Below are positions 1 to 64,000 of a stretch of DNA of 64,000 nt, piece by piece. Under the pieces are notes generated by a model. The model was not told the DNA's origin. It made no database searches and saw only the letters and a program-made list of their open reading frames with translations. Each line of letters starts with the position of its first letter. The stretch's first letter is position 1. This DNA is from Betaproteobacteria bacterium CG2_30_68_42 (GTDB lineage Bacteria > Pseudomonadota > Gammaproteobacteria > Burkholderiales > Rhodocyclaceae). Made by a program: the position numbers and the translations under genes. The stretch is from the NCBI GenBank assembly GCA_001872285.1, contig MNXU01000064.1, positions 1 through 64,000 of the forward strand, in the 5' to 3' direction.

Positions 1-1585
<1,585 letters not shown>

Positions 1586-1762
1586 TCCCGGAAGCTTGCG
1601 GATCCGGCGCCATCCTCGCCTGGCCGGTGACCGGGCGGGATGGCAGTGGAGCGGCGAAGCCTTCGGTTGCCGAGGCAACGGTGTGGGCCGACAATGCGAC
1701 CTGTCCCGCCCGCCGGCGGGGAGAGGGAATGAGCAGGCAAGCCTTTTTCGAGGAGAGCAGAG

Positions 1763-2314
1763 ATGGCGAAGATCGCAAGGCAGGAAACGTTTCTCAGCGA
1801 CATCAAGACGCTTCGCGCGCGGGCGCGCAAGCACATCGAGCAGGGAGCGGTGACGGCCGGCTACCAGGCCGATCGGGAGACAGTCGTCAAGCTGCTGAAC
1901 GAGGCGCTGGCGACCGAGATCGTGTGCATCCTGCGCTACAAGCGGCACTTCTTCATGGCGGGCGGCATCAATGCGGATGCCGTGGCGCAGGAGTTCCTGC
2001 AGCACGCCAACGAAGAACAGTTGCATGCCGACCAGATCGCCGCGCGCATCGTCCAGCTTCGAGGCGAGCCGGATTTCAGTCCGGACGGCTTGTCCGCGCG
2101 CTCTCACGCGGAATACGTCGAAGGCGGCAACCTGCTCGAGATGATCCGGGAGGACCTCATCGCCGAGCGCATCGCCATCGACAGCTATGGCGAGATGATC
2201 CGCTACATCGGCGACAAGGACGTCACCACACGCCGCATGCTGGAAGGCATCCTGGCGATGGAAGAGGAACACGCCGACGACCTCTCCAGCCTGCTGGAGG
2301 AGCTGCGGGCCTGA
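1763..2314 (+). CDS. Ferritin-like / bacterioferritin-family protein
   Basis: A 183-residue all-helical protein of the ferritin-like superfamily, probably binding iron and protecting against peroxide. The metal-ligand pattern of the fold is visible: E in EALATEIVCILRYKRHFF, E and H in NEEQLHADQIA, E in REDLIAERIAIDSYGEM, and E and H in MEEEHADDLSSLL. Length is slightly above the usual 155-180 residues of bacterioferritin and Dps because of an N-terminal extension of about 35 residues. The start is supported by AGGAG at 1751-1755, eight bases upstream of the ATG. It lies 177 bp after katG in the same direction, a sensible oxidative-stress pairing. Whether it binds haem or stores iron cannot be decided. 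Confidence 0.8.
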   Translation: MAKIARQETFLSDIKTLRARARKHIEQGAVTAGYQADRETVVKLLNEALATEIVCILRYKRHFFMAGGINADAVAQEFLQHANEEQLHADQIAARIVQLRGEPDFSPDGLSARSHAEYVEGGNLLEMIREDLIAERIAIDSYGEMIRYIGDKDVTTRRMLEGILAMEEEHADDLSSLLEELRA

Positions 2315-2430
2315 GCGTCGCCCGCGCCGAGCGCCGGCGGTCCGCGAGGTTTGGCGGGCCGCTGCATGGTCGCGCTCGTCCGGGAGGGGGGCAAGGCCCG
2401 ACGCGGCCGCGCAACGCCCCGTTGCAGCAG

Positions 2431-2570
2431 GAGATTGCTTCGTCGCTTCGCTCCTCGCAATGACGTGGTGGAGGCAGGCCTCCTGGCTCCTCGTATTGAC
2501 GCGGTGGAGGGAGGCCTCTTCGCTCGTCGCGATGGCGTGGGGCAGGCAGCATCGCTCCTCGTACAGACCG
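2431..2570. repeat. Degenerate tandem repeat, about 36-bp period, with a widespread short-repeat core
   Basis: Four related starts, GCTCCTCGCAATGACG (2450), GCTCCTCGTATTGACG (2486), GCTCGTCGCGATGGCG (2522) and GCTCCTCGTACAGACC (2554), are spaced 36, 36 and 32 bp apart. The first unit with its left flank, read on the minus strand, is the cattgcgaggagcgaagcga type of short interspersed repeat common in many bacteria. Drift between units suggests an old array. Confidence 0.7.
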
Positions 2571-2746
2571 CGGCGGACGACCGTTCGGGCCCCGGACCTG
2601 GCGATGGGCAGGGCGCAGCGCACGCCACCGCGACCGCACGAAATCCCGAAAAACGGTGATCCTGGAAAACCAGGTTCGATGCGCGCAATCGCATGCGTGG
2701 CGAATTCACCCGTTCGGTGAGCGTCAACGACGGCGAAAAAGCCAGC

Positions 2747-2763
2747 ATGGATATGGTATCCAT
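2747..2763. promoter_or_regulatory. Perfect palindrome, candidate operator of the ABC transporter operon
   Basis: ATGGATA-TGG-TATCCAT is a perfect 7-bp inverted repeat with a 3-bp centre, 149 bp before the chosen start of the binding-protein gene. Dimeric repressors bind sites of this size and symmetry. No regulator gene lies next to it, so the binding protein is unknown. Confidence 0.4.
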
Positions 2764-2912
2764 CAGGCCGGTCGACGCTCAACCGAGGTTTCCAGGATAA
2801 TTGCGCGCGGCGAGGGTTGCGGCGACGCCGAAGCGGCGATCGGAATCGCTGTGTGCCTCCGCAGACTCGATCGCTGGCTCGGTCGTCAACTTTCATGGAG
2901 CGTGTTCTCGTG

Positions 2913-3767
2913 ATGAACGTGTTTCGTCTCGTTTGTGCCGTCATTTTCGGTCTCGCCTTCACGCAGGGCGGTGCTGCCCCGCTCGTGCTCAGGGTGTCTG
3001 CGATTCCCGACGAGGCGCCGACCGAATTGCAGCGCAAGTTCAAACCGCTCGGCGACTACCTGGCACGGGAAACCGGGATGAAGATCGAATTCACACCGGT
3101 GACGGATTATGCCGCCGTCGTCGAGGCGCTGGCGACCAGAAAAATTGACCTCGCATGGCTCGGCGGCTTCACCTTCGTTCAGGCCAGGCTGCGCACACAA
3201 GGCGGTGTCATACCCATCGTGCAGCGCGCCGAGGACCAGCGATTCACCAGCCGCTTCATCGTTCCGGCCGGCAGCAGCGCCAGGACCCTCGCCGACCTCA
3301 AAGGCAAGTCGTTCGCCTTCGGTTCGCCTTCGTCGACTTCTGGGCACTTGATGCCGCGCTTTTTCCTGTCGAGAGCGGGGATCGATCCGGACAAGGATTT
3401 CCGCAGGGTGGCATTCTCCGGTGCGCACGATGCGACGGTGGCGTTCGTGGCCAGCGGCAGGGCCGACGCCGGCGTGCTGAATGCCTCGGTGTTCGAAAAG
3501 CTGCTGGAGGCAAAGAATCCGAATGCGATGAAGGTCAGGGTGCTGGCGACCACGCCGCCGTATTACGACTACAACTGGACCGTGCGCGGCGATCTCGATC
3601 CGGCGCTGATCGAGAAGCTCAGCGCCGCATTCCTGAGGCTCGATCCTGCCGATCCGGCGCACAAGGCGATCATGGATCTGCAGCGCGCCTCCAGGTTCGT
3701 TCCGACCAGGGCATCCAATTACGACGGCATCGAGAATGCCGCCAGATCGGCCGGGCTGATCAAGTGA
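2913..3767 (+). CDS. phnD: PhnD-type phosphonate/phosphite ABC transporter, periplasmic binding protein
   Basis: Substrate-binding component of a PhnD/PtxB-family (COG3221) importer. The chosen ATG at 2913 gives 284 residues beginning with a signal peptide (MNVFRLVCAVIFGLAFTQGG, then AAPLVL). GGAG at 2898-2901 can serve as ribosome site; an in-frame ATG at 2895 is the alternative. Family features are the GDYLARETGMKIEF segment, DLAWLGGFTFVQAR, the DLKGKSFAFGSPSSTSGHLMPR loop typical of PhnD, and ADAGVLNASVFEKL. ATPase and permease genes follow in the same direction. No C-P lyase or phosphite dehydrogenase gene is nearby, so the ligand (phosphonate, phosphite or another small oxyanion) is undecided. 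Confidence 0.82.
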   Translation: MNVFRLVCAVIFGLAFTQGGAAPLVLRVSAIPDEAPTELQRKFKPLGDYLARETGMKIEFTPVTDYAAVVEALATRKIDLAWLGGFTFVQARLRTQGGVIPIVQRAEDQRFTSRFIVPAGSSARTLADLKGKSFAFGSPSSTSGHLMPRFFLSRAGIDPDKDFRRVAFSGAHDATVAFVASGRADAGVLNASVFEKLLEAKNPNAMKVRVLATTPPYYDYNWTVRGDLDPALIEKLSAAFLRLDPADPAHKAIMDLQRASRFVPTRASNYDGIENAARSAGLIK

Positions 3768-3808
3768 CACGTGACGATTCAGGCTGCTGAGGCGATGGTT
3801 CGGCTCCG

Positions 3809-4678
3809 GTGAGTTTCACGCTCGATCGTGTCGGCCTGATCCATCCCGGCGGCAATGCGCCGGAGCAGCGGGCGCTGCGCGCCGTGTCGATCGATGCCGC
3901 GCGCGGCGAACGACTGGCGATCATCGGTCCCTCCGGCGCGGGCAAGACGTCACTGCTGCGCATCCTCGCCAGCGCGATCCGGCCGACCGAGGGGCGCGTG
4001 AGCGTGCTCGGTCAAAATCCCTGGCAGCTTACCGGCAGCCAGCTCAAGCGATTGCGCAGTCGCATCGGATTCGTCCGCCAGAGCCCGCCGCTTCCGCCGC
4101 GCCAACGCGCGATCACCGCGGTGATCGCGGGGCGTCTGGGCGAGTGGCCCTGGTGGAAGTCGGCGCTATCGCTCATCTACCCGGTGGATATCGCAGGACC
4201 GCGCGACGAGCTCGCGCGCCTCGACCTCGCCGACCGCCTGTTCGATCGCTGCGATCGGCTCTCGGGAGGGCAGTTGCAGCGCGTCGGCGTGGCGCGCGTG
4301 CTCTACCAGCGGCCAGATCTGCTGCTGGCGGACGAACCGATCTCGGCGCTCGATCCGGCGCTCGCGGATCTCACCGTGAGCGAGCTGCACAGCGAGGCAG
4401 AGTCCCGCGGTGCGACGCTGGTGGCGAGTCTGCATGCAGTGGATGTGGCGCTGCGCCGGTTCCCGCGCGTGATCGGGCTCAAGGCGGGAGAAGTGATCTT
4501 CGATCTGCCGCCGGCGAAGGTGAGCGATGCGGTGCTGAGCGATTTGTATGCCTCGGAAACCGTCATGCTGCCGCCCCGGGAGCCTCGCCCGTCGGATCTG
4601 CCTGCCGACGGGTGTGTGCCGGCAGACCTGCCTGGCGGCGGCAGGCCGGATGGCGCGGTGCCGCCGCGCGCGATCTGA
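3809..4678 (+). CDS. phnC: PhnC-type ABC transporter ATP-binding protein
   Basis: ATPase subunit (289 residues, GTG start) that should power uptake of the PhnD ligand. Walker A is GPSGAGKTS (residues 40-48), the signature is [13 protein letters not shown] near residue 151, Walker B is [13 protein letters not shown] near 171, and the switch histidine lies in [11 protein letters not shown]. The last 40 or so residues are a Pro/Gly/Arg-rich tail with no counterpart in typical PhnC and may be drift. It starts 41 bp after phnD and ends 23 bp before the first permease gene. Confidence 0.85.
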
Positions 4679-4701
4679 CGCCGGGGCGATCGGTCCGCGT
4701 C

Positions 4702-5532
4702 ATGCCATCGGGTTTCCGGCCGCAGCGCGACCCGGACGCGCTTAGGCGGGCAGGCTGGGCGCTCGCGGCGCTGCTCGTGCTGTGGCCGATCCTGCGGGTT
4801 GCCGAATTCAATCCCGCCGATCTGTTCGATGCGCGCAATCTGGAGGTGATGGGCGGCTTCCTCGGACAGTTCTTTCCGCCGAACCTGAGCATCGATTTTC
4901 TTGCCCTCGCCCTCAAGGCAACGATGGAGACGCTGGCGATGGCGACCGCGGGCACGGCGCTTGCCATGCTGCTTGCGGCTCCGCTCGGTCTCATGCTTTC
5001 GCACAGTCTGTCCATCTCGCGCATCGGTCCCGGCCCCGGTCGCGGGGCGGGGCGGGCCTCTCGCGCGCTTGTGCGCGGTGTGCTCCTGGTCCTGCGGGGC
5101 ATTCCGGAACTGGTCTGGGCGTTGCTGATGGTGCGTGCCTTCGGGCTGGGCCCGGCGGCGGGCGTGATCGCAATCGCTCTCACCTACGGGGGCATGCTCG
5201 GCAAGGTGTACTCGGAGATTCTGGAGTCCGGCGACACGCGCCCCGCCCGCGAGCTGCTCGAATCCGGCAGCGGGCGCCTGATGGCGTTTTTCTACGGGCT
5301 GTTGCCGGGAGCGGGCCAGGAGCTGGCTTCCTACACCATCTATCGCTGGGAGTGCGCCGTGCGCGCGTCGGTGGTCATGGGTTTCGTCGGAGCCGGCGGC
5401 CTCGGGCAACTGATGGATCAGTCGATGAAAATGCTCAACGGTGGCGAGGTCTCGACCATGCTGGCGATTTTCCTGCTGCTGGTGCTGCTCGCCGATGCGT
5501 TCAGTGTGTTCCTGAGGAAGTTGCTCGCATGA
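4702..5532 (+). CDS. phnE: PhnE-type ABC transporter permease, first copy
   Basis: Inner-membrane permease of 276 residues. It has one N-terminal helix (GWALAALLVLWPILRVAEF), a periplasmic segment with FLGQFFPPNLS, and several further helices. The cytoplasmic EAA-type loop is replaced by the PhnE form around ARELLESGSGRLMAFFYGLLPGAGQELASYTIYRWE, followed by FVGAGGLGQLMDQSM. Its stop overlaps the start of the second permease gene in an ATGA quartet, so the two are very likely translationally coupled. They probably form a heterodimeric channel with the upstream ATPase. Confidence 0.85.
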   Translation: MPSGFRPQRDPDALRRAGWALAALLVLWPILRVAEFNPADLFDARNLEVMGGFLGQFFPPNLSIDFLALALKATMETLAMATAGTALAMLLAAPLGLMLSHSLSISRIGPGPGRGAGRASRALVRGVLLVLRGIPELVWALLMVRAFGLGPAAGVIAIALTYGGMLGKVYSEILESGDTRPARELLESGSGRLMAFFYGLLPGAGQELASYTIYRWECAVRASVVMGFVGAGGLGQLMDQSMKMLNGGEVSTMLAIFLLLVLLADAFSVFLRKLLA

Positions 5533-6341
5533 GCACGGCAACCTTTGCGGAACGACGTGCGGCGCTGGGACTTTGCGTGCATTGCTGGTTGACCGTGTTG
5601 CTGCTCGCCGTCCTCGTATGGACGAGTTTTGCCTATCTGTCGGTCGACCTGTCGAGCCTGTTCAGCATCGAGTCCGGCAGCAGCATGGCCCGGTTCATCC
5701 TCCGATTCTTTCCACCCGACCTGGGCGGGGAGTTCCTTCGCAGGATCGCCCGCGGCACGATCGAAACCCTTGCGATCTCCGCACTCGGCACGCTGCTCGC
5801 CGCGGGCGCGGGAGTGTTGCTTGCGCTGCCGGCCGCAGGGCGGTTCGGTGCCGCGCTCAAGGTTGCGACCCGATTTCTGCTCAACTTCCTGCGCTCGGTG
5901 CCCGAGCTGGTCTGGGCAGCGCTGATGGTGCTGGCCGCTGGACTGGGGCCGTTCGCCGGGACGCTCGCCCTGGCGTTGCATACCTCGGGGGTGCTCGGCC
6001 GTCTGTTCGCGGAGAGCCTGGAGAATGCGCCGCCGGAGCCCGCGCGCGCTCTCACGCTCGGAGGCGCGGCCCCGGCGCTCGCGTTCGCGTACGCCACGCT
6101 GCCGCTGATCACGCCGCAGCTCGTTGCCTACAGCCTCTACCGGTGGGAGATGAATATCCGCATGGCCACGGTGCTCGGCTTCGTCGGCGCCGGGGGGCTG
6201 GGGCAGATGCTCTACTACGAGCTGTCGTTGCTGCACGAACCGCAGGCATGCAGCATCATCCTCGCCATGCTGGCGCTGGTGGTCCTGGTGGACGCCGCGA
6301 GCGCGTGGATACGCCGCCGGCAGATGCGCTCGGGCGGCTGA
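5529..6341 (+). CDS. phnE: PhnE-type ABC transporter permease, second copy
   Basis: Second permease (270 residues), homologous to the preceding gene. It shares FFPPDLGGEFLRR in the periplasmic segment, the motif LNFLRSVPELVWAALMV, and the end loop LITPQLVAYSLYRWEMNIR, then FVGAGGLGQMLYYELS. The two copies are clearly diverged, which suggests an old duplication with separate roles rather than redundancy. It ends 81 bp before the lyase-family gene. Confidence 0.85.
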   Translation: MSTATFAERRAALGLCVHCWLTVLLLAVLVWTSFAYLSVDLSSLFSIESGSSMARFILRFFPPDLGGEFLRRIARGTIETLAISALGTLLAAGAGVLLALPAAGRFGAALKVATRFLLNFLRSVPELVWAALMVLAAGLGPFAGTLALALHTSGVLGRLFAESLENAPPEPARALTLGGAAPALAFAYATLPLITPQLVAYSLYRWEMNIRMATVLGFVGAGGLGQMLYYELSLLHEPQACSIILAMLALVVLVDAASAWIRRRQMRSGG

Positions 6342-6422
6342 GATCCCGATGTCGCCTTCGGCGCAGACCGCTTCACAGGCAGGCGCATCATTCCGACTGC
6401 CTGAATTTCCGGAGGGAACCGC

Positions 6423-7352
6423 ATGGACAAGCTTCCGATTCCGGTCGTCGTGCGCGAAGTGGGGCTGCGCGACGGCCTGCAGAGCCTCGCCACGGTCATG
6501 CCCACCGCGCGCAAGCTGGAATGGCTGCGCGCGGCGCATGCCGCCGGACAGCGCGAGATCGAGGTCGGCTCGTTCGTGCCGGCGAAGCTGTTGCCCCAGC
6601 TCGCCGACACCGCCGAAGTGCTGGCGTGCGCAAGCACGCTGCCGGGGCTCCTCGCCTCGGTGCTGGTGCCCAACCTGAAGGGCGCGCAGCAGGCGATCGC
6701 CTGTGGCGCGGATGCCGTCGTCGTGCCGGTGTCCGCGAGCCGCGCGCACAGCCTGGCCAACGTGCGCAAGACGCCTGAAGAGGCGGTCGCGGAGTTCGCG
6801 CGAATCCGCGCCGCGCGCGATGCCTCGCGCTCGAAGATGATCCTCGAAGGCGCGATCAGCACCGCGTTCGGCTGCACCATCCAGGGCCGGGTCGCGCCCG
6901 GCGAGGTGATGCGCCTGATGCAGGCGCTGCTCGATGCCGGCGCCGACCGCGTCAGCCTCGCCGACACCGTCGGCTATGCCGATCCGGCGAGTGTGCGCAG
7001 GCTGTTCGAGAAGGCGCTGGCGATCGCCGGGCCGCGCCTGTGCGGTGGTCATTTCCACGACACGCGCGGGCTGGCCCTCGCCAACGTGTTTGCGGCGCTC
7101 GAACTGGGCATCAATCGCTTCGACGCCTCGCTGGGCGGCATCGGCGGTTGCCCGTATGCTCCGGGCGCGAGCGGCAACGTCGCCAGCGAAGACCTCGCGT
7201 TCATGCTCGAGTCCATGGGGATCGCCACCGGCATCGACCTGTCCGCGCTGCTGGCGCTGCGCGCGCGCCTGGCCGGCTGGCTCGAGGGCGAAACGCTGCA
7301 CGGCGCGCTGTGGCGGGCCGGACTTCCAAAGACCTTCGTCCCGGCCGCCTGA
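6423..7352 (+). CDS. Hydroxymethylglutaryl-CoA lyase family protein
   Basis: TIM-barrel acyl-CoA lyase of 309 residues. The family signatures are present: REVGLRDGLQ near the N-terminus (general-base Arg and metal Asp), GHFHDTRG near residue 208 (metal-binding His pair) and GGCPYAPGASGN near 239 (catalytic loop Cys). Such enzymes cleave HMG-CoA to acetyl-CoA and acetoacetate, or related 3-hydroxy-3-methylacyl-CoAs such as citramalyl-CoA. GGAGG at 6411-6415 fixes the start. It follows the transporter operon but no other leucine-catabolism gene is near, so the exact substrate is uncertain. Confidence 0.82.
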   Translation: MDKLPIPVVVREVGLRDGLQSLATVMPTARKLEWLRAAHAAGQREIEVGSFVPAKLLPQLADTAEVLACASTLPGLLASVLVPNLKGAQQAIACGADAVVVPVSASRAHSLANVRKTPEEAVAEFARIRAARDASRSKMILEGAISTAFGCTIQGRVAPGEVMRLMQALLDAGADRVSLADTVGYADPASVRRLFEKALAIAGPRLCGGHFHDTRGLALANVFAALELGINRFDASLGGIGGCPYAPGASGNVASEDLAFMLESMGIATGIDLSALLALRARLAGWLEGETLHGALWRAGLPKTFVPAA

Positions 7353-7703
7353 AGCCTCCGCACGAGTTTGCGAGCGGGGTTTGCCGGGTGGCGAGTTCCA
7401 GGTTCCGGGTTGCGGCGCCCGCGCGGAGGGTGTGCCGAGGCTCGCTAAATAATTGAAAAGTAAATCATCTATCGCACCGCGGGTGCCAGTCTTCCTTCCG
7501 CTCCGGAAGGGCCGCCGGAAGCCGGTGCGCTAATCGCCCGCGCGGCCGCCTCCGGCGGGTTTCGCTAACTCCTTGTTCGGTACGGGGTTCCCCATTTCGC
7601 TTCTCCCGGCACGGAAATTGATCCCGTGACCGGCGATCCCGCTTGCGGTGTGCGCGCCGCGGCAGGGGTCGCGGACAGGCCTGACCACGACGGGAGCGAG
7701 AAC
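7353..7703. other. Intergenic region upstream of the hydrogenase operon
   Basis: No gene is visible. The region contains a short gttccaggttccgggttgc stretch (7395-7413) of the same low-complexity type seen at 53431-53515, an A/T-rich patch around 7446-7472 that may hold a promoter, and a sigma-54-like sequence near 7608. It should carry the control elements of hybOABCD. Confidence 0.55.
7608..7623 (+). promoter_or_regulatory. Weak sigma-54-like promoter candidate before hybO
   Basis: The sequence CGGCACGGAAATTGAT resembles TGGCACG-N4-TTGCW. The -24 GG is present at the right distance, but the -12 dinucleotide is GA instead of GC. Hydrogenase operons in betaproteobacteria are often sigma-54 dependent, which is why the near match is listed. 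It is about 80 bp before the hybO start. Confidence 0.25.
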
Positions 7704-8852
7704 ATGACGGACACATTTCTCCGGGAGGCGCTGGATGCCGCCGATACCGTGAGCGACCGGCTCGGAATCGGCCGGCGCGAATTCCTGCGCCTGTGCGCGG
7801 CCACCGCCGCTACGCTGGGGCTGCCGGCGGGAGCCGAGGCGGCGATCGCCAAGGCGGTGGAGAAAGCGAAGCGGCCGCCGGTGATCTGGCTGCATTTCCA
7901 GGAATGCACCGGGTGCTCGGAATCGCTGCTGCGCGCCGAGCATCCGACACTCGAGAAGCTCATCCTCGACGTCATCTCGCTCGACTACCACGAGACCCTG
8001 ATGGCGGCCGCGGGCCACCAGGCCGAGGCAGCGCGCAAGGCGTCGATGCAGGCCAACAAGGGCAAGTACATCCTGGTGGTCGAGGGCGCGATTCCGGTGC
8101 GCGACGGCGGCATCTACTGCAAGGTCGGCGGCCGCAAGGCGATCGATCTCGTCAGGGAATGTGCGGCGGATGCGGCGGCGGTGATCGCGATCGGCTCCTG
8201 CGCGTCCTGGGGCGGGATGCCTTCGACCGATCCGAACCCGACCGGCTCTTCGAGCGTGGGCGAGGTGCTGGGCAAGGCCGTGGTGACGATCCCGGGCTGC
8301 CCGCCCAACCCGTACAACTTCCTCGCCACCGCGGTGCACTTCCTCACCTTCGGCAAGCTGCCCGAGGTGGATGCGCTGGGGCGGCCGAAGTTCGCCTACG
8401 GGCGGCTGGTGCATGAGAACTGCGAGCGCCGCGCGCATTTCGATGCAGGGCGTTTCGCGATGGAGTTCGGGGATACCGGGCACCGCCAGGGCTACTGCCT
8501 GTACAAGCTCGGCTGCAAGGGGCCGGAGACCTACGCGAACTGCCCGACGATCGGCTTCGGCGACGTGGGCGAGGGCAACTGGCCGGTGGGTTGCGGGCAT
8601 CCCTGCATCGGCTGTACCGAGAAGGGCGTCGCCTTCACCAAGCCGATCCACCAGGTGGCGGTGATGAAGAACGTGGTGCCGCCGCTCTCCTTCCCGCGCA
8701 TCGTCGAGGACCAGGGCAAGACCAGTTTCGCCTCGGCGGCCGCACTCGCTGCCATCGCCGGCGCCGCGGCGGGCGCGGCCGCCATGCTCGCGCGCAACCT
8801 CGGCAAGTCCGAGGCCGGCAGGCAGGACGCGCAACCACCGAAGGGTGAGTGA
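7704..8852 (+). CDS. hybO: Uptake [NiFe]-hydrogenase small subunit HybO
   Basis: Electron-transfer subunit (382 residues) of a membrane-bound, quinone-linked hydrogenase exported by the Tat system. The N-terminus has the twin-arginine motif RREFLRLCAAT at about residues 23-33. Cluster-binding cysteines occur in ECTGCSES, GSCASWGG, PGCPPNP, LYKLGCKGP, YANCPT and VGCGHPCIGCTE. A hydrophobic C-terminal helix (about residues 348-366) anchors it to the membrane. The start has GGGAG at 7692-7696. Gene order O-A-B-C-D matches the Hyb (hydrogenase-2) type. The stop lies two bases before the hybA ATG. Confidence 0.95.
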   Translation: MTDTFLREALDAADTVSDRLGIGRREFLRLCAATAATLGLPAGAEAAIAKAVEKAKRPPVIWLHFQECTGCSESLLRAEHPTLEKLILDVISLDYHETLMAAAGHQAEAARKASMQANKGKYILVVEGAIPVRDGGIYCKVGGRKAIDLVRECAADAAAVIAIGSCASWGGMPSTDPNPTGSSSVGEVLGKAVVTIPGCPPNPYNFLATAVHFLTFGKLPEVDALGRPKFAYGRLVHENCERRAHFDAGRFAMEFGDTGHRQGYCLYKLGCKGPETYANCPTIGFGDVGEGNWPVGCGHPCIGCTEKGVAFTKPIHQVAVMKNVVPPLSFPRIVEDQGKTSFASAAALAAIAGAAAGAAAMLARNLGKSEAGRQDAQPPKGE

Positions 8853-8854
8853 TC

Positions 8855-9832
8855 ATGGACCGGCGCAATTTCCTCAAGGCCTCGGCTGCGGGCGGCGGCC
8901 TGCTCGCGGCGGGAGCGGGCACGCCGGCGCATGCGCGCGGCAACCGCGAGGTGCCGCCCGAAGCGCTCGGCCTGCTCTACGACTCGACGCTGTGCGTGGG
9001 CTGCAAGGCCTGCGTGGCCGCCTGCAAGCAGGCGAACGGCATGCCGCCGGAATTCTCCACCGAGGAGCATCTGTGGGACACGCCGCTCGACATCTCGGGT
9101 AGGACGCTCAACGTCATCAAGGTCTATCGCAGCGGCTCGGCGCGCAACAAGGACCGCGAGCAGGACGGCTACGCCTTCATCAAGAAGTCGTGCATGCACT
9201 GCGTCGATCCGTCCTGCATCTCGGCCTGCCCGGTCTCGGCGATGCAGAAGGATCCGCGCACCGGGGTGGTCAGCTACGACAAGGACGCCTGCATCGGCTG
9301 CCGCTACTGCGTGGCGGCCTGCCCGTTCGGGGTGCCGCGCTTCACCTTCGAATCGGCCACGCCGCAGATCTCGAAGTGTCAGCTCTGCCGGCATCGCTGG
9401 AAGGACGGCGGCTACGCCGCCTGCGCCGAGGTCTGTCCGACCGGCGCGACGCTCTACGGGCGGCTCACCGATCTCAAGCAGGAGGCGGCGCGGCGGCTGG
9501 CCGCGAAGCCCGGCGCGCCCATGGTCTATCCGCGCGGGCGCCTGGGCGGCCCCGACCAGAGTTATCCCGGCGTGTCGGCGGCCTACGTGCAGCATCTGTA
9601 TGGGGAGAAGGAGTTCGGCGGCACCCAGATGGTGATGCTCGCCGGGGTGCCGTTCGAGAAGCTGGGTTATCCCGGCCTGCCGCCGGTCTCGGATGCCTCG
9701 TCTTCCGAGACGCTCCAGCACACGCTCTACGGCGGGCTGGTGATGCCGGTCGCATTCCTCGGCCTGCTCTCCTGGGTGGCGAGGCGAAACGTGAAATCCG
9801 CGGACGACGAGGAGGATCCCCATCATGGCTGA
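8855..9832 (+). CDS. hybA: Hydrogenase-2 iron-sulfur protein HybA
   Basis: Periplasmic ferredoxin-like subunit (325 residues) that passes electrons from HybO to the membrane protein HybB. It has a Tat signal (DRRNFLKAS) and four Cys-rich cluster motifs: CVGCKACVAACKQAN, CMHCVDPSCISACPVSAM, CIGCRYCVAACPFG, and CQLCRH paired with CAEVCPTGA. A C-terminal hydrophobic helix (about residues 295-311, GGLVMPVAFLGLLSWVA) anchors it. The ATG at 8855 starts just after the hybO stop; the upstream in-frame GTG at 8849 overlaps hybO and is less likely. The end overlaps hybB by eight bases. Confidence 0.95.
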   Translation: MDRRNFLKASAAGGGLLAAGAGTPAHARGNREVPPEALGLLYDSTLCVGCKACVAACKQANGMPPEFSTEEHLWDTPLDISGRTLNVIKVYRSGSARNKDREQDGYAFIKKSCMHCVDPSCISACPVSAMQKDPRTGVVSYDKDACIGCRYCVAACPFGVPRFTFESATPQISKCQLCRHRWKDGGYAACAEVCPTGATLYGRLTDLKQEAARRLAAKPGAPMVYPRGRLGGPDQSYPGVSAAYVQHLYGEKEFGGTQMVMLAGVPFEKLGYPGLPPVSDASSSETLQHTLYGGLVMPVAFLGLLSWVARRNVKSADDEEDPHHG

Positions 9833-10976
9833 ACACGCGGCGGCGCCGCTTGGCGGACGCCTACTCACGCCGGTCACGGTGCTGCTGGGCGCGCTCGCTG
9901 CGGTGGCCGGGATCATCCTGCTGTTCCGCTTCTTCCACGGCCTGGGGGCGGTCACCAACCTGAGCGACGGCTATCCGTGGGGGATCTGGATCGCCTATGA
10001 CGTCGTCGTCGGTTCGGCGCTCGCCTGCGGCGGCTACGCGATCGCGCTGCTCGTCTACATCTTCAACCGCGGCGAGTACCACCCGCTGGTGCGGCCGGCG
10101 CTGTTGGCGAGCCTGTTCGGCTACACGCTGGCGGGTGCCTCGGTGATCTTCGACCTCGGCCGCTGGTGGAACGTCTGGCACATCTTCTGGCCCGGCTACG
10201 CGCAGCCGAACTCGGTGATGTTCGAGGTCGCGGTGTGCATCACCGCCTACATCTTCGTGATGTGGATCGAGTTCTCGCCGGTCTTCCTGGAGAAGCTCGG
10301 GATGAAGGACGCCCGGCGCAAGCTCTCGAAGGTGCTGTTCTTCTTCATCGCGCTGGGCGTCGTGCTGCCCTCGATGCACCAGTCCTCGCTCGGCTCGCTG
10401 CTGGTGATCTTCGGGCGCCAGATCCATCCGCTGTGGCAGGCGGGCTGGCTGCTGCCGCTGCTGTATCTGATGACGGCGGTGTTGCTGGGATTCGCCGTGG
10501 TGATCTTCGAGGCGGCGGCGGCCTCGACCGGGTTCCGGCGGTCCACGGAAACCGCCATCCTCGCGCGCCTGTCCGGGCTGATGTTCTGGCTGCTCGCCGC
10601 CTACCTCGTCGTGCGGGTGGCCGATCTCGTGCTGCGCGGCGCGCTCGGCAGCGCATTCGCCTTCAGCCTCGAGGCGGTCATGTTCTGGCTGGAGATGATC
10701 GCGTTCGCGCTGCCGCTCCTGCTGCTCGGCTCGAGAGCCGCGCGGGCACGGCCCTCGCGGCTGTTCGTTTCGGCGGTCCTGCTGATGGCGGGCGGCTTCC
10801 TGCTGAGGATCAACGGATTTCTGGTCGGTTACCAGACCGGGGATGGCTGGCATTACTTCCCGGCCCTGCCGGAGCTGCTGGTCACGATCGGACTGATCGC
10901 GTTCGAGGTGCTGGCCTACATCGTGTTCGTCCGCCGCCTGCCGGTGCTGCCGCGCGCAGCCGCGGCCGCGAGATAA
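9825..10976 (+). CDS. hybB: Hydrogenase-2 integral membrane subunit HybB (NrfD/PsrC family)
   Basis: A 383-residue membrane protein with about ten hydrophobic segments, which hands electrons from HybA to quinone without haem. Family landmarks are LSDGYPWGIWIAYDVVVG, the charged FDLGRWWNVWHIFWPGYAQPNSVMFEVA loop and the HQSSLGSLL segment. AGGAGG stands just upstream of the ATG inside the end of hybA. In E. coli this Hyb arrangement conserves energy, which could also apply here. Confidence 0.94.
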   Translation: MAEHAAAPLGGRLLTPVTVLLGALAAVAGIILLFRFFHGLGAVTNLSDGYPWGIWIAYDVVVGSALACGGYAIALLVYIFNRGEYHPLVRPALLASLFGYTLAGASVIFDLGRWWNVWHIFWPGYAQPNSVMFEVAVCITAYIFVMWIEFSPVFLEKLGMKDARRKLSKVLFFFIALGVVLPSMHQSSLGSLLVIFGRQIHPLWQAGWLLPLLYLMTAVLLGFAVVIFEAAAASTGFRRSTETAILARLSGLMFWLLAAYLVVRVADLVLRGALGSAFAFSLEAVMFWLEMIAFALPLLLLGSRAARARPSRLFVSAVLLMAGGFLLRINGFLVGYQTGDGWHYFPALPELLVTIGLIAFEVLAYIVFVRRLPVLPRAAAAAR

Positions 10977-10994
10977 CCCACCGAGGAGAGAGGC

Positions 10995-12704
10995 ATGTCC
11001 AAGAGAATCACCATCGATCCGATCACCCGCATCGAGGGCCATCTGCGCATCGACTGCGAGGTCGAGGGCGGCAGGGTCGCGAAGGCCTGGTCCTCGGGCC
11101 AGATGTGGCGCGGCGTGGAGTTGATCCTGCTCGGGCGCGACCCGCGCGACGCCTGGGCCATCACCCAGCGCATCTGCGGCGTGTGCACCACCGTGCATGC
11201 GATCGCCTCGGTGCGCGCGGTGGAGAATGCGCTGAAGATGGAGGTGCCGCTCAACGCCCAGTACGTCCGCAACCTCATCATCCTGGCGCACGCGGTGCAT
11301 GACCACATCGTGCACTTCTACCACCTGTCCGCGCTCGACTGGGTGGACGTCGTCTCCGCGCTCAAGGCCGATCCGGACGCCACCGCCAGGCTCGCCGAGA
11401 GCCTGTCGTCGTGGAAGCTCAACGGCGCGCACGAGATGCGCGCGGTGAAGGAGCGGCTGAAGAATTTCGTCGATGGCGGGCAGCTCGGCGTGTTCGCGAA
11501 CGGCTACTGGGGCCATCCGGCGATGAAGCTGCCGCCGGAGGTCAACCTGCTGGCCGTGGCGCACTATCTCCAGGCCCTCGACGTGCAGAGGAAGGCCAAC
11601 AAGATCGTCTCCATCCTCGGCTCCAAGACCCCGCATATCCAGAACGTCGCGGTGGGCGGCGTCTCCAACGCGCTCGCTACCGATTCGCAATCGGTGCTCG
11701 GCGTCGAGCGCCTGCTCGCCATCCGGGGCTGGATCGACGAGCTGGGCGACTTCGTGAAGAACGTCTATCTCATCGACGTCGCCGCGGTCGGTGCCTTCTA
11801 TGCCGACTGGACGAAGTACGGCGCGGGCGTGACCAACTACCTGTGCGTGCCCGACATCCCGATGGACACGAAGGGCACCACGTTCGCGCTTCCCGGCGGC
11901 TACGTCCCCGACAAGAATCTGTCCGCGTTCAAGCCGATCCGGACCTTCGACGACGCGTTCTGGGCGAAGGGCGTGGAGGAGTCGGTGAAGCATTCCTGGT
12001 ACGACTACGCCGGCAAGGCCGGTGCGCTGCACCCGTACAAGGGCGAGACGAAGCCGAACTACACCGACTTCAAGGACGATGCCAAATACTCCTGGCTCAA
12101 GTCGCCCACCTTCTACGGCAAGCCGGCCCAGGTGGGGCCGCTCGCGCGGGTGCTGTGCATGCTCGCCGCAGGGCACGAGCCGACGAAGAAATATGCCACC
12201 GCCACGCTCGATACCGTCTCGGCGCTGGCGAAGACCACGGTCGGGCTGGATGCCATGCACTCGACCATCGGCCGCCACGCCGCGCGCGCCATCTCCTGCG
12301 CGGTGCAGGTCGACATGCTCGCGGATCAGTGGAAGGCGCTGGTGGACAACGTCGCCCGGGGCGACGTGAAGACCTTCAACAAGCCGGTCTTCCCCAAGGG
12401 CGAGATCATGGGGGTGGGCTATCACGAGGCGCCGCGCGGGGTGCTCTCGCACTGGGTGGTGATCGAGGACGGGAAAATCCGCAACTACCAGTGCGTCGTG
12501 CCCTCGACCTGGAACGCCTGCCCGAGAAACGAGAAGGACGAGCCCGGTCCCTACGAGGCCTCGATCGCAGGCAACCCGGTCGCCGATCCCGAGCGCCCGC
12601 TCGAGGTGCTGCGCACGGTGCACTCGTTCGACCCGTGCATCGCCTGCGCCATCCACGTGACCGACGCCGAGCGCGGCGGCGCGATCTCGATCCGGGCGCA
12701 GTGA
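10995..12704 (+). CDS. hybC: Uptake [NiFe]-hydrogenase large subunit HybC
   Basis: Catalytic subunit (569 residues) carrying the NiFe(CN)2CO site, which oxidises H2. The two nickel-binding motifs are complete: RICGVCTTVHA with C61 and C64, and DPCIACAIH near the C-terminus. Fifteen residues follow that His (VTDAERGGAISIRAQ) and form the extension removed by HybD after nickel insertion, the same tail length as in E. coli HybC. It has no signal of its own and should be exported with HybO. GAGGAGAG precedes the ATG. Eleven bases separate it from hybD. Confidence 0.96.
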   Translation: MSKRITIDPITRIEGHLRIDCEVEGGRVAKAWSSGQMWRGVELILLGRDPRDAWAITQRICGVCTTVHAIASVRAVENALKMEVPLNAQYVRNLIILAHAVHDHIVHFYHLSALDWVDVVSALKADPDATARLAESLSSWKLNGAHEMRAVKERLKNFVDGGQLGVFANGYWGHPAMKLPPEVNLLAVAHYLQALDVQRKANKIVSILGSKTPHIQNVAVGGVSNALATDSQSVLGVERLLAIRGWIDELGDFVKNVYLIDVAAVGAFYADWTKYGAGVTNYLCVPDIPMDTKGTTFALPGGYVPDKNLSAFKPIRTFDDAFWAKGVEESVKHSWYDYAGKAGALHPYKGETKPNYTDFKDDAKYSWLKSPTFYGKPAQVGPLARVLCMLAAGHEPTKKYATATLDTVSALAKTTVGLDAMHSTIGRHAARAISCAVQVDMLADQWKALVDNVARGDVKTFNKPVFPKGEIMGVGYHEAPRGVLSHWVVIEDGKIRNYQCVVPSTWNACPRNEKDEPGPYEASIAGNPVADPERPLEVLRTVHSFDPCIACAIHVTDAERGGAISIRAQ

Positions 12705-12715
12705 CGGTTCGCGCC

Positions 12716-13201
12716 ATGCGCACTGTCGTCCTCGGCATCGGCAACACCATCCTGAGCGACGACGGACTCGGCGTGCATGCCGCCGAGGCGCTGCGCGAAG
12801 CCTACGAACTGCCGGAGAGCATTGAAGTCATCGACGGTGGCACCGCCGGCATGGAACTGCTCGGTCCGCTTTCCGGCGTCGACCTGCTGCTGGTGCTCGA
12901 TGCCGTCAAGGCGAAGCGCGCGCCCGGCACGGTGATCTGCCTCACCGGCAAGGAAGTGCCGGTTTTCTTCCGGGCCAAGCTCTCGCCCCATCAGGTGAGC
13001 CTGTGCGACGTACTGGCGAGCCTCGAATTCGCAGGCGACCCGCCGCGGGAGCTGGTGCTGGTCGGCATGGAGCCGGCCAGTTTCGAACTCGGCACCGAAC
13101 TCACTCCGGCGGTCGCCGCGAACCTACCGGCGCTGGTGTGTGCGGCGGTGCAGGAACTCGCCGCGCGGGGCATCGCTGCGCGCCCGCGCGAGGCGGCCTG
13201 A
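12716..13201 (+). CDS. hybD: Hydrogenase maturation endopeptidase HybD
   Basis: Nickel-dependent endopeptidase (161 residues) that trims the HybC C-terminus. The N-terminal GIGNTILSDDGLGVHA contains the conserved nickel-sensing Asp, VIDGGTAGMELL is the second motif, and SPHQVSLCDVLA supplies the conserved His. The ATG at 12716 is preferred because MRTVVLGIGNT is the usual family start; an in-frame GTG at 12701 overlapping hybC is possible. Its substrate should be the adjacent HybC. Confidence 0.93.
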   Translation: MRTVVLGIGNTILSDDGLGVHAAEALREAYELPESIEVIDGGTAGMELLGPLSGVDLLLVLDAVKAKRAPGTVICLTGKEVPVFFRAKLSPHQVSLCDVLASLEFAGDPPRELVLVGMEPASFELGTELTPAVAANLPALVCAAVQELAARGIAARPREAA

Positions 13202-13202
13202 G

Positions 13203-13448
13203 ATGTGTCTGGCGATTCCTTCGCGGGTCGTCTCGCTCGAGGGCTGCACGGCGGTGGTGGAGGCGCGGGGATCACGCCGGGAAGTGAGCCTGCTGCTGCT
13301 CACCGATGAGGTCGCGGTGGGCGACTACCTGCTGGTGCGCGCAGGTGGTCTCGCCTGGGAACGGCTCGACGAGGACAGCGCGCGCGAGAGCTTGCGCCTG
13401 CTGGAGGGCGTGCTGGCGCAGGATGCGAGCGACGTGAGGGTGTGGTGA
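13203..13448 (+). CDS. hypC: Hydrogenase assembly chaperone HypC/HybG
   Basis: An 81-residue HypC-family chaperone starting MCLAIPSRVV, whose Cys2 is essential for carrying the Fe(CN)2CO group with HypD and for binding the large subunit. It begins one base after the hybD stop. By position and neighbours it corresponds to HybG, the hydrogenase-2-specific paralogue. No hypA, hypB, hypD, hypE or hypF gene is in the window, so the remaining maturation genes must lie elsewhere. Confidence 0.92.
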   Translation: MCLAIPSRVVSLEGCTAVVEARGSRREVSLLLLTDEVAVGDYLLVRAGGLAWERLDEDSARESLRLLEGVLAQDASDVRVW

Positions 13449-13972
13449 GCGCGGCTGTTCGCGTCCACGAATCGGATCCGTCGGCGCTCCTCGATGCCGC
13501 GTTCCGCCGCATCGCGCTGGAAGGCATGGCCGGAGTGCCGGTCGCGAATCCGGCGTTGCGGGTCGAGGCCGTCGGCTTCGCGCGCCGGCAGGGGCACTGG
13601 CTCGGCGTGCTGATCACGCCCTGGTGCATGAACCTCGTGCTGGTGCCGGGTGCGGCCGCGGGCTGGCAGTGCGCGGCGCCCGGCCGGCGGGCGTTCCACC
13701 GCTTTCCCGCGGGACATCTCGCCTTCCTCGGCGCGGACGAACCCGAGGTCGGCGAATTTCGGACCTGCGCGCTGTTCTCGACGATGTCGGCGTTCGCGAA
13801 TCAGGTGGAGGCGCGGATGGCGGCAGTCGCGACGCTCGACGCGTTGCGGCACCCGCCGGAAGCCGCCGATCCTGTACCGCCGAACGAGGCGTTCGGCGAG
13901 CCCGAACGGGCCGATCGCGCGCGGCCGATGAGCAAGCGCAAGTTCCTGGAGCGGGTACTGGGGCGCGGCTGA
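13445..13972 (+). CDS. hybE: [NiFe]-hydrogenase assembly chaperone HybE/HupJ family
   Basis: A protein of 175 residues with a GTG start overlapping the hypC stop (GTGA). HybE-family features are the VAVANPALRVEAVGF-like segment (PVANPALRVEAVGFAR), the central LITPWCMNLVLVPG motif, FPAGHLAFLG and the SKRKFLERVLGRG end. HybE proteins bind the hydrogenase-2 precursor and coordinate Tat export with subunit assembly. A second in-frame GTG at 13442 is equally possible. It is the last gene of the hydrogenase operon and faces padI across 70 bp. Confidence 0.88.
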   Translation: MSAAVRVHESDPSALLDAAFRRIALEGMAGVPVANPALRVEAVGFARRQGHWLGVLITPWCMNLVLVPGAAAGWQCAAPGRRAFHRFPAGHLAFLGADEPEVGEFRTCALFSTMSAFANQVEARMAAVATLDALRHPPEAADPVPPNEAFGEPERADRARPMSKRKFLERVLGRG

Positions 13973-14042
13973 CACGCATCGGGCCGCCCGGCGGGTGCCA
14001 GGCCGGGAGTGAGCGGCGCCGCGTTCCCGCCCGGCGCGCGGC

Positions 14043-15401
14043 TCAGGTGAGGGCGGTGCGCGCGGGCAGGGGGCTCGCCGCCGGTCTCGCGCACAGGTTG
14101 CGGATCAGCTCCACGTTCTCGTCGATGTGGCGCCGGATGTGCGCGATCTGGTCCGCGTCCAGATGGCGATACTTGCCCTGCGCCTCGAGGTACTCCTCGA
14201 TCGGCCGCGGGTCGTCCGCCGGCCGGGTGAGGTGCAGACCCTCCTCCGGCGTGTATTCCCAGAGCATGACGAAGTTGGACTCCACCGCCTTGCGCGCGAC
14301 CTCGATGTTCTTCTGCGCCGGGAAGCGCCAGCCGGTGGTGCACGGGGAATACACGTGCAGGTAGGAGAAGCCGCGGTGCGTGGCCTCGATCGCCCGCTCG
14401 AGCTTGGCGTAGTAGTCCTCCATGAACGCGGTCGAGGCGGTGGCGACATACGCGCAGCGGTGCGCGACCATGATGAGCGGAAGGTTCTTGGCGTCCTGGC
14501 GCTTGCCGTGCGCCTCGCGCCCGACCGGCGTGGTGCTGGTCCAGGCTCCGTAGGGCGTGCAGCCCGAGCGCTGCATGCCGGTGTTCATGTAGCCTTCGTT
14601 GTCGATGACGACGAACAGGATCTGCTCGCCGCGCTCGGCCGCGCCCGAGAGCGACTGGAAGCCCACGTCGGCCGCGCCGCCGTCTCCGGCCAGCGCGAGC
14701 GCGACGATGTCGCGCCCCTGGCGCTGGTAGTGCCGCTTGATGCCGGTGAGCATCGAGGCGGTGTTGGTGAGCAGCGGATGGAACACCGGAACCTTCGAGC
14801 CGGTCAGGCCGTTGTAGCCGACCGAGCCCATCCCCGGCACGCAGCCCGGCGGGGTGGCCAGCACGACTTCCGGGCCGACCCGGCGCAGCGTGTGGCGCAT
14901 CAGCAGTTCGGTGTTGCAGCCCTGGCAGCCGGCGAGCCCCGGCACGAACAGGTCCTCGAGATCGCCGAATTCGTTGTAGATGCGCGAGGTGGTGAGATAC
15001 TTGAGCGCGCCCTCGCCGCAGGCCTTCACGCAGGCGGGATCCCCGCCGCAGGTGTCGCACTTGATGACGTGACGGGCCGATTCGTCCCAGACGATGCCGC
15101 CGTAGGTGCAGCCCACCGTGCACAGCAGGCAGCCCACGCAGGTCTCCGCATTCCAGTCGATCACTCCGCTCTCGGCGTTCTTGGCGAGCGCGGCCGCGGG
15201 GCACTCCTGCACGCACCTCGGATCGCCGCACTGCCGGCACATCGCCAGCTCCCAGGTGTCGGGCGCCTCGCCGGCGACGATGCGGATGCGCGAGTGCGCG
15301 AGGTCGCCGTCTTCCGACTTTGCCTGCACGCAGGCGTCCATGCATTCGCCGCAGCCGGTGCAGCGCCCGGCGTCGAATGCGATCGTGTTGTATCCGGACA
15401 T
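14043..15401 (-). CDS. padI: Phenylglyoxylate dehydrogenase beta subunit PadI (TPP-binding, ferredoxin N-terminus)
   Basis: Subunit of the CoA-acylating, NAD-reducing phenylglyoxylate dehydrogenase, which makes benzoyl-CoA and CO2. The N-terminal 150 residues hold ferredoxin-like clusters (CTGCGECMDACVQAK, CRQCGDPRCVQECP, CVGCLLCTVGC, CDTCGGDPACVKAC). The C-terminal part is the thiamine pyrophosphate domain, with the GDGGAADVGFQSL to NEGYMNTGMQRSG cofactor motif. The fusion of both domains is the PadI form known from Aromatoleum evansii. Total 452 residues. It is the last gene of the pad operon, ten bases after padH. Confidence 0.88.
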   Translation of the reverse strand: MSGYNTIAFDAGRCTGCGECMDACVQAKSEDGDLAHSRIRIVAGEAPDTWELAMCRQCGDPRCVQECPAAALAKNAESGVIDWNAETCVGCLLCTVGCTYGGIVWDESARHVIKCDTCGGDPACVKACGEGALKYLTTSRIYNEFGDLEDLFVPGLAGCQGCNTELLMRHTLRRVGPEVVLATPPGCVPGMGSVGYNGLTGSKVPVFHPLLTNTASMLTGIKRHYQRQGRDIVALALAGDGGAADVGFQSLSGAAERGEQILFVVIDNEGYMNTGMQRSGCTPYGAWTSTTPVGREAHGKRQDAKNLPLIMVAHRCAYVATASTAFMEDYYAKLERAIEATHRGFSYLHVYSPCTTGWRFPAQKNIEVARKAVESNFVMLWEYTPEEGLHLTRPADDPRPIEEYLEAQGKYRHLDADQIAHIRRHIDENVELIRNLCARPAASPLPARTALT

Positions 15402-15411
15402 GAATCGGCTC

Positions 15412-16659
15412 CTAACGCCAGCGCTTCGACATCAGCGCGCGCGCGGTCGTCTGCGGGTCGTCGAGGAAGCGCGCCTTCGCCTCGCCCAGTTCGATCCGGC
15501 GCAGGATGAGTTCCCACATGATGCCCGGGTCGAACCCGACGTTGATGCCGAAGATCCCGGCGAGCCGCCCGTCACGCAGCACGATCTTCAGATAGCGCCG
15601 AGCGTCCTGCGCGATGCGCGTGACGACTTCGCAATCCTCGCCCTCTTCCGCGGTGCCCACCGAGAGCGCGCGGTTTCCGAAGAAGGTGTAGGCATTGAGC
15701 CGCACGCCGCCCGGGAACGGACGGATGCCCGGATCCTCGCTCATCGACATGCCGGCGACGCGGCCCTGTTCGACCGCACAGGGCACGATGCCGTTGAGCA
15801 TCTTCGCCTGGGTGCCGAAGCCGCGCGCCTGGGCGACGTCGCCCGCGGCCCAGATGTTCGCGACGTTCGTGTGCATGCAGTCATCGACCAGCACTCCACG
15901 GTCGATCGCCACCCCCGAGCCTTCGAGCAATCCGGTGGCGGGAACCACTCCGGTGCCCACCAGCAGGAGGTCGGCAGGCACGCGCGAGCCGTCGCCGAGC
16001 GTAAGCGCGCAGCCTCCGGCCGCCGCCTCCACGCGCTCGACGCCGCAGCCGGTGCGCACCTCGACGCCGGCTTGCGCGAAGGCGGAGGCGATCAGGCCGG
16101 CGGCCGTGGCGTCGAAATAGGCCGGAAGCACCTGCGGCTCGCGCTCGAGGATCGTCACCGCCGCGCCGGCATGCGCGAGGTTCTCGGCGGCATGCATTCC
16201 GATCAGTCCGGCGCCGAGCACGACGGCCCGCTTCGTGCACGGGAGCGCTTCGCGCAGCGCAGCCGCATCGTCCATTGTCCTGAGCACGTGGTAGCGCACG
16301 TCCGCCAGCCCCGGGATCGCGGGGCGCGCGGGCGTGGCGCCGCTCGCCACCAGCAGCTTGCGATACCCGATCGCCCCGCCGCCGGCGAGGCGGGCGAGGC
16401 CGTTCGCGGCATCGATGCGTGCGACTTCGCACCCGCGCAGATAGTTCGCCCGGCGCGCGGCGAACCAGGCCTCGTCGCGCAGGAACGCGGCTTTCGACCG
16501 GCCGGAGACGACGTAGGGCAGCAGGGTGGGCGAATAGGGCAGGGCGTCGTCCCTGCACACCAGGGTGATGTCGTTTTCGGCATCTGCCATGCGGATCGCC
16601 TCCAGCGCCGAAAGCGCTGCGTGGCTCGCGCCGACGATGAGATAGTGGGTCTGCCTCAT
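15412..16659 (-). CDS. padH: Phenylglyoxylate dehydrogenase epsilon subunit PadH (FAD/NAD oxidoreductase)
   Basis: A flavoprotein of 415 residues that transfers electrons from the iron-sulfur subunits to NAD. The N-terminal FAD site is degenerate (YLIVGASHAALSALEAIR rather than GxGxxG), the NAD-binding motif is VVLGAGLIGMHAAENLA, and the second FAD segment is IWAAGDVAQA. The C-terminal 100 residues contain a distinct KIVLRDGRLAGIFGINVGFDPGIMW region. It sits between padG and padI with gaps of 14 and 10 bases. It could otherwise be read as a generic pyridine-nucleotide-disulfide oxidoreductase, but the context supports PadH. Confidence 0.87.
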   Translation of the reverse strand: MRQTHYLIVGASHAALSALEAIRMADAENDITLVCRDDALPYSPTLLPYVVSGRSKAAFLRDEAWFAARRANYLRGCEVARIDAANGLARLAGGGAIGYRKLLVASGATPARPAIPGLADVRYHVLRTMDDAAALREALPCTKRAVVLGAGLIGMHAAENLAHAGAAVTILEREPQVLPAYFDATAAGLIASAFAQAGVEVRTGCGVERVEAAAGGCALTLGDGSRVPADLLLVGTGVVPATGLLEGSGVAIDRGVLVDDCMHTNVANIWAAGDVAQARGFGTQAKMLNGIVPCAVEQGRVAGMSMSEDPGIRPFPGGVRLNAYTFFGNRALSVGTAEEGEDCEVVTRIAQDARRYLKIVLRDGRLAGIFGINVGFDPGIMWELILRRIELGEAKARFLDDPQTTARALMSKRWR

Positions 16660-16673
16660 TGCGGTCTCCACGT

Positions 16674-17939
16674 TCAGTCCTTCTCGTTCAGCCAGACGGT
16701 ATCGCCGCCCTGCGCGCTGCCCACCAGCGCGCGGGTGCGCTCGAACACGCGGTGGAAGTGCTCGACCGTGAGGTCCGCGCCGGCCAGTCCGCCGATGAAC
16801 GAGAGCGAGGGGATGCGGCGCTCCAGCCGGTAGAGCGCAGCGAGCGCGTCGCGATACATCGGCCCGCAGCCACCACCGAAATCCACCGAGCGATCGACGA
16901 CGCCGAGCGCCTGCACGCCGGCGAGCGCCTCGGCCACCGCAGCGGTCGGGAACGGCCGGTAGGTCTTGACCTTGACCAGCCCGACGGGGACACCCGCCTC
17001 GCGTGCCTCGTCGACGGCGTCCTTGGCCGCGCCGGTCATCGAACCCAGCGTCATCACCGCAAACTGCGCGTCCTCCATCCGGTAGCGTTCGATGAGCCCG
17101 GCGTGGCGGTGTCCGGTATGGGCTTCCCAGTCGCGGTGCACTTCCTCGATCACGCGCAGCGCGTGGTGCATGCCGGCGCAATGGCTCTTGCGGTAATTGA
17201 CGAACATGCGCGGCCCCGGCCCGCCCGCGCCCCCGGTCAGCGGATCGACCGCCATCGGGCGGTCGGGATCGAGCGCGACATGCCAGTTCACGTCCTTCGG
17301 GCCGAGGAAGGCCGCGACCGATTGCGCCGGCGGCAGCTCGATGCGCGCAGCGCCGTAGGAAAGGTAGTTGCCGTCGTGGCAGACGTTGACGGGCAGCATG
17401 ACGTCATGGTGCTCGGCGATGCGGTAGGCCATGACGACGGTGTCGAGCACTTCCTGCACGCTCTCGCAGTACATCTGGATCCAGCCCGCCTCGCGCACGC
17501 TCATCGCGTCCTGGTGGCCGCCCCACACGCTCTGCGGCGTGAGCGTGTCGCGGGTGACGATCGACATCACCATCGGCAATCGCATGCCGGGTCCGCGCAC
17601 ATAGGGCTCGAACATGAACGCGAGTCCCGGCCCGCAGGTTGCGGTGTAGGTGCGGGCGCCGGCGAGCGCCGCGCCCTGAAGGACGGAGAGCACCGAGTGC
17701 TCGCCCTCGACATCGACGAGCTGGGCGTCGATCTTGCCCTCGGCGATGAACTTCGCGAGGTATTCCACCAGCGAGGACTGGGGGGTGATCGGATAGACCG
17801 CGACCATGTCGACACCCGCCAGCGCCACGCCCCAGGCCGCGGCCTGGTTTCCGTCGCAGACCATGATCTTCGGCTTCGACTGCGCGTCGCGCGGCTCGGC
17901 GGACCGATCGAGGCTCGCGCTTGCCGGTGTCGCGTTCAT
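16674..17939 (-). CDS. padG: Phenylglyoxylate dehydrogenase alpha subunit PadG
   Basis: Pyruvate:ferredoxin oxidoreductase-type alpha subunit (421 residues). It shows AVYPITPQSSLVEYLAKF, the DVEGEHSVLSVLQGAALAGAR segment, TCGPGLAFMFEPY, and a C-terminal transketolase-like domain with TLGSMTGAAKDAVDEA. Together with PadI it forms the thiamine-dependent catalytic centre for 2-oxoacid oxidation. The start overlaps the stop of a 47-codon reading frame in an ATGA quartet, which suggests translational coupling. Confidence 0.9.
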   Translation of the reverse strand: MNATPASASLDRSAEPRDAQSKPKIMVCDGNQAAAWGVALAGVDMVAVYPITPQSSLVEYLAKFIAEGKIDAQLVDVEGEHSVLSVLQGAALAGARTYTATCGPGLAFMFEPYVRGPGMRLPMVMSIVTRDTLTPQSVWGGHQDAMSVREAGWIQMYCESVQEVLDTVVMAYRIAEHHDVMLPVNVCHDGNYLSYGAARIELPPAQSVAAFLGPKDVNWHVALDPDRPMAVDPLTGGAGGPGPRMFVNYRKSHCAGMHHALRVIEEVHRDWEAHTGHRHAGLIERYRMEDAQFAVMTLGSMTGAAKDAVDEAREAGVPVGLVKVKTYRPFPTAAVAEALAGVQALGVVDRSVDFGGGCGPMYRDALAALYRLERRIPSLSFIGGLAGADLTVEHFHRVFERTRALVGSAQGGDTVWLNEKD

Positions 17940-18079
17940 GCTGCCCCCAGTCCCCTGCTCATGCCGCCGCCTCCATTTCCCGCATCGAGGATCGACGCGC
18001 GCGCGGTCGGCGGCTTGGCGGCATTCGCGGGCGCTTCGCCCCCGTTCGCTTCGCTCACGGGGCCCCCTGCGCTGCTCAT
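17936..18079 (-). CDS. Possible 47-residue linker ORF between padF and padG
   Basis: An open frame from ATG at 18079 to TGA at 17936. It overlaps padF upstream and padG downstream by ATGA quartets at both ends. The product is low-complexity, rich in Gly, Ala and Ser (begins MSSAGGPVSEANG, ends GGGGMSRGLGAA), with no domain. A 20-bp direct repeat flanks it (17955-17974 and 18072-18091). It may be only a translated coupling spacer created by local duplication of the padF 3' end. Protein function is doubtful; the coupling geometry is clear. Confidence 0.35.
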   Translation of the reverse strand: MSSAGGPVSEANGGEAPANAAKPPTARASILDAGNGGGGMSRGLGAA

Positions 18080-18369
18080 GCCGCCGCCTCCGGGATCATG
18101 CTGATGGCCCGCTGCGGGCACTCCTGCGCGCAGATGCCGCAGCCCTTGCAGGTGGCATAGCCGATGTCGAACCAGGCCGGTTTCTCGACGATGCACTGCA
18201 CCGGACAGTACAGCCAGCACACCGCGCACTTGACGCACTTCTGCCGGTCGACGACGGGCCGCATGCTGCGCCAGTCCCCGGGGCGCATCGGGTTCGGCAC
18301 GGTCGCGATCGGGCACAGATCGCCGGGGACGCTCCTCGCGTCGAACATCGGTCTGGCCTGCGGCTTCAT
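18076..18369 (-). CDS. padF: Phenylglyoxylate dehydrogenase delta subunit PadF (ferredoxin-like)
   Basis: A 97-residue protein with two [4Fe-4S] motifs, CVKCAVCWLYCPVQC and CKGCGICAQECP, as in delta subunits of 2-oxoacid:ferredoxin oxidoreductases. It passes electrons from the thiamine centre toward PadH. Start and stop overlap the neighbouring frames by four bases each (padE upstream, the 47-codon frame downstream), consistent with tight coupling of subunit synthesis. Confidence 0.9.
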   Translation of the reverse strand: MKPQARPMFDARSVPGDLCPIATVPNPMRPGDWRSMRPVVDRQKCVKCAVCWLYCPVQCIVEKPAWFDIGYATCKGCGICAQECPQRAISMIPEAAA

Positions 18370-18938
18370 GCGATCGCCCGCTCCTCGATGTGGTAAACGA
18401 CGGTGCCCGCCCAGCCGCGCGCCAGCGCCTCGATGTTCTGCTGGAGGCCGGCATCGCGCATTTCGGAGTCGCGCAACGCGTGCTCGAGCGCGGCGATGGA
18501 AACCAGGCCGGTGGTGCGCGCGAATGCGCCCAACATGATCGTGTTGGTGATGGGTCGCCCGAACACTTCGAGCGCGATCGCGACCGCATCGCACGCTCCG
18601 ACGGTGCCGATCGCGGGCGGCAGGGCGAGCTCGCCTGCCGCGGCGGAAGTGGTCTGCACCAGGGTGCCGCCGTCGCGCACGCCTTCGAAGACGTCGACCG
18701 CCCGCCCGACGGTCGGATCGATGCACACCACGCAGTCGGGCCGGTAGATGTTGGTCATGCGGCGGATCTCGCGCTCATCCACCCGCAGGAAGGCCGCGAC
18801 CGGCGCCCCGCGCCGCTCGAAGCCGAACGAGGGCACCGCGACCGCGTACCTGCCCTCCTCGACGAAGGCCGAGGCCAGCATGGCGGCGGCCATCACCGCT
18901 CCCTGCCCGCCGCGTCCGTGAAACCGGATCTCGTACAT
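18366..18938 (-). CDS. padE: Phenylglyoxylate dehydrogenase gamma subunit PadE
   Basis: A 190-residue gamma subunit of the 2-oxoacid oxidoreductase family. The hallmark FHGRGGQGAVMAA is at the N-terminus, followed by the VPSFGFERRGAPVAAFLRV segment characteristic of the family. It probably binds the CoA moiety and holds the complex together. It is the first gene of the padEFGHI group. An 84-bp gap with a palindrome (18980-18993) separates it from padD, so a separate promoter is possible. Confidence 0.9.
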   Translation of the reverse strand: MYEIRFHGRGGQGAVMAAAMLASAFVEEGRYAVAVPSFGFERRGAPVAAFLRVDEREIRRMTNIYRPDCVVCIDPTVGRAVDVFEGVRDGGTLVQTTSAAAGELALPPAIGTVGACDAVAIALEVFGRPITNTIMLGAFARTTGLVSIAALEHALRDSEMRDAGLQQNIEALARGWAGTVVYHIEERAIA

Positions 18939-18979
18939 GCGCGCCGTCTCCGTTCGTTGATCGCTACAACGATTCGCCA

Positions 18980-18993
18980 GTGCAACATTGCAC
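18980..18993. promoter_or_regulatory. Palindrome in the padD-padE gap, candidate operator
   Basis: GTGCAA-CA-TTGCAC is an inverted repeat of 6-bp arms with a 2-bp centre, 42 bp upstream of the padE start. It lies in the only sizeable gap of the pad operon and could bind a dimeric regulator acting on an internal promoter. No cognate regulator can be named. Confidence 0.4.
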
Positions 18994-19022
18994 CGAAGCG
19001 CGGCCGGGATTCTTGACCGGGC

Positions 19023-19964
19023 TCAAGCGTGGCGCGGATTTCCCGGCTTCGGCGGCTCCGCCGCCGGGGCGCCTGCGGCCGCGCCAGTGCTCCAGCCCGG
19101 CTGCACCGCGGGTCCGGGCACCCCCACGCCGCGCACCGGCAGCGCGGGCAGGGCGAAACCCTGATTGTAGGCCGCGCGCGCGACGATGACGTACTTGATC
19201 CACCAGCCGGCCAGCGCAGCGGCGAGACCGGCGGCCGCGCCCGGCCACGGGCTGCCGAGCACGAGGCCGGCGGCGGCAAGGATCGCGGGCAGGGCGCTTC
19301 CGGCGAGGAGGAAGGTGCGGTCGCAGCGCTCGAGCACGGCGAGCGCCTTGACCGGCGCTCCCCGCGCCCGCAGGCCCCCGAGGTAGGCGCGCCACCCCCA
19401 CGCGCGCAGCACGGCGGCCGCGATCAACGCCGCGGCCAGCGAGGACGTGGTCTCGTCGCCGAACGCGGCCGCGACGAGCGCCGCCCAGCCGCAGCCCTCG
19501 GCCAGCGCCGTGGCGATGATCAGCGCTCCGAGGCGCGGCTCGCGCCACGCCGGGATGCCCCTGGAGGCGAGCAGGATGCGCATCTGGCAGTAGAGGAACA
19601 GCATCGCCAGCGCCGCGCTGATCCATGCGGCGGGGCTTCCGCCCCCGAGCACGAGCGCGGCGAGCCCGGCCGGGAAGAGGACCAGGGACACCAGACCCTC
19701 GCGCGTCATCCACGAAGTCTGCGGATGCCGGAACACGTTGATGGCCCGCAGCGGCTTGCCGATCTCCAGCCAGACGCAGGTCAGGCCCGCGGCGATCATG
19801 ACGAGCGCGGCAGCCGCCTGGACCCGGTAGGCTGGGCCCGCGGCGAGCGCGGCGAACAGCAGCAGCCCGGTTCCCGAGCCCCCGCCGATGAAGTTGCCGG
19901 CCGCCCGCCAGTCCCAGTTGGTCTGGTGGAAGGGCGCGACGCTGAACGGGATGTCGTGTTTCAC
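19023..19964 (-). CDS. padD: Phenylacetyl-CoA oxidoreductase membrane subunit PadD (NrfD-like)
   Basis: A protein of 313 residues with about eight hydrophobic helices. It resembles NrfD/DmsC-type membrane anchors that transfer electrons between an iron-sulfur subunit and quinone. The N-terminus (FHQTNWDWRAAGNFIGGGSGTGLL) is a typical NrfD-like start. Translation begins at a GTG overlapping the padC stop (GTGA), giving VKHDIPF. The last 30 residues are Pro/Ala/Gly-rich. PadD should anchor PadBC and deliver electrons from phenylacetyl-CoA oxidation to the quinone pool. Confidence 0.87.
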   Translation of the reverse strand: MKHDIPFSVAPFHQTNWDWRAAGNFIGGGSGTGLLLFAALAAGPAYRVQAAAALVMIAAGLTCVWLEIGKPLRAINVFRHPQTSWMTREGLVSLVLFPAGLAALVLGGGSPAAWISAALAMLFLYCQMRILLASRGIPAWREPRLGALIIATALAEGCGWAALVAAAFGDETTSSLAAALIAAAVLRAWGWRAYLGGLRARGAPVKALAVLERCDRTFLLAGSALPAILAAAGLVLGSPWPGAAAGLAAALAGWWIKYVIVARAAYNQGFALPALPVRGVGVPGPAVQPGWSTGAAAGAPAAEPPKPGNPRHA

Positions 19965-20608
19965 TTCTTGGCGTCGACGATGTAATAGAAGCCCGGATCG
20001 GTGCCCAGCTCCTCGTGCATGCGGAACCAGACGTTCTCGGCGAGCAGTTGCGAGATGTTGCTTTCGGGATCGTCGCGGTCGCCGAAGTGCAGCACGCCCG
20101 CGATGCACGCGTTCACGCAGGCGGGCGTGACTTCCGGGTCGATGCCCGGCTTGAGTCCCCTTTCCTTCGCCTCGTCGATGCGGTCGATGCAGAAGGTGCA
20201 CTTGTTGGCGACCGCGACGCGCCTGGCGTCGAAACCCTTCGCCTCGGCGTCGCTCGCCCGCTCGCCGAAGGCGAACTCGGCGCGATGCACGATATAGCGC
20301 GCCTGGTACGGGCAGGCCACCGCGCAGTAGCCGCAGCCGATGCACTTGTCGTAGTCGATGCCGACCAGGCCGTCGGCGCGCTGGTAGGTGGCGGTCGAGG
20401 GACAGACATGCATGCAGGGCGGATCGCCGCAATGCATGCAGCCGACCGGGACGAAGGTGCGCTGCACGTCCGGGTATTCGCCGGATTCGATGTCGAGAAC
20501 GCGCCGCCACTGCACCCCCGGCGGGGTGGCGTTGGCCTGCTTGCAGGCGGCGGTGCAGGTCTGGCAGCCCACGCAGCGGCGCAGATCCGCGGCCATCACG
20601 TACCTCAT
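19961..20608 (-). CDS. padC: Phenylacetyl-CoA oxidoreductase iron-sulfur subunit PadC
   Basis: A 215-residue DmsB/NarH-type electron-transfer subunit. Four cluster motifs are visible: CVGCQTCTAACKQAN, CMHCGDPPCMHVCPSTA, CIGCGYCAVACPYQ, and CTFCIDR paired with CVNACIAGV. It links the molybdenum subunit PadB to PadD. The ATG overlaps the padB stop by four bases. Confidence 0.9.
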   Translation of the reverse strand: MRYVMAADLRRCVGCQTCTAACKQANATPPGVQWRRVLDIESGEYPDVQRTFVPVGCMHCGDPPCMHVCPSTATYQRADGLVGIDYDKCIGCGYCAVACPYQARYIVHRAEFAFGERASDAEAKGFDARRVAVANKCTFCIDRIDEAKERGLKPGIDPEVTPACVNACIAGVLHFGDRDDPESNISQLLAENVWFRMHEELGTDPGFYYIVDAKK

Positions 20609-23352
20609 GGGGCCGCCGCCTCCCGTCCCCTGTCCCCTGGAGCCAGCGGCCGGACCGCGACACGGACGATGTCCGCGCCCGAGCCGGTGGCGTCGGTGAG
20701 ATCGAGCGACATGTGCGCGATGGTGTTGAGGCTGGGCGCGTGCATGTCCTTTGCATAGGGCATGGCCCAATGGTCGAACTGGCCGATCATGAGCAGCGTG
20801 TCCGGCCGGATGCCTTCGACCAGCACGGCGCGACCGCGCGTCGAGCGCAGCGAGGAGCGCACTTCGACGAACGCGCCGTTCGCGATGCCCAGCTCGTGCG
20901 CGCGCCCGGCGTTGATGACGACGCCGCCGTGGCCCTGGAGGTTGACGCTCACCTCGTCCATGAGCTGGATGCCGGCATTGCCGCCCCATGCATACTGCAT
21001 GCTGCGCGCGGTGAGCAGCCAGAACGGATAGTCCGCGGCGGTGCCGCCGAGCTTGAGCGCCTCCTTCTCCCAGATGCCTGGAAAGTCCTTCCACACCGGC
21101 AGCGCCTGGTATTCCTTGAGCTGGGCGTCCCACCATTCGATGCCCTGCTCGTGCAGGCGGTTGGCGAGCTCGCGTCCGACCCGCAGCATGCGTTCCTGGT
21201 AGGGCATCTCGAAGCGGATTCCCTTGGCCTGGAACGAGGGCAGCAGATACCACTGCAGGCGCGAGATGCGGCGCATGCGCAGGCCGTGGCTGCGATACCA
21301 GTCCAGCCCGTCCGAGGATTTGCCGTCGGTCAGCTCCCAGCTCGCCGAACGGCAGATGCGGTCCCAGATCTCCTCGGCCGGGTGGGCCTGCGAGGGATCG
21401 AGCGAGAAATCGTAGTCCTTGCCCGAGAGGGCCCATCCGGTCGCACCGCGGTTGATCGCCGCGTTGTACTTCTCGATCAGGGAGGTTCGCCGCGCGAGTT
21501 CGGTCGCGATGTCGGTGAAGTCGCGGGTCTCGCCGCGGGGGGGCACCGCCGGCTGGCGGATCGCCACGCCCTCGTAGTCCCAGAACTGCTCGATGAACTT
21601 GGTGCCGCCGAGCGACAGCAACTGGGTGCTTTCGAGATCGGTTGCCTCCGGGATCAGTACGTCAGCATAGTGATTGGTCTCGTCGGCGGTATAGGCGAAG
21701 CAGACCACGAAAGGAAACTCGGCGATTCGCTTGCCGATCTCCGGGGTGTCCCACAGGGAGATCGTCGGATTGGTGCGATAGACGAACCACAGGTCGGGGG
21801 CGGAGACCTCCGGCCAGTGATCGGGACGCTGCCTGCGGAAGATCCAGGCCAGATGGGTCGGGCCGAGCGCAGTGCTCCAGGGCGAGTTGGCCGAAAGCGG
21901 AACCAGGGTGCGGTGGGCATTGCGTACCTGGGGCCGCGATTGCCAGCCTTCCTTGTCGGTCGGGTTCATCGGATAGACCATGAACCCGTCGTCATTGCGC
22001 GTGAGGCTGAACTGACGCTTGAGTGCCGGCCGGTTCAGCCGCACCGTCGTTCCGAGGATGCCGCCCGGCGTTTCCACCGCACCCACCAGGATGCACAGCA
22101 GGGTGCGGCCCCAGCAGGCTTCGAAGCCGCCCCAGCCGTTGGAGACCGTCTTGCCGAGCGTGATCGCAACGGGGCGCAGCGGCAGTTCGAGCCCGTCGAT
22201 CACCGTGGTCGCACCGACCTGGGCGTGGTCGAGGAACTCGTTGGCGATGCGCCGCACCGTGCCCGGCCGGATGTCGCAGATCCTGTCCGCCCACTCGGGG
22301 GTGTAGGGCTTGACGTGCGCGACGAGTTTCCCGAAGCAGGTGTCGACTTCGACCGACTCGTGGGACCAGAGCTCGTCGTCGGCGCCCACTTCGATGCCCG
22401 AGACGCGGTAGCGTCCTTCGAGCGCCGGATCGATGTTCGGCGTGTCCCACGGCACCGCGGCCTCGTGCCTGACATCGAACACGAGGGGCTTGCGGGTCGC
22501 CGGATCGCGCAGGAAGTAGCCGTTCGGTGCGACCAGATACGGGCTGCTGGTCATGTCGCGCAGGAAGGCGAGATCGAGCCGCTCGCGCGCGGCGCCGTGC
22601 AGCATCGCGTTCAACATGCCGAGCATGAATGCGGGATCCGTCTTGGGCTTGACCGGAACCCACTCGGCCGAACAGCCGCCGGTGACCGAGAGGTGCGGCT
22701 CGATCTGCACCCGCTTGATCCCGTCGACCCTCGCCTGCGCGTGGCGCGCCACACCGCACACCCCGCCCGAGGCCTCCACGTTGGAGCCGAACGAGATCAG
22801 GTATTTCGTGGTCGGCGTGTCTGCGGCCACCGTGAAGGCGCGGTGCCACAGCTCGCCGTACAGGTGCTCCGAGTGATAGCACTTCACGCCCTGGCCGCTG
22901 CCGAAGCTGAAATCGACCGGCCCCCAGGCCGAGAGGAAGGCTGGGAAGGTTCCCATGTAGTAGGTCGGCGTGCCGCCGCCGCCGAAGCTCGCCGCCACCC
23001 GCGGGTAGCCGAGCGCGTCGGTCAGGCCGTTCGCGCGGATCTCGTTGAGCTTGCCGCAGACCAGCTCGAACGCCTCGTCCCACGAGATGGGGACGAAGCC
23101 TGGGTCCTCGTCGCGTCCCTTCTTCGGGTTGGTGCGCTTCATCGGCCGCAGCACCCGGTTCGGGTTGTAGGTCTTCTGGATCAGGCCGTAGGCCTTGACG
23201 CAGACCTTGCCCGCGCCCGGATGCACGCTCGCCGCCGCGAAGTTCGGCTCGACCTCGGTCGCGACGCCGTCGCGCACCTTGACCGTCAGCAGGTCGGGGC
23301 CCGCCACGCACTGGTAGCAGTAGACTGGAACCCGCCTGACATCCTGCGCCAT
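20605..23352 (-). CDS. padB: Phenylacetyl-CoA:acceptor oxidoreductase catalytic subunit PadB (molybdopterin)
   Basis: Catalytic subunit (915 residues) that performs the four-electron alpha-oxidation of phenylacetyl-CoA to phenylglyoxylate with release of CoA. It belongs to the DMSO-reductase family of molybdenum enzymes: PISWDEAFELVCGKL, FGSGQGVKCYHSEHLYGELW (where the Cys is a candidate Mo ligand), YLISFGSNVEASGG, YRTNPTISLWDTPE, and the C-terminal dinucleotide-binding domain with SVNLQGHGGVVINAGRA. No Tat signal is seen. The N-terminal cluster motif is unusual: C12-x2-C15, then Pro19 where the third Cys is expected, and C51. It starts one base after the thioesterase stop. Confidence 0.88.
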   Translation of the reverse strand: MAQDVRRVPVYCYQCVAGPDLLTVKVRDGVATEVEPNFAAASVHPGAGKVCVKAYGLIQKTYNPNRVLRPMKRTNPKKGRDEDPGFVPISWDEAFELVCGKLNEIRANGLTDALGYPRVAASFGGGGTPTYYMGTFPAFLSAWGPVDFSFGSGQGVKCYHSEHLYGELWHRAFTVAADTPTTKYLISFGSNVEASGGVCGVARHAQARVDGIKRVQIEPHLSVTGGCSAEWVPVKPKTDPAFMLGMLNAMLHGAARERLDLAFLRDMTSSPYLVAPNGYFLRDPATRKPLVFDVRHEAAVPWDTPNIDPALEGRYRVSGIEVGADDELWSHESVEVDTCFGKLVAHVKPYTPEWADRICDIRPGTVRRIANEFLDHAQVGATTVIDGLELPLRPVAITLGKTVSNGWGGFEACWGRTLLCILVGAVETPGGILGTTVRLNRPALKRQFSLTRNDDGFMVYPMNPTDKEGWQSRPQVRNAHRTLVPLSANSPWSTALGPTHLAWIFRRQRPDHWPEVSAPDLWFVYRTNPTISLWDTPEIGKRIAEFPFVVCFAYTADETNHYADVLIPEATDLESTQLLSLGGTKFIEQFWDYEGVAIRQPAVPPRGETRDFTDIATELARRTSLIEKYNAAINRGATGWALSGKDYDFSLDPSQAHPAEEIWDRICRSASWELTDGKSSDGLDWYRSHGLRMRRISRLQWYLLPSFQAKGIRFEMPYQERMLRVGRELANRLHEQGIEWWDAQLKEYQALPVWKDFPGIWEKEALKLGGTAADYPFWLLTARSMQYAWGGNAGIQLMDEVSVNLQGHGGVVINAGRAHELGIANGAFVEVRSSLRSTRGRAVLVEGIRPDTLLMIGQFDHWAMPYAKDMHAPSLNTIAHMSLDLTDATGSGADIVRVAVRPLAPGDRGREAAAP

Positions 23353-23353
23353 C

Positions 23354-23761
23354 TCAGGCGCTCCGGGCCTTCGCCGCCTTCGCCGCGACACGCGCGCGCA
23401 GTTTCTCGACCTCGACCACGAAGCGCGTATGGGTGCCGGTGGAAATCTCCTCGACATCGTCGCGCGCAGTCAATGCGAACTTCACCAGCCGTCCGCTGAC
23501 TTCGGCGACTTCGACGGCCATCTCGACATGCATGCCCATCAGCGTCGCCCCGGCATGGCTGACCGCGACGCCGGTGCCCACCGAGTCCTCTCCGGGATCG
23601 CAGTGCCGGAGCAGGAACTCGCGGCAGGCGATCTCGAAATCCCGCACCAGCTCGGGCGTCGCATACACGCGCAGTTCCTCGCCCAGGAAGTCGATGGTTC
23701 GGGCGCGATCCACCGTGAAAGTGCGCGCGAACCTGAGCCCAGGCAGCAGCGTCGTCTTCAT
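23354..23761 (-). CDS. FlK-like hot-dog thioesterase at the head of the pad operon
   Basis: A 135-residue protein resembling the fluoroacetyl-CoA thioesterase FlK. Matching features are DPGEDSVGTGVAVSHAGATLMG (FlK: DPGEGSLGTAICVTHTAATPPG type), the DDVEEISTGTHTRFVVEVEK segment with the conserved SGTH-like motif, and matching length. The ribosome site GAGGGGAC is close to the ATG. It is one base upstream of padB in the same transcript. By context it may hydrolyse an aryl-acyl-CoA, for example phenylglyoxylyl-CoA or excess phenylacetyl-CoA, but that is inference. Confidence 0.75.
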   Translation of the reverse strand: MKTTLLPGLRFARTFTVDRARTIDFLGEELRVYATPELVRDFEIACREFLLRHCDPGEDSVGTGVAVSHAGATLMGMHVEMAVEVAEVSGRLVKFALTARDDVEEISTGTHTRFVVEVEKLRARVAAKAAKARSA

Positions 23762-23786
23762 GTTCGTCCCCTCGTCAAACAGGGTT

Positions 23787-23819
23787 GTAATGTTACTGCA
23801 ACAGGAGCACCAACATTAC
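23787..23819. promoter_or_regulatory. Inverted repeat upstream of the pad operon, candidate operator
   Basis: GTAATGTT at 23787-23794 and AACATTAC at 23812-23819 form a perfect 8-bp inverted repeat with arms 25 bp centre to centre. The distal arm overlaps the putative -10 of the pad promoter. Binding of a repressor here would block transcription of the thioesterase and padBCD. Confidence 0.45.
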
Positions 23820-23841
23820 TCCATGTATCACAATATGGCAA
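23813..23841 (-). promoter_or_regulatory. Candidate sigma-70 promoter of the pad operon
   Basis: On the minus strand TTGCCA (23841-23836) and TAATGT (23818-23813) are separated by 17 bp. The -35 matches five of six consensus bases; the -10 is weaker. It is about 52 bp upstream of the thioesterase start, in the most AT-rich stretch of the region. Confidence 0.35.
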
Positions 23842-24083
23842 TCCCGGAATCGCCGGAATGCCGTGTCCATTGACGACCGTTAGGGGTTCCTGGGCAGACT
23901 GTGCCGGAATGACGTATTACACCCGCGCCAATCGTGCGTATCGTGTGGTAATGGATCGTGACCGATCGCCGGTCCGAACGCGGTGCGCGAGGACCGGGGG
24001 CTGCGGAAACTGCGGAGACTGCGTAGGTCGGGGCGAGGAACGGCCCTGTCAGGGCGCTCGCCGCGAAGGGGCGGCGCGGGTGC

Positions 24084-24431
24084 TCAGTGCTGGCAGATGC
24101 GCGTACACGCGCCGAAGTGCTCGCCGCACAGCGCCGGTCGGGCTTGGCCGGGACGGGCCGCGTAACGCCGGATCAATTCCATCTTCGCCGCGCACACACG
24201 CGTCTCGCCTTCGAACAGGATGACCTCGAGCTTGGGGAAGCGCATCGCGAGGTCCAGCCGGCGCTGGAAGCCGGCCGTCTGGCAGTCCGGAATCGCTCCG
24301 TCATGGCCGGTGCTTCCGCAGGCGCGCGCACACCCGTGTGGTCCTGCGGTGTCGCGAAGCGGGTGGCCGGCTTCGCCCGGATTCCCGGTGCCGACGGGGA
24401 ACGGGCCGGTTGCGAGCAATGCGAGGATCAT
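24084..24431 (-). CDS. Small Cys-containing hypothetical protein
   Basis: A frame of 115 codons with a strong GGAGGG ribosome site six bases before the ATG at 24431. No family is recognised. The N-terminal 25 residues are mildly hydrophobic (MILALLATGPFPVGTG), and six Cys are present, among them the end CGEHFGACTRICQH. The central part FPKLEVILFEGETRVCAAK looks like ordered protein. It lies between the ankyrin gene and the pad operon on the same strand. A real gene seems more likely than not, but coding of a short GC-rich frame is hard to prove. Confidence 0.45.
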   Translation of the reverse strand: MILALLATGPFPVGTGNPGEAGHPLRDTAGPHGCARACGSTGHDGAIPDCQTAGFQRRLDLAMRFPKLEVILFEGETRVCAAKMELIRRYAARPGQARPALCGEHFGACTRICQH

Positions 24432-24586
24432 GGCGCCCTCCGGAAACACGAGTGAGCGTGATGCGTGTCACGATGCTACCGGGAGATTGGACGCGTTTCT
24501 GTAGGAAAAATTACTATTTGCCTGTCGGAGGCGTTCCGGGTGTGGGATCGGCGCCACAAAGCCTGTCGGCCTCCGCCCGGTCCGCG

Positions 24587-25462
24587 CTACTGCCTCGCTC
24601 CGTGCGCGAGCAGCAGTTCGACGCACTCCCGGTGGCCGTTTCCCGAAGCCATGACCAGCGGCGACCAGCCGTCATTGGTTCTCGCATCCACCCGGGCACC
24701 CGCTTCGAGCAGCCGCCTGAGGATCGCGAGCCTGCCCTTCGATGCCGCGATGAACAGCGGCGAGCGCCCCTGGTCGGTCTGGCAATGGACATCGGCATGC
24801 CGCGAGACGAGAGCGGTGGCGACGTCATCGTGGCCGGCCTCGGCGGCGAGATACAACGGGGTCGTACGGTCATCGTCACGGGCATTGATGTCGGCGCCGC
24901 GGTCGAGCAGCAGTTCGGCGACGGCGAGGTGGCCGTTGGCGCAGGCCAGATGCAGTGCGGTGGCACCATTGTGGTCCTGGGCGGTCAGATCGGCGCCGTG
25001 CTCGAGCAGCCGCCGCACGATTTCCGACTGCCCGTGGATGGCCGCCAGGTGCAGCGCCGTCTTGCCCCCCTTGCGGGCGAGGTTCGCCTGCGCTCCGGTC
25101 TCGATGAGGATCGCAGCCACTTCGTCCTGGCCGCTGTTCACCGCGAGGATGAGCGGCGTTCCGCCGCTCGCGGTCTTCGCATCGACCTCGGCGCCGCGCT
25201 CGATGAGCAGGCGTGCGAGCCGGGGCGGCCCCTGCATCGCGACCCAGTGCAGCGGCGTGTCGCCGCTGCCGCCCGCCTGATTCACATCCGAGCCGCCGCG
25301 GATCAGCAATTCGGCGATGTCCTGGCGGCCGCTCAGGAATGCCCGCGTGAGCGCCGAGAAGCCGACTTCGTCGTGACTGTCGGGATCGTCGCCACGCTCG
25401 AGCGCTTCACGCAGGGCTTCGATGTCGCCGCGTTCGACCGCCTGGATGATTTCCGTCGACAT
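24587..25462 (-). CDS. Ankyrin-repeat protein
   Basis: A soluble protein of 291 residues made almost wholly of about eight ankyrin repeats of 33 residues, for example GGTPLILAVNSGQDEVAAILIETGAQ, GKTALHLAAIHGQSEIVRRLLEHGADL and GATALHLACANGHLAVAELLLDRGADI (each shortened here in sense). No signal peptide is visible. Such proteins bind other proteins. It follows boxB by 38 bp on the same strand and so may be co-transcribed with the box genes. Whether it serves benzoyl-CoA metabolism is unknown. Confidence 0.85.
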   Translation of the reverse strand: MSTEIIQAVERGDIEALREALERGDDPDSHDEVGFSALTRAFLSGRQDIAELLIRGGSDVNQAGGSGDTPLHWVAMQGPPRLARLLIERGAEVDAKTASGGTPLILAVNSGQDEVAAILIETGAQANLARKGGKTALHLAAIHGQSEIVRRLLEHGADLTAQDHNGATALHLACANGHLAVAELLLDRGADINARDDDRTTPLYLAAEAGHDDVATALVSRHADVHCQTDQGRSPLFIAASKGRLAILRRLLEAGARVDARTNDGWSPLVMASGNGHRECVELLLAHGARQ

Positions 25463-25500
25463 GTTCGTCCGGCCCCCGACCCGAGCAGCGATTCCCGGAA

Positions 25501-26925
25501 TCAGCTCAGGTGTACGTATTCGAAATCCGCCGGCTGGTTGTTGATCCCGCGGTCCGGTGGCGCGATCCATGCCGCGATCCTGCCCGGTGCGCTCACCTGC
25601 TGCATCAGGCTCGCCACGAAGGCGCGATCTTCGGTCGAGGGGATCCAGTCATCGCGCCGTTTCTCCCATTCCTGCCTGCCGACCACGCGCCCGGCGGGGT
25701 CGGTGAAGTGACCCGCCCAGCTTCCCACCGTGCGCCGGAAGCGCGGGCTCGGCAGCGCGAGCCTGAAATCGACGCCCGCCTTCTCGATGTTCCGGTTCCA
25801 GCGCTTGAGCCCGGTCTCGCAGTCCTTGAGATAGGCACCGCGCATGATCTCGTTCATCGCGTTGCGCATCGCGACGGCCTCGTGCGTCGCGCCGCCCCGG
25901 TCGTCGGGCCGGTCGATCTCCCAGGTGGCGTCGGCGCAGACGTGATCGGGATAGCTCGCCTCGTCGGCACGGCCCTTCAGGCCGCTCGCGAAGTGCGATG
26001 CGGCATTCGAGGAGATGTCCGCGCCGAACAGATCGAGCGCCGAGGAAACCCAGAAATTCATGTAGCGCTGGATCGTCGGCAGGTCGATCGCACCGTGGGC
26101 GCGGATCCTCGCCGGATCGTCGGTCTTCAGCTCGTTCATGACCTCGAGCGTGCGGCGCACGATCCGGCCGATCCCGGTCTCGCCCACGAACATGTGGTGG
26201 GCCTCTTCGGTGAGCATGAACTGGCAGGTGCGCGCGAGCGGATCGAACGAGGATTCGGCCAGACACTTCAACTGGAACTTGCCGTCGCGATCGGTGAAAT
26301 ACGTGAACATGTAGAACGAGAGCCAGTCCTGGATCGGCTCGTTGAAGGTGCTGAGGATGCGCGGCTTGTCGATGTCGCCGGAATGCCGTGCGAGCAACTC
26401 CTCGGCCTCCTCGCGTCCGTCGCGGCCGAAGTAGGCGTGCAGCAGGTAGGCCATCGCCCACAGGTGCCGGCCTTCCTCGACATTGACCTGGAACAGGTTG
26501 CGCAGGTCGTAGGCCGAGGGGCAGGTGCGTCCGAGCAGGCGCTGCTGCTCGACCGAGGCGGGTTCCGTATCGCCCTGGGTGACGATCAGCCGGCGCAGCG
26601 AGGAGCGATGTTCTCCCGGCACCTGCTGCCAGACCGGCTCGCCGTAATGGTCGCCGAAGCCGATCCTGCGGTCGGGCTGGCGGTCGGCGAGAAAGATTCC
26701 CCAGCGATAGTCGGGCATGTGCACGTAGCCGTACTGGGCCCAGCCCTTGGCGTCGACGGACACCGCGGTGCGCAGATACACGTCCGCCTTCTCGAAATCG
26801 GTCGGCCCCATCTCGTGCCACCATTGAAGATAGTGCGGCTGCCAGTGTTCGAGGGCGCGCTGCAGGGTCGGATTCGACACCAGGTCGACGTTGTTCGGAA
26901 TTCGCTCGGAATAATCAATCGTCAT
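25501..26925 (-). CDS. boxB: Benzoyl-CoA 2,3-epoxidase subunit B (BoxB)
   Basis: Diiron oxygenase (474 residues) that epoxidises the benzoyl-CoA ring using O2 and electrons from a reductase, normally BoxA. The helices carrying the diiron ligands are clear: VNVEEGRHLWAMAYLL and FMLTEEAHHMFVGETG each give an E-x2-H pair. Length and the start MTIDYSERIPNNVDLV fit BoxB. boxC lies upstream, 57 bp away. No boxA is present in the window, so the electron donor must be encoded elsewhere or differ. Confidence 0.94.
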   Translation of the reverse strand: MTIDYSERIPNNVDLVSNPTLQRALEHWQPHYLQWWHEMGPTDFEKADVYLRTAVSVDAKGWAQYGYVHMPDYRWGIFLADRQPDRRIGFGDHYGEPVWQQVPGEHRSSLRRLIVTQGDTEPASVEQQRLLGRTCPSAYDLRNLFQVNVEEGRHLWAMAYLLHAYFGRDGREEAEELLARHSGDIDKPRILSTFNEPIQDWLSFYMFTYFTDRDGKFQLKCLAESSFDPLARTCQFMLTEEAHHMFVGETGIGRIVRRTLEVMNELKTDDPARIRAHGAIDLPTIQRYMNFWVSSALDLFGADISSNAASHFASGLKGRADEASYPDHVCADATWEIDRPDDRGGATHEAVAMRNAMNEIMRGAYLKDCETGLKRWNRNIEKAGVDFRLALPSPRFRRTVGSWAGHFTDPAGRVVGRQEWEKRRDDWIPSTEDRAFVASLMQQVSAPGRIAAWIAPPDRGINNQPADFEYVHLS

Positions 26926-26982
26926 GTTCGTCTCCTCGGTTTGCGGGCACCGTGGCGCGGTGCCGCGGGTGCCCCGGACCGG

Positions 26983-28620
26983 TCAGATCCGTTCCCAGTT
27001 GAACTGTGCCTTCGTGCCCTTGCCGTACATCTTGAGCGCGCCCTTTTCTCCCACCGCGTTGGGGCGGTTGAAGATCCAGTTCTGCCACGCGCTGAGCCGC
27101 CCGAATACCTTGGTGTCCATCGTCTCGGCGCCGGGGAAACGCAGGGACGCCTCCAGGCCCGTCAGCGCGTCCGGCGAGAGGCTGGCGCGCTCCTCGATCG
27201 CGAGCCGGATCTCGTCGTCCCAGTCCAGCGCGTCGGGTGCGAAGGTCACCAGGCCGGCTTCGAGCGCCTGCCCGGCCGAGAGGCGTTCGCCGGCACGTTC
27301 CCGCGCGGCGGCCACCGCGGCCGCGTCATGGCTGAAGCGGGTCGCCAGCCGCGTGCAGCCGTTGTTCATCGCGAGCGGCCCGAGGTTCATGCCCGAGAGC
27401 ACGATGTGGGGGGCCGCCTCGTCTCCCGCCAGCAGCATGAAGGAACGGTCGGCCGCGAGCGCCGGCTCCAGCAGCGTTCCCGCGAAACACGAGCCGCGGT
27501 CGATGATCGCGAACAGACTGCGCGAGGAAACGTCGAGCCGGCGGAAGGTGCGCCGCAGCAGGTTGGTCGCCTCGCGCACGAACCAGTCGCTCCGGTGCGC
27601 GAGCATCGCCGCATCGAGCGCCAGCGCCGCATCGACGTCTCCCTCCGTGCGCAACAGCCAGGTGCCGGCCTCGAGCTCGTTGATGCGCGCCATCAGGATG
27701 GCATCGTCGAGTTCGCGCGCCATCGCGAGCGGCCACCACGCCGCACCGCGGGTCCGGATGCCATCGACATCGGTCGCCTCGCCCGCGTCCGGTCCGCGGA
27801 GCGTGAAGGTCGCCGTGCGCGCCGCGCGATCGAACGCCACATCCACCCAGCGGTAATGGTAGCCGCGCTCGTCGATTGCGCGCGCGAGCGGTGCCAGCGT
27901 GATGGCGGCCGCCGTCTGCGGGCGATCGGTGCGGGCCGCGAGATCGCGGGCGCGCTCGATGACTTTCCGTGCGAACTCCTTGGGCGGCGCGCTCCCGTCG
28001 ATGAGCCGCCACTGCACGGCGCGCTTCGCGCGCACGCCCTCGGCGGTGGTGCAGAACAGGTCGGCGATGTCGTGACGCACCCTGCGCTTGTCGACGAGCC
28101 GCGTGAGCCCGCCGGTGCCGGGCAGCACGCCGAGCAACGGCACCTCCGGCAGGCTCACGGTGGAGGAACGGTCATCCACCATGAGAATCTCGTCGCAGGC
28201 CAGCGCCACCTCGTAGCCTCCGCCTGCCGTGGTGCCGTTCAGGGCGGCGAGGAACTTGAGACCGGAGTTCGCGCTCGACTCCTCGATGCCGTTTCGCGTC
28301 TCGTTCGTGAACTTGCAGAAATTCACTTTCCAGGCGTGCGTGGACTGGCCGAGCATGTAGATGTTTGCGCCGGCGCAGAACATCCGCTCCTTGCCGCTCG
28401 TGAGCACGACGCAGCCCACTTCGGGATGCTCGAAGCGGATGCGCTGGAGTGCGTCGTTCAGCTCGATATCCACGCCCAGATCGTAGGAGTTGAGTTTGAG
28501 CTTGTAGCCGGGGAGCACGCCCGCCTGCTCATCGACGTCGAGGGTGAGGGTCGCCACCCTGCCATCGAATGCGAGCCGCCAGTGCCTGTAGCGGTCGGGA
28601 TGGGTATCGAAGGTGATCAT
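26983..28620 (-). CDS. boxC: 2,3-epoxybenzoyl-CoA dihydrolase (BoxC)
   Basis: Ring-opening hydrolase (545 residues) of the enoyl-CoA hydratase superfamily. It converts 2,3-epoxybenzoyl-CoA to 3,4-dehydroadipyl-CoA semialdehyde and formate. It contains two crotonase-like halves; the first has the oxyanion-hole segments CVVLTSGKERMFCAGANIYML and ALNGTTAGGGYEVALACDEI. Start MITFDTHPDRYRHWRL at 28620 is preceded by GGAG; a longer in-frame start at 28650 is less likely. It is transcribed with boxB, downstream of boxR. Confidence 0.93.
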   Translation of the reverse strand: MITFDTHPDRYRHWRLAFDGRVATLTLDVDEQAGVLPGYKLKLNSYDLGVDIELNDALQRIRFEHPEVGCVVLTSGKERMFCAGANIYMLGQSTHAWKVNFCKFTNETRNGIEESSANSGLKFLAALNGTTAGGGYEVALACDEILMVDDRSSTVSLPEVPLLGVLPGTGGLTRLVDKRRVRHDIADLFCTTAEGVRAKRAVQWRLIDGSAPPKEFARKVIERARDLAARTDRPQTAAAITLAPLARAIDERGYHYRWVDVAFDRAARTATFTLRGPDAGEATDVDGIRTRGAAWWPLAMARELDDAILMARINELEAGTWLLRTEGDVDAALALDAAMLAHRSDWFVREATNLLRRTFRRLDVSSRSLFAIIDRGSCFAGTLLEPALAADRSFMLLAGDEAAPHIVLSGMNLGPLAMNNGCTRLATRFSHDAAAVAAARERAGERLSAGQALEAGLVTFAPDALDWDDEIRLAIEERASLSPDALTGLEASLRFPGAETMDTKVFGRLSAWQNWIFNRPNAVGEKGALKMYGKGTKAQFNWERI

Positions 28621-28650
28621 TCGCGGCTCCGGTTTCGGGGAGTGTCCCAA

Positions 28651-28709
28651 CGGTTCAAGGTTAAAGAATTATAATTCACTATCAGCGGTGACGCAAGCAC
28701 TATGATGCA
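28651..28709. promoter_or_regulatory. boxR-boxC gap with AT-rich operator-like motifs
   Basis: This short gap is distinctly AT-rich (aagaattataattcacta at 28664-28681) and includes GCACTATGATGCACT (28697-28711), a pair of TGC/GCA half-sites around an ATA core. A related TGCAATATAATGGCA lies in front of boxR. BoxR/BzdR regulators are known to recognise TGCA-containing repeats, so both are candidate BoxR sites controlling boxCB and boxR. Confidence 0.35.
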
Positions 28710-29606
28710 CTAGGCGCCCAGCGCCTGGCACAGCTCGTCGAAGCTCTGCTCGACCGAGCTGCCTGAAGTCTCCAGGATCACATCGGCCTTGCTGTAGAGC
28801 GCTTCCCGTCCTGCCAGGATGCGCCGCAGGTCTTCCATCGCCTCGCCGTCGCCCGCCATCGGACGGTAGTCGCCCTGCGCGATGACGCGCGCCATGTGTT
28901 CCTCGGGCGTGGCCCTGAGCCACACGGTGAAGCACGAGGTGAGCAGGAGATCGAAGGTTGCCGGCTCGCTGACGATGCTGCCCCCCGGCGCGAGCACGAA
29001 CGCATCGTGCTGTTCGAGCACCGCCTCCAGGGCGCGCCGTTCGTAGCGCCGGTACGCCGCCTGACCGTAGAGCGAGAAGATTTCGGAGAGCACGGTCCCG
29101 GCTTCGCGCTCGATCGCGCGCGCGGCTTCCACGAAGACGACACCGCGGCGGGCGGCGAGCATCTGACCGAGCGTGCTCTTGCCTGCACCGCGCAGCCCCA
29201 CGAGCGCGATGCGACGGCTGCGGTCGCGGTTGCCGGCGGCCTCGAACTCGGCGGCGAGCAGCGCGCGGGCGCGGGCGAGCTTCGCCGGCGACAGGCGTGC
29301 CAGAAACTGGATGAGCAGGGTCAGTTCGACCGGCTGCTCGGGCCCTTCACGAGACAGATCGACGAGTGGCAGCCCCATCGCCTGCGCGATCCTCCGCAGC
29401 AGGACGATCGAGATGTTGCCGTGACCCGTCTCGAGCTGCGCGAGGTAGCGTTCCGAGACGCCCGACTGCTGGGCCAGGATCTTGCGCGTCATGCCGCGCC
29501 GCGCCCGCAGCCCGCGGATCCGCTCGCCGAGCATCCCCAGGTACTCGTTGTCGTCGGCGCTCAGGTCCGGACGCCGCAAGCGCCGGAGACTCTCGGTCCT
29601 GGCCAT
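28710..29606 (-). CDS. boxR: BoxR/BzdR-type transcriptional regulator (HTH plus shikimate-kinase-like domain)
   Basis: A 298-residue two-domain repressor. The N-terminal helix-turn-helix is of the XRE type (LGERIRGLRARRGMTRKILAQQSGVSERYLAQLETG in essence, about residues 24-60). After a linker the C-terminal part resembles shikimate kinase, with a Walker A GLRGAGKSTLG. In the Azoarcus proteins BzdR and BoxR this second domain senses benzoyl-CoA and releases DNA. The ATG at 29606 gives the usual length. It is divergent from the flavodoxin-benzoate-CoA ligase operon and likely controls both directions. Confidence 0.92.
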   Translation of the reverse strand: MARTESLRRLRRPDLSADDNEYLGMLGERIRGLRARRGMTRKILAQQSGVSERYLAQLETGHGNISIVLLRRIAQAMGLPLVDLSREGPEQPVELTLLIQFLARLSPAKLARARALLAAEFEAAGNRDRSRRIALVGLRGAGKSTLGQMLAARRGVVFVEAARAIEREAGTVLSEIFSLYGQAAYRRYERRALEAVLEQHDAFVLAPGGSIVSEPATFDLLLTSCFTVWLRATPEEHMARVIAQGDYRPMAGDGEAMEDLRRILAGREALYSKADVILETSGSSVEQSFDELCQALGA

Positions 29607-29658
29607 GTTTCGAGCGGCTCCGCGCGCCGCGTGGTAGGAAATTGGTGAAATATACTGC

Positions 29659-29686
29659 TTGAATCTGACTCTGCTTGCAATATAAT
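29659..29686 (+). promoter_or_regulatory. Promoter of the flavodoxin-DUF4863-bclA operon
   Basis: TTGAAT (29659-29664) and a perfect TATAAT (29681-29686) are 16 bp apart, about 45 bp before the flavodoxin ATG. The -10 lies inside TGCAATATAATGGCA, a candidate BoxR-binding motif, so repressor binding would occlude the promoter. Confidence 0.55.
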
Positions 29687-29731
29687 GGCACTCGCCGTAT
29701 CTTTCAAGCGTCAAACACCCGCCCGACGCCT

Positions 29732-30217
29732 ATGCGACTGATGATTCTGGTCGGAACGATGACCGGCACGGCCGAACTGGTCGCCGAAGAATTGCAGAAT
29801 GCCCTCGAAGCGCAGGGCCACGAAATCGAGGTTCGGCTGATGGACGGCCTGGATGCGGGCGTGTTCGCGCGCCGGGACACATGCCTCGTCGTGATCTCGA
29901 CCTACGGCCAGGGGGACGTTCCCGACAACACGCGTGCCCTGGTCGAGTCCTTGCAGCGCGACCGGCCCGATCTGTCCCGCTTGCGCTACGGAGTCATCGC
30001 GCTCGGCGATCGCACCTACAGCGCCACCTACTGCCGGGGCGGCAGGCAGTTCGACGAGGCGCTCGGCGCGCTCGGGGCACGGCGGGTGGGCGAGATGCTG
30101 CTTCACGATGCCTCCGCCGGCACTCTGCCCGAAGAGGTCGCCGTCGAATGGATTCCCGGCTGGATGAGCGCCCTGGAGGGCGAGCTCGCGGGCGAAGCGG
30201 TCGGAGGAAACGCATGA
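29732..30217 (+). CDS. Flavodoxin (MioC-like)
   Basis: A 161-residue FMN-binding electron carrier. The phosphate loop is VGTMTGTAELVAEEL, and flavin-contact regions are STYGQGDVPDNTRAL and ALGDRTYSATYCRGGRQFDEAL. It is nearer to MioC and the flavodoxin domain of sulfite reductase than to long-chain flavodoxins. It heads an operon with a DUF4863 gene and benzoate-CoA ligase and is divergent from boxR. A role in passing electrons to BoxB is conceivable, since boxA is absent here, but unproven. Confidence 0.85.
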   Translation: MRLMILVGTMTGTAELVAEELQNALEAQGHEIEVRLMDGLDAGVFARRDTCLVVISTYGQGDVPDNTRALVESLQRDRPDLSRLRYGVIALGDRTYSATYCRGGRQFDEALGALGARRVGEMLLHDASAGTLPEEVAVEWIPGWMSALEGELAGEAVGGNA

Positions 30218-30684
30218 ACCCAGTGGATGAGTTTGAACAAATGCTCGCCGGGCTCACCGGCGCGATCGCGGGGCTGCCGCTGGATGCGGCTCTGGAAGCG
30301 AAGCTGAACCGCGAGTTTCCGGCCGGCGGCGCGTTCTTCGCGCGAATACGAAAGGCTTGCGAGGACGGCGTCTCCGCGGGATGGATGTGCGCCCAGGGCG
30401 AGGGTCGCAGGCGTTTCGGCCGCATCATCGCTCCCGGGCCGGCGACGTCCGGCTTCAGCGTGGATGTGGTTGACATCGAAGAGCTCGTCGGACCCCACCA
30501 CCGCCACCCGACCGGCGAGATCGACATGATCATGCCGGTAGCGGGCGATGCCCGCTTCGACGGGCGCGCCGAGGGCTGGCTGGTCTACGGCCCGGACACG
30601 GCTCACCGTCCGACGGTGAGCGGCGGGCGGGCGCGGATTCTTTACCTACTTCCCGGTGGTGAAATCGAGTTCACCGGAAGCTAG
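30214..30684 (+). CDS. DUF4863 (PnbB-like) family protein
   Basis: A 156-residue cupin-like protein of the DUF4863 family, which is also associated with 4-hydroxylaminobenzoate lyase (PnbB) of nitrobenzoate pathways. Recognisable parts are EDGVSAGWMCAQGEGRRRFGRI, a putative metal-site HHRHPTGEIDMIMP and GWLVYGPDTAHRPTVSGGRA with a second His. CGGAGG precedes the ATG, which overlaps the flavodoxin stop by four bases. Proteins of this family commonly occur beside benzoate-CoA ligase genes. The activity here is not established. Confidence 0.72.
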   Translation: MNPVDEFEQMLAGLTGAIAGLPLDAALEAKLNREFPAGGAFFARIRKACEDGVSAGWMCAQGEGRRRFGRIIAPGPATSGFSVDVVDIEELVGPHHRHPTGEIDMIMPVAGDARFDGRAEGWLVYGPDTAHRPTVSGGRARILYLLPGGEIEFTGS

Positions 30685-30742
30685 ACCACGGGGCGGGCTC
30701 GGCGACCGTCACCTTTCGAAGCACTCAAGCGAGGAGGAACCC

Positions 30743-32353
30743 ATGTCCATTTCCCTTTCCAGTGCCGATCACTCGGTCGCGCCGCCCCGCATCACGATTC
30801 CGCGCGAGTACAACGCGGCCCACGACCTGATCGAGCGCAACCTCGCCGCGGGTCGCGGCGCGAAGGTCGCGATCCGTGATGACGCCGGCGAATACACCTA
30901 CGCGGAAGTCGGCGCGCGGGTGAATCGCTTCGCCAACGCGCTCGCCGGCCTGGGCATGAAGATGGAATCGCGGGCGTTCGTCGCGCTGTACGACACCATC
31001 GATTTCCCGACCGTCTTTCTCGGCTGCATCAAGGCCGGGGTGGTGCCGATCGCGGCCAACACGCTGCTGACCACCGAGGACTACCGCTTCATGCTGGAAG
31101 ACTCGCGCGCCGAGTTGCTGGTGGTCTCCGAGGCGCTCCTGCCGGCGTTCGCCCCGCTGATCGGGAAGCTGCGCTTCCTGCGCCAGGTCGTGGTCTCGGG
31201 CACCATTGGTGCCGGTCATCCCCGCCTGTCTGAACTCATGGCCGGGGCCTCCGATCGGTTCGAGCCCGCGCCCACGACCAGCGACGACCTGTGCTTCTGG
31301 CTCTACTCGTCGGGGTCTACCGGCTCGCCGAAGGGCACGGTGCACCTTCACCAGGATCTGATCCTCACCGCGGAACTCTACGCGCGGCCGGTGCTGGGGA
31401 TCGCCGAGGGCGATGTCGTATTCTCGGCCGCCAAACTGTTCTTCGCCTACGGACTGGGCAACGGGCTCACCTTTCCGTTCTCGGTGGGGGCCACGGCGGT
31501 ATTGATGGCCGAGCGCCCGACGCCGGCGTCGGTGTTCCGGATCCTGAGGAAGCACCGCCCCTCCATCTTCTATGGCGTGCCGACGCTCTACGCGGCGCTG
31601 CTCGCCAGCCCGGAACTGCCCGCGCGCGAGGAGCTGCGCCTGCGCCGCTGCACTTCGGCCGGCGAAGCGCTTCCGTCGGAGATCGGCAAGCGCTGGAAGG
31701 AGCACTTCGGGGTCGACATCCTGGACGGGATCGGTTCGACCGAAATGCTCCACATCTTCCTGTCCAACCGTCCCGAGGACGTGCGCTACGGCACCACGGG
31801 CAAGCCGGTGCCGGGCTACGAGCTGCGGCTCGTCAATGACGATGGCAATCCGGTCGCGCGCGGCGAGATCGGCGAACTCCAGATCAGCGGGCCGACCGCG
31901 GCGGTCATGTACTGGAACAACCGCGCCAAGAGCCTCGCGACCTTCCGCGGACCGTGGACCCGCAGCGGCGACAAGTACGTCGAGGACGCCGACGGCTATT
32001 TCGTGTATTGCGGGCGCTCCGACGACATGCTCAAGGTCTCCGGGATCTATGTCTCGCCGTTCGAGGTCGAGGCGGCGCTGATGACGAACCCGGCGGTGCT
32101 GGAGGTCGCGGTCGTCGGGCAGGAAGACGAGGCGGGGCTCGTCAAGCCCAAGGCTTACGTTGTGCTCAAGCAGGGCCAGAGCCCCTCGGATTCGCTCGCT
32201 GCCGAACTGAAACAACATGTCAAGGATCGATTGGCGCCGTACAAGTATCCGCGCTGGATCGATTTCGTTCCGGAACTTCCGAAGACCGCGACCGGTAAGA
32301 TCCAGCGCTTCAAGCTGCGCGGGGCGAAGGGCGGGCCTTCGTTCGGGTCCTGA
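30743..32353 (+). CDS. bclA: Benzoate-CoA ligase
   Basis: Acyl-CoA synthetase of the ANL superfamily (536 residues) that activates benzoate with ATP and CoA. Core motifs are [16 protein letters not shown] near residue 188 (P-loop), [15 protein letters not shown] (aryl-pocket and A5 region), [28 protein letters not shown] and the catalytic Lys in [14 protein letters not shown]. The start is fixed by GAGGAGG ten bases upstream. The [14 protein letters not shown] segment is typical of benzoate- and aminobenzoate-CoA ligases rather than phenylacetate-CoA ligases. It delivers benzoyl-CoA to the box pathway. Confidence 0.92.
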
Positions 32354-32386
32354 GCCGCCCGGGCGCTCGCGGCGCGAAGAATCCGC

Positions 32387-32415
32387 TTGCAAGCGGCGCG
32401 CACTTCCCCTACAGT
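32387..32415 (+). promoter_or_regulatory. Promoter of the cold-shock gene
   Basis: TTGCAA (32387-32392) and TACAGT (32410-32415) with a 17-bp spacer. Transcription from here would leave a 5' untranslated leader of about 125 bases before the Csp start, as is usual for cspA-type genes. Confidence 0.5.
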
Positions 32416-32547
32416 GCGCGCGCGGAGAAATCAAGTGGTCGGCTTGTCGGCAGCATCCCATTGCGGTTCGTCGGTGCCCCTGTCTTGAGTCTCGTCCGCC
32501 GCGGGCTTCCGCCCGCACTTCCATCACTACGTCAAGGAAATCGCGAT

Positions 32548-32751
32548 ATGGCAACCGGCACAGTCAAGTGGTTCAACGAATCGAAGGGCTATGGCTTCAT
32601 CACGCCCGATCAGGGCGGGGAGGATCTGTTCGCGCATTTTTCCGCGATCCAGGGCTCCGGCTTCAAGACTCTCCAGCAGAGCCAGAAGGTGTCCTACGAC
32701 GTGACCACCGGTCCCAAGGGCAAGCAGGCCACCAACATCCGGCCCGAGTAG
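32548..32751 (+). CDS. Cold-shock protein (CspA family)
   Basis: A 67-residue single cold-shock domain with both RNA-binding motifs: [15 protein letters not shown] (RNP1) and DLFAHFSAI (RNP2, usually VFVHF). It binds single-stranded nucleic acid and acts as RNA chaperone. The start [10 protein letters not shown] is preceded by AAGGAAA. It is followed at once by a strong terminator and is thus a single-gene unit. Confidence 0.95.
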
Positions 32752-32780
32752 CCCGCTCGGCCGCAGGACAGGCCGATGAT

Positions 32781-32810
32781 CGAAAAAGCCCGGCTCGCCG
32801 GGCTTTTTCG
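32781..32810 (+). terminator. Rho-independent terminator after the cold-shock gene
   Basis: CGAAAAAGCCCGG and CCGGGCTTTTTCG form a near-perfect 13-bp inverted repeat around CTCG, with a run of five T on the 3' arm. It works in either direction, but only the cold-shock gene runs into it. Confidence 0.88.
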
Positions 32811-32873
32811 CCTGGCGCGACCGGCAAGGCAACGGGAGCGGTGTAACCGAAGTCACCGGAACCCTCGCGTGAC

Positions 32874-32900
32874 TTAGCACTCATAAGCGGCGAGTGCTAA
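32874..32900. promoter_or_regulatory. Perfect CIRCE (HrcA) operator upstream of rpoH
   Basis: TTAGCACTC (32874-32882), nine bases, then GAGTGCTAA (32892-32900) is the exact CIRCE consensus, the binding site of the heat-shock repressor HrcA. A TAAAAT -10 candidate (32898-32903) overlaps the right arm. The site lies 25 bp before the rpoH ATG, so HrcA should repress rpoH directly. Confidence 0.93.
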
Positions 32901-32925
32901 AATACATCGACAAGGGGGTTCGTCC

Positions 32926-33771
32926 ATGACGCAAGCGTTGAGCTTTCCGGTGCCCCGTACCCTCGGGAGCCTGGATGCCTACATTCAGAGCGTAAACCGG
33001 TTTCCGATCCTCAGCGAAGAGCAGGAGTTCGAGCTGGCGCGGCGGCTGCGCCGCGATGACGACGTCGAGGCGGCGCGCGCGCTGGTGCTCTCGCACCTGC
33101 GGCTGGTCGTCTCGGTCGCGCGCAATTACCTCGGCTACGGCCTGCCTCATGCCGACCTGATCCAGGAGGGCAACGTCGGGCTCATGAAGGCGGTCAGGCG
33201 CTTCGATCCCGAGCGCGGGGTACGGCTGGTTTCCTTTGCCATCCACTGGATCAAGGCCGAGATCCACGAGTACATCCTGCGCAACTGGAGGCTGGTCAAG
33301 GTCGCGACGACCAAGGCGCAGCGCAAGCTCTTCTTCAATCTGCGCAGCCTCAGGCGGGATCTGCGCACGCTTGGAGCCGAGGAGAGCGTCTCGATCGCGC
33401 GCCGGCTCGGCGTGAAGGTCGAGGATGTCGCTGAAATGGAAGTCCGGATGTCGGGTCAGGACGTCTCGCTGGAAAACGGGCCCGAGGATGCGGAGGAGCG
33501 TGTCGCGCCGATCGCCTACCTGGCCGACCCGGCTGCCGGTCCCGCGGAGGTGCTGGCGGAGCACCAGAGCCAGACTCTCCAGGCGGAAGGCCTGAAGCGG
33601 GCGATCGAGGGGCTCGATTCGCGCAGCCGCGCGATCATCGAGCGGCGCTGGCTCGGAGAGGCCGCGACCCTGCACGAGCTGGCGGCGGAATACGGGGTCT
33701 CGGCCGAGCGCATCCGGCAGATCGAATCGAAGGCGATGCAGAAGATCCGCGGCGAGCTGACCGCGGCCTGA
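32926..33771 (+). CDS. rpoH: RNA polymerase heat-shock sigma factor RpoH (sigma-32)
   Basis: Sigma factor of 281 residues. Region 2 includes LVLSHLRLVVSVARNYLGYGLPHADLIQEGNVGLMKAVRRFDPERGVRLVSFAIHWIKAEI in essence, with the RpoH-type QRKLFFNLRS just after it (the RpoH box). Region 4 ends AAEYGVSAERIRQIESKAMQKIR. The start is the ATG at 32926, 25 bases after a perfect CIRCE operator, which puts rpoH under HrcA. It converges on the ModE-like regulator gene. Confidence 0.95.
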   Translation: MTQALSFPVPRTLGSLDAYIQSVNRFPILSEEQEFELARRLRRDDDVEAARALVLSHLRLVVSVARNYLGYGLPHADLIQEGNVGLMKAVRRFDPERGVRLVSFAIHWIKAEIHEYILRNWRLVKVATTKAQRKLFFNLRSLRRDLRTLGAEESVSIARRLGVKVEDVAEMEVRMSGQDVSLENGPEDAEERVAPIAYLADPAAGPAEVLAEHQSQTLQAEGLKRAIEGLDSRSRAIIERRWLGEAATLHELAAEYGVSAERIRQIESKAMQKIRGELTAA

Positions 33772-33790
33772 ATCGCGCACGTCCCTCGGC

Positions 33791-34879
33791 TCAACGGGGG
33801 ACGCCCAGCGCCTCCCGCACCGTTGCCATCCTCGGGCGCCGCCTGAGAACGTAGCCGGGCAGTCCGGCGGCGATGCGCCGCGCCGCGGCGCTCCCCGCCA
33901 GCCTGAGCAGTTCGCGGCCGGCGGGGCCGTCAAAGGCGCTCGCGTGTCCGGCCAGGAAGTAGCGCTCCTCCACGATCGGCACGAAGCCCAGACCGAGCGG
34001 GGCGGTCGCCGCCCGGATGCCGAAGCCGGCGGCGGCCAGCCCACTCGCCACGGTCGCAGCGACCGCGTCGTGGGTGAATTCCTCGTGCGCGTAGCCGGCG
34101 ACCGATTCCGGCGCTACGCCGGCGGCCTGCAGGAGGCTGTCGAGCAGGATCCGGGTTCCGGAGCCCTCCTGGCGGTTGACGAACACGATCCCCGGGCGCG
34201 CGAGATCGCCGATCGCGCGGATACGTTCGGGATTGCCGCGCGCGACGATGAGGCCCTGGCTGCGCGTCATCAGCTCGACGAGGCGATACGAGGCGGGACG
34301 AAGGAGGCGCCGGAACCTGAGACGGGCATCGGAGCCGAGTTCAGAACTCGCGACGTGGAAACCGGCCAGGTCGCATTCCCCGCGCGCCAGTGCGGCAAGC
34401 GCGTCGAGGCTGCCGCAGAAACGCAGTTCGATGGACACCCCTCCGGTTTCGTTGGCGAGATCGCGCAGTCGCGCGATCAGGCAGTCGTGGCTCGCGGCGA
34501 TGCCCATCGAAGGGCGCGCCTCGGGTGTGAGCGCGCGCAGGGCTTCCGTGGCCGTCGCGGAGGCTGCTGCCAGCCGCGCGTCCAGCAATGCCGCGGCCGC
34601 CTCGCGCGCGCGCAGCAGCCCCTCGCCGAGCGCGGTGAGCTGCGCGCCGCGGCCCTTTTCCAGTTTGGCGAGCGGTGCGCCGAAGAGCTCGGTGTACTCG
34701 CGCATCCGACCCCACAGATGGCGGTAGCTCAGTCCCATCGCGCGCGCCGCCTGCTGCAGCGAACCGGCGTCCCGGATCGCCTCCAGCGCGAGAAAGACCC
34801 CGGCATCGCAGTGCGCGCCGGCGGAGTTGGCGATCGCCCAGTCGCAGGAGAGCCGGACACGAATCGGCAATCTATGCAT
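33791..34879 (-). CDS. ModE-like regulator with substrate-binding domain, divergent from the Mo/W transporter
   Basis: A protein of 362 residues. The N-terminal 100 or so form a ModE-type LysR-like helix-turn-helix (LEAIRDAGSLQQAARAMGLSYRHLWGRMREYTELF). The remaining 250 form a PBP-like domain (COG1910) with FVNRQEGSGTRILLDSLLQ and YAHEEFTHDAVAATVASGLAAAGFGI, as in molybdate/tungstate-binding proteins. It probably senses molybdate or tungstate and controls the tupBCA operon across the 91-bp divergent gap. A short inverted repeat ATGT-CGGT-ACAT (34878-34889) overlaps its own start. Confidence 0.85.
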   Translation of the reverse strand: MHRLPIRVRLSCDWAIANSAGAHCDAGVFLALEAIRDAGSLQQAARAMGLSYRHLWGRMREYTELFGAPLAKLEKGRGAQLTALGEGLLRAREAAAALLDARLAAASATATEALRALTPEARPSMGIAASHDCLIARLRDLANETGGVSIELRFCGSLDALAALARGECDLAGFHVASSELGSDARLRFRRLLRPASYRLVELMTRSQGLIVARGNPERIRAIGDLARPGIVFVNRQEGSGTRILLDSLLQAAGVAPESVAGYAHEEFTHDAVAATVASGLAAAGFGIRAATAPLGLGFVPIVEERYFLAGHASAFDGPAGRELLRLAGSAAARRIAAGLPGYVLRRRPRMATVREALGVPR

Positions 34880-34970
34880 GTCGGTACATATTTGATGGAT
34901 AGAGATGTTCGCGTATCTTAGCAGCCCGAAGGGCGCCGGCGCAGGGCCGCGGCGCCCGCGCGAAGCCGAC

Positions 34971-35675
34971 ATGAGCGAACTGCTGTACTCCTTCACCGAT
35001 GCCGTCCGGCTGATCGCCGCCCTGGACCCGGAACTGGCGGGGATCATCCTGCTCAGCCTGCGGGTGAGCATGACCGCGGTGCTGGTGTCGGCCGCGATCG
35101 GCCTGCCGCTCGGCGCGGCACTCGCGATCGGGCGCTTTCCGGGGCGCCAGGTGATCGTGGTCGTGCTCAACGCGTTCATGGGCCTGCCGCCGGTGGTGGT
35201 CGGGCTGGTAGTCTATCTGCTGCTGTCGCGTGCCGGTCCGCTCGGGGAACTGGGCATCCTGTTCACCCCGGCCGCGATGATCGTCGCGCAGACCCTCCTG
35301 ATCACTCCCATCGTCGCCGCGCTCGCGCGCCAGGTGGTGGAAGATGCCTGGCGTGAATACGAGGAGCAGTTGCGCTCGCTCGGGGCGCGCTGGCACGACG
35401 CCGTCGCGACGCTGCTGTGGGATACCCGCTACTCCCTGATGACCGTGCTGCTCGCCGGCTTCGGGCGGGCTGCAGCCGAGGTCGGCGCGGTGATGATCGT
35501 CGGGGGCAACATCGCCGGGGTCACCCGGGTGATGACGACCGCGATCGCGCTCGAGACGACCAAGGGCGATCTGCCGCTCGCGCTCGCCCTCGGGATGGTG
35601 CTGATCGCCCTGGTGCTGGCCATCAACGTGGCCGCCTACAGTATCCGGCAGTTCAGCGTGCACCGCTATGGCTGA
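34971..35675 (+). CDS. tupB: Tungstate/molybdate ABC transporter permease TupB
   Basis: Permease of 234 residues with five or six helices. The EAA-type loop is EEQLRSLGARWHDAVATLLW, and GRAAAEVGAVMIVGGNIAGVTRVMTTAIALET is the diagnostic TupB/WtpB end region. The ATG at 34971 (MSELLYSFTDAVRLI) matches the usual family start; a longer frame from 34905 exists. It overlaps the ATPase gene by eight bases. Confidence 0.87.
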   Translation: MSELLYSFTDAVRLIAALDPELAGIILLSLRVSMTAVLVSAAIGLPLGAALAIGRFPGRQVIVVVLNAFMGLPPVVVGLVVYLLLSRAGPLGELGILFTPAAMIVAQTLLITPIVAALARQVVEDAWREYEEQLRSLGARWHDAVATLLWDTRYSLMTVLLAGFGRAAAEVGAVMIVGGNIAGVTRVMTTAIALETTKGDLPLALALGMVLIALVLAINVAAYSIRQFSVHRYG

Positions 35676-36405
35676 TGTCGTCGCGCAGCGCCGGACGCTG
35701 TTGCCGCTGGTCCTCGATCGGGTCGGCTTCGACGCGGGCGGCCGCGCCATCCTCGCAGGCATCGACGCGCGCATCGAGGCCGCGGTGCGCACCGTGATCC
35801 TGGGACCGAACGGCTCGGGCAAGAGCCTGCTGATGCGCATCTGCCACGGGCTGCTCGCACCCACGCGCGGGGCGGTGCGCTGGAGCGGGCCGGACGCCCG
35901 CCGGCCCGGTGTGCAGGCGATGGTGTTCCAGCGCCCGGTGCTGCTGCGCCGCTCGGCGCTCGCCAACGTGAGCTACGCGCTCAAGCTCGCGGGGATCGGA
36001 CGCGCGGCGCGGGAAACGCGTGCGCGCGCCGTGCTCGACCGCGTCGGGCTCGCCGCAGTGGCCGCCCGAACCGCGCGCGTGCTCTCCGGGGGCGAGCAGC
36101 AGCGGCTCGCGCTGGCGCGCGCCTGGGCGCTGGAGCCGCAGGTGCTGTTTCTCGACGAGCCCACCGCGAGCCTCGATCCGAGCGCGGCGCGCGAGGTGGA
36201 GGCGATCATTCAGGCGATTCACTGCGCCGGCACAAAGATCGTCATGACCACGCACAACCTCGGTCTGGCGAAGCGCTTCGCCGACGAAATCCTGTTTCTG
36301 ATCGACGGGCGCATCGAGGAGGCCGCGCCGGCCGACCGTTTCTTTCGTCAACCGCGCTCGGCGAAAGCCGGCGCCTTCCTTCAGGAGGAACTTCCATGGA
36401 GTTGA
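35668..36405 (+). CDS. tupC: Tungstate/molybdate ABC transporter ATPase TupC
   Basis: ATPase of 245 residues: Walker A GPNGSGKSLLM, Q-loop MVFQRPVLLRR, signature LSGGEQQRLALARAW, Walker B VLFLDEPTASLDP and switch His in MTTHNLGLAKRF. Sequence ends overlap both neighbours, so it is co-translated with TupB and TupA. The domain lacks the C-terminal TOBE extension found in ModC, which favours the Tup type. Confidence 0.87.
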   Translation: MADVVAQRRTLLPLVLDRVGFDAGGRAILAGIDARIEAAVRTVILGPNGSGKSLLMRICHGLLAPTRGAVRWSGPDARRPGVQAMVFQRPVLLRRSALANVSYALKLAGIGRAARETRARAVLDRVGLAAVAARTARVLSGGEQQRLALARAWALEPQVLFLDEPTASLDPSAAREVEAIIQAIHCAGTKIVMTTHNLGLAKRFADEILFLIDGRIEEAAPADRFFRQPRSAKAGAFLQEELPWS

Positions 36406-37241
36406 ATCGCAGCGCCCTGCGGGGCATGGTCGCCGCCGCAGGCATCCTCGGCGCACTGCCCGCGCTCGGGCAATCGACGTTCATCACGGTGGCCTCTACG
36501 ACCTCGACCGAGCAGTCCGGGCTGTTCGGCCATCTCCTGCCGCGGTTCGAGAAGGCCTCGGGCATCCAGGTGCGGGTGGTGGCGCTCGGCACCGGCCAGG
36601 CACTCGACCTGGGCCGGCGCGGAGATGCCGACGTCGTGTTCGTCCACGACCAGGCGGCCGAGGAGAAGTTCGTCGCGCAGGGCTACGGGATCGGCCGCCG
36701 CCAGGTGATGTACAACGACTTCGTGCTGATCGGCCCCAGGGGCGATCCGGCGAAGGTCGGCGGCGGGAAGGACGTGCTCCAGGCATTGCGAAAACTCGCC
36801 GCGGCGCAGGCGCCGTTCGTCTCGCGCGGAGACAAGAGCGGGACCCACGCCGCGGAGCTGCGCTACTGGAGGGCCGCCGGGGTCGATCTCGACCAGGCGA
36901 AGGGGCCGTGGTACCGGGAGACCGGCTCCGGAATGGGACCGGCGCTCAACACCGCCGCCTCGATGAACGCCTATCTCGTCGCCGACCGCGGCACCTGGCT
37001 GTCGTTCAAGAACCCGCGCGAACTGGCGGTCCTGGTCGAGGGCGATACGCGGCTCTTCAACCAGTACGGCGTCATGCTGGTGAATCCCGCCCGGCATCCG
37101 CACGTGAAGGCGGAGGCCGGCCGGCGCTTCATCGACTGGCTCGTCTCGAACGAAGGGCAGGCGGCGATCGCGGACTACAGGATCGGCGGCCGGCAACTGT
37201 TCTTCCCCAACGCCGCCGCCAGCTCGCCTGCGGCGCGCTGA
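36396..37241 (+). CDS. tupA: Tungstate/molybdate-binding protein TupA
   Basis: Periplasmic binding protein of 281 residues. Signal peptide of about 25 residues ([20 protein letters not shown]). The anion-binding motif of TupA follows at once as [13 protein letters not shown] (TTTSTxxSG type). [21 protein letters not shown] and [15 protein letters not shown] are further family marks. Likely ligand is tungstate, possibly molybdate. The cluster lies about 12 kb from the molybdoenzyme gene padB. Confidence 0.9.
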
Positions 37242-37259
37242 CCGAGCCGATCCCCGGCG

Positions 37260-37280
37260 CGCGGGCGGCCTGCCCGCGCC
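37260..37280. terminator. GC-rich hairpin between convergent tupA and rpoD
   Basis: GCGCGGGC and GCCCGCGC form an 8-bp stem around a 5-base loop in the 39-bp gap between two convergent genes. There is no T-tract, so termination efficiency is uncertain. Confidence 0.35.
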
Positions 37281-39338
<2,058 letters not shown>

Positions 39339-39411
39339 GGATGTCCTCGAGTCTCCGATCGGGCAGGCCGGACGGAGAAAAGTTGCTATTTTACCAAAAG
39401 CCCCGACCGCG

Positions 39412-41157
39412 TCATGCTTCCCTGCTCGCCGCCAGCTCCTGCTTGCGGGCCAGCAACTCGGCGAGCCGGCTGCGCTCCTCGCCGTTCAAGCCCCCGGTGC
39501 GCCCCTTCGCGCTCAGCGCGGCGATGTCCCGGCTCAGGCACTGGCGGCGAAGCTGATCGATGGCGTCCCCGAACACGGTCTCCAGCGAACCTTCATCGAT
39601 CGGTTCGGTGGCGCTACTGCGACAGGCCGCGTCCAGGACGGCCTCGTGAGGGGTGTCGCGAAAACGCTCGACCACCGTGTCCAGCCTGCCGGCCGGCAGT
39701 TCGCCGCGATCGAACGCCGAGGCGATGGCACGCAGCAGCGCCGCCTCGGGTTCATCCGCCGACAGCAGCTCGACCGGGATCCCGGCCGACCATTCAGGCT
39801 TCTGGAGGATGATCCGCAGCAGTCGGCGGGACAGGCTGGCGCGCTGGCGCGCCGCAGGGGCCGGCCGTGCCGCGCGTGCGAGCGCCTTGAGCCCGAACAG
39901 GTCGCTCACTTCCGCCGGCGCGAGCCCGGCCAGCTCCGAGAGCGAGCGCACGAGCTGCGAACGCAGCATGGGCGCCCGGATGCGCAGCACCAGCGGCTTG
40001 GCTTCCGCGAGCAGCCGCGAACGACCTTCCGCGGCTGCGAGATCGTTGCGGCCCCGCAATTCGCGCAGCAGCAGTCCGGTGAGCGCAGTCGGGGCGGCGG
40101 CGAGGCTGCGGAAGGCCTCCGCGCCGAGCGCCCGTACGAAGCTGTCGGGATCGTGCTCGGGCGGCAGGAACACGAAGCCCGCCGCGGAATCGTCGGTCAG
40201 CTCTTCCAGACTGGCTTCGAGCGCGCGCCAGGCCGCACGCCGCCCGGCTTCGTCGCCGTCGAAGCAGAACACGATCCGGTGCGCCTGCCGGAAAAGCTTC
40301 TGGACGTGCTCTCCGGTGGTCGCGGTCCCGAGCGTCGCGACCACATTGGCCACCCCATGCTGGGCGAGCGCCACCACGTCCATGTAGCCCTCGACGACGA
40401 TGACCGAATCGGCCTGCCGGATCGCCGCGCGCGCCTGGGGCAATCCGTACAGCTCGCGTCGCTTCTCGAACAGCGGCGTTTCCGGGGAGTTCATGTACTT
40501 CGGTTCGCCCTCGTCGATGACGCGCCCCCCGAAGGCGATCGGATTGCTGCGCGCATCGAGGATGGGGAACATCACCCGGTCGCGAAACCGGTCGTAGAGC
40601 CTTCCTTCCGCAGATTCGATCACGAGGCCGCAGCGGCGCAGCATCCCCGCATCTTCGCCGGAGAAGATCGCGTCCAGGTTGTGCCAGCCCGGCGGGGCAT
40701 AGCCGATGCCGAAGCGCGCCGCGATCTCTCCGCTCAACCCGCGCCCCTTGAGATAGCCGATCGCGCGCTCGCTGTCCTTGAGCGCTTTGCGGTAATACTC
40801 GGCGGCACGGCGCATGGTGTCGAGCAGGCCTGCGCTGTCGGCGCCGTCCGTGCGTGCGGGCGAGGATTCGACCGGGACGCTCATGCCGGCGCGTCCGGCC
40901 AGTTCGCGCACTGCATCGACGAAGCTCAGCCCGGCATGCTCCATGAGGAAGCTGATGGCGCTGCCGTGCGCGCCGCACCCGAAGCAATGGTAAAACTGTT
41001 TGGACGCGCTGACGGTGAAGGACGGGGTCTTCTCCGCATGGAAGGGGCAGCAGGCGACGTGGTTCGCCCCCGCGCGCTTGAGCGGCACGTAGTGCCCGAC
41101 GACATCGACGATGTCGACCCGGGCGAGCAGATCCTGGATGAACGACTGCGGTATCAC
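39412..41157 (-). CDS. dnaG: DNA primase DnaG
   Basis: Primase of 581 residues that makes replication primers. The N-terminal CHC2 zinc site uses C37 and H40 ([12 protein letters not shown]) and C58 and C61 (HCFGCGAHG). The Toprim core shows [19 protein letters not shown] with the catalytic Glu and [15 protein letters not shown] with the Asp pair. The C-terminal DnaB-binding helical domain is present. It lies in the order rpsU, yqeY, dnaG, rpoD, the enlarged macromolecular synthesis operon. Confidence 0.96.
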
Positions 41158-41263
41158 GCCTCGGATCGCGCTGGGTTGGCGATGAGCGTTCCCGGCCGCG
41201 CCGGTGCGGCCCCGGGAACTGCTTGCGGAATTATAGGCGGGCGGCGCGTTCCTGCCGCGCAGC

Positions 41264-41713
41264 CTATCCGTGGGCCAGGATCACGCGTACCCGCTGCGAG
41301 ACCCGAGCCATGTCGGCGCGGCCCGCGAGCCGCGGCTTGAGCGCGGCCATGACGCGACCCATGTCGGCGACCGTACGGGCGTCGCTTGTGGCGATCGCCT
41401 CCGTCAGCGCGGCTTCGATCTCGGCCACGCTCAGCGCCTTGGGCACGAAACCGGTGAGCACCTCGATCTCGTGGCGCTCGGCATCGGCCAGATCCTTCCG
41501 CGCGCCTGCCTCGTACTGGCGGATCGAGTCGCGACGCTGCTTGAGCATCTTGTCGATCACCGCGACGACGCCGGGATCGTCGAGCTCGATGCGCTCGTCG
41601 ATCTCGCGCTGGCGGATCGCGGCAAGCAGCAGGCGCAACGCCGACAGGCGCGCGCTCTGGCGCGCGCGCAGCGCCGCCTTCATTTCCTCGGTGATGCGCT
41701 CTTTCAGCGGCAT
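41264..41713 (-). CDS. GatB/YqeY domain protein
   Basis: A 149-residue YqeY-family protein, related to the tail domain of the tRNA amidotransferase subunit GatB. It shows LKERITEEMKAALRARQSARLSALRLLLAAI and the end GRVMAALKPRLAGRADMARVSQRVRV in typical positions. Its cellular role is not established. It is positioned between rpsU and dnaG, as in many betaproteobacteria. Confidence 0.93.
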   Translation of the reverse strand: MPLKERITEEMKAALRARQSARLSALRLLLAAIRQREIDERIELDDPGVVAVIDKMLKQRRDSIRQYEAGARKDLADAERHEIEVLTGFVPKALSVAEIEAALTEAIATSDARTVADMGRVMAALKPRLAGRADMARVSQRVRVILAHG

Positions 41714-41794
41714 GTTGAGCGGGGGGACTCCGGCGAGTGCACGGAACGGAACGACGCGTGGCGGTCGAACGGCCGCCCCCCGGATGGCCGGATC

Positions 41795-42007
41795 TCAGTA
41801 GAGCTTGGGCGGCAGCACCTGGTTGCGCAGGCGCTTGTGATGGCGCTTGACCGCGGCGGCCTGCTTGCGCTTGCGCTCCGTGGTCGGCTTCTCGTAGTAC
41901 TCGCGCGCGCGCAGCTCGGTGAGAACCCCGGCCTTTTCGATGATCCTCTTGAAGCGCCGGATGGCGACTTCGAACGGTTCGTTTTCCTTGACTCGGATAC
42001 CCGGCAT
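41795..42007 (-). CDS. rpsU: 30S ribosomal protein S21
   Basis: A basic 70-residue protein starting [20 protein letters not shown] and containing [21 protein letters not shown], exactly the S21 pattern and length. It is the first gene of the rpsU-yqeY-dnaG-rpoD run and is divergent from tsaD. Confidence 0.97.
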
Positions 42008-42039
42008 CGCCTGAAACTTCCCCTGTGCGAAAGGCGCGC

Positions 42040-42068
42040 AGTATAACCGCACGCCGCCGCCGCTACAA
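42040..42068 (-). promoter_or_regulatory. Promoter of the rpsU-dnaG-rpoD operon
   Basis: On the minus strand TTGTAG (42068-42063) and TATACT (42045-42040) are separated by exactly 17 bp, 33 bp before the rpsU start. It lies in the divergent gap with tsaD. Confidence 0.55.
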
Positions 42069-42076
42069 TATGGTCG

Positions 42077-43099
42077 ATGAAGGTTCTCGGCATCGAGACG
42101 TCGTGCGACGAAACCGGCGTGGCCGTCTATGACACGGAGCGCGGCCTGCTCTCCGAGGTCCTGCACTCGCAGGTCGAACTGCATGCCCGCTACGGAGGCG
42201 TGGTTCCGGAACTGGCCTCGCGCGATCACATCCGGCGCCTCAGCCCCCTGGTGCGCCAGGCGCTCCGCGATGCGGGGACGCGGTGCGGCGAGCTGGATGC
42301 GATCGCCTATACCGCGGGGCCGGGGCTGGCCGGTGCGCTGCTCGTCGGGGCCGGCTTCGCCGAATCGCTGGCGCTTGCGCGGAACATCCCGGCACTTCCG
42401 ATCCATCATTTGGAGGGCCATCTACTCTCGCCGCTGATCGGCCTCGATCGCCCGCAATTCCCCTTCGTCGCGCTGCTGGTTTCGGGCGGTCATACCCAGC
42501 TCATGCAGGTCTGCGGGGTCGGACGCTACGAGCTGCTCGGCGAATCGCTCGACGACGCCGCGGGAGAAGCCTTCGACAAGACCGCCAAGCTGCTCGGCTT
42601 GGGGTACCCGGGAGGCCCCGCGCTGGCGGCTCTGGCCGTCGCCGGGCGGCCCGGACGCTTCAGGCTGCCGCGGCCGATGATCGCCAGCGGTGATCTCGAC
42701 TTCAGTTTCAGCGGACTCAAGACGGCCGTGCTCACCCTCGCGCGGGGGAGTGATCTCGACCAGCAGGCGAAGGCGGATCTGGCCGCCGAATTCCAGCAGG
42801 CGACCATCGACGTGCTCATCGCCAAGGCGCTCGCCGCGACCCGCCGCTGCGGCGGGCGGCAGCTCGTGGTGGCGGGCGGGGTCGGCGCCAACCTGGCGCT
42901 GCGCGCACAGCTCAGCGCGGCGGCGGCGAGCGAGGGCATCCGCGTGATCTATCCGCCGCCTCGCCTATGTACCGACAACGGCGCGATGATCGCCTTCGCC
43001 GGCGCTGCGCGGCTCGCCGCGGGTGGCGCAGCGCCGGGCGGGGGCGCCTTCTCGGTGCGCCCGAGATGGCCGCTTCAGGACTTGTCGCCGGCATCCTGA
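42077..43099 (+). CDS. tsaD: tRNA N6-adenosine threonylcarbamoyltransferase TsaD
   Basis: A 340-residue ASKHA-fold enzyme that transfers the threonylcarbamoyl group to A37 of ANN-decoding tRNAs together with TsaB and TsaE. The start [19 protein letters not shown], the iron-binding [10 protein letters not shown] and the [36 protein letters not shown] and [13 protein letters not shown] motifs are all present. Divergent from rpsU; its end overlaps plsY on the other strand by 25 bases. Confidence 0.97.
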
Positions 43100-43707
43100 C
43101 CGGGCGCCGGCTTCTCGCCGATCCGTGTCTCGCGGCCTTCGCGCAGCCGGCGGATGTTGTCGAGATGGCGCCAGACGAGCAGGATGGACATGCTCAGCAC
43201 CGCGGTCGTGTGGTTGGGCTCGGCCAGCAGGAACCCGGCGAGTAGCGGCGCGGCCAGGGCCGCCGCGACGGCGGCGGCAGAGGAGTAGCGGAAGGCCGCG
43301 GCCACGACGACCCAGATCGCGAGGCACGCCAGTGCGAGCCAGAGGCTGAAGCCGAGCAGCACGCCCAGCGCGGTCGCGACGCCCTTGCCGCCGCGAAAGC
43401 CGAGGAAGGCCGAATGCAGATGGCCGAAGAACGCCGCGAAGCCCGCCAGCGCGACATCGGCGGGCGCCACTCCCAGACCCGGCGCCGCCGCCTCGGCGAG
43501 GGCCACCGCGAGCCAGCCTTTCCCGATGTCTCCGAGCAGGGTGAGCACCGCCGCGAGCCGGTTTCCGCTTCTCAGCACGTTGGTCGCACCGGGGTTGCCC
43601 GAACCGTAGCGGCGCGGATCGGCGAGGCCGAAGGCGCGGCTGACGATCACCGCGAAGGGCGTCGATCCGATCAGGTAGGCGACGAGGGCCAGCGCCAGCG
43701 TGTTCAT
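43075..43707 (-). CDS. plsY: Glycerol-3-phosphate acyltransferase PlsY
   Basis: A membrane enzyme of 210 residues with about five helices that acylates glycerol-3-phosphate from acyl-phosphate. Three family motifs are visible: [65 protein letters not shown] and the C-terminal [24 protein letters not shown]. Confidence 0.95.
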
Positions 43708-43799
43708 TCAGGTTCTCCAGGAGGTCGTCCCGGCGGGGCCGGGATCGCCGCGGGCCGCCGCCGAGCGGCTACAATCGGCGCACTCCCATCCGGACGAAC

Positions 43800-44150
43800 A
43801 TGGATTTTATCTTCATCGAGGCGCTACGCGTCGAGGCGCATGTCGGCATCTACCCGCGCGAGCGCGCCGCCGCGCAGGCGCTCGAGATCGATCTCACCTT
43901 CGGCGTGCCCGATGTGGCCGCCCAGCGCGACGACATCGCCGACACCATCGACTACGCGATCGTCATCGAACGCATCCGGGCCGAGCTGGGTGCGCGCCAC
44001 TTCAACCTGCTGGAGGCGCTCGGCGAGCACATCGTCGGCGTGATGCTGGAGCACTTCAAGGCGCCGTGGGTCAAGATCTCGGTCGCGAAGGTGGGGGTCG
44101 CGCGCGGCGTGCGCCGGGTGGGCGTATTCATCGAGCGCGGCAGCGGCTGA
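43800..44150 (+). CDS. folB: Dihydroneopterin aldolase FolB
   Basis: A 116-residue enzyme of folate synthesis. Family motifs are DFIFIEALRVEAHVGIYPRER, DTIDYAIVIERIRAE and FNLLEALGEHIVGVMLEHF, with the conserved Glu in the first and Tyr in the second. It is divergent from plsY, the usual betaproteobacterial arrangement. Confidence 0.94.
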   Translation: MDFIFIEALRVEAHVGIYPRERAAAQALEIDLTFGVPDVAAQRDDIADTIDYAIVIERIRAELGARHFNLLEALGEHIVGVMLEHFKAPWVKISVAKVGVARGVRRVGVFIERGSG

Positions 44151-44202
44151 GCGTCGGGGCACAGGCGACGGTGCGTCCCGGACACGCCGCGGGCGCCGCG
44201 GC

Positions 44203-44694
44203 TCAGCCGGGCAGGGCGCAGCTTACCAGCGTGGGCGAGAGCACCCGAAGCAGGTCGTGCGGGTGCAGGCCGACCAGATAGCCGCGCCGCCCGCCGTTGA
44301 TGTAGATGAGCGGCAGGTCGAGGATGGTCTTCTCCATGCACACCGGCAGCGGCTTCTTCGTTCCGAACGGGGAGGTGCCTCCGACCAGGTATCCCGTATG
44401 CCGCTGCGCGACCTCGGGCGCGCACGGCTCCACCGCCTTGACGCCGAGCTGGCGCGCGAGCTCCCTGGTCGAGACCTTGCGGTCGCCGTGCATGAGCACC
44501 AGGAGCGGGCGCCGTTCGGAGTCCTGCATCACCAGGGTCTTGACGACGGCATGTTCGTCGACGTTCAGCTCGCGCGCGCTCACCCGCGTTCCGCCGTGCT
44601 CCTCGTACGCGTAGGGATGGTTCGAGAAGGCGACCTGCCGCGCGCGCAGGAAGCGCGTGGCGGGGGTGTCCTGTTCCGCATCGGCTCTGGCCAT
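44203..44694 (-). CDS. ybaK: Cys-tRNA(Pro)/Cys-tRNA(Cys) deacylase YbaK
   Basis: A 163-residue editing-domain protein that hydrolyses misacylated Cys-tRNA(Pro). It shows DEHAVVKTLVMQDSERRPLLVLMHGDRKVSTRELARQLG with the catalytic Lys, and GYLVGGTSPFGTKKPLPVCMEK. Length and motifs fit YbaK/EbsC rather than full-length ProX. Confidence 0.92.
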   Translation of the reverse strand: MARADAEQDTPATRFLRARQVAFSNHPYAYEEHGGTRVSARELNVDEHAVVKTLVMQDSERRPLLVLMHGDRKVSTRELARQLGVKAVEPCAPEVAQRHTGYLVGGTSPFGTKKPLPVCMEKTILDLPLIYINGGRRGYLVGLHPHDLLRVLSPTLVSCALPG

Positions 44695-44786
44695 GCCGTG
44701 GATCCGGGGTTCGCAAGAATCGCTCTTGCGCGAAGTCTACGACGATTCGACGATCCGGCGATTCCGCGGGCGGTGTGCCCGCGGGT

Positions 44787-45701
44787 TCATCCGCGCGGAT
44801 GATGCCGCGCGTGCAGCTCCTTGAGACGCTCGCGCGCGACATGGGTATAGACCTGGGTCGTCGAGATGTCGGCGTGGCCGAGCAGAAGCTGGACGACGCG
44901 CAGGTCGGCGCCGTGATTGAGCAGGTGGGTGGCGAAGGCATGGCGCAACACGTGGGGGGAGATGCGTCGCGGGTCGATCCCGGCGCGAAGCGCGCAGCCC
45001 TTGACGATCTTCCAGAACATCTGGCGCGTGAGGGCGCGCCCGCCGCGTCCGAGGAAGATCGCCTCGCCGGTGCGACCCGCAGCCAGCGCGGGGCGCGCCT
45101 CGCGCAGGTAGTGCTGGAGCCATTCGATCGCGATCTCGCCCAACGGCACCAGGCGCTCCTTCGATCCCTTGCCGAGAACCCGCAGCACGCCGGCGTCGAG
45201 GCTCACCTCGAACAGGCGCAGCGACACCAGCTCCGACACGCGCAGGCCGGTGGCATACATCAGCTCGATCATGGCGCGGTTGCGTAGCCCCAGCGGGGTG
45301 GACGTGTCCGGGGCATCGAGCAGTGCCTCGACCTGCGCTTCGGAGAGCGTCTTCGGGAAGCGCTCCGGCGCCGCCGGCCGATCGATGCCGGCGAGCGGAT
45401 CGGCGCTCACTGCGCCGCGCTCGATCAGGTGGCGGTAGAGGCGCCGCAGCGAGGACAGCAGGCGGCGCTGGCTGGTCGCTTTCGCTCCGCGGCTGAACTC
45501 GCGCAGATATTCGTGCAGGTCGGCCGGCCCGGCCTGGGGCAGGGTTCGTCCGCGCGCGGCGAGCCAGAGCGCGAGACGGGACAGATCGGCCCGGTAGGCG
45601 GCGAGTGTGGTGCGCGCCAGTCCCGCCTCCAGCCACAGACTGTCGGTGAAGGCATCCAGCAGCGCCTCGTCGGCGGGCGCGACGCTCGAGACCGGCCTCA
45701 C
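44787..45701 (-). CDS. xerD: Tyrosine recombinase XerD-like
   Basis: A site-specific recombinase of 304 residues. The N-terminal SAM-like domain (LLDAFTDSLWLEAGLARTTLAAYRADLSRLALWL) is followed by the catalytic domain with ATGLRVSELVSL (Arg I), the Lys in GKGSKERLVPLG, HVLRHAFATHLL (His, Arg) and the nucleophile in STTQVYTHVA. No ATG exists; GTG at 45701 gives the normal length. It is closest to XerD, which resolves chromosome dimers at dif, although XerC cannot be ruled out. It is not linked to a mobile element. Confidence 0.9.
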   Translation of the reverse strand: MRPVSSVAPADEALLDAFTDSLWLEAGLARTTLAAYRADLSRLALWLAARGRTLPQAGPADLHEYLREFSRGAKATSQRRLLSSLRRLYRHLIERGAVSADPLAGIDRPAAPERFPKTLSEAQVEALLDAPDTSTPLGLRNRAMIELMYATGLRVSELVSLRLFEVSLDAGVLRVLGKGSKERLVPLGEIAIEWLQHYLREARPALAAGRTGEAIFLGRGGRALTRQMFWKIVKGCALRAGIDPRRISPHVLRHAFATHLLNHGADLRVVQLLLGHADISTTQVYTHVARERLKELHARHHPRG

Positions 45702-45733
45702 CCGTTCGGCTCCACGCCGGCGGACGCTGCCGC

Positions 45734-46207
45734 TCAGAGCGCGCCCTCGTGGCGCAGCAGCCAGCGCTTGACCTCGATCAGGAATCCGCCGCGCGCTCCC
45801 GCGAACCCGCCCGGCCCACCGCCCGCAGCCACCACGCGATGGCAGGGCACCACGATCGGGAAAGGGTTCGCCGCGCAGGCCTGGCCCACCGCGCGCGGGC
45901 TCGCCGCGAGCGCCAGGGCGATGCTGCCATAGGTGCGCGTCTCGCCTCGGGGGATCGCCGCGATGGCCTTCCACACCCGCCGCTGGAAGGGCGTGCCCGC
46001 GGCTGCCAGCGGCAGCTCGATGCGCGCATCGGGATCGTCGAGCCATGCGCGCAGTCGGGCGCAGGCAGTGCGTTCCAGCGCACCCTTCGCGCGCACCGGT
46101 GTCGTGCCGGGCGGAAGGAACCGGATCTCGGATAATGTTTCGGCCCGGGTGCGCAGTCCGAGCGCTCCGAAGGGCACCTCCAGAACCGCGTCGAATTCAG
46201 CGTCCAT
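45734..46207 (-). CDS. ogt: Methylated-DNA--protein-cysteine methyltransferase (Ogt)
   Basis: A 157-residue suicide enzyme that removes alkyl groups from O6-alkylguanine. The active-site motif is PIVVPCHRVVAAGGG, with the acceptor Cys, preceded by the winged-helix segment TPFQRRVWKAIAAIPRGETRTYGSIA. It overlaps the DUF1850 gene by 11 bases and lies 32 bases before xerD. Confidence 0.93.
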   Translation of the reverse strand: MDAEFDAVLEVPFGALGLRTRAETLSEIRFLPPGTTPVRAKGALERTACARLRAWLDDPDARIELPLAAAGTPFQRRVWKAIAAIPRGETRTYGSIALALAASPRAVGQACAANPFPIVVPCHRVVAAGGGPGGFAGARGGFLIEVKRWLLRHEGAL

Positions 46208-46589
46208 TCTCCGGCCTCCCGTCGCATGCGTACAGCTCGACCGTGGCATTGTGCGCGGGGCCGGCGAGCTCGGCAAGGGGCCGGCAGCGCCCCGCCGCGC
46301 ACAGCGTGTAGCCGGCCACGAAGTTCGAATGGGCGAGCCGCAGGCGTTCGATCGGGGCGAGCCGGGGGCGGTAGCGCCAGACCCCGTGCTCCAGCACGGC
46401 GTCATCGGGCGGCTCCATGCCGGCGCCGCTGGCGCGGATGCGCGCTTGCGCGATCACGAGGCGACCGGCCTCGATGCGCCAGTCTTCTTCCCAGCGGACC
46501 TTCTCGATCGAGTGGGTCCAGGCGAGCGTGAAGGCCTGCACCGGCAGGAAGGCCACGAGGGCTCCCGCGGCCACGCACAGGCCGCTCAC
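46197..46589 (-). CDS. DUF1850 protein associated with TRAP transporter
   Basis: A 130-residue protein with an N-terminal signal or anchor helix (GTG start, VSGLCVAAGALVAFLPVQAF) and the DUF1850 core FTLAWTHSIEKVRWEEDWRIEAGRLVIAQARIRASGAGM. Its start overlaps the TRAP permease stop (GTGA). DUF1850 genes regularly accompany TAXI-type TRAP permeases. The role is unknown; periplasmic accessory function is plausible. Confidence 0.85.
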   Translation of the reverse strand: MSGLCVAAGALVAFLPVQAFTLAWTHSIEKVRWEEDWRIEAGRLVIAQARIRASGAGMEPPDDAVLEHGVWRYRPRLAPIERLRLAHSNFVAGYTLCAAGRCRPLAELAGPAHNATVELYACDGRPENGR

Positions 46590-48634
46590 GCCTGCGCGCT
46601 CCGCCGCCCGCGCCAGAGGTGCCAGACGATCGTCACCGCGGCGAGCGCGAAGCCGATCTCGTCGGTGAGAGGAAGTGCCGCGATCAGGAACCCGGCCGTG
46701 GCCGCAGCGAGCGCGCGTTCCGGCCAGGTCATGGGGGTTCTCAGGAACCCGATCAAGGCGGCTCCCCACAGTCCGATCGCGACCAGGGCCTTGAACGCGA
46801 TGTAGGACACGTCGAGCGCGGTGCCCCCCTGGATCATCAGCGCCGGTGCGTAGACGGCCATGTAGGGGATCATGAAACCGGCGGTCGCGATTCGCACCGC
46901 CTGGATGCCGATGCGCAGCCCCGTCGCTCCGGCGATCGGCGCGGCAGCGAAGGCGGCCAGCGCGACCGGCGGGGTGAGATCGGCGAGGATGCCGAAATAG
47001 AACACGAACATGTGCGAGACGATGAGCGGCACGCCGAGCTGGAACAGCGCAGGCGCGGCGAGCGAGCTGGTGATGATGTAGTTGGGGATGGTCGGGATCC
47101 CCATGCCCAGCACCAGGCACACGAACATCGTCAGTACCAGGGACAGGAACAGGCTCTGCCCGCCGAGCTGGATGACGAAGCCGGCGAAGGTGGTCGCCAC
47201 CCCGGTCAGGGTGATGACCCCGATGATCACGCCGACGATCGCGCAGGCGATTCCGACCGGCAGCGCGTGCTGCGCGCCTTGCGCCAGCCCATCCACCGCG
47301 AGGCGCAGCGTCTGCCTGCCGCCCCGGACGATGAAGCACCCCAGCGCGAGGACGGCGACGATGGCGAAGAACACGCCCACCCCGAGCTTGACGAACGCCG
47401 CGCAAGCCAGCCCCAGCGCCACCCAGAACGCGATCCGCAGCGCGTTGCCCGTCAGCCGCAGCGCGATCGCCATCCCCAGGATCAGGATGGCGGTGAGTGC
47501 AAGTCCGACGGTGCCGGAGAACAGCGGCGTGTATCCCGCGAACAGCAGCCAGACGAGTGCGACGAGCGGGAGCGCGAGGTGCCATCCTGCGCGCAACGCC
47601 GCCCACGCATCGGGACATTCCGCCTTCGGCAGGCCGGTGAGTCCCAGCCGCCCGGCCTCGATGTGCACCATCCAGAACGCGGAGCCGAAATACAGCAGCG
47701 CCGGGATCGTCGCCGCCTTGACGATCTCGACATAGGGGACGTTGATCGTCTCGGCCATGATGAAGGCGACCGCGCCCATCACCGGCGGCATGATCTGCCC
47801 GCCCATGCTCGAGGTCGCCTCCACTCCGCCGGCGAACTCCGGCCGGTAGCCGAACCGCTTCATCAGCGGAATCGTGAACTGGCCGGTGGTCACGACGTTC
47901 GCCACGCCCGAACCGTTGATCGTGCCCATCAGTCCGGAGGAGATCACCGAGACCTTGGCTGGCCCGCCGCGCGTGTGCCCGACGGTGCCGAGCGCGACGT
48001 CGGTGAACAGCCGGATCATCCCGGCCTGTTCGAGGAACGATCCGAACAGGATGAACAGGAAGATGTAGGTCGAGGACACATAGGTCGGAATGCCGTAGAT
48101 TCCCTCGGTGCCGAAGCCGAGCTGGTCGATCACCTGGCTCGCGGCGAAGCCGCGGTGCGCGAGCCCGCCGGGGAGATGATCGCCGAACAGCGCATAGGCG
48201 AGGAAGCCCGCGCAGATGATCGGCAGCGCCGGGCCCATCACCCTGCGGGTGGCCTCGAACACCAGGATCAGGGTGAGCGTGCCGACCACCATGTCGAGGC
48301 GCGTCGGATCGCCCGCATGCTGGATGAGATCTGCCTCGAAGACCCAGTGGTACAGGCCAAGTACGAAACTCCCGAGCCCGAGCACCCAGGCGATCCCCGG
48401 CCAGGGCCGCCGGCCGGGGTGCCATGCCGGGAAAAGCAGGAAGCTCATCCACAGCAGGAAGCCGACGTGGATCCCGCGCACGACCACGCTGGACAGCGGG
48501 CTGAATGCGGCGGTGACGACCTGGAAGGCCGAGAAGAGAATCGCGATCAGGTAGATCGCGCGGGCGCGCCCGCCGGCGTCCCAGCCGAACGAGCGCACCA
48601 CGCCCGGCAGGCCGTCAGCGGCCGATGTGGACAA
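46586..48634 (-). CDS. TRAP transporter fused permease (TAXI type)
   Basis: A membrane protein of 682 residues that fuses the small (DctQ-like) and large (DctM-like) TRAP permease subunits. The DctM-like core is visible in FLLWMSFLLFPAW, the GTINGSGVANVVTTGQFTIPLMKRFGYRPEFAGGVEATSSMGGQIMPPVMGAVAF region and LGMGIPTIPNYIITSSLAAPAL. It is driven by a Na+ or H+ gradient. Gene order is receptor, permease, DUF1850. Confidence 0.93.
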   Translation of the reverse strand: MSTSAADGLPGVVRSFGWDAGGRARAIYLIAILFSAFQVVTAAFSPLSSVVVRGIHVGFLLWMSFLLFPAWHPGRRPWPGIAWVLGLGSFVLGLYHWVFEADLIQHAGDPTRLDMVVGTLTLILVFEATRRVMGPALPIICAGFLAYALFGDHLPGGLAHRGFAASQVIDQLGFGTEGIYGIPTYVSSTYIFLFILFGSFLEQAGMIRLFTDVALGTVGHTRGGPAKVSVISSGLMGTINGSGVANVVTTGQFTIPLMKRFGYRPEFAGGVEATSSMGGQIMPPVMGAVAFIMAETINVPYVEIVKAATIPALLYFGSAFWMVHIEAGRLGLTGLPKAECPDAWAALRAGWHLALPLVALVWLLFAGYTPLFSGTVGLALTAILILGMAIALRLTGNALRIAFWVALGLACAAFVKLGVGVFFAIVAVLALGCFIVRGGRQTLRLAVDGLAQGAQHALPVGIACAIVGVIIGVITLTGVATTFAGFVIQLGGQSLFLSLVLTMFVCLVLGMGIPTIPNYIITSSLAAPALFQLGVPLIVSHMFVFYFGILADLTPPVALAAFAAAPIAGATGLRIGIQAVRIATAGFMIPYMAVYAPALMIQGGTALDVSYIAFKALVAIGLWGAALIGFLRTPMTWPERALAAATAGFLIAALPLTDEIGFALAAVTIVWHLWRGRRSAQA

Positions 48635-48699
48635 GATCTCGGTGCGCCAAGACGGGGATTCGCCGGCCGCAGCCGCTCAGGCTGCGGCCGGCCGAGGCT

Positions 48700-49650
48700 C
48701 TATTTGATCAGGCCGACCTCGCGGTAGTACTTCTCGGCGCCGGGGTGCAGCGGCAGCGGCATGCCCTTGACCGCGTTCTCGCGCCTGATCTGCTTGGCCG
48801 CCGCGTGCGCCGCGACCATCATGTCGAGGTTCTCATACATGGCCTTCGTCATCTTGTAGACCAGATCGGCGGGCACGCCCTCGTGGCTGACGAGAAAGTT
48901 CGGGATGCCCGCGGTCGGCACCGCGCTCGTCTGGCCCTGGTAGGTGTTGGCGGGGATCTGCACCGGCTGGTAAGCCGCGTCGCCGACCTTGGCGACGACC
49001 TCCGGCGGGATGGGCACGATCACGATGCTGACCGAGGCGGCCAGGTCCCGGATCGAGGCCACCCCGAGGCCGGCGGACTGGAGCGTGACGTCGAGCTGGC
49101 GGTTCTTCATCAGCTCCACCGATTCCCCGAACGGCAGGTACTCGACCTTGGCGAAGTCGGCATAGGACAGCCCGGCCGCCTTGAGGATCGAGCGCGCGTT
49201 CAGCTCGGTGCCCGACTTCGGCGCGCCCACCGAGATGCGCTTGCCCTTGAGATCGGCCATCGACTTGATGCCCGAGCCGGCCGAGGCGACGATCTGGATG
49301 TAGTTCGTATAGGTCGCCGACACCCCACGCAGCCGCTTGAGCGGGGTCTTGAAGCCCGCTTCGGCGTTGCCGTTCCAGGCCAGGCTCAGGGCGTCGCCCA
49401 GCGTGAGTGCGGCCTCTCCGCGTCCGGCCTGGAGCAGATTGAGGTTCTCGGCCGAGGCCTTGGTCGACTGCACTGTCGCCTTCACGCCGGGGATGGCCTT
49501 GCCGTAGATCTGGCTCAGCGAAACCCCGAGCGGATAGTAGATCCCGCTCGTACCGCCGGTGAGCACGTTGATGAACTGCTGCGCGGCGGCAGGCGCAGCG
49601 AACATCGCGGCGGTGACTGCTGCCAGGAACGCGCGTGTCCAGTGTTTCAT
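48700..49650 (-). CDS. TAXI-family TRAP solute-binding protein
   Basis: Periplasmic receptor of 316 residues. Signal peptide MKHWTRAFLAAVTAAMFAAP with cleavage near AAAQQF, then the TAXI motif INVLTGGTSGIYYPLGVSLSQIY. The lobe region KGKRISVGAPKSGTELNARSILKAAGLSY is typical. Ligands of this family include glutamate, other C4-C5 dicarboxylates and aromatic acids; nothing here decides. It lies 65 bp upstream of the permease gene. Confidence 0.92.
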   Translation of the reverse strand: MKHWTRAFLAAVTAAMFAAPAAAQQFINVLTGGTSGIYYPLGVSLSQIYGKAIPGVKATVQSTKASAENLNLLQAGRGEAALTLGDALSLAWNGNAEAGFKTPLKRLRGVSATYTNYIQIVASAGSGIKSMADLKGKRISVGAPKSGTELNARSILKAAGLSYADFAKVEYLPFGESVELMKNRQLDVTLQSAGLGVASIRDLAASVSIVIVPIPPEVVAKVGDAAYQPVQIPANTYQGQTSAVPTAGIPNFLVSHEGVPADLVYKMTKAMYENLDMMVAAHAAAKQIRRENAVKGMPLPLHPGAEKYYREVGLIK

Positions 49651-49706
49651 CTCTCCTCCTCTGTGACCGGGTTGTTGGAGTTGCAAATTATAGACGCATC
49701 CGGGCA

Positions 49707-50291
49707 TCAGCCCGCCGGCTTGCCGAGCAGCGCGTCCTTGAGGTCGTCCTGCGCCGGTCTTGCGCCGAGCCAGATCCTGAGCAGGGCCTGGTAGAAATCC
49801 TCGCCGGCGATATCCTTGCCCATCGGCTGGCCCCGCACCGTCAGGCGGGTGCCCGACTCGGGCAGATAGTCGAGATCGACCACCGTGCCCTCGGTGACCT
49901 CCTTCGCCTCCAGCATGGCGGCGCGGAACTGCTCGGCCCGATCGCGGATTTGCGCGAACTGCGCCTCGCCGGTGTTGTTCTTCAGGCCGCTCATCAGCGC
50001 CTCCGCGAAGTCCTGCGCACTGACGTCCCGCAGCAGGACGATGTGGGCGCGCTTCGGGCCCTTGAGCGCGAGCACCTGCGCCGCATCGGGTTTCTTCTCG
50101 CTCAGGTACAGGCCCATGGCATAGACCTTGAAGAAGACCTTCACCCGCAGCCCGGCGCCGTTCAGTACCAGTTCGCCCGCGCCGGCCTTCATTCGGTCCT
50201 CGAATTTCACCCCGGCGACCTCCGTGGCCGCGAGCAGCGGAACGGCCGTGGCGGCGGCCAGCACCAGCAACATCGCCCGAATCGCCTTCAT
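49707..50291 (-). CDS. Chalcone-isomerase-like secreted protein
   Basis: A protein of 194 residues with a signal peptide (MKAIRAMLLVLAAATAVPLLA), then the chalcone-isomerase-like fold: EVAGVKFEDRMKAGAGELVLNGAGLRVKVFFKVYAMGLYLSEK and HIVLLRDVSAQDFAEALMSGL. Bacterial members have no known isomerase substrate and may bind fatty acids or other lipids. It stands alone between the TRAP receptor and the tartrate dehydrogenase gene. Confidence 0.85.
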   Translation of the reverse strand: MKAIRAMLLVLAAATAVPLLAATEVAGVKFEDRMKAGAGELVLNGAGLRVKVFFKVYAMGLYLSEKKPDAAQVLALKGPKRAHIVLLRDVSAQDFAEALMSGLKNNTGEAQFAQIRDRAEQFRAAMLEAKEVTEGTVVDLDYLPESGTRLTVRGQPMGKDIAGEDFYQALLRIWLGARPAQDDLKDALLGKPAG

Positions 50292-50328
50292 CGCACTCCT
50301 CCCCTCGTTCGATGGCAAGTCCCGTACT

Positions 50329-51396
50329 CTACACCGCCTGCGCCACCGCCCGACCGACCTCGGCGGTGGTGGCGGTGCCGCCCAGATCCGGAGTCTTCGG
50401 CCCGCTCTCCAGCACCGCCTCGATCGCGCGCACCACCGCCTGCGCCGCCTCGGCGTGTCCGAGGTGTTCCAGCATCAACGCGCCCGACCAGATCTGTCCG
50501 AGCGGATTGGCGATGCCGCGCCCTGCGATGTCCGGGGCGGAGCCATGCACCGGTTCGAACAGCGAGGGAAAGGTTCGCTCGGGGTTGATGTTGGCCGAGG
50601 GCGCGATGCCGATCGTGCCGGTGCACGCCGGCCCCAGGTCGGAGAGGATGTCGCCGAACAGATTCGATGCGACCACGACGTCGAACCAGTCGGGATGCTG
50701 GACGAAGTGCGCGCACAGGATGTCGATGTGGTAGCGGTCGGTGCGCACCTGCGGGAAGCCCGCTGCCATCGCCTCCACCCGCTCATCCCAGAACGGCATG
50801 GTGATCGCGATGCCATTCGACTTGGTCGCCGAGGTCAGGTGCCTGCCGCGCCGCGCGGCGAGTTCGAATGCGTACTTCAGCACGCGGTCGACGCCCGTGC
50901 GCGTCATCACCGTTTCCTGCAACACCACTTCGCGCTCCGTGCCCTCGAACATGCGGCCGCCGATCGAGGAGTACTCGCCCTCGGTGTTCTCGCGCACCAC
51001 GACGAAGTCGATGTCGCCCGGACGCCTGCCGGCGAGCGGGCAGCGCATCCCCGGCATCAGCCGCACCGGGCGCAGGTTGATGTACTGGTCGAAGCGGCGC
51101 CGGAACTGGAGCAGCGAGCCCCACAGCGAGACGTGATCGGGAACCGTCTGCGGCCAGCCGACCGCGCCGAAAAGAATCGCATCGTGGCCGCGAATGCGCT
51201 CGAACCAGTCCTCCGGCATCATCTGCCCGTGCGCCCGGTAATAGTCGCAGTTCGCCCACTCGATCCAGTCCCAGGCGAAGGCGATGTCGAACTTCGCCGC
51301 CACCGCGTCGAGCACGCGCACGCCCTCGGGAACGACCTCGCGGCCGATGCCGTCTCCGGGGATGGTCGCGATCCGATGATTTGTCGCCATGTGCAT
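50329..51396 (-). CDS. ttuC: Tartrate dehydrogenase / 3-isopropylmalate dehydrogenase-family enzyme
   Basis: A NAD-dependent beta-decarboxylating dehydrogenase (355 residues). It shows ATIPGDGIGREVVPEGVRVL, DAILFGAVGWPQTVPDHVSLWG, RENTEGEYSSIGGRMFEGTEREVVLQE, the catalytic Lys in ATKSNGI and SNLFGDILSDLG. The GWPQTVPDHVSLWGSLL segment is that of tartrate dehydrogenase/decarboxylase rather than LeuB, and no leu genes are near. A second in-frame ATG at 51390 is possible. Substrate could be tartrate or D-malate. Confidence 0.85.
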   Translation of the reverse strand: MHMATNHRIATIPGDGIGREVVPEGVRVLDAVAAKFDIAFAWDWIEWANCDYYRAHGQMMPEDWFERIRGHDAILFGAVGWPQTVPDHVSLWGSLLQFRRRFDQYINLRPVRLMPGMRCPLAGRRPGDIDFVVVRENTEGEYSSIGGRMFEGTEREVVLQETVMTRTGVDRVLKYAFELAARRGRHLTSATKSNGIAITMPFWDERVEAMAAGFPQVRTDRYHIDILCAHFVQHPDWFDVVVASNLFGDILSDLGPACTGTIGIAPSANINPERTFPSLFEPVHGSAPDIAGRGIANPLGQIWSGALMLEHLGHAEAAQAVVRAIEAVLESGPKTPDLGGTATTAEVGRAVAQAV

Positions 51397-51440
51397 GCCT
51401 CTCCTCTCGGCCTTGCGCGTTCTGCCGCCCGCGCAGTCGT

Positions 51441-52136
51441 TCAGGTCACGGTGCCGACGAGCGCCCCGACCCCCGCGGTCAGCCCCATCGCCGCCGCGCC
51501 CCAGAAGCTCACCCGCACCGCCCCCGTGCCCATGCGCGCGCCCCCGGCGCGGGCCGCGAGAGCGCCGAGGCCGGCGAGAAATGCGAGCGACATCGCGGCG
51601 ACCGCGGCGATCAGCGCCTTCCCGGGGACGAGCGCCGCGACCGCGAGCGGCAGTGCAGCGCCGAGCGCGAAGCTCGCCGCCGAAGCGGATGCCGCCTGGA
51701 GCGGGCGCGCGGCGAGCGGCGCGGAAATGCCGAGCTCGTCGCGCGCATGGGCGCCGAGCGCGTCATGGGCCATGAGCGCTTCGGCGACCCGCTGCGCGAG
51801 TTCCGGATCGAGTCCCCGGCCGATGTAGATGTGCGCCAGTTCCCGGTGCTCGGCGTGCGGGTCGGCGTTGAGCTCCCTGCGCTCGCGTTCGAGGTCCGCC
51901 TGCTCGGTGTCGGCCTGCGAATGCACCGAAACGTACTCGCCGGCGGCCATCGACATGGCTCCCGCGACCAGTCCGGCCACTCCGGCGATCAGCACATCGG
52001 CATGGGTGGCGCCGGCTGCCGCCACGCCCAGCAGCAGGCTCGCGGTGGAGACGATGCCGTCGTTCGCGCCCAGCACCGCGGCGCGCAGCCAGCCCACGCG
52101 ATCGGTGCGGTGGCGTTCCCAGTGGTGCGGGATCAT
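51441..52136 (-). CDS. VIT1/CCC1-family metal transporter
   Basis: A membrane protein of 231 residues with a cytoplasmic helical insert. Conserved parts are WLRAAVLGANDGIVSTASLLLGVAAAGA, AGAMSMAAGEYVSVHSQADTEQADLERERREL and three C-terminal hydrophobic segments. The family moves Fe(II) or Mn(II). It sits between proA and the dehydrogenase gene on the same strand. Confidence 0.9.
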   Translation of the reverse strand: MIPHHWERHRTDRVGWLRAAVLGANDGIVSTASLLLGVAAAGATHADVLIAGVAGLVAGAMSMAAGEYVSVHSQADTEQADLERERRELNADPHAEHRELAHIYIGRGLDPELAQRVAEALMAHDALGAHARDELGISAPLAARPLQAASASAASFALGAALPLAVAALVPGKALIAAVAAMSLAFLAGLGALAARAGGARMGTGAVRVSFWGAAAMGLTAGVGALVGTVT

Positions 52137-52143
52137 GCGAGGG

Positions 52144-53421
52144 TCAGCGGCGGACTTCGCCGTTGCCGAGCACGATCCACTTCAGGCTGGTCAGGCCTTC
52201 CAGCCCGACCGGCCCGCGCGCGTGCAGCTTGTCGGTTGAGATGCCGATCTCCGCGCCCAGACCGTATTCGAAGCCGTCGGCGAAGCGGGTCGAGGCATTC
52301 ACCATCACCGAGCTCGAATCGACTTCGCGCAGGAAGCGCAGGGCGGCACCATAGTCCTCGGTGACGATTGCGTCGGTATGCTGCGAGGAATAGCGGTTGA
52401 TGTGCCCGATCGCCTCATCGAGACCCGCCACCACCTTCACCGAAATGATCGCGGCGAGGTATTCCGCGCTCCAGTCCTGCTCGGTCGCAGGCCGCAGGCG
52501 CGCCTCGTCGATGCCTGCTGCGCGCAGCAGCGCGAGCGATTCGGCGCAGCAGCGCATCTCCACGCCCTTGCGCGCGAGCATCGCGCCGATCTTCGGCAGC
52601 AGGCTCGCCGCCGCCGCGCGCGCCACGAGCAGCGACTCCGCGGTGTTGCAGGTGCCCAGCCGCTGGGTCTTCGCGTTCTCGACGATCGCCAGCGCCTTTT
52701 CCGGATCGGCCGCCGCATCGACATAGACGTGGCAGTTGCCGTCGAGATGCCTGATCACCGGGATGCGCGACTCGCGTGCGACGCGTTCGATCAGTGCCTT
52801 GCCGCCGCGCGGCACGATGACATCGACGAACTCGCGCATCGTCACCAGTTCGCCCACGGCCGCGCGCTCGGTGGTCTCGACCACCTGCACCGCGGTCTCG
52901 GGCAGCCCGGCCTCGCGCAGTCCTTCGCGCAGCAGGCCCGCCAGCGCGCGGTTGCAGGAGATCGCCTCGGAGCCGCCGCGCAGGATCGCCGCATTGCCCG
53001 ATTTCAGGCACAGTCCGGCGGCATCCACGGTGACGTTCGGTCGCGCCTCGTAGATGATGCCGATCACGCCGAGCGGCACCCGCATCCTGCCGACCCGGAT
53101 CCCCGAGGGGCGGTACTTGAGATCGGAGATCTCGCCGACCGGATCGGGCAGCGCCGCGACCTGTTCGAGCCCGGCCGCCATGGCCTCGATCGCGGCTTCC
53201 GAAAGCTCCAGCCGGTCGAGCAGGGCGGGGGCGAGTCCGGCCGCGCGCGCGGCTTCCACGTCCTCGCGGTTGGCCTGGCGCAGGGCCGCCGCATCGCGAC
53301 GGATCGCCTCGGCGACCGCGGCGAGCGCCGCGTTCCTCACCCGCGTCGATGAGCGCGCCACTTCGCGCGAGGACTCCCGCGCCTGACGGCCCAGCGTCTG
53401 CATGTAATTCCTGACGTTCAT
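52144..53421 (-). CDS. proA: Glutamate-5-semialdehyde dehydrogenase (gamma-glutamyl phosphate reductase) ProA
   Basis: The second enzyme of proline synthesis (425 residues). It reduces gamma-glutamyl phosphate with NADPH. The catalytic Cys is in [13 protein letters not shown]; other marks are [46 protein letters not shown] and the [17 protein letters not shown] end. It starts 20 bases downstream of the holA stop, which lies in a repeat. No proB is in the window. Confidence 0.96.
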
Positions 53422-53430
53422 GAATTCCCA

Positions 53431-53515
53431 GTTTCAGGTTTCAGGTTTCAGGTTTCAGGTTCGGGATCGCGACGCGCTCCGCCGACTTGGAACATGAAAC
53501 TTGAAACCCGGAACC
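53431..53515. repeat. GTTTCAG heptamer array and related inverted stretch at the holA 3' end
   Basis: Four perfect copies of GTTTCAG at 53431-53458 are followed by unrelated sequence and then gaaacttgaaacccggaacc (53496-53515), an inverted relative of the array. The holA stop codon (53441-53443) lies inside the heptamers, and the last 20 or so codons of holA come from the element. Similar gttccgggttt-type text occurs at 7395-7413 and 60188-60266. Confidence 0.75.
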
Positions 53516-54529
53516 ATGTAATGGGGTCGTGATCCGCAACGCGAGCTGGAGAAACTCGTCCCACACGTCCCCGCGGCGCAGGCCCTTGATGGTGCGGTCG
53601 ATGCGGGCCGCGTGGCTGAGGGCGGCGGACAGCACCTTCGCGGGCAGACGCCGCGCCGCCTGCTCGGCCGCGCGCGCACGCGCGGCGTCGAACACCCGCG
53701 CTTGCTTCAGCGCCGCGGCCGGAGGCCGGCCCTGGTCGATCGCGCGCCGCACGGCCGCGACCGTACGGATCTCGGTGGCGAAGGCCCACAGCACCAGCGG
53801 CGCCGCGGCGCCCTCCGCACGCAGGCCGTCGAGCAGCCGCGCGCAGCGAGCGCTCGCGCCTGCGGCGAGCGCTGCGCGCAACTTGTCGACATCATAGCGT
53901 GCGACGTTCAGCACCGCATCCTCGACCTGCGCCAGGCTCAGCTCGCCTGCGGGGTAGAGAGCCGCGAGCTTGCGGATCTCCTGGTGTGCGGCGAGCAGGT
54001 TGCCCTCGACCTGCTCGGCGATGAATTCCAGCGCATCGGGCGGCGCCGACTGGCCCTGCTGCCGCAGCCGGCCGTCGATCCAGGCCGGAAGACGGTCGAG
54101 CGCCGGCGCATCGAGCGCGATCGTCACCCCGGCGCGGGAGAGCGCCTGGAACCAGGCGCTCTTGCGCACCGTCCAGTCGATCTGCGGGAGGCTCACCAGT
54201 GTGAGGACGCCGGCATCGAGCCGCCCGCAGTGGCGGATCAGCGCCTCGGCCCCCTCGCGTCCGGGCTTTCCGCCCGGCAGGCGCAGGTCGATCAGCTTGC
54301 GTGTGCCGAACAGCGAGAGGTTCCCGGCGGCGAGCGCGAGCGCGCCCCAGTCGAAGCCGGGCGTGGCCACCAGCACCTCGCGCTCGGTAAAGCCGTTCGC
54401 CCGTGCTGCCGCGCGGATGGCGTCGGCGGCCTCGATCACCAGCAGCGGCTCGTCGCCGTGCAGGACGTAGAGCGGGGCGAGCGTCTTGGCGAGATGCGCC
54501 GGGAGCTGTTCCGGTCGAAGTTCCGCCAT
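53441..54529 (-). CDS. holA: DNA polymerase III delta subunit HolA
   Basis: Clamp-loader subunit of 362 residues that opens the beta clamp. It starts MAELRPEQLPAHLAKTLAPLYVLHGDEPLLVIEAADAIR, and the central SLPQIDWTVRKSAWFQAL and LEFIAEQVEGNLLAAHQEIRKL segments are typical of HolA. The last 20-25 residues (after LRITTPLHG) are encoded by a low-complexity repeat and are probably not part of the fold. It follows lptE by 14 bases. Confidence 0.93.
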   Translation of the reverse strand: MAELRPEQLPAHLAKTLAPLYVLHGDEPLLVIEAADAIRAAARANGFTEREVLVATPGFDWGALALAAGNLSLFGTRKLIDLRLPGGKPGREGAEALIRHCGRLDAGVLTLVSLPQIDWTVRKSAWFQALSRAGVTIALDAPALDRLPAWIDGRLRQQGQSAPPDALEFIAEQVEGNLLAAHQEIRKLAALYPAGELSLAQVEDAVLNVARYDVDKLRAALAAGASARCARLLDGLRAEGAAAPLVLWAFATEIRTVAAVRRAIDQGRPPAAALKQARVFDAARARAAEQAARRLPAKVLSAALSHAARIDRTIKGLRRGDVWDEFLQLALRITTPLHGSGFQVSCSKSAERVAIPNLKPET

Positions 54530-54543
54530 GGGCGCCGTCGCGC

Positions 54544-55050
54544 TCAGAGCTGTGCCGCCGCCAGGCGCCTGAGCATCTGGTGCACGGCATCGCGCTGCAT
54601 GTCCTGGTAGAGCAGCGCCTCCTCGGCCTCGCGGGCGAGGAGCTGGGAGCTGCTGAAGGGGAACTCGCGAGTGAGCGCAATCCGGCTTTCGGCCACCGCC
54701 ACCTTGCCTGCGGCATCGAGCACGTCGAAGGTGACGCGATAGCCGAGGAGGTACTCGCGCACCTGGCCGGCGGCGTTCAGGGTGAGGACCGACTTCTCCC
54801 TTTCTTCGCCGCGTATCCTGAGTCGGGCGCGCGCTTCTTTCGGCGTGGCGGCGATGCGCGTGCCGCTCTCCGCCTCGATCGCGCGGCGCAGCGCGAGCCG
54901 CAGTTCGGAACTGCCGCCGCTCACATGCACGCTTTCGGTCGCGAGCGCAGGGGCGCCGCGCAACTGGAAGCCGCAGCCGGCGCTCGCAAGCCCGAGCGCC
55001 GCGGCAGCCGCGGCGCAGCGAATGATCCGCCTCGCGCTTGCGCCCGTCAT
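54544..55050 (-). CDS. lptE: LPS-assembly lipoprotein LptE
   Basis: An outer-membrane lipoprotein of 168 residues that plugs LptD during LPS insertion. Signal peptide ends with the lipobox LASAGC (Cys 26), followed by GFQLRGAP, the classic LptE mature start. The rest shows the typical [20 protein letters not shown] and [31 protein letters not shown] segments. It overlaps the leuS stop by four bases and precedes holA, the standard leuS-lptE-holA order. Confidence 0.95.
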
Positions 55051-57647
55051 GGGACGATGTTGACCAGCCGGCCGGGCACGACGACCACCTTCTTCGGTGT
55101 CCGGCCGGCGAGGATCCTGCACGCGGCCTCGGCCGCGAGCGCGGCACGCTCGATGTCCTCCCGGCTCGCCGAGGCGGCGACCTGCACCGATCCGCGCATC
55201 TTGCCGTTGATCTGCAGCACGAGTTCGATTCTCTCGCGCGCGAGCGCCTCCGCCGCGGGCTCGGGCCAAGGCGCATCGAGCAGCTCGCCGCCCAGCGCCA
55301 GTTCGCTCCACAGGGCGTGGCACAGATGCGGCGTGATCGGAGAGAGCAGCCGCAGCAGGATCGAGAGCCCCTCGCGCACGACCGCGGCCTCGGCTGCGCC
55401 GCTGCGCGGCGCAGCCTCCAGCGCATTGAGCATCTTCATCGCGGCGGATGCGACGGTATTGAACTGGAACTTGCCGAAGTCGTAGTTCGCCTGCTTCAGA
55501 TTGAAGTGGATCGTGCGCCGCGTGGCGGTCGCCGCATCGGGCAGCGGCAGCGGCACGCTGCCGGGGGCCGAGGCGACCGTCTCGCGCATCGTCCAGGCGA
55601 ATGCCCACACCCGCTTGAGGAATCGGTAGGCCCCTTCCACGCCGGCATCCGACCATTCCAGCGTCTGCTCCGGCGGGCTCGCGAACATCATGAAGAAGCG
55701 CGCCGTGTCGGCGCCGCAGCGCTCGATCAGGGCCTGAGGGTCGACGCCGTTGTTCTTCGACTTCGACATGGTCGTGACGCCGCCGGAGTCCACCGGCGCG
55801 CCGTCGGCCTTGAGCACGGCCTGGATGCGGTTGCCCTTCTCGTCGCGCCTGATCTCGACCTCCGCCGGGTTGTAATAGGCGATGCGACCCGATGCCGGCT
55901 TGCGGAAGAAGACTTCGTTGAGCACCATGCCCTGGGTGAGCAGGCGCGAGAACGGCTCGCCGAAGCCGACCAGGCCGAGATCGCGCATCACCTTCGTCCA
56001 GAAGCGCGAATAGAGCAGATGCAGGATGGCATGCTCGATGCCGCCGATGTACTGGTCGACCGGCAGCCAGTAATTGACGCGCTCGTCGACCATGCGGCCG
56101 GCATTGTCCGCGCACGCATAGCGGCTGTAGTACCAGGACGAATCGACGAAGGTGTCCATGGTGTCGGTCTCGCGCCGCGCGGGGGCTTTGCACTTCGGGC
56201 AGCGGCATTCGACGAAATCGCGGCGCCGCGCGAGCGGGTTGCCGGAGCCGTCCGGCACGCAGTCCTCCGGCAGCACGACCGGGAGCTCGGCGTCGGGCAC
56301 CGGCACCGTGCCGCAGGTCTCGCAGTGGATGAGCGGGATCGGGCAGCCCCAGTAGCGCTGGCGCGAGATGCCCCAGTCGCGCAGCCTCCAGGTGACCTGC
56401 CTGCCGCCGAGGCCCTTCGCCTCGAGGTCGGCGGCGATGGCCTCCATCGCCTCCTCGATGCCGAGGCCATCGTACCTTCCGGAATGGACGCAGCGGCCCG
56501 ACTGCTTGTCCGCGTACCACTCCTGCCACGCGTCCAGCGAGAAGCTCTTGCCGGGAAGGTCGATGACCTGCCGGATCGGCAGTCCGTATTTCTTCGCGAA
56601 ATGGAAGTCGCGCTCGTCGTGGGCCGGTACCGCCATCACCGCACCTTCCCCGTAGCCCATCAGCACGTAGTTGCCGACCCACACCTCGATTCTCTCTCCG
56701 GTGAGCGGATGGCGCACGAGGATGCCGGTCGGCATGCCCTTCTTTTCCATCGTCGCGAGGTCGGCTTCCATCACCGAACCGTGCTTGCATTCCTCGATGA
56801 AGGCGGCGAGCCGGGGATCGTCGCGCGCGGCACGGGTCGCGAGCGGATGCTCGGCGGCGACCGCACAGAAGGTCACCCCCATGATGGTGTCGGCGCGGGT
56901 GGTGAACACCCACAGCTTCTCCTGCCTGCCGTCGAGCTCGAAGGGGAAGGCGAAGCGCACGCCGTGGCTCTTGCCGATCCAGTTGGCCTGCATCGTCCTG
57001 ACGCGCTCGGGCCAGCCGGGCAGATGGTCCAGCTCGGCGAGCAGCTCTTCGGCGTAGCGCGTGATCGCCAGGTAGTACATCGGAATCTCGCGCTTCTCGA
57101 CCGGCGCCCCGGTGCGCCAGCCGCGGCCGTCGATGACCTGCTCGTTGGCGAGCACGGTCTTGTCGACCGGATCCCAGTTCACCGCCCCGGTTTTCTTGTA
57201 GGCGATCCCCTTTTCGAGCATGCGCAGGAACAGCCACTGGTTCCAGCGGTAATACTCCGGACTGCAGGTGGCCAGCTCGCGGCTCCAGTCGATCGCGAAG
57301 CCCAGCGACTTGAGCTGGCGCTTCATGTAGGCGATGTTGTCCCAGGTCCATTTCGCCGGCGGCACGCCGTGCGCCATCGCGGCGTTCTCCGCGGGCAGCC
57401 CGAAGGCGTCCCAGCCCATTGGCTGGAGCACGTTGAAGCCGCGCATGCGGTGGTGGCGGGCGAGCACGTCGCCGATGGTGTAGTTGCGCACATGCCCCAT
57501 GTGCAGCTTCCCCGAGGGATAGGGGAACATCGACAGACAGTAGTATTTCGGGCGGCCGGGATCCTCGGCGGCGCGGAAGGCACTCGTGCGTTCCCAGTGC
57601 TCCTGTGCGGCGCGTTCGACCGCTGCCGGGTCGTATCTTTCCTGCAT
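55047..57647 (-). CDS. leuS: Leucine--tRNA ligase LeuS
   Basis: Class I aminoacyl-tRNA synthetase of 866 residues. The HIGH signature is HMGH at residues 49-52, the zinc-like CP1 insertion with [19 protein letters not shown] and [27 protein letters not shown] is present, and the KMSKS loop reads TMSKSK at about residue 626. An editing domain with [20 protein letters not shown] is included. All core motifs are intact. It is co-transcribed with lptE and holA. Confidence 0.97.
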
Positions 57648-57721
57648 GGGCGGAGCTGTGCGGAGGTGTGGCTTCGGAGGCGCGCAGTATACCGCGCGCA
57701 TCCGCTCCCCGAGTGCGGACG

Positions 57722-58009
57722 CTAGAGCATCCGCAGCCAGCTGCGCGACGCCGTCACGCTCACGTCGCGCCAGATCGCCAGCGGCAGCAGCCACAGGCGC
57801 ACCTGGCAATGGACGATCGGCGAGAACGGCGCCTGCTGCGCCAGCAGTTCGTTCAGCCGCTCGACCGCGAGACGCCAGGTTTCCGGCGTTGCGGCCGCGC
57901 CGGTGCGCAGCCTGGCGTGCCGGAGCGCCTCCGCCCACAGTCGTTCGGCGCGCCCGATCGGAACGCCGGTCTTGCGCGCGAGCCAGGGCAACATCTTGGG
58001 TGACTTCAT
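57722..58009 (-). CDS. Conserved short hypothetical protein
   Basis: A 95-residue protein with ATG at 58009 and GAGGAAGC as ribosome site. The N-terminus [32 protein letters not shown] resembles short uncharacterised proteins of betaproteobacteria. No domain with known function and no membrane segment is evident. It is divergent from uvrD and ends 74 bp before leuS. Confidence 0.6.
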
Positions 58010-58226
58010 TTCCGCTTCCTCGAAGACCCGCTGCATTCCAGCGCCGCGCCTTCCAGGCCGGAAATATTGCAGCGCACCATCGCAATATGGCACCGATGCT
58101 CTGCGGATGCAATGGGTAACCTCCTCAAGAACGCACACCGGTTATTGCGATGCACCAAGTACCGGCCGGGGCTTCGCGTCACAGACCCGCCGTATAATCA
58201 GCTCTTCCCGCGCCATTGCGCCTCAG

Positions 58227-60440
<2,214 letters not shown>

Positions 60441-60481
60441 GAGCGCCCTGCGGGTCGGTCGGACGACGAGGAGGCATGCGG

Positions 60482-61273
60482 ATGAAGACGATTGCGAACG
60501 GCATCGAAATGCGATACGAAACGGGCGGAGCCGGACCCTGGGTGACACTGTCCCACTCGCTCGCCTGCGATTGCTCGATGTGGGATCCTCAGGTCGCGGC
60601 GCTTCAGGCGCGCTTCCGCGTGCTGCGCTTCGACACCCGCGGGCACGGCGGCAGCGGCGCGCCGCCCGGGCCTTATGCGTTCGAGCAGCTCTCCGACGAC
60701 GTGATCGGGCTCTGGGATGCGCTCGGCATCGAGCGCTCGCATTTCGTGGGGCTGTCGATGGGCGGCATGATCGGACAGCATCTCGCGCTGCGCGCGCCGC
60801 GGCGGCTCGCTTCGCTGGTGCTCGCGGACACCGCGAGCCGCGTCTCGCCCGAGGCGCTGCCGGTGTGGGAGGAGCGCATCCGCATCGTTCGCAGCGAGGG
60901 CATGGGAGCGCTGGTACAGCCGACCCTCGAGCGCTGGTTCACCGCGCCCTACCGACAGGCGCATCCCGAGGTGATGGAGCGCATCGGCGCGCTGATCCGT
61001 GCGACCCCGGTCGAGGGCTATGCGGGTTGCGCCCACTGCATCGCGCGGCTCGATTCGAGCGACCGGCTCGCCGGCATCCGCGCGCGCACGCTTGTGATCG
61101 TCGGCGAGCAGGACACGGGCACCCCGCCCTCGGCGGCGCGCGCGATCGCCGGAGCGATTGCCGGCGCACGGCTCGAAACCATTCCCGGCGCCGCCCACCT
61201 CTCCAACATCGAGCAGGCCGAAACCTTCAACCGCCTGCTGATCGAATTCCTCGCCGCCGCGCGAACGGGGTGA
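60482..61273 (+). CDS. Alpha/beta hydrolase, 3-oxoadipate enol-lactonase-like
   Basis: A hydrolase of 263 residues of the PcaD group. The oxyanion segment is LSHSLACDCSMWDPQV, the nucleophile elbow GLSMGGMIGQ, the acid lies in VIVGEQDTGTPP and the catalytic His in IPGAAHLSNIEQAETF. GAGGAGG precedes ATG 60482 at a good distance; an ATG at 60476 is too close. The gene is flanked by inverted copies of a dispersed repeat. Without protocatechuate genes nearby the substrate remains open. Confidence 0.8.
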   Translation: MKTIANGIEMRYETGGAGPWVTLSHSLACDCSMWDPQVAALQARFRVLRFDTRGHGGSGAPPGPYAFEQLSDDVIGLWDALGIERSHFVGLSMGGMIGQHLALRAPRRLASLVLADTASRVSPEALPVWEERIRIVRSEGMGALVQPTLERWFTAPYRQAHPEVMERIGALIRATPVEGYAGCAHCIARLDSSDRLAGIRARTLVIVGEQDTGTPPSAARAIAGAIAGARLETIPGAAHLSNIEQAETFNRLLIEFLAAARTG

Positions 61274-61279
61274 CTGACG

Positions 61280-61325
61280 GTTCGGGTTTTTTCCGTCTTC
61301 TGTCCTCTGTCCTCTGTGCTCCGAC
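61280..61325 (-). repeat. Dispersed repeat E, inverted relative of the uvrD repeat
   Basis: On the minus strand it reads gtcggagcacagaggacaga and continues with acagaagacgg and aaacccgaac. By hand alignment about 37 of 46 positions agree with 60200-60246. It stands in the gap between the hydrolase and maeB. Confidence 0.6.
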
Positions 61326-61417
61326 CCCGCGCAGCGCACGCGGCTGCGCCCGCCGGTTGTACCATTGCGGACAGGACGACACGAACGGACGAATCTTTTT
61401 CCCGAAGGGAGACGCAC

Positions 61418-63691
61418 GTGGACCGTGACATCGACACCGCCGCACTCGAATACCATCGCCTTCCCACCCCCGGCAAAATCTCGGTCGTACCGACCAAGAG
61501 CCTGATCAACCAGCGCGATTTGGCGCTCGCCTATACGCCCGGAGTCGCGGCGGCCTGTCATGCGATCGTGGCGGACCAGGCCCAGGTGAGCGAACTCACC
61601 TCGCGCGGCAACCTCGTGGGCGTGGTCACCAACGGCACCGCAGTGCTCGGGCTCGGAAACATCGGCCCCTACGCGGCCAAGCCGGTGATGGAAGGCAAGG
61701 GCTGTCTGTTCAAGAAATTCGCCGGCATCGACGTGTTCGACATCGAACTGGCCGAGCGCGACCCCGACAAGCTGGTGGAGATCATCGCCGCCCTGGAGCC
61801 GACCCTGGGCGGCGTGAATCTCGAGGACATCAAGGCGCCCGAATGCTTCTACATCGAGGCCAGGCTCAAGGAGCGGATGAAGATCCCGGTCTTCCACGAC
61901 GACCAGCACGGCACCGCGATCATCTCCTCGGCGGCGCTGCTCAACGGCCTGAAGGTCGTCGGCAAGAAGATCGGCGAGATCAAACTCGTGTGCTCGGGCG
62001 CGGGCGCGGCCGCCATCGCCTGCCTCGACCTGATGGTGCGCGTCGGGGTGCGGCGCGAGAACGTCTGGGTCGCCGACAGCAAGGGCGCGATCTATGTCGG
62101 GCGCGACGAGAACATGGAGCCGAACAAGTCCCGCTACGCGCAGAACACGAAGCTGCGCACGCTCGCCGAGATCATCGAGGGGGCGGATGCCTTCCTCGGC
62201 TGTTCGGCGGCCGGAGTCCTCAAGCCGGAGATGGTTGCGCGCATGGCGCCGCGGCCGCTGATCCTCGCGCTCGCCAATCCGGTGCCCGAGATTCTGCCCG
62301 ACGAAGCCAAGGCGGTGCGCCCCGACTGCGTGATCGCGACCGGCCGCTCCGACTATCCGAACCAGGTGAACAACGTGCTCTGCTTCCCCTTCCTGTTCCG
62401 CGGCGCGCTCGACGCTGGCGCCACCCGGGTGACCGGGGAAATGGAGCTCGCCTGCGTGAAGGCGATCGCCGAGCTGGCCGAGGCCGAGCAGTCCGACATC
62501 GTCGCCAGCGCCTACGGCGGGCAGGAGCTGTCCTTCGGACCGGAGTACATCATCCCGCGGCCCTTCGATCCACGCCTGATCGTGAATGTCGCCCCGGCGG
62601 TCGCGCGCGCGGCGATGGACTCGGGCGTGGCCACGCGCCCGATCGCCGACTTCGACGCCTACCGGCAGAAGCTGCTGAGCTTCGTCTATCACTCCGGCTC
62701 GATCATGAAGCCGGTGTTCGATGCCGCGCGACGCTCCCCGCGCAGCGTCATCTACGCCGAGGGCGAGGACGAGCGGGTGCTGCGCGCGGTAAAGGTCGTC
62801 GTCGACGAGGGGCTTGCGCGACCCATCGTGATCGGCCGCCCCGCGGTGATCCAGATGCGCATCGACAAGTGCGGCCTCAAGCTGGTACCGGGCAAGGACT
62901 TCGAGCTGGTGAACCAGGAGTCCGATCCGCGCTACCGCGAGCTGTGGGAGGAGTACCACCACCTGATGGGGCGGCAGGGCGTCACGCCGGAACTGGCCAA
63001 GGCCAAGCTGCGCAGCGATCCGACGCTGATCGGCGCGATGCTCCTGCGGCGCGGCTCCGGCGATGCGCTGATCTGCGGCACCTACGGGCTGCACCGCAAG
63101 CATCTGCGCGACATCGCCGATGTCATCGGCCTGCGCAAGGACCAGCGCATCTTCTCGGCCGTCAATGTGCTGATGCTGCCGCGGCGCACGCTGTTCATCT
63201 GCGACACCTATGTGAACGAGGATCCTTCCGCCGAGCAGGTCGCCGAGATCGCCGTCGCCGCGGCCGAGGAAGTCAGGCGCTTCGGCATCACGCCCAAGGT
63301 GGCGCTGCTCTCGCACTCGAATTTCGGCAGCTCGGCTTCCAGCGCCGCGCTCAAGATGCGCCAGGCTCGCGAGATCATCGCGCGGCTCGAGCCCGGACTC
63401 GAGGTCGAGGGCGAGATGCAGGGAGATTCGGCCCTGTCCGAGCCGCTGCGCATGCGCCAATACATGGACTGCCGGCTGAAAGGGGAAGCCAACCTGCTGG
63501 TGATGCCGAACCTCGACGCCGCCAACATCGCCTTCAACCTGCTCAAGGAAACCTCGGGTGATGGCATCACCGTCGGGCCGATCCTGCTCGGTGCGGCGAT
63601 GCCAGTGCATATCCTCACGCCGAGCGCCACCGTGCGCAGGCTGGTCAATATGACGGCGCTGGCGGTGGTCGATGCCAACGCGCAGAAGTGA
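61418..63691 (+). CDS. maeB: NADP-dependent malic enzyme MaeB
   Basis: A 757-residue malic enzyme that decarboxylates malate to pyruvate and yields NADPH. The N-terminal malic enzyme half has [59 protein letters not shown] and [14 protein letters not shown] (NADP site). The C-terminal 330 residues are a phosphotransacetylase-like domain ([32 protein letters not shown]) that senses acetyl-CoA. The GTG start ([13 protein letters not shown]) has AGGGAG nine bases upstream. Confidence 0.95.
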
Positions 63692-63701
63692 GAGGGCGAC
63701 C

Positions 63702-64000
63702 ATGACCCATGCGATTCGTTTCGACCGCACCGGCGGCCCCGAAGTCCTGAAGTGGGAAGCGGTCGAGGTGGGCCCGCCCGCCGCCGGTGAAGTGCGCATC
63801 CGCCATCGGGCGTGCGGCCTGAATTTCATCGACATCTATCATCGCGACGGCCTCTATCCGGTGCCGCTGCCCTCCGGGATCGGCCTCGAGGGCGCGGGCG
63901 TGGTCGAGGAAGTCGGATCGGGCGTGGCCGATTTCGCCGTGGGCGACCGCGTCGCCTATGCCGGCGGGCCGGTCGGCGCCTATGCTGAAGAGCGGCTGAT
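63702..64000 (+). CDS. Quinone oxidoreductase / zinc-independent alcohol dehydrogenase family, 5' part
   Basis: The first 99 codons of a medium-chain dehydrogenase/reductase of the quinone oxidoreductase group. It begins MTHAIRFDRTGGPEVLKWE and continues GEVRIRHRACGLNFIDIYHRDGLYPVPLPSGIGLEGAGVVEEVG, all typical of NADPH:quinone reductase Qor. The window ends within it. Ten bases separate it from maeB. Confidence 0.9.
   Translation, partial: MTHAIRFDRTGGPEVLKWEAVEVGPPAAGEVRIRHRACGLNFIDIYHRDGLYPVPLPSGIGLEGAGVVEEVGSGVADFAVGDRVAYAGGPVGAYAEERL

Follow-up and report, generated by a model that had tools for sequence, protein, structure and literature searches.

In E. coli, mRNA folding, protein stability and chaperone binding are the main factors that set the level of sigma-32. 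The activity of the repressor HrcA depends on GroEL. To our knowledge, E. coli has no HrcA, and the hrcA profile search of the control genomes gave no E. coli match. For the beta-proteobacteria, a CIRCE (HrcA operator) before rpoH was reportedly described in 2003 by Permina and Gelfand in a study of the beta-, gamma- and epsilon-proteobacteria.

In Geobacter sulfurreducens, a CIRCE was predicted before rpoH at position −51 from the start codon (PMC545781, Table 8). According to the available part of this source, it is the same perfect TTAGCACTC-N9-GAGTGCTAA as in the locus described here, and groESL carries a CIRCE as well. A difference is that a CIRCE is also located at hrcA-grpE-dnaK-dnaJ in G. 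sulfurreducens, whereas the genome analyzed here has sites at groES and rpoH only. An overlapping sigma-E promoter is not mentioned in that part of the account (PMC545781).

In Bordetella, SigE transcribes the rpoH gene (fam) in vitro (PMC3490749), and according to a review a heat-inducible rpoH promoter of B. pseudomallei is under the control of rpoE (PMC5994319), both as given in the accessible portions of these sources. E. coli rpoHP3 and Bordetella fam have a sigma-E promoter before rpoH with the same geometry as the candidate found in this study. HrcA and CIRCE are absent from the main text of the paper on Bordetella, as far as accessible to a word search (PMC3490749), whereas the Bordetella genome of our collection (L040) carries a CIRCE directly after the sigma-E −10. 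No statement on an overlap of CIRCE and a sigma-E promoter at rpoH was found in the literature searched, the coverage of which was partial with most subscription journals outside. A CIRCE before rpoH is already known; the joint layout of sigma-E promoter and CIRCE may be undescribed.

The window, which is the whole 64-kb stretch of DNA analyzed here, belongs to a genome of 3.1 Mb in 95 contigs with a completeness of 99.97%. On its plus strand, TTAGCACTCATAAGCGGCGAGTGCTAA was found at positions 32874–32900, a 9-9-9 inverted repeat that matches 18 of 18 CIRCE arm bases. The start codon of rpoH (32926–33771, plus strand) follows after a gap of 25 bases. The gene encodes the heat-shock sigma factor sigma-32 with 281 amino acids and reached 397.5 bits against TIGR02392 (cut-off 323.1). 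It was the sole match to this model in the genome at E ≤ 1e-60, and the next best sigma factor was 34% identical to RpoH. A Shine-Dalgarno-like AAGGGGG (32912–32918, plus strand), identified by eye, is located 7 bases before the start codon. The original prediction of a perfect CIRCE directly in front of rpoH was hereby confirmed.

No other CIRCE with up to 3 mismatches was found in the window, and 100 dinucleotide-preserving shuffles of the window contained none. At the same threshold the whole genome holds two sites, one at rpoH and one at groES (contig C9, one mismatch), while the reversed pattern used as a control gave 0 matches. A chance palindrome is ruled out by the shuffles, the reversed-pattern control and the conservation of the site before rpoH in relatives described below.

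Upstream of the operator, the gene of a small cold-shock-domain protein was identified at 32548–32751 on the plus strand (PF00313, 4.8e-29 on 32551–32748; start codon determined by eye). Between this gene and rpoH, a hairpin with a 13-bp stem and a T-rich 3′ arm is located at 32781–32810 on the plus strand (−22.2 kcal/mol, z −3.3), 63 bases before the operator; it was not among the outputs of the pattern scan. The hairpin is likely a terminator, which would make rpoH a separate transcription unit. The cold-shock gene ends within 130 bases of the operator, so that the operator might be thought to serve this or another gene. This is extremely improbable and was rejected for the cold-shock gene, since it lies upstream on the same strand, reads toward the operator and then runs into the putative terminator, and since the operator stays with rpoH in the relatives.

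The main sigma factor gene rpoD (37281–39338, minus strand) is located about 3.5 kb from rpoH on the opposite strand and faces it. A permease, an ATPase and a binding protein are encoded at 34905–37241 on the plus strand and resemble a tungstate/molybdate transporter as judged by eye, without a family search; a ModE-like regulator gene was seen, also by eye, on the other strand within 33791–35179. In the region 26983–32353, an AMP-binding acid-CoA ligase is accompanied by an enoyl-CoA-hydratase-like gene and by a regulator that has a kinase-like domain, a gene set which by eye resembles an aerobic benzoyl-CoA (box) cluster.

The scan of 32400–33100 for promoters revealed one sigma-70-like promoter (mean of 0.1 in shuffles). 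It is located at 32874–32903 and reads TTAGCA-18-TAAAAT, with TG ahead of the −10. The −10 hexamer TAAAAT (32898–32903, plus strand) has its first three bases inside the right arm of CIRCE and its last three beyond it. Together with the TG at 32895–32896, it forms an extended −10 (TGn directly before a good −10) at rpoH, and half of this element, TGCTAAAAT, is supplied by the right arm. The weak −35-like TTAGCA (32874–32879, plus strand; 4 of 6 bases), 18 bases before the −10, lies wholly within the left arm. The earlier claim that the operator overlaps a −10 candidate was borne out, and the sigma-70-like promoter spans the whole operator. As far as the sequence can tell, the operator is itself the rpoH promoter rather than an element adjoining one.

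In addition, a candidate sigma-E promoter was found on the plus strand. Its −35, GGAACCC (5 of 7 bases of GGAACTT), is located at 32858–32864 in the register most common among the relatives (−16), and its −10, TCATA (TCNNA), follows after 16 bases at 32881–32885, where the first two bases form the end of the CIRCE left arm. With 2 mismatches in 10 positions, GGAACCC-N16-TCATA is weaker than the sites of most sampled relatives. An equal or better match in the commonest register was found in a fraction of 0.0036 of the single-base shuffles of the window's own flank, in which the arms were kept.

Transcription from the sigma-70 promoter is predicted to start a few bases 3′ of TGCTAANAT, resulting in a leader of only about 16 bases. 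The fold of 32904–33140 did not differ from shuffles (z 0.03), so that nothing hinted at an exceptionally stable 5′ structure, and in 32000–34500 all Rfam families stayed below their gathering scores. An RNA thermometer at rpoH was dropped on these grounds, although such a structure may still exist. Since no unusual 5′ structure was seen, setting the level of RpoH by transcription is the simpler option here, although sigma-32 may also be controlled through its activity or stability. The scan for sigma-32 boxes in 31000–34000 on both strands with up to 3 mismatches revealed only one site with 3 mismatches at 32386. Autoregulation of rpoH by sigma-32 was dropped because this sole box is far from the operator.

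For the analysis of conservation, 80 named relatives were collected by their RpoH match, and a separate sample of 60 genomes of the same order was drawn, 57 of which contain rpoH. From this order set, 57 rpoH genes in 56 genomes were analyzed for their upstream DNA, and the window's own was left out. The two sets share no 40-mer with each other; within the order set none is shared, and in the named set five pairs share one, i.e., a few of its entries are close relatives. In 76 of the 80 named relatives, the 300 bases preceding the matched rpoH start contain a CIRCE with up to 3 mismatches. The exceptions are two Nitrosospira (L047, L071), Snodgrassella (L083) and one locus with only 63 upstream bases (L048); hrcA was not found in the genomes of Snodgrassella and L048. 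In the order set, 49 of 57 sites had at most 2 mismatches, three had 4–5 and five had 6–8. One single-base shuffle per upstream region gave 6–9 mismatches and was never better than 6. The proposed comparison of rpoH upstream regions in relatives therefore supports the operator (76/80 and 49/57). The rarity that the original prediction had implied could not be upheld, as the arrangement is common in the sampled relatives and published for G. sulfurreducens (PMC545781, as far as its available part goes).

Some variants of the site were observed. One genome (G047) has two rpoH genes on different contigs (L162, L166), each with its own CIRCE (1 and 2 mismatches). In two genomes of one family in the same class (the pair L228/L229), the rpoH operator is TTAGCAGTC-N9-GACTGCTAA (G152), with both arms changed and the palindrome kept, or TTAGCAGTC-N9-GATTGCTAA (G089); the specificity of HrcA may have shifted in this family. 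Outside the class, G195 (L230) has hrcA and carries a CIRCE-like TTAGCAGTC-N9-GAGTGCTAA, which precedes the match to the rpoH model by about 85 bases; no sigma-E site was found at this rpoH by the rule GGAACTT-N15..17-TCNNA. Contig C11 of G158, from the same phylum, contains two CIRCE-like sites near 40677 and 40738, 61 bases apart.

The search for hrcA elsewhere in the genome of the window, on which the control of rpoH by HrcA had been made to depend, was positive. The gene is split across the ends of contigs C46 and C34. Its N-terminal part reached 235.5 bits against TIGR00331 (cut-off 197.2), the C-terminal part is found on the other contig end, and some 20 central positions of the model are covered by neither piece. 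The two pieces fit one, possibly intact, gene cut by an assembly gap. On C46, nadK is located on the strand opposite hrcA; on C34, hrcA is followed by hemH, other genes and then grpE-dnaK (dnaJ by eye).

Across the order sample, hrcA was detected in 53 of 60 genomes. Among the 57 genomes with rpoH, 48 have both hrcA and the rpoH CIRCE, 2 have hrcA only, 1 has CIRCE only and 6 have neither (Fisher test 5e-6, ignoring relatedness). The operator thus occurs in 48 of 50 hrcA-bearing genomes vs. 1 of 7 genomes without detected hrcA. Both genomes with hrcA only (G009, G026) have a site with 4 mismatches, and the one with CIRCE only (G052) is 84% complete. The six genomes with neither span six families, in one of which (f4) a second genome (G003) has both. 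In 32 genomes of the same class outside the order, hrcA was found in 6, and the rpoH CIRCE in 5 of these 6 vs. 0 of the 26 without hrcA (Fisher test 3e-5, likewise ignoring relatedness); the exception, G170, has hrcA and no CIRCE at rpoH at the threshold. This count comprises only the 32 same-class genomes with all matches listed, and beyond those only G195 is named; the scan scored 20 letters including two AT, so that sites with more than 3 mismatches over 20 would escape it. Both Nitrosospira genomes have hrcA and lack the rpoH CIRCE. The presence of hrcA without rpoH CIRCE in Nitrosospira, G009, G026 and G170 indicates that the link is dispensable. A published list gives two Neisseria species without HrcA, and Laribacter and Chromobacterium with one (PMC3135505, in the part available). 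As read from the genomes, CIRCE is conserved at rpoH and apparently lost with hrcA, save for the two Nitrosospira, G009, G026, G170 and G052.

Next to the operators of rpoH, those of groES were analyzed as a control. The groESL CIRCE of the same order is the same operator and by inference binds the same repressor, but it differs in its surroundings. The groES control comprised 18 loci (17 of the 30 loci of one set, the other 13 of which were rpoH, plus L002). An AT one base past the right arm was found in 42 of 49 order-set rpoH operators and in 70 of 77 of the named set plus window, vs. 2 of 18 groES operators (Fisher test 2.5e-8 for the order set vs. groES). This AT completes TGCTAA-N-AT, an extended −10. 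Furthermore, GGAAC-like letters occur at a fixed distance upstream of the rpoH operators. A sigma-E site, defined as GGAACTT, 15–17 bases and TCNNA with at most 2 mismatches in 10 positions, was identified at 38 of 49 order-set and 56 of 75 named rpoH operators and at 0 of 18 groES operators, whereas single-base shuffles with the arms kept gave a rate of 4–6.5%. The groES operators instead follow a sigma-32 promoter (CTTGAAA...CCC-TAT).

Eight of the 57 order-set genes were excluded from both counts because of more than 3 mismatches. From the named set, L047, L048, L071 and L083 were excluded, having no CIRCE or too little upstream DNA; L063, with 34 bases upstream of the operator, was kept in the AT count and left out of the sigma-E count, which resulted in 75 named loci plus the window. 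Of seven more operators, from G195, G140 and five genomes of the same class, 4 have the AT and 5 have a sigma-E site. The sigma-E rule was checked on E. coli rpoH: the scan recovered the site TGAACTT-N16-TCTGA, which we take to be the sigma-E promoter P3. The RpoH search of plasmid records, with best matches below 60% identity, was used only to reach this E. coli gene. The record NZ_CP134663.1 is a 4.9-Mb E. coli sequence labelled as a plasmid, and rpoH matches in very large plasmid records may be chromosomal.

A clear sigma-E site is present at 56 named loci; its −10 overlaps the operator in 37 of them and is located just before it in 19. The overlapping register, to which the window belongs, is found for example in Aromatoleum, Thauera (L011) and Nitrosomonas (L056); A. 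tolulyticum (L009) and A. toluclasticum (L014) combine a CIRCE with 0 mismatches and a sigma-E site with 1 mismatch whose −10 overlaps the operator. Examples of the other register are Bordetella (L040), Paraburkholderia (L053), Cupriavidus (L044) and Advenella (L073). With the −10 just before the operator, the operator would cover the start site.

No sigma-E site was found by the rule in 19 of 75 named loci, including Herbaspirillum (L078, L081) and Polynucleobacter (L082, L069). It was likewise absent from 11 of the 49 order-set operators, and in the window the site is degenerate (GGAACCC, TCATA) next to a strong extended −10. It is thus possible, if somewhat doubtful, that HrcA acts only on the sigma-70 promoter at rpoH, which would be a plain HrcA-repressed housekeeping promoter with the sigma-E match of the window as a relic or a chance finding. 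However, this match lies in the commonest register and has the geometry of the E. coli site, it is equalled by 0.36% of the shuffles, and rpoE is present in the genome (331 bits, cut-off 236).

The loci in which the palindrome is lost allow the promoter and operator letters to be considered separately. In G034, where hrcA was not found, GGAACTT-N16-TCATA and TGATAAAAT are kept before rpoH while the palindrome has 5 mismatches. A perfect sigma-E site is also kept in G026 (hrcA present, 4 mismatches) and in both Nitrosospira, one of which (L071) has also retained the greater part of a left arm. The other five genomes without hrcA (G019, G040, G041, G044, G053) lack a sigma-E site at up to 2 mismatches; an extended −10-like match was found in G053 and G040. 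By these cases, promoter letters can outlive operator letters. This would be expected if HrcA is the reason for the conservation of the palindrome itself.

The palindrome could instead be kept for its promoter bases, with HrcA repression of rpoH weak or irrelevant. The doubling of the right arm as extended −10 fits this idea, as do the promoter parts retained without palindrome in G034 and Nitrosospira, but promoter needs account for only part of the 18 arm bases. Moreover, the GAG that opens the right arm and the GCAC in the left arm are nearly invariant although they are not promoter letters (in windows preselected at up to 3 mismatches), and the palindrome is mostly missing where hrcA was not found. 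This explanation is therefore considered unlikely.

In the genome of the window, a sigma-32 box with 2 mismatches of 13 precedes groES, with CIRCE directly behind it, and a box with 1 mismatch precedes grpE. A sigma-32 site with 2 mismatches is located before dnaK; several background matches with 3 mismatches were found around dnaK, and only the boxes of groES and grpE were used as evidence.

The anatomy of the site, its conservation, its co-occurrence with hrcA and these boxes point to one reading. The segment 32874–32900 is very probably both a working HrcA operator and the rpoH core promoter, and we infer that HrcA and GroEL gate its transcription by sigma-70 as well as sigma-E. HrcA with GroEL would most likely gate the basal and the envelope-stress transcription of rpoH. 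The sigma-70 extended −10 would be built to one half from the right arm of the operator, and the sigma-E promoter, which is degenerate in the window but clear in most of the relatives sampled, would place its −10 in the left arm. Free GroEL would keep HrcA active, and HrcA bound to the operator would exclude RNA polymerase, whether it carries sigma-70 or sigma-E. Once GroEL is taken up by misfolded proteins, HrcA would lose its activity and both rpoH and groESL would be released. Sigma-32 would then drive groESL and grpE-dnaK, and the new GroEL would restore HrcA and close the loop. The original prediction that HrcA controls rpoH accordingly stands as the best reading of the conservation and of the tracking with hrcA; it does not stand as an unusual case, and it had missed the sigma-E promoter.

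For the HrcA-bearing beta-proteobacteria, and for those few gamma-proteobacteria of the sample that also carry hrcA, we lean slightly towards a general layout in which the sigma-E promoter, the HrcA operator and the extended −10 share about 45–60 bases in two registers and the operator gates both promoters. In such a layout, rpoH would reach full expression only with GroEL occupied, envelope stress would further raise the rate, and the sigma-E promoter could outlive a lost palindrome, as in G034 and Nitrosospira.

Should HrcA gate rpoH in the majority of these bacteria, the availability of GroEL may set the supply of sigma-32. The two heat-shock circuits would then be arranged in series and not in parallel, and the joint layout of sigma-E promoter and CIRCE would be a simple meeting place for cytoplasmic and envelope stress signals.
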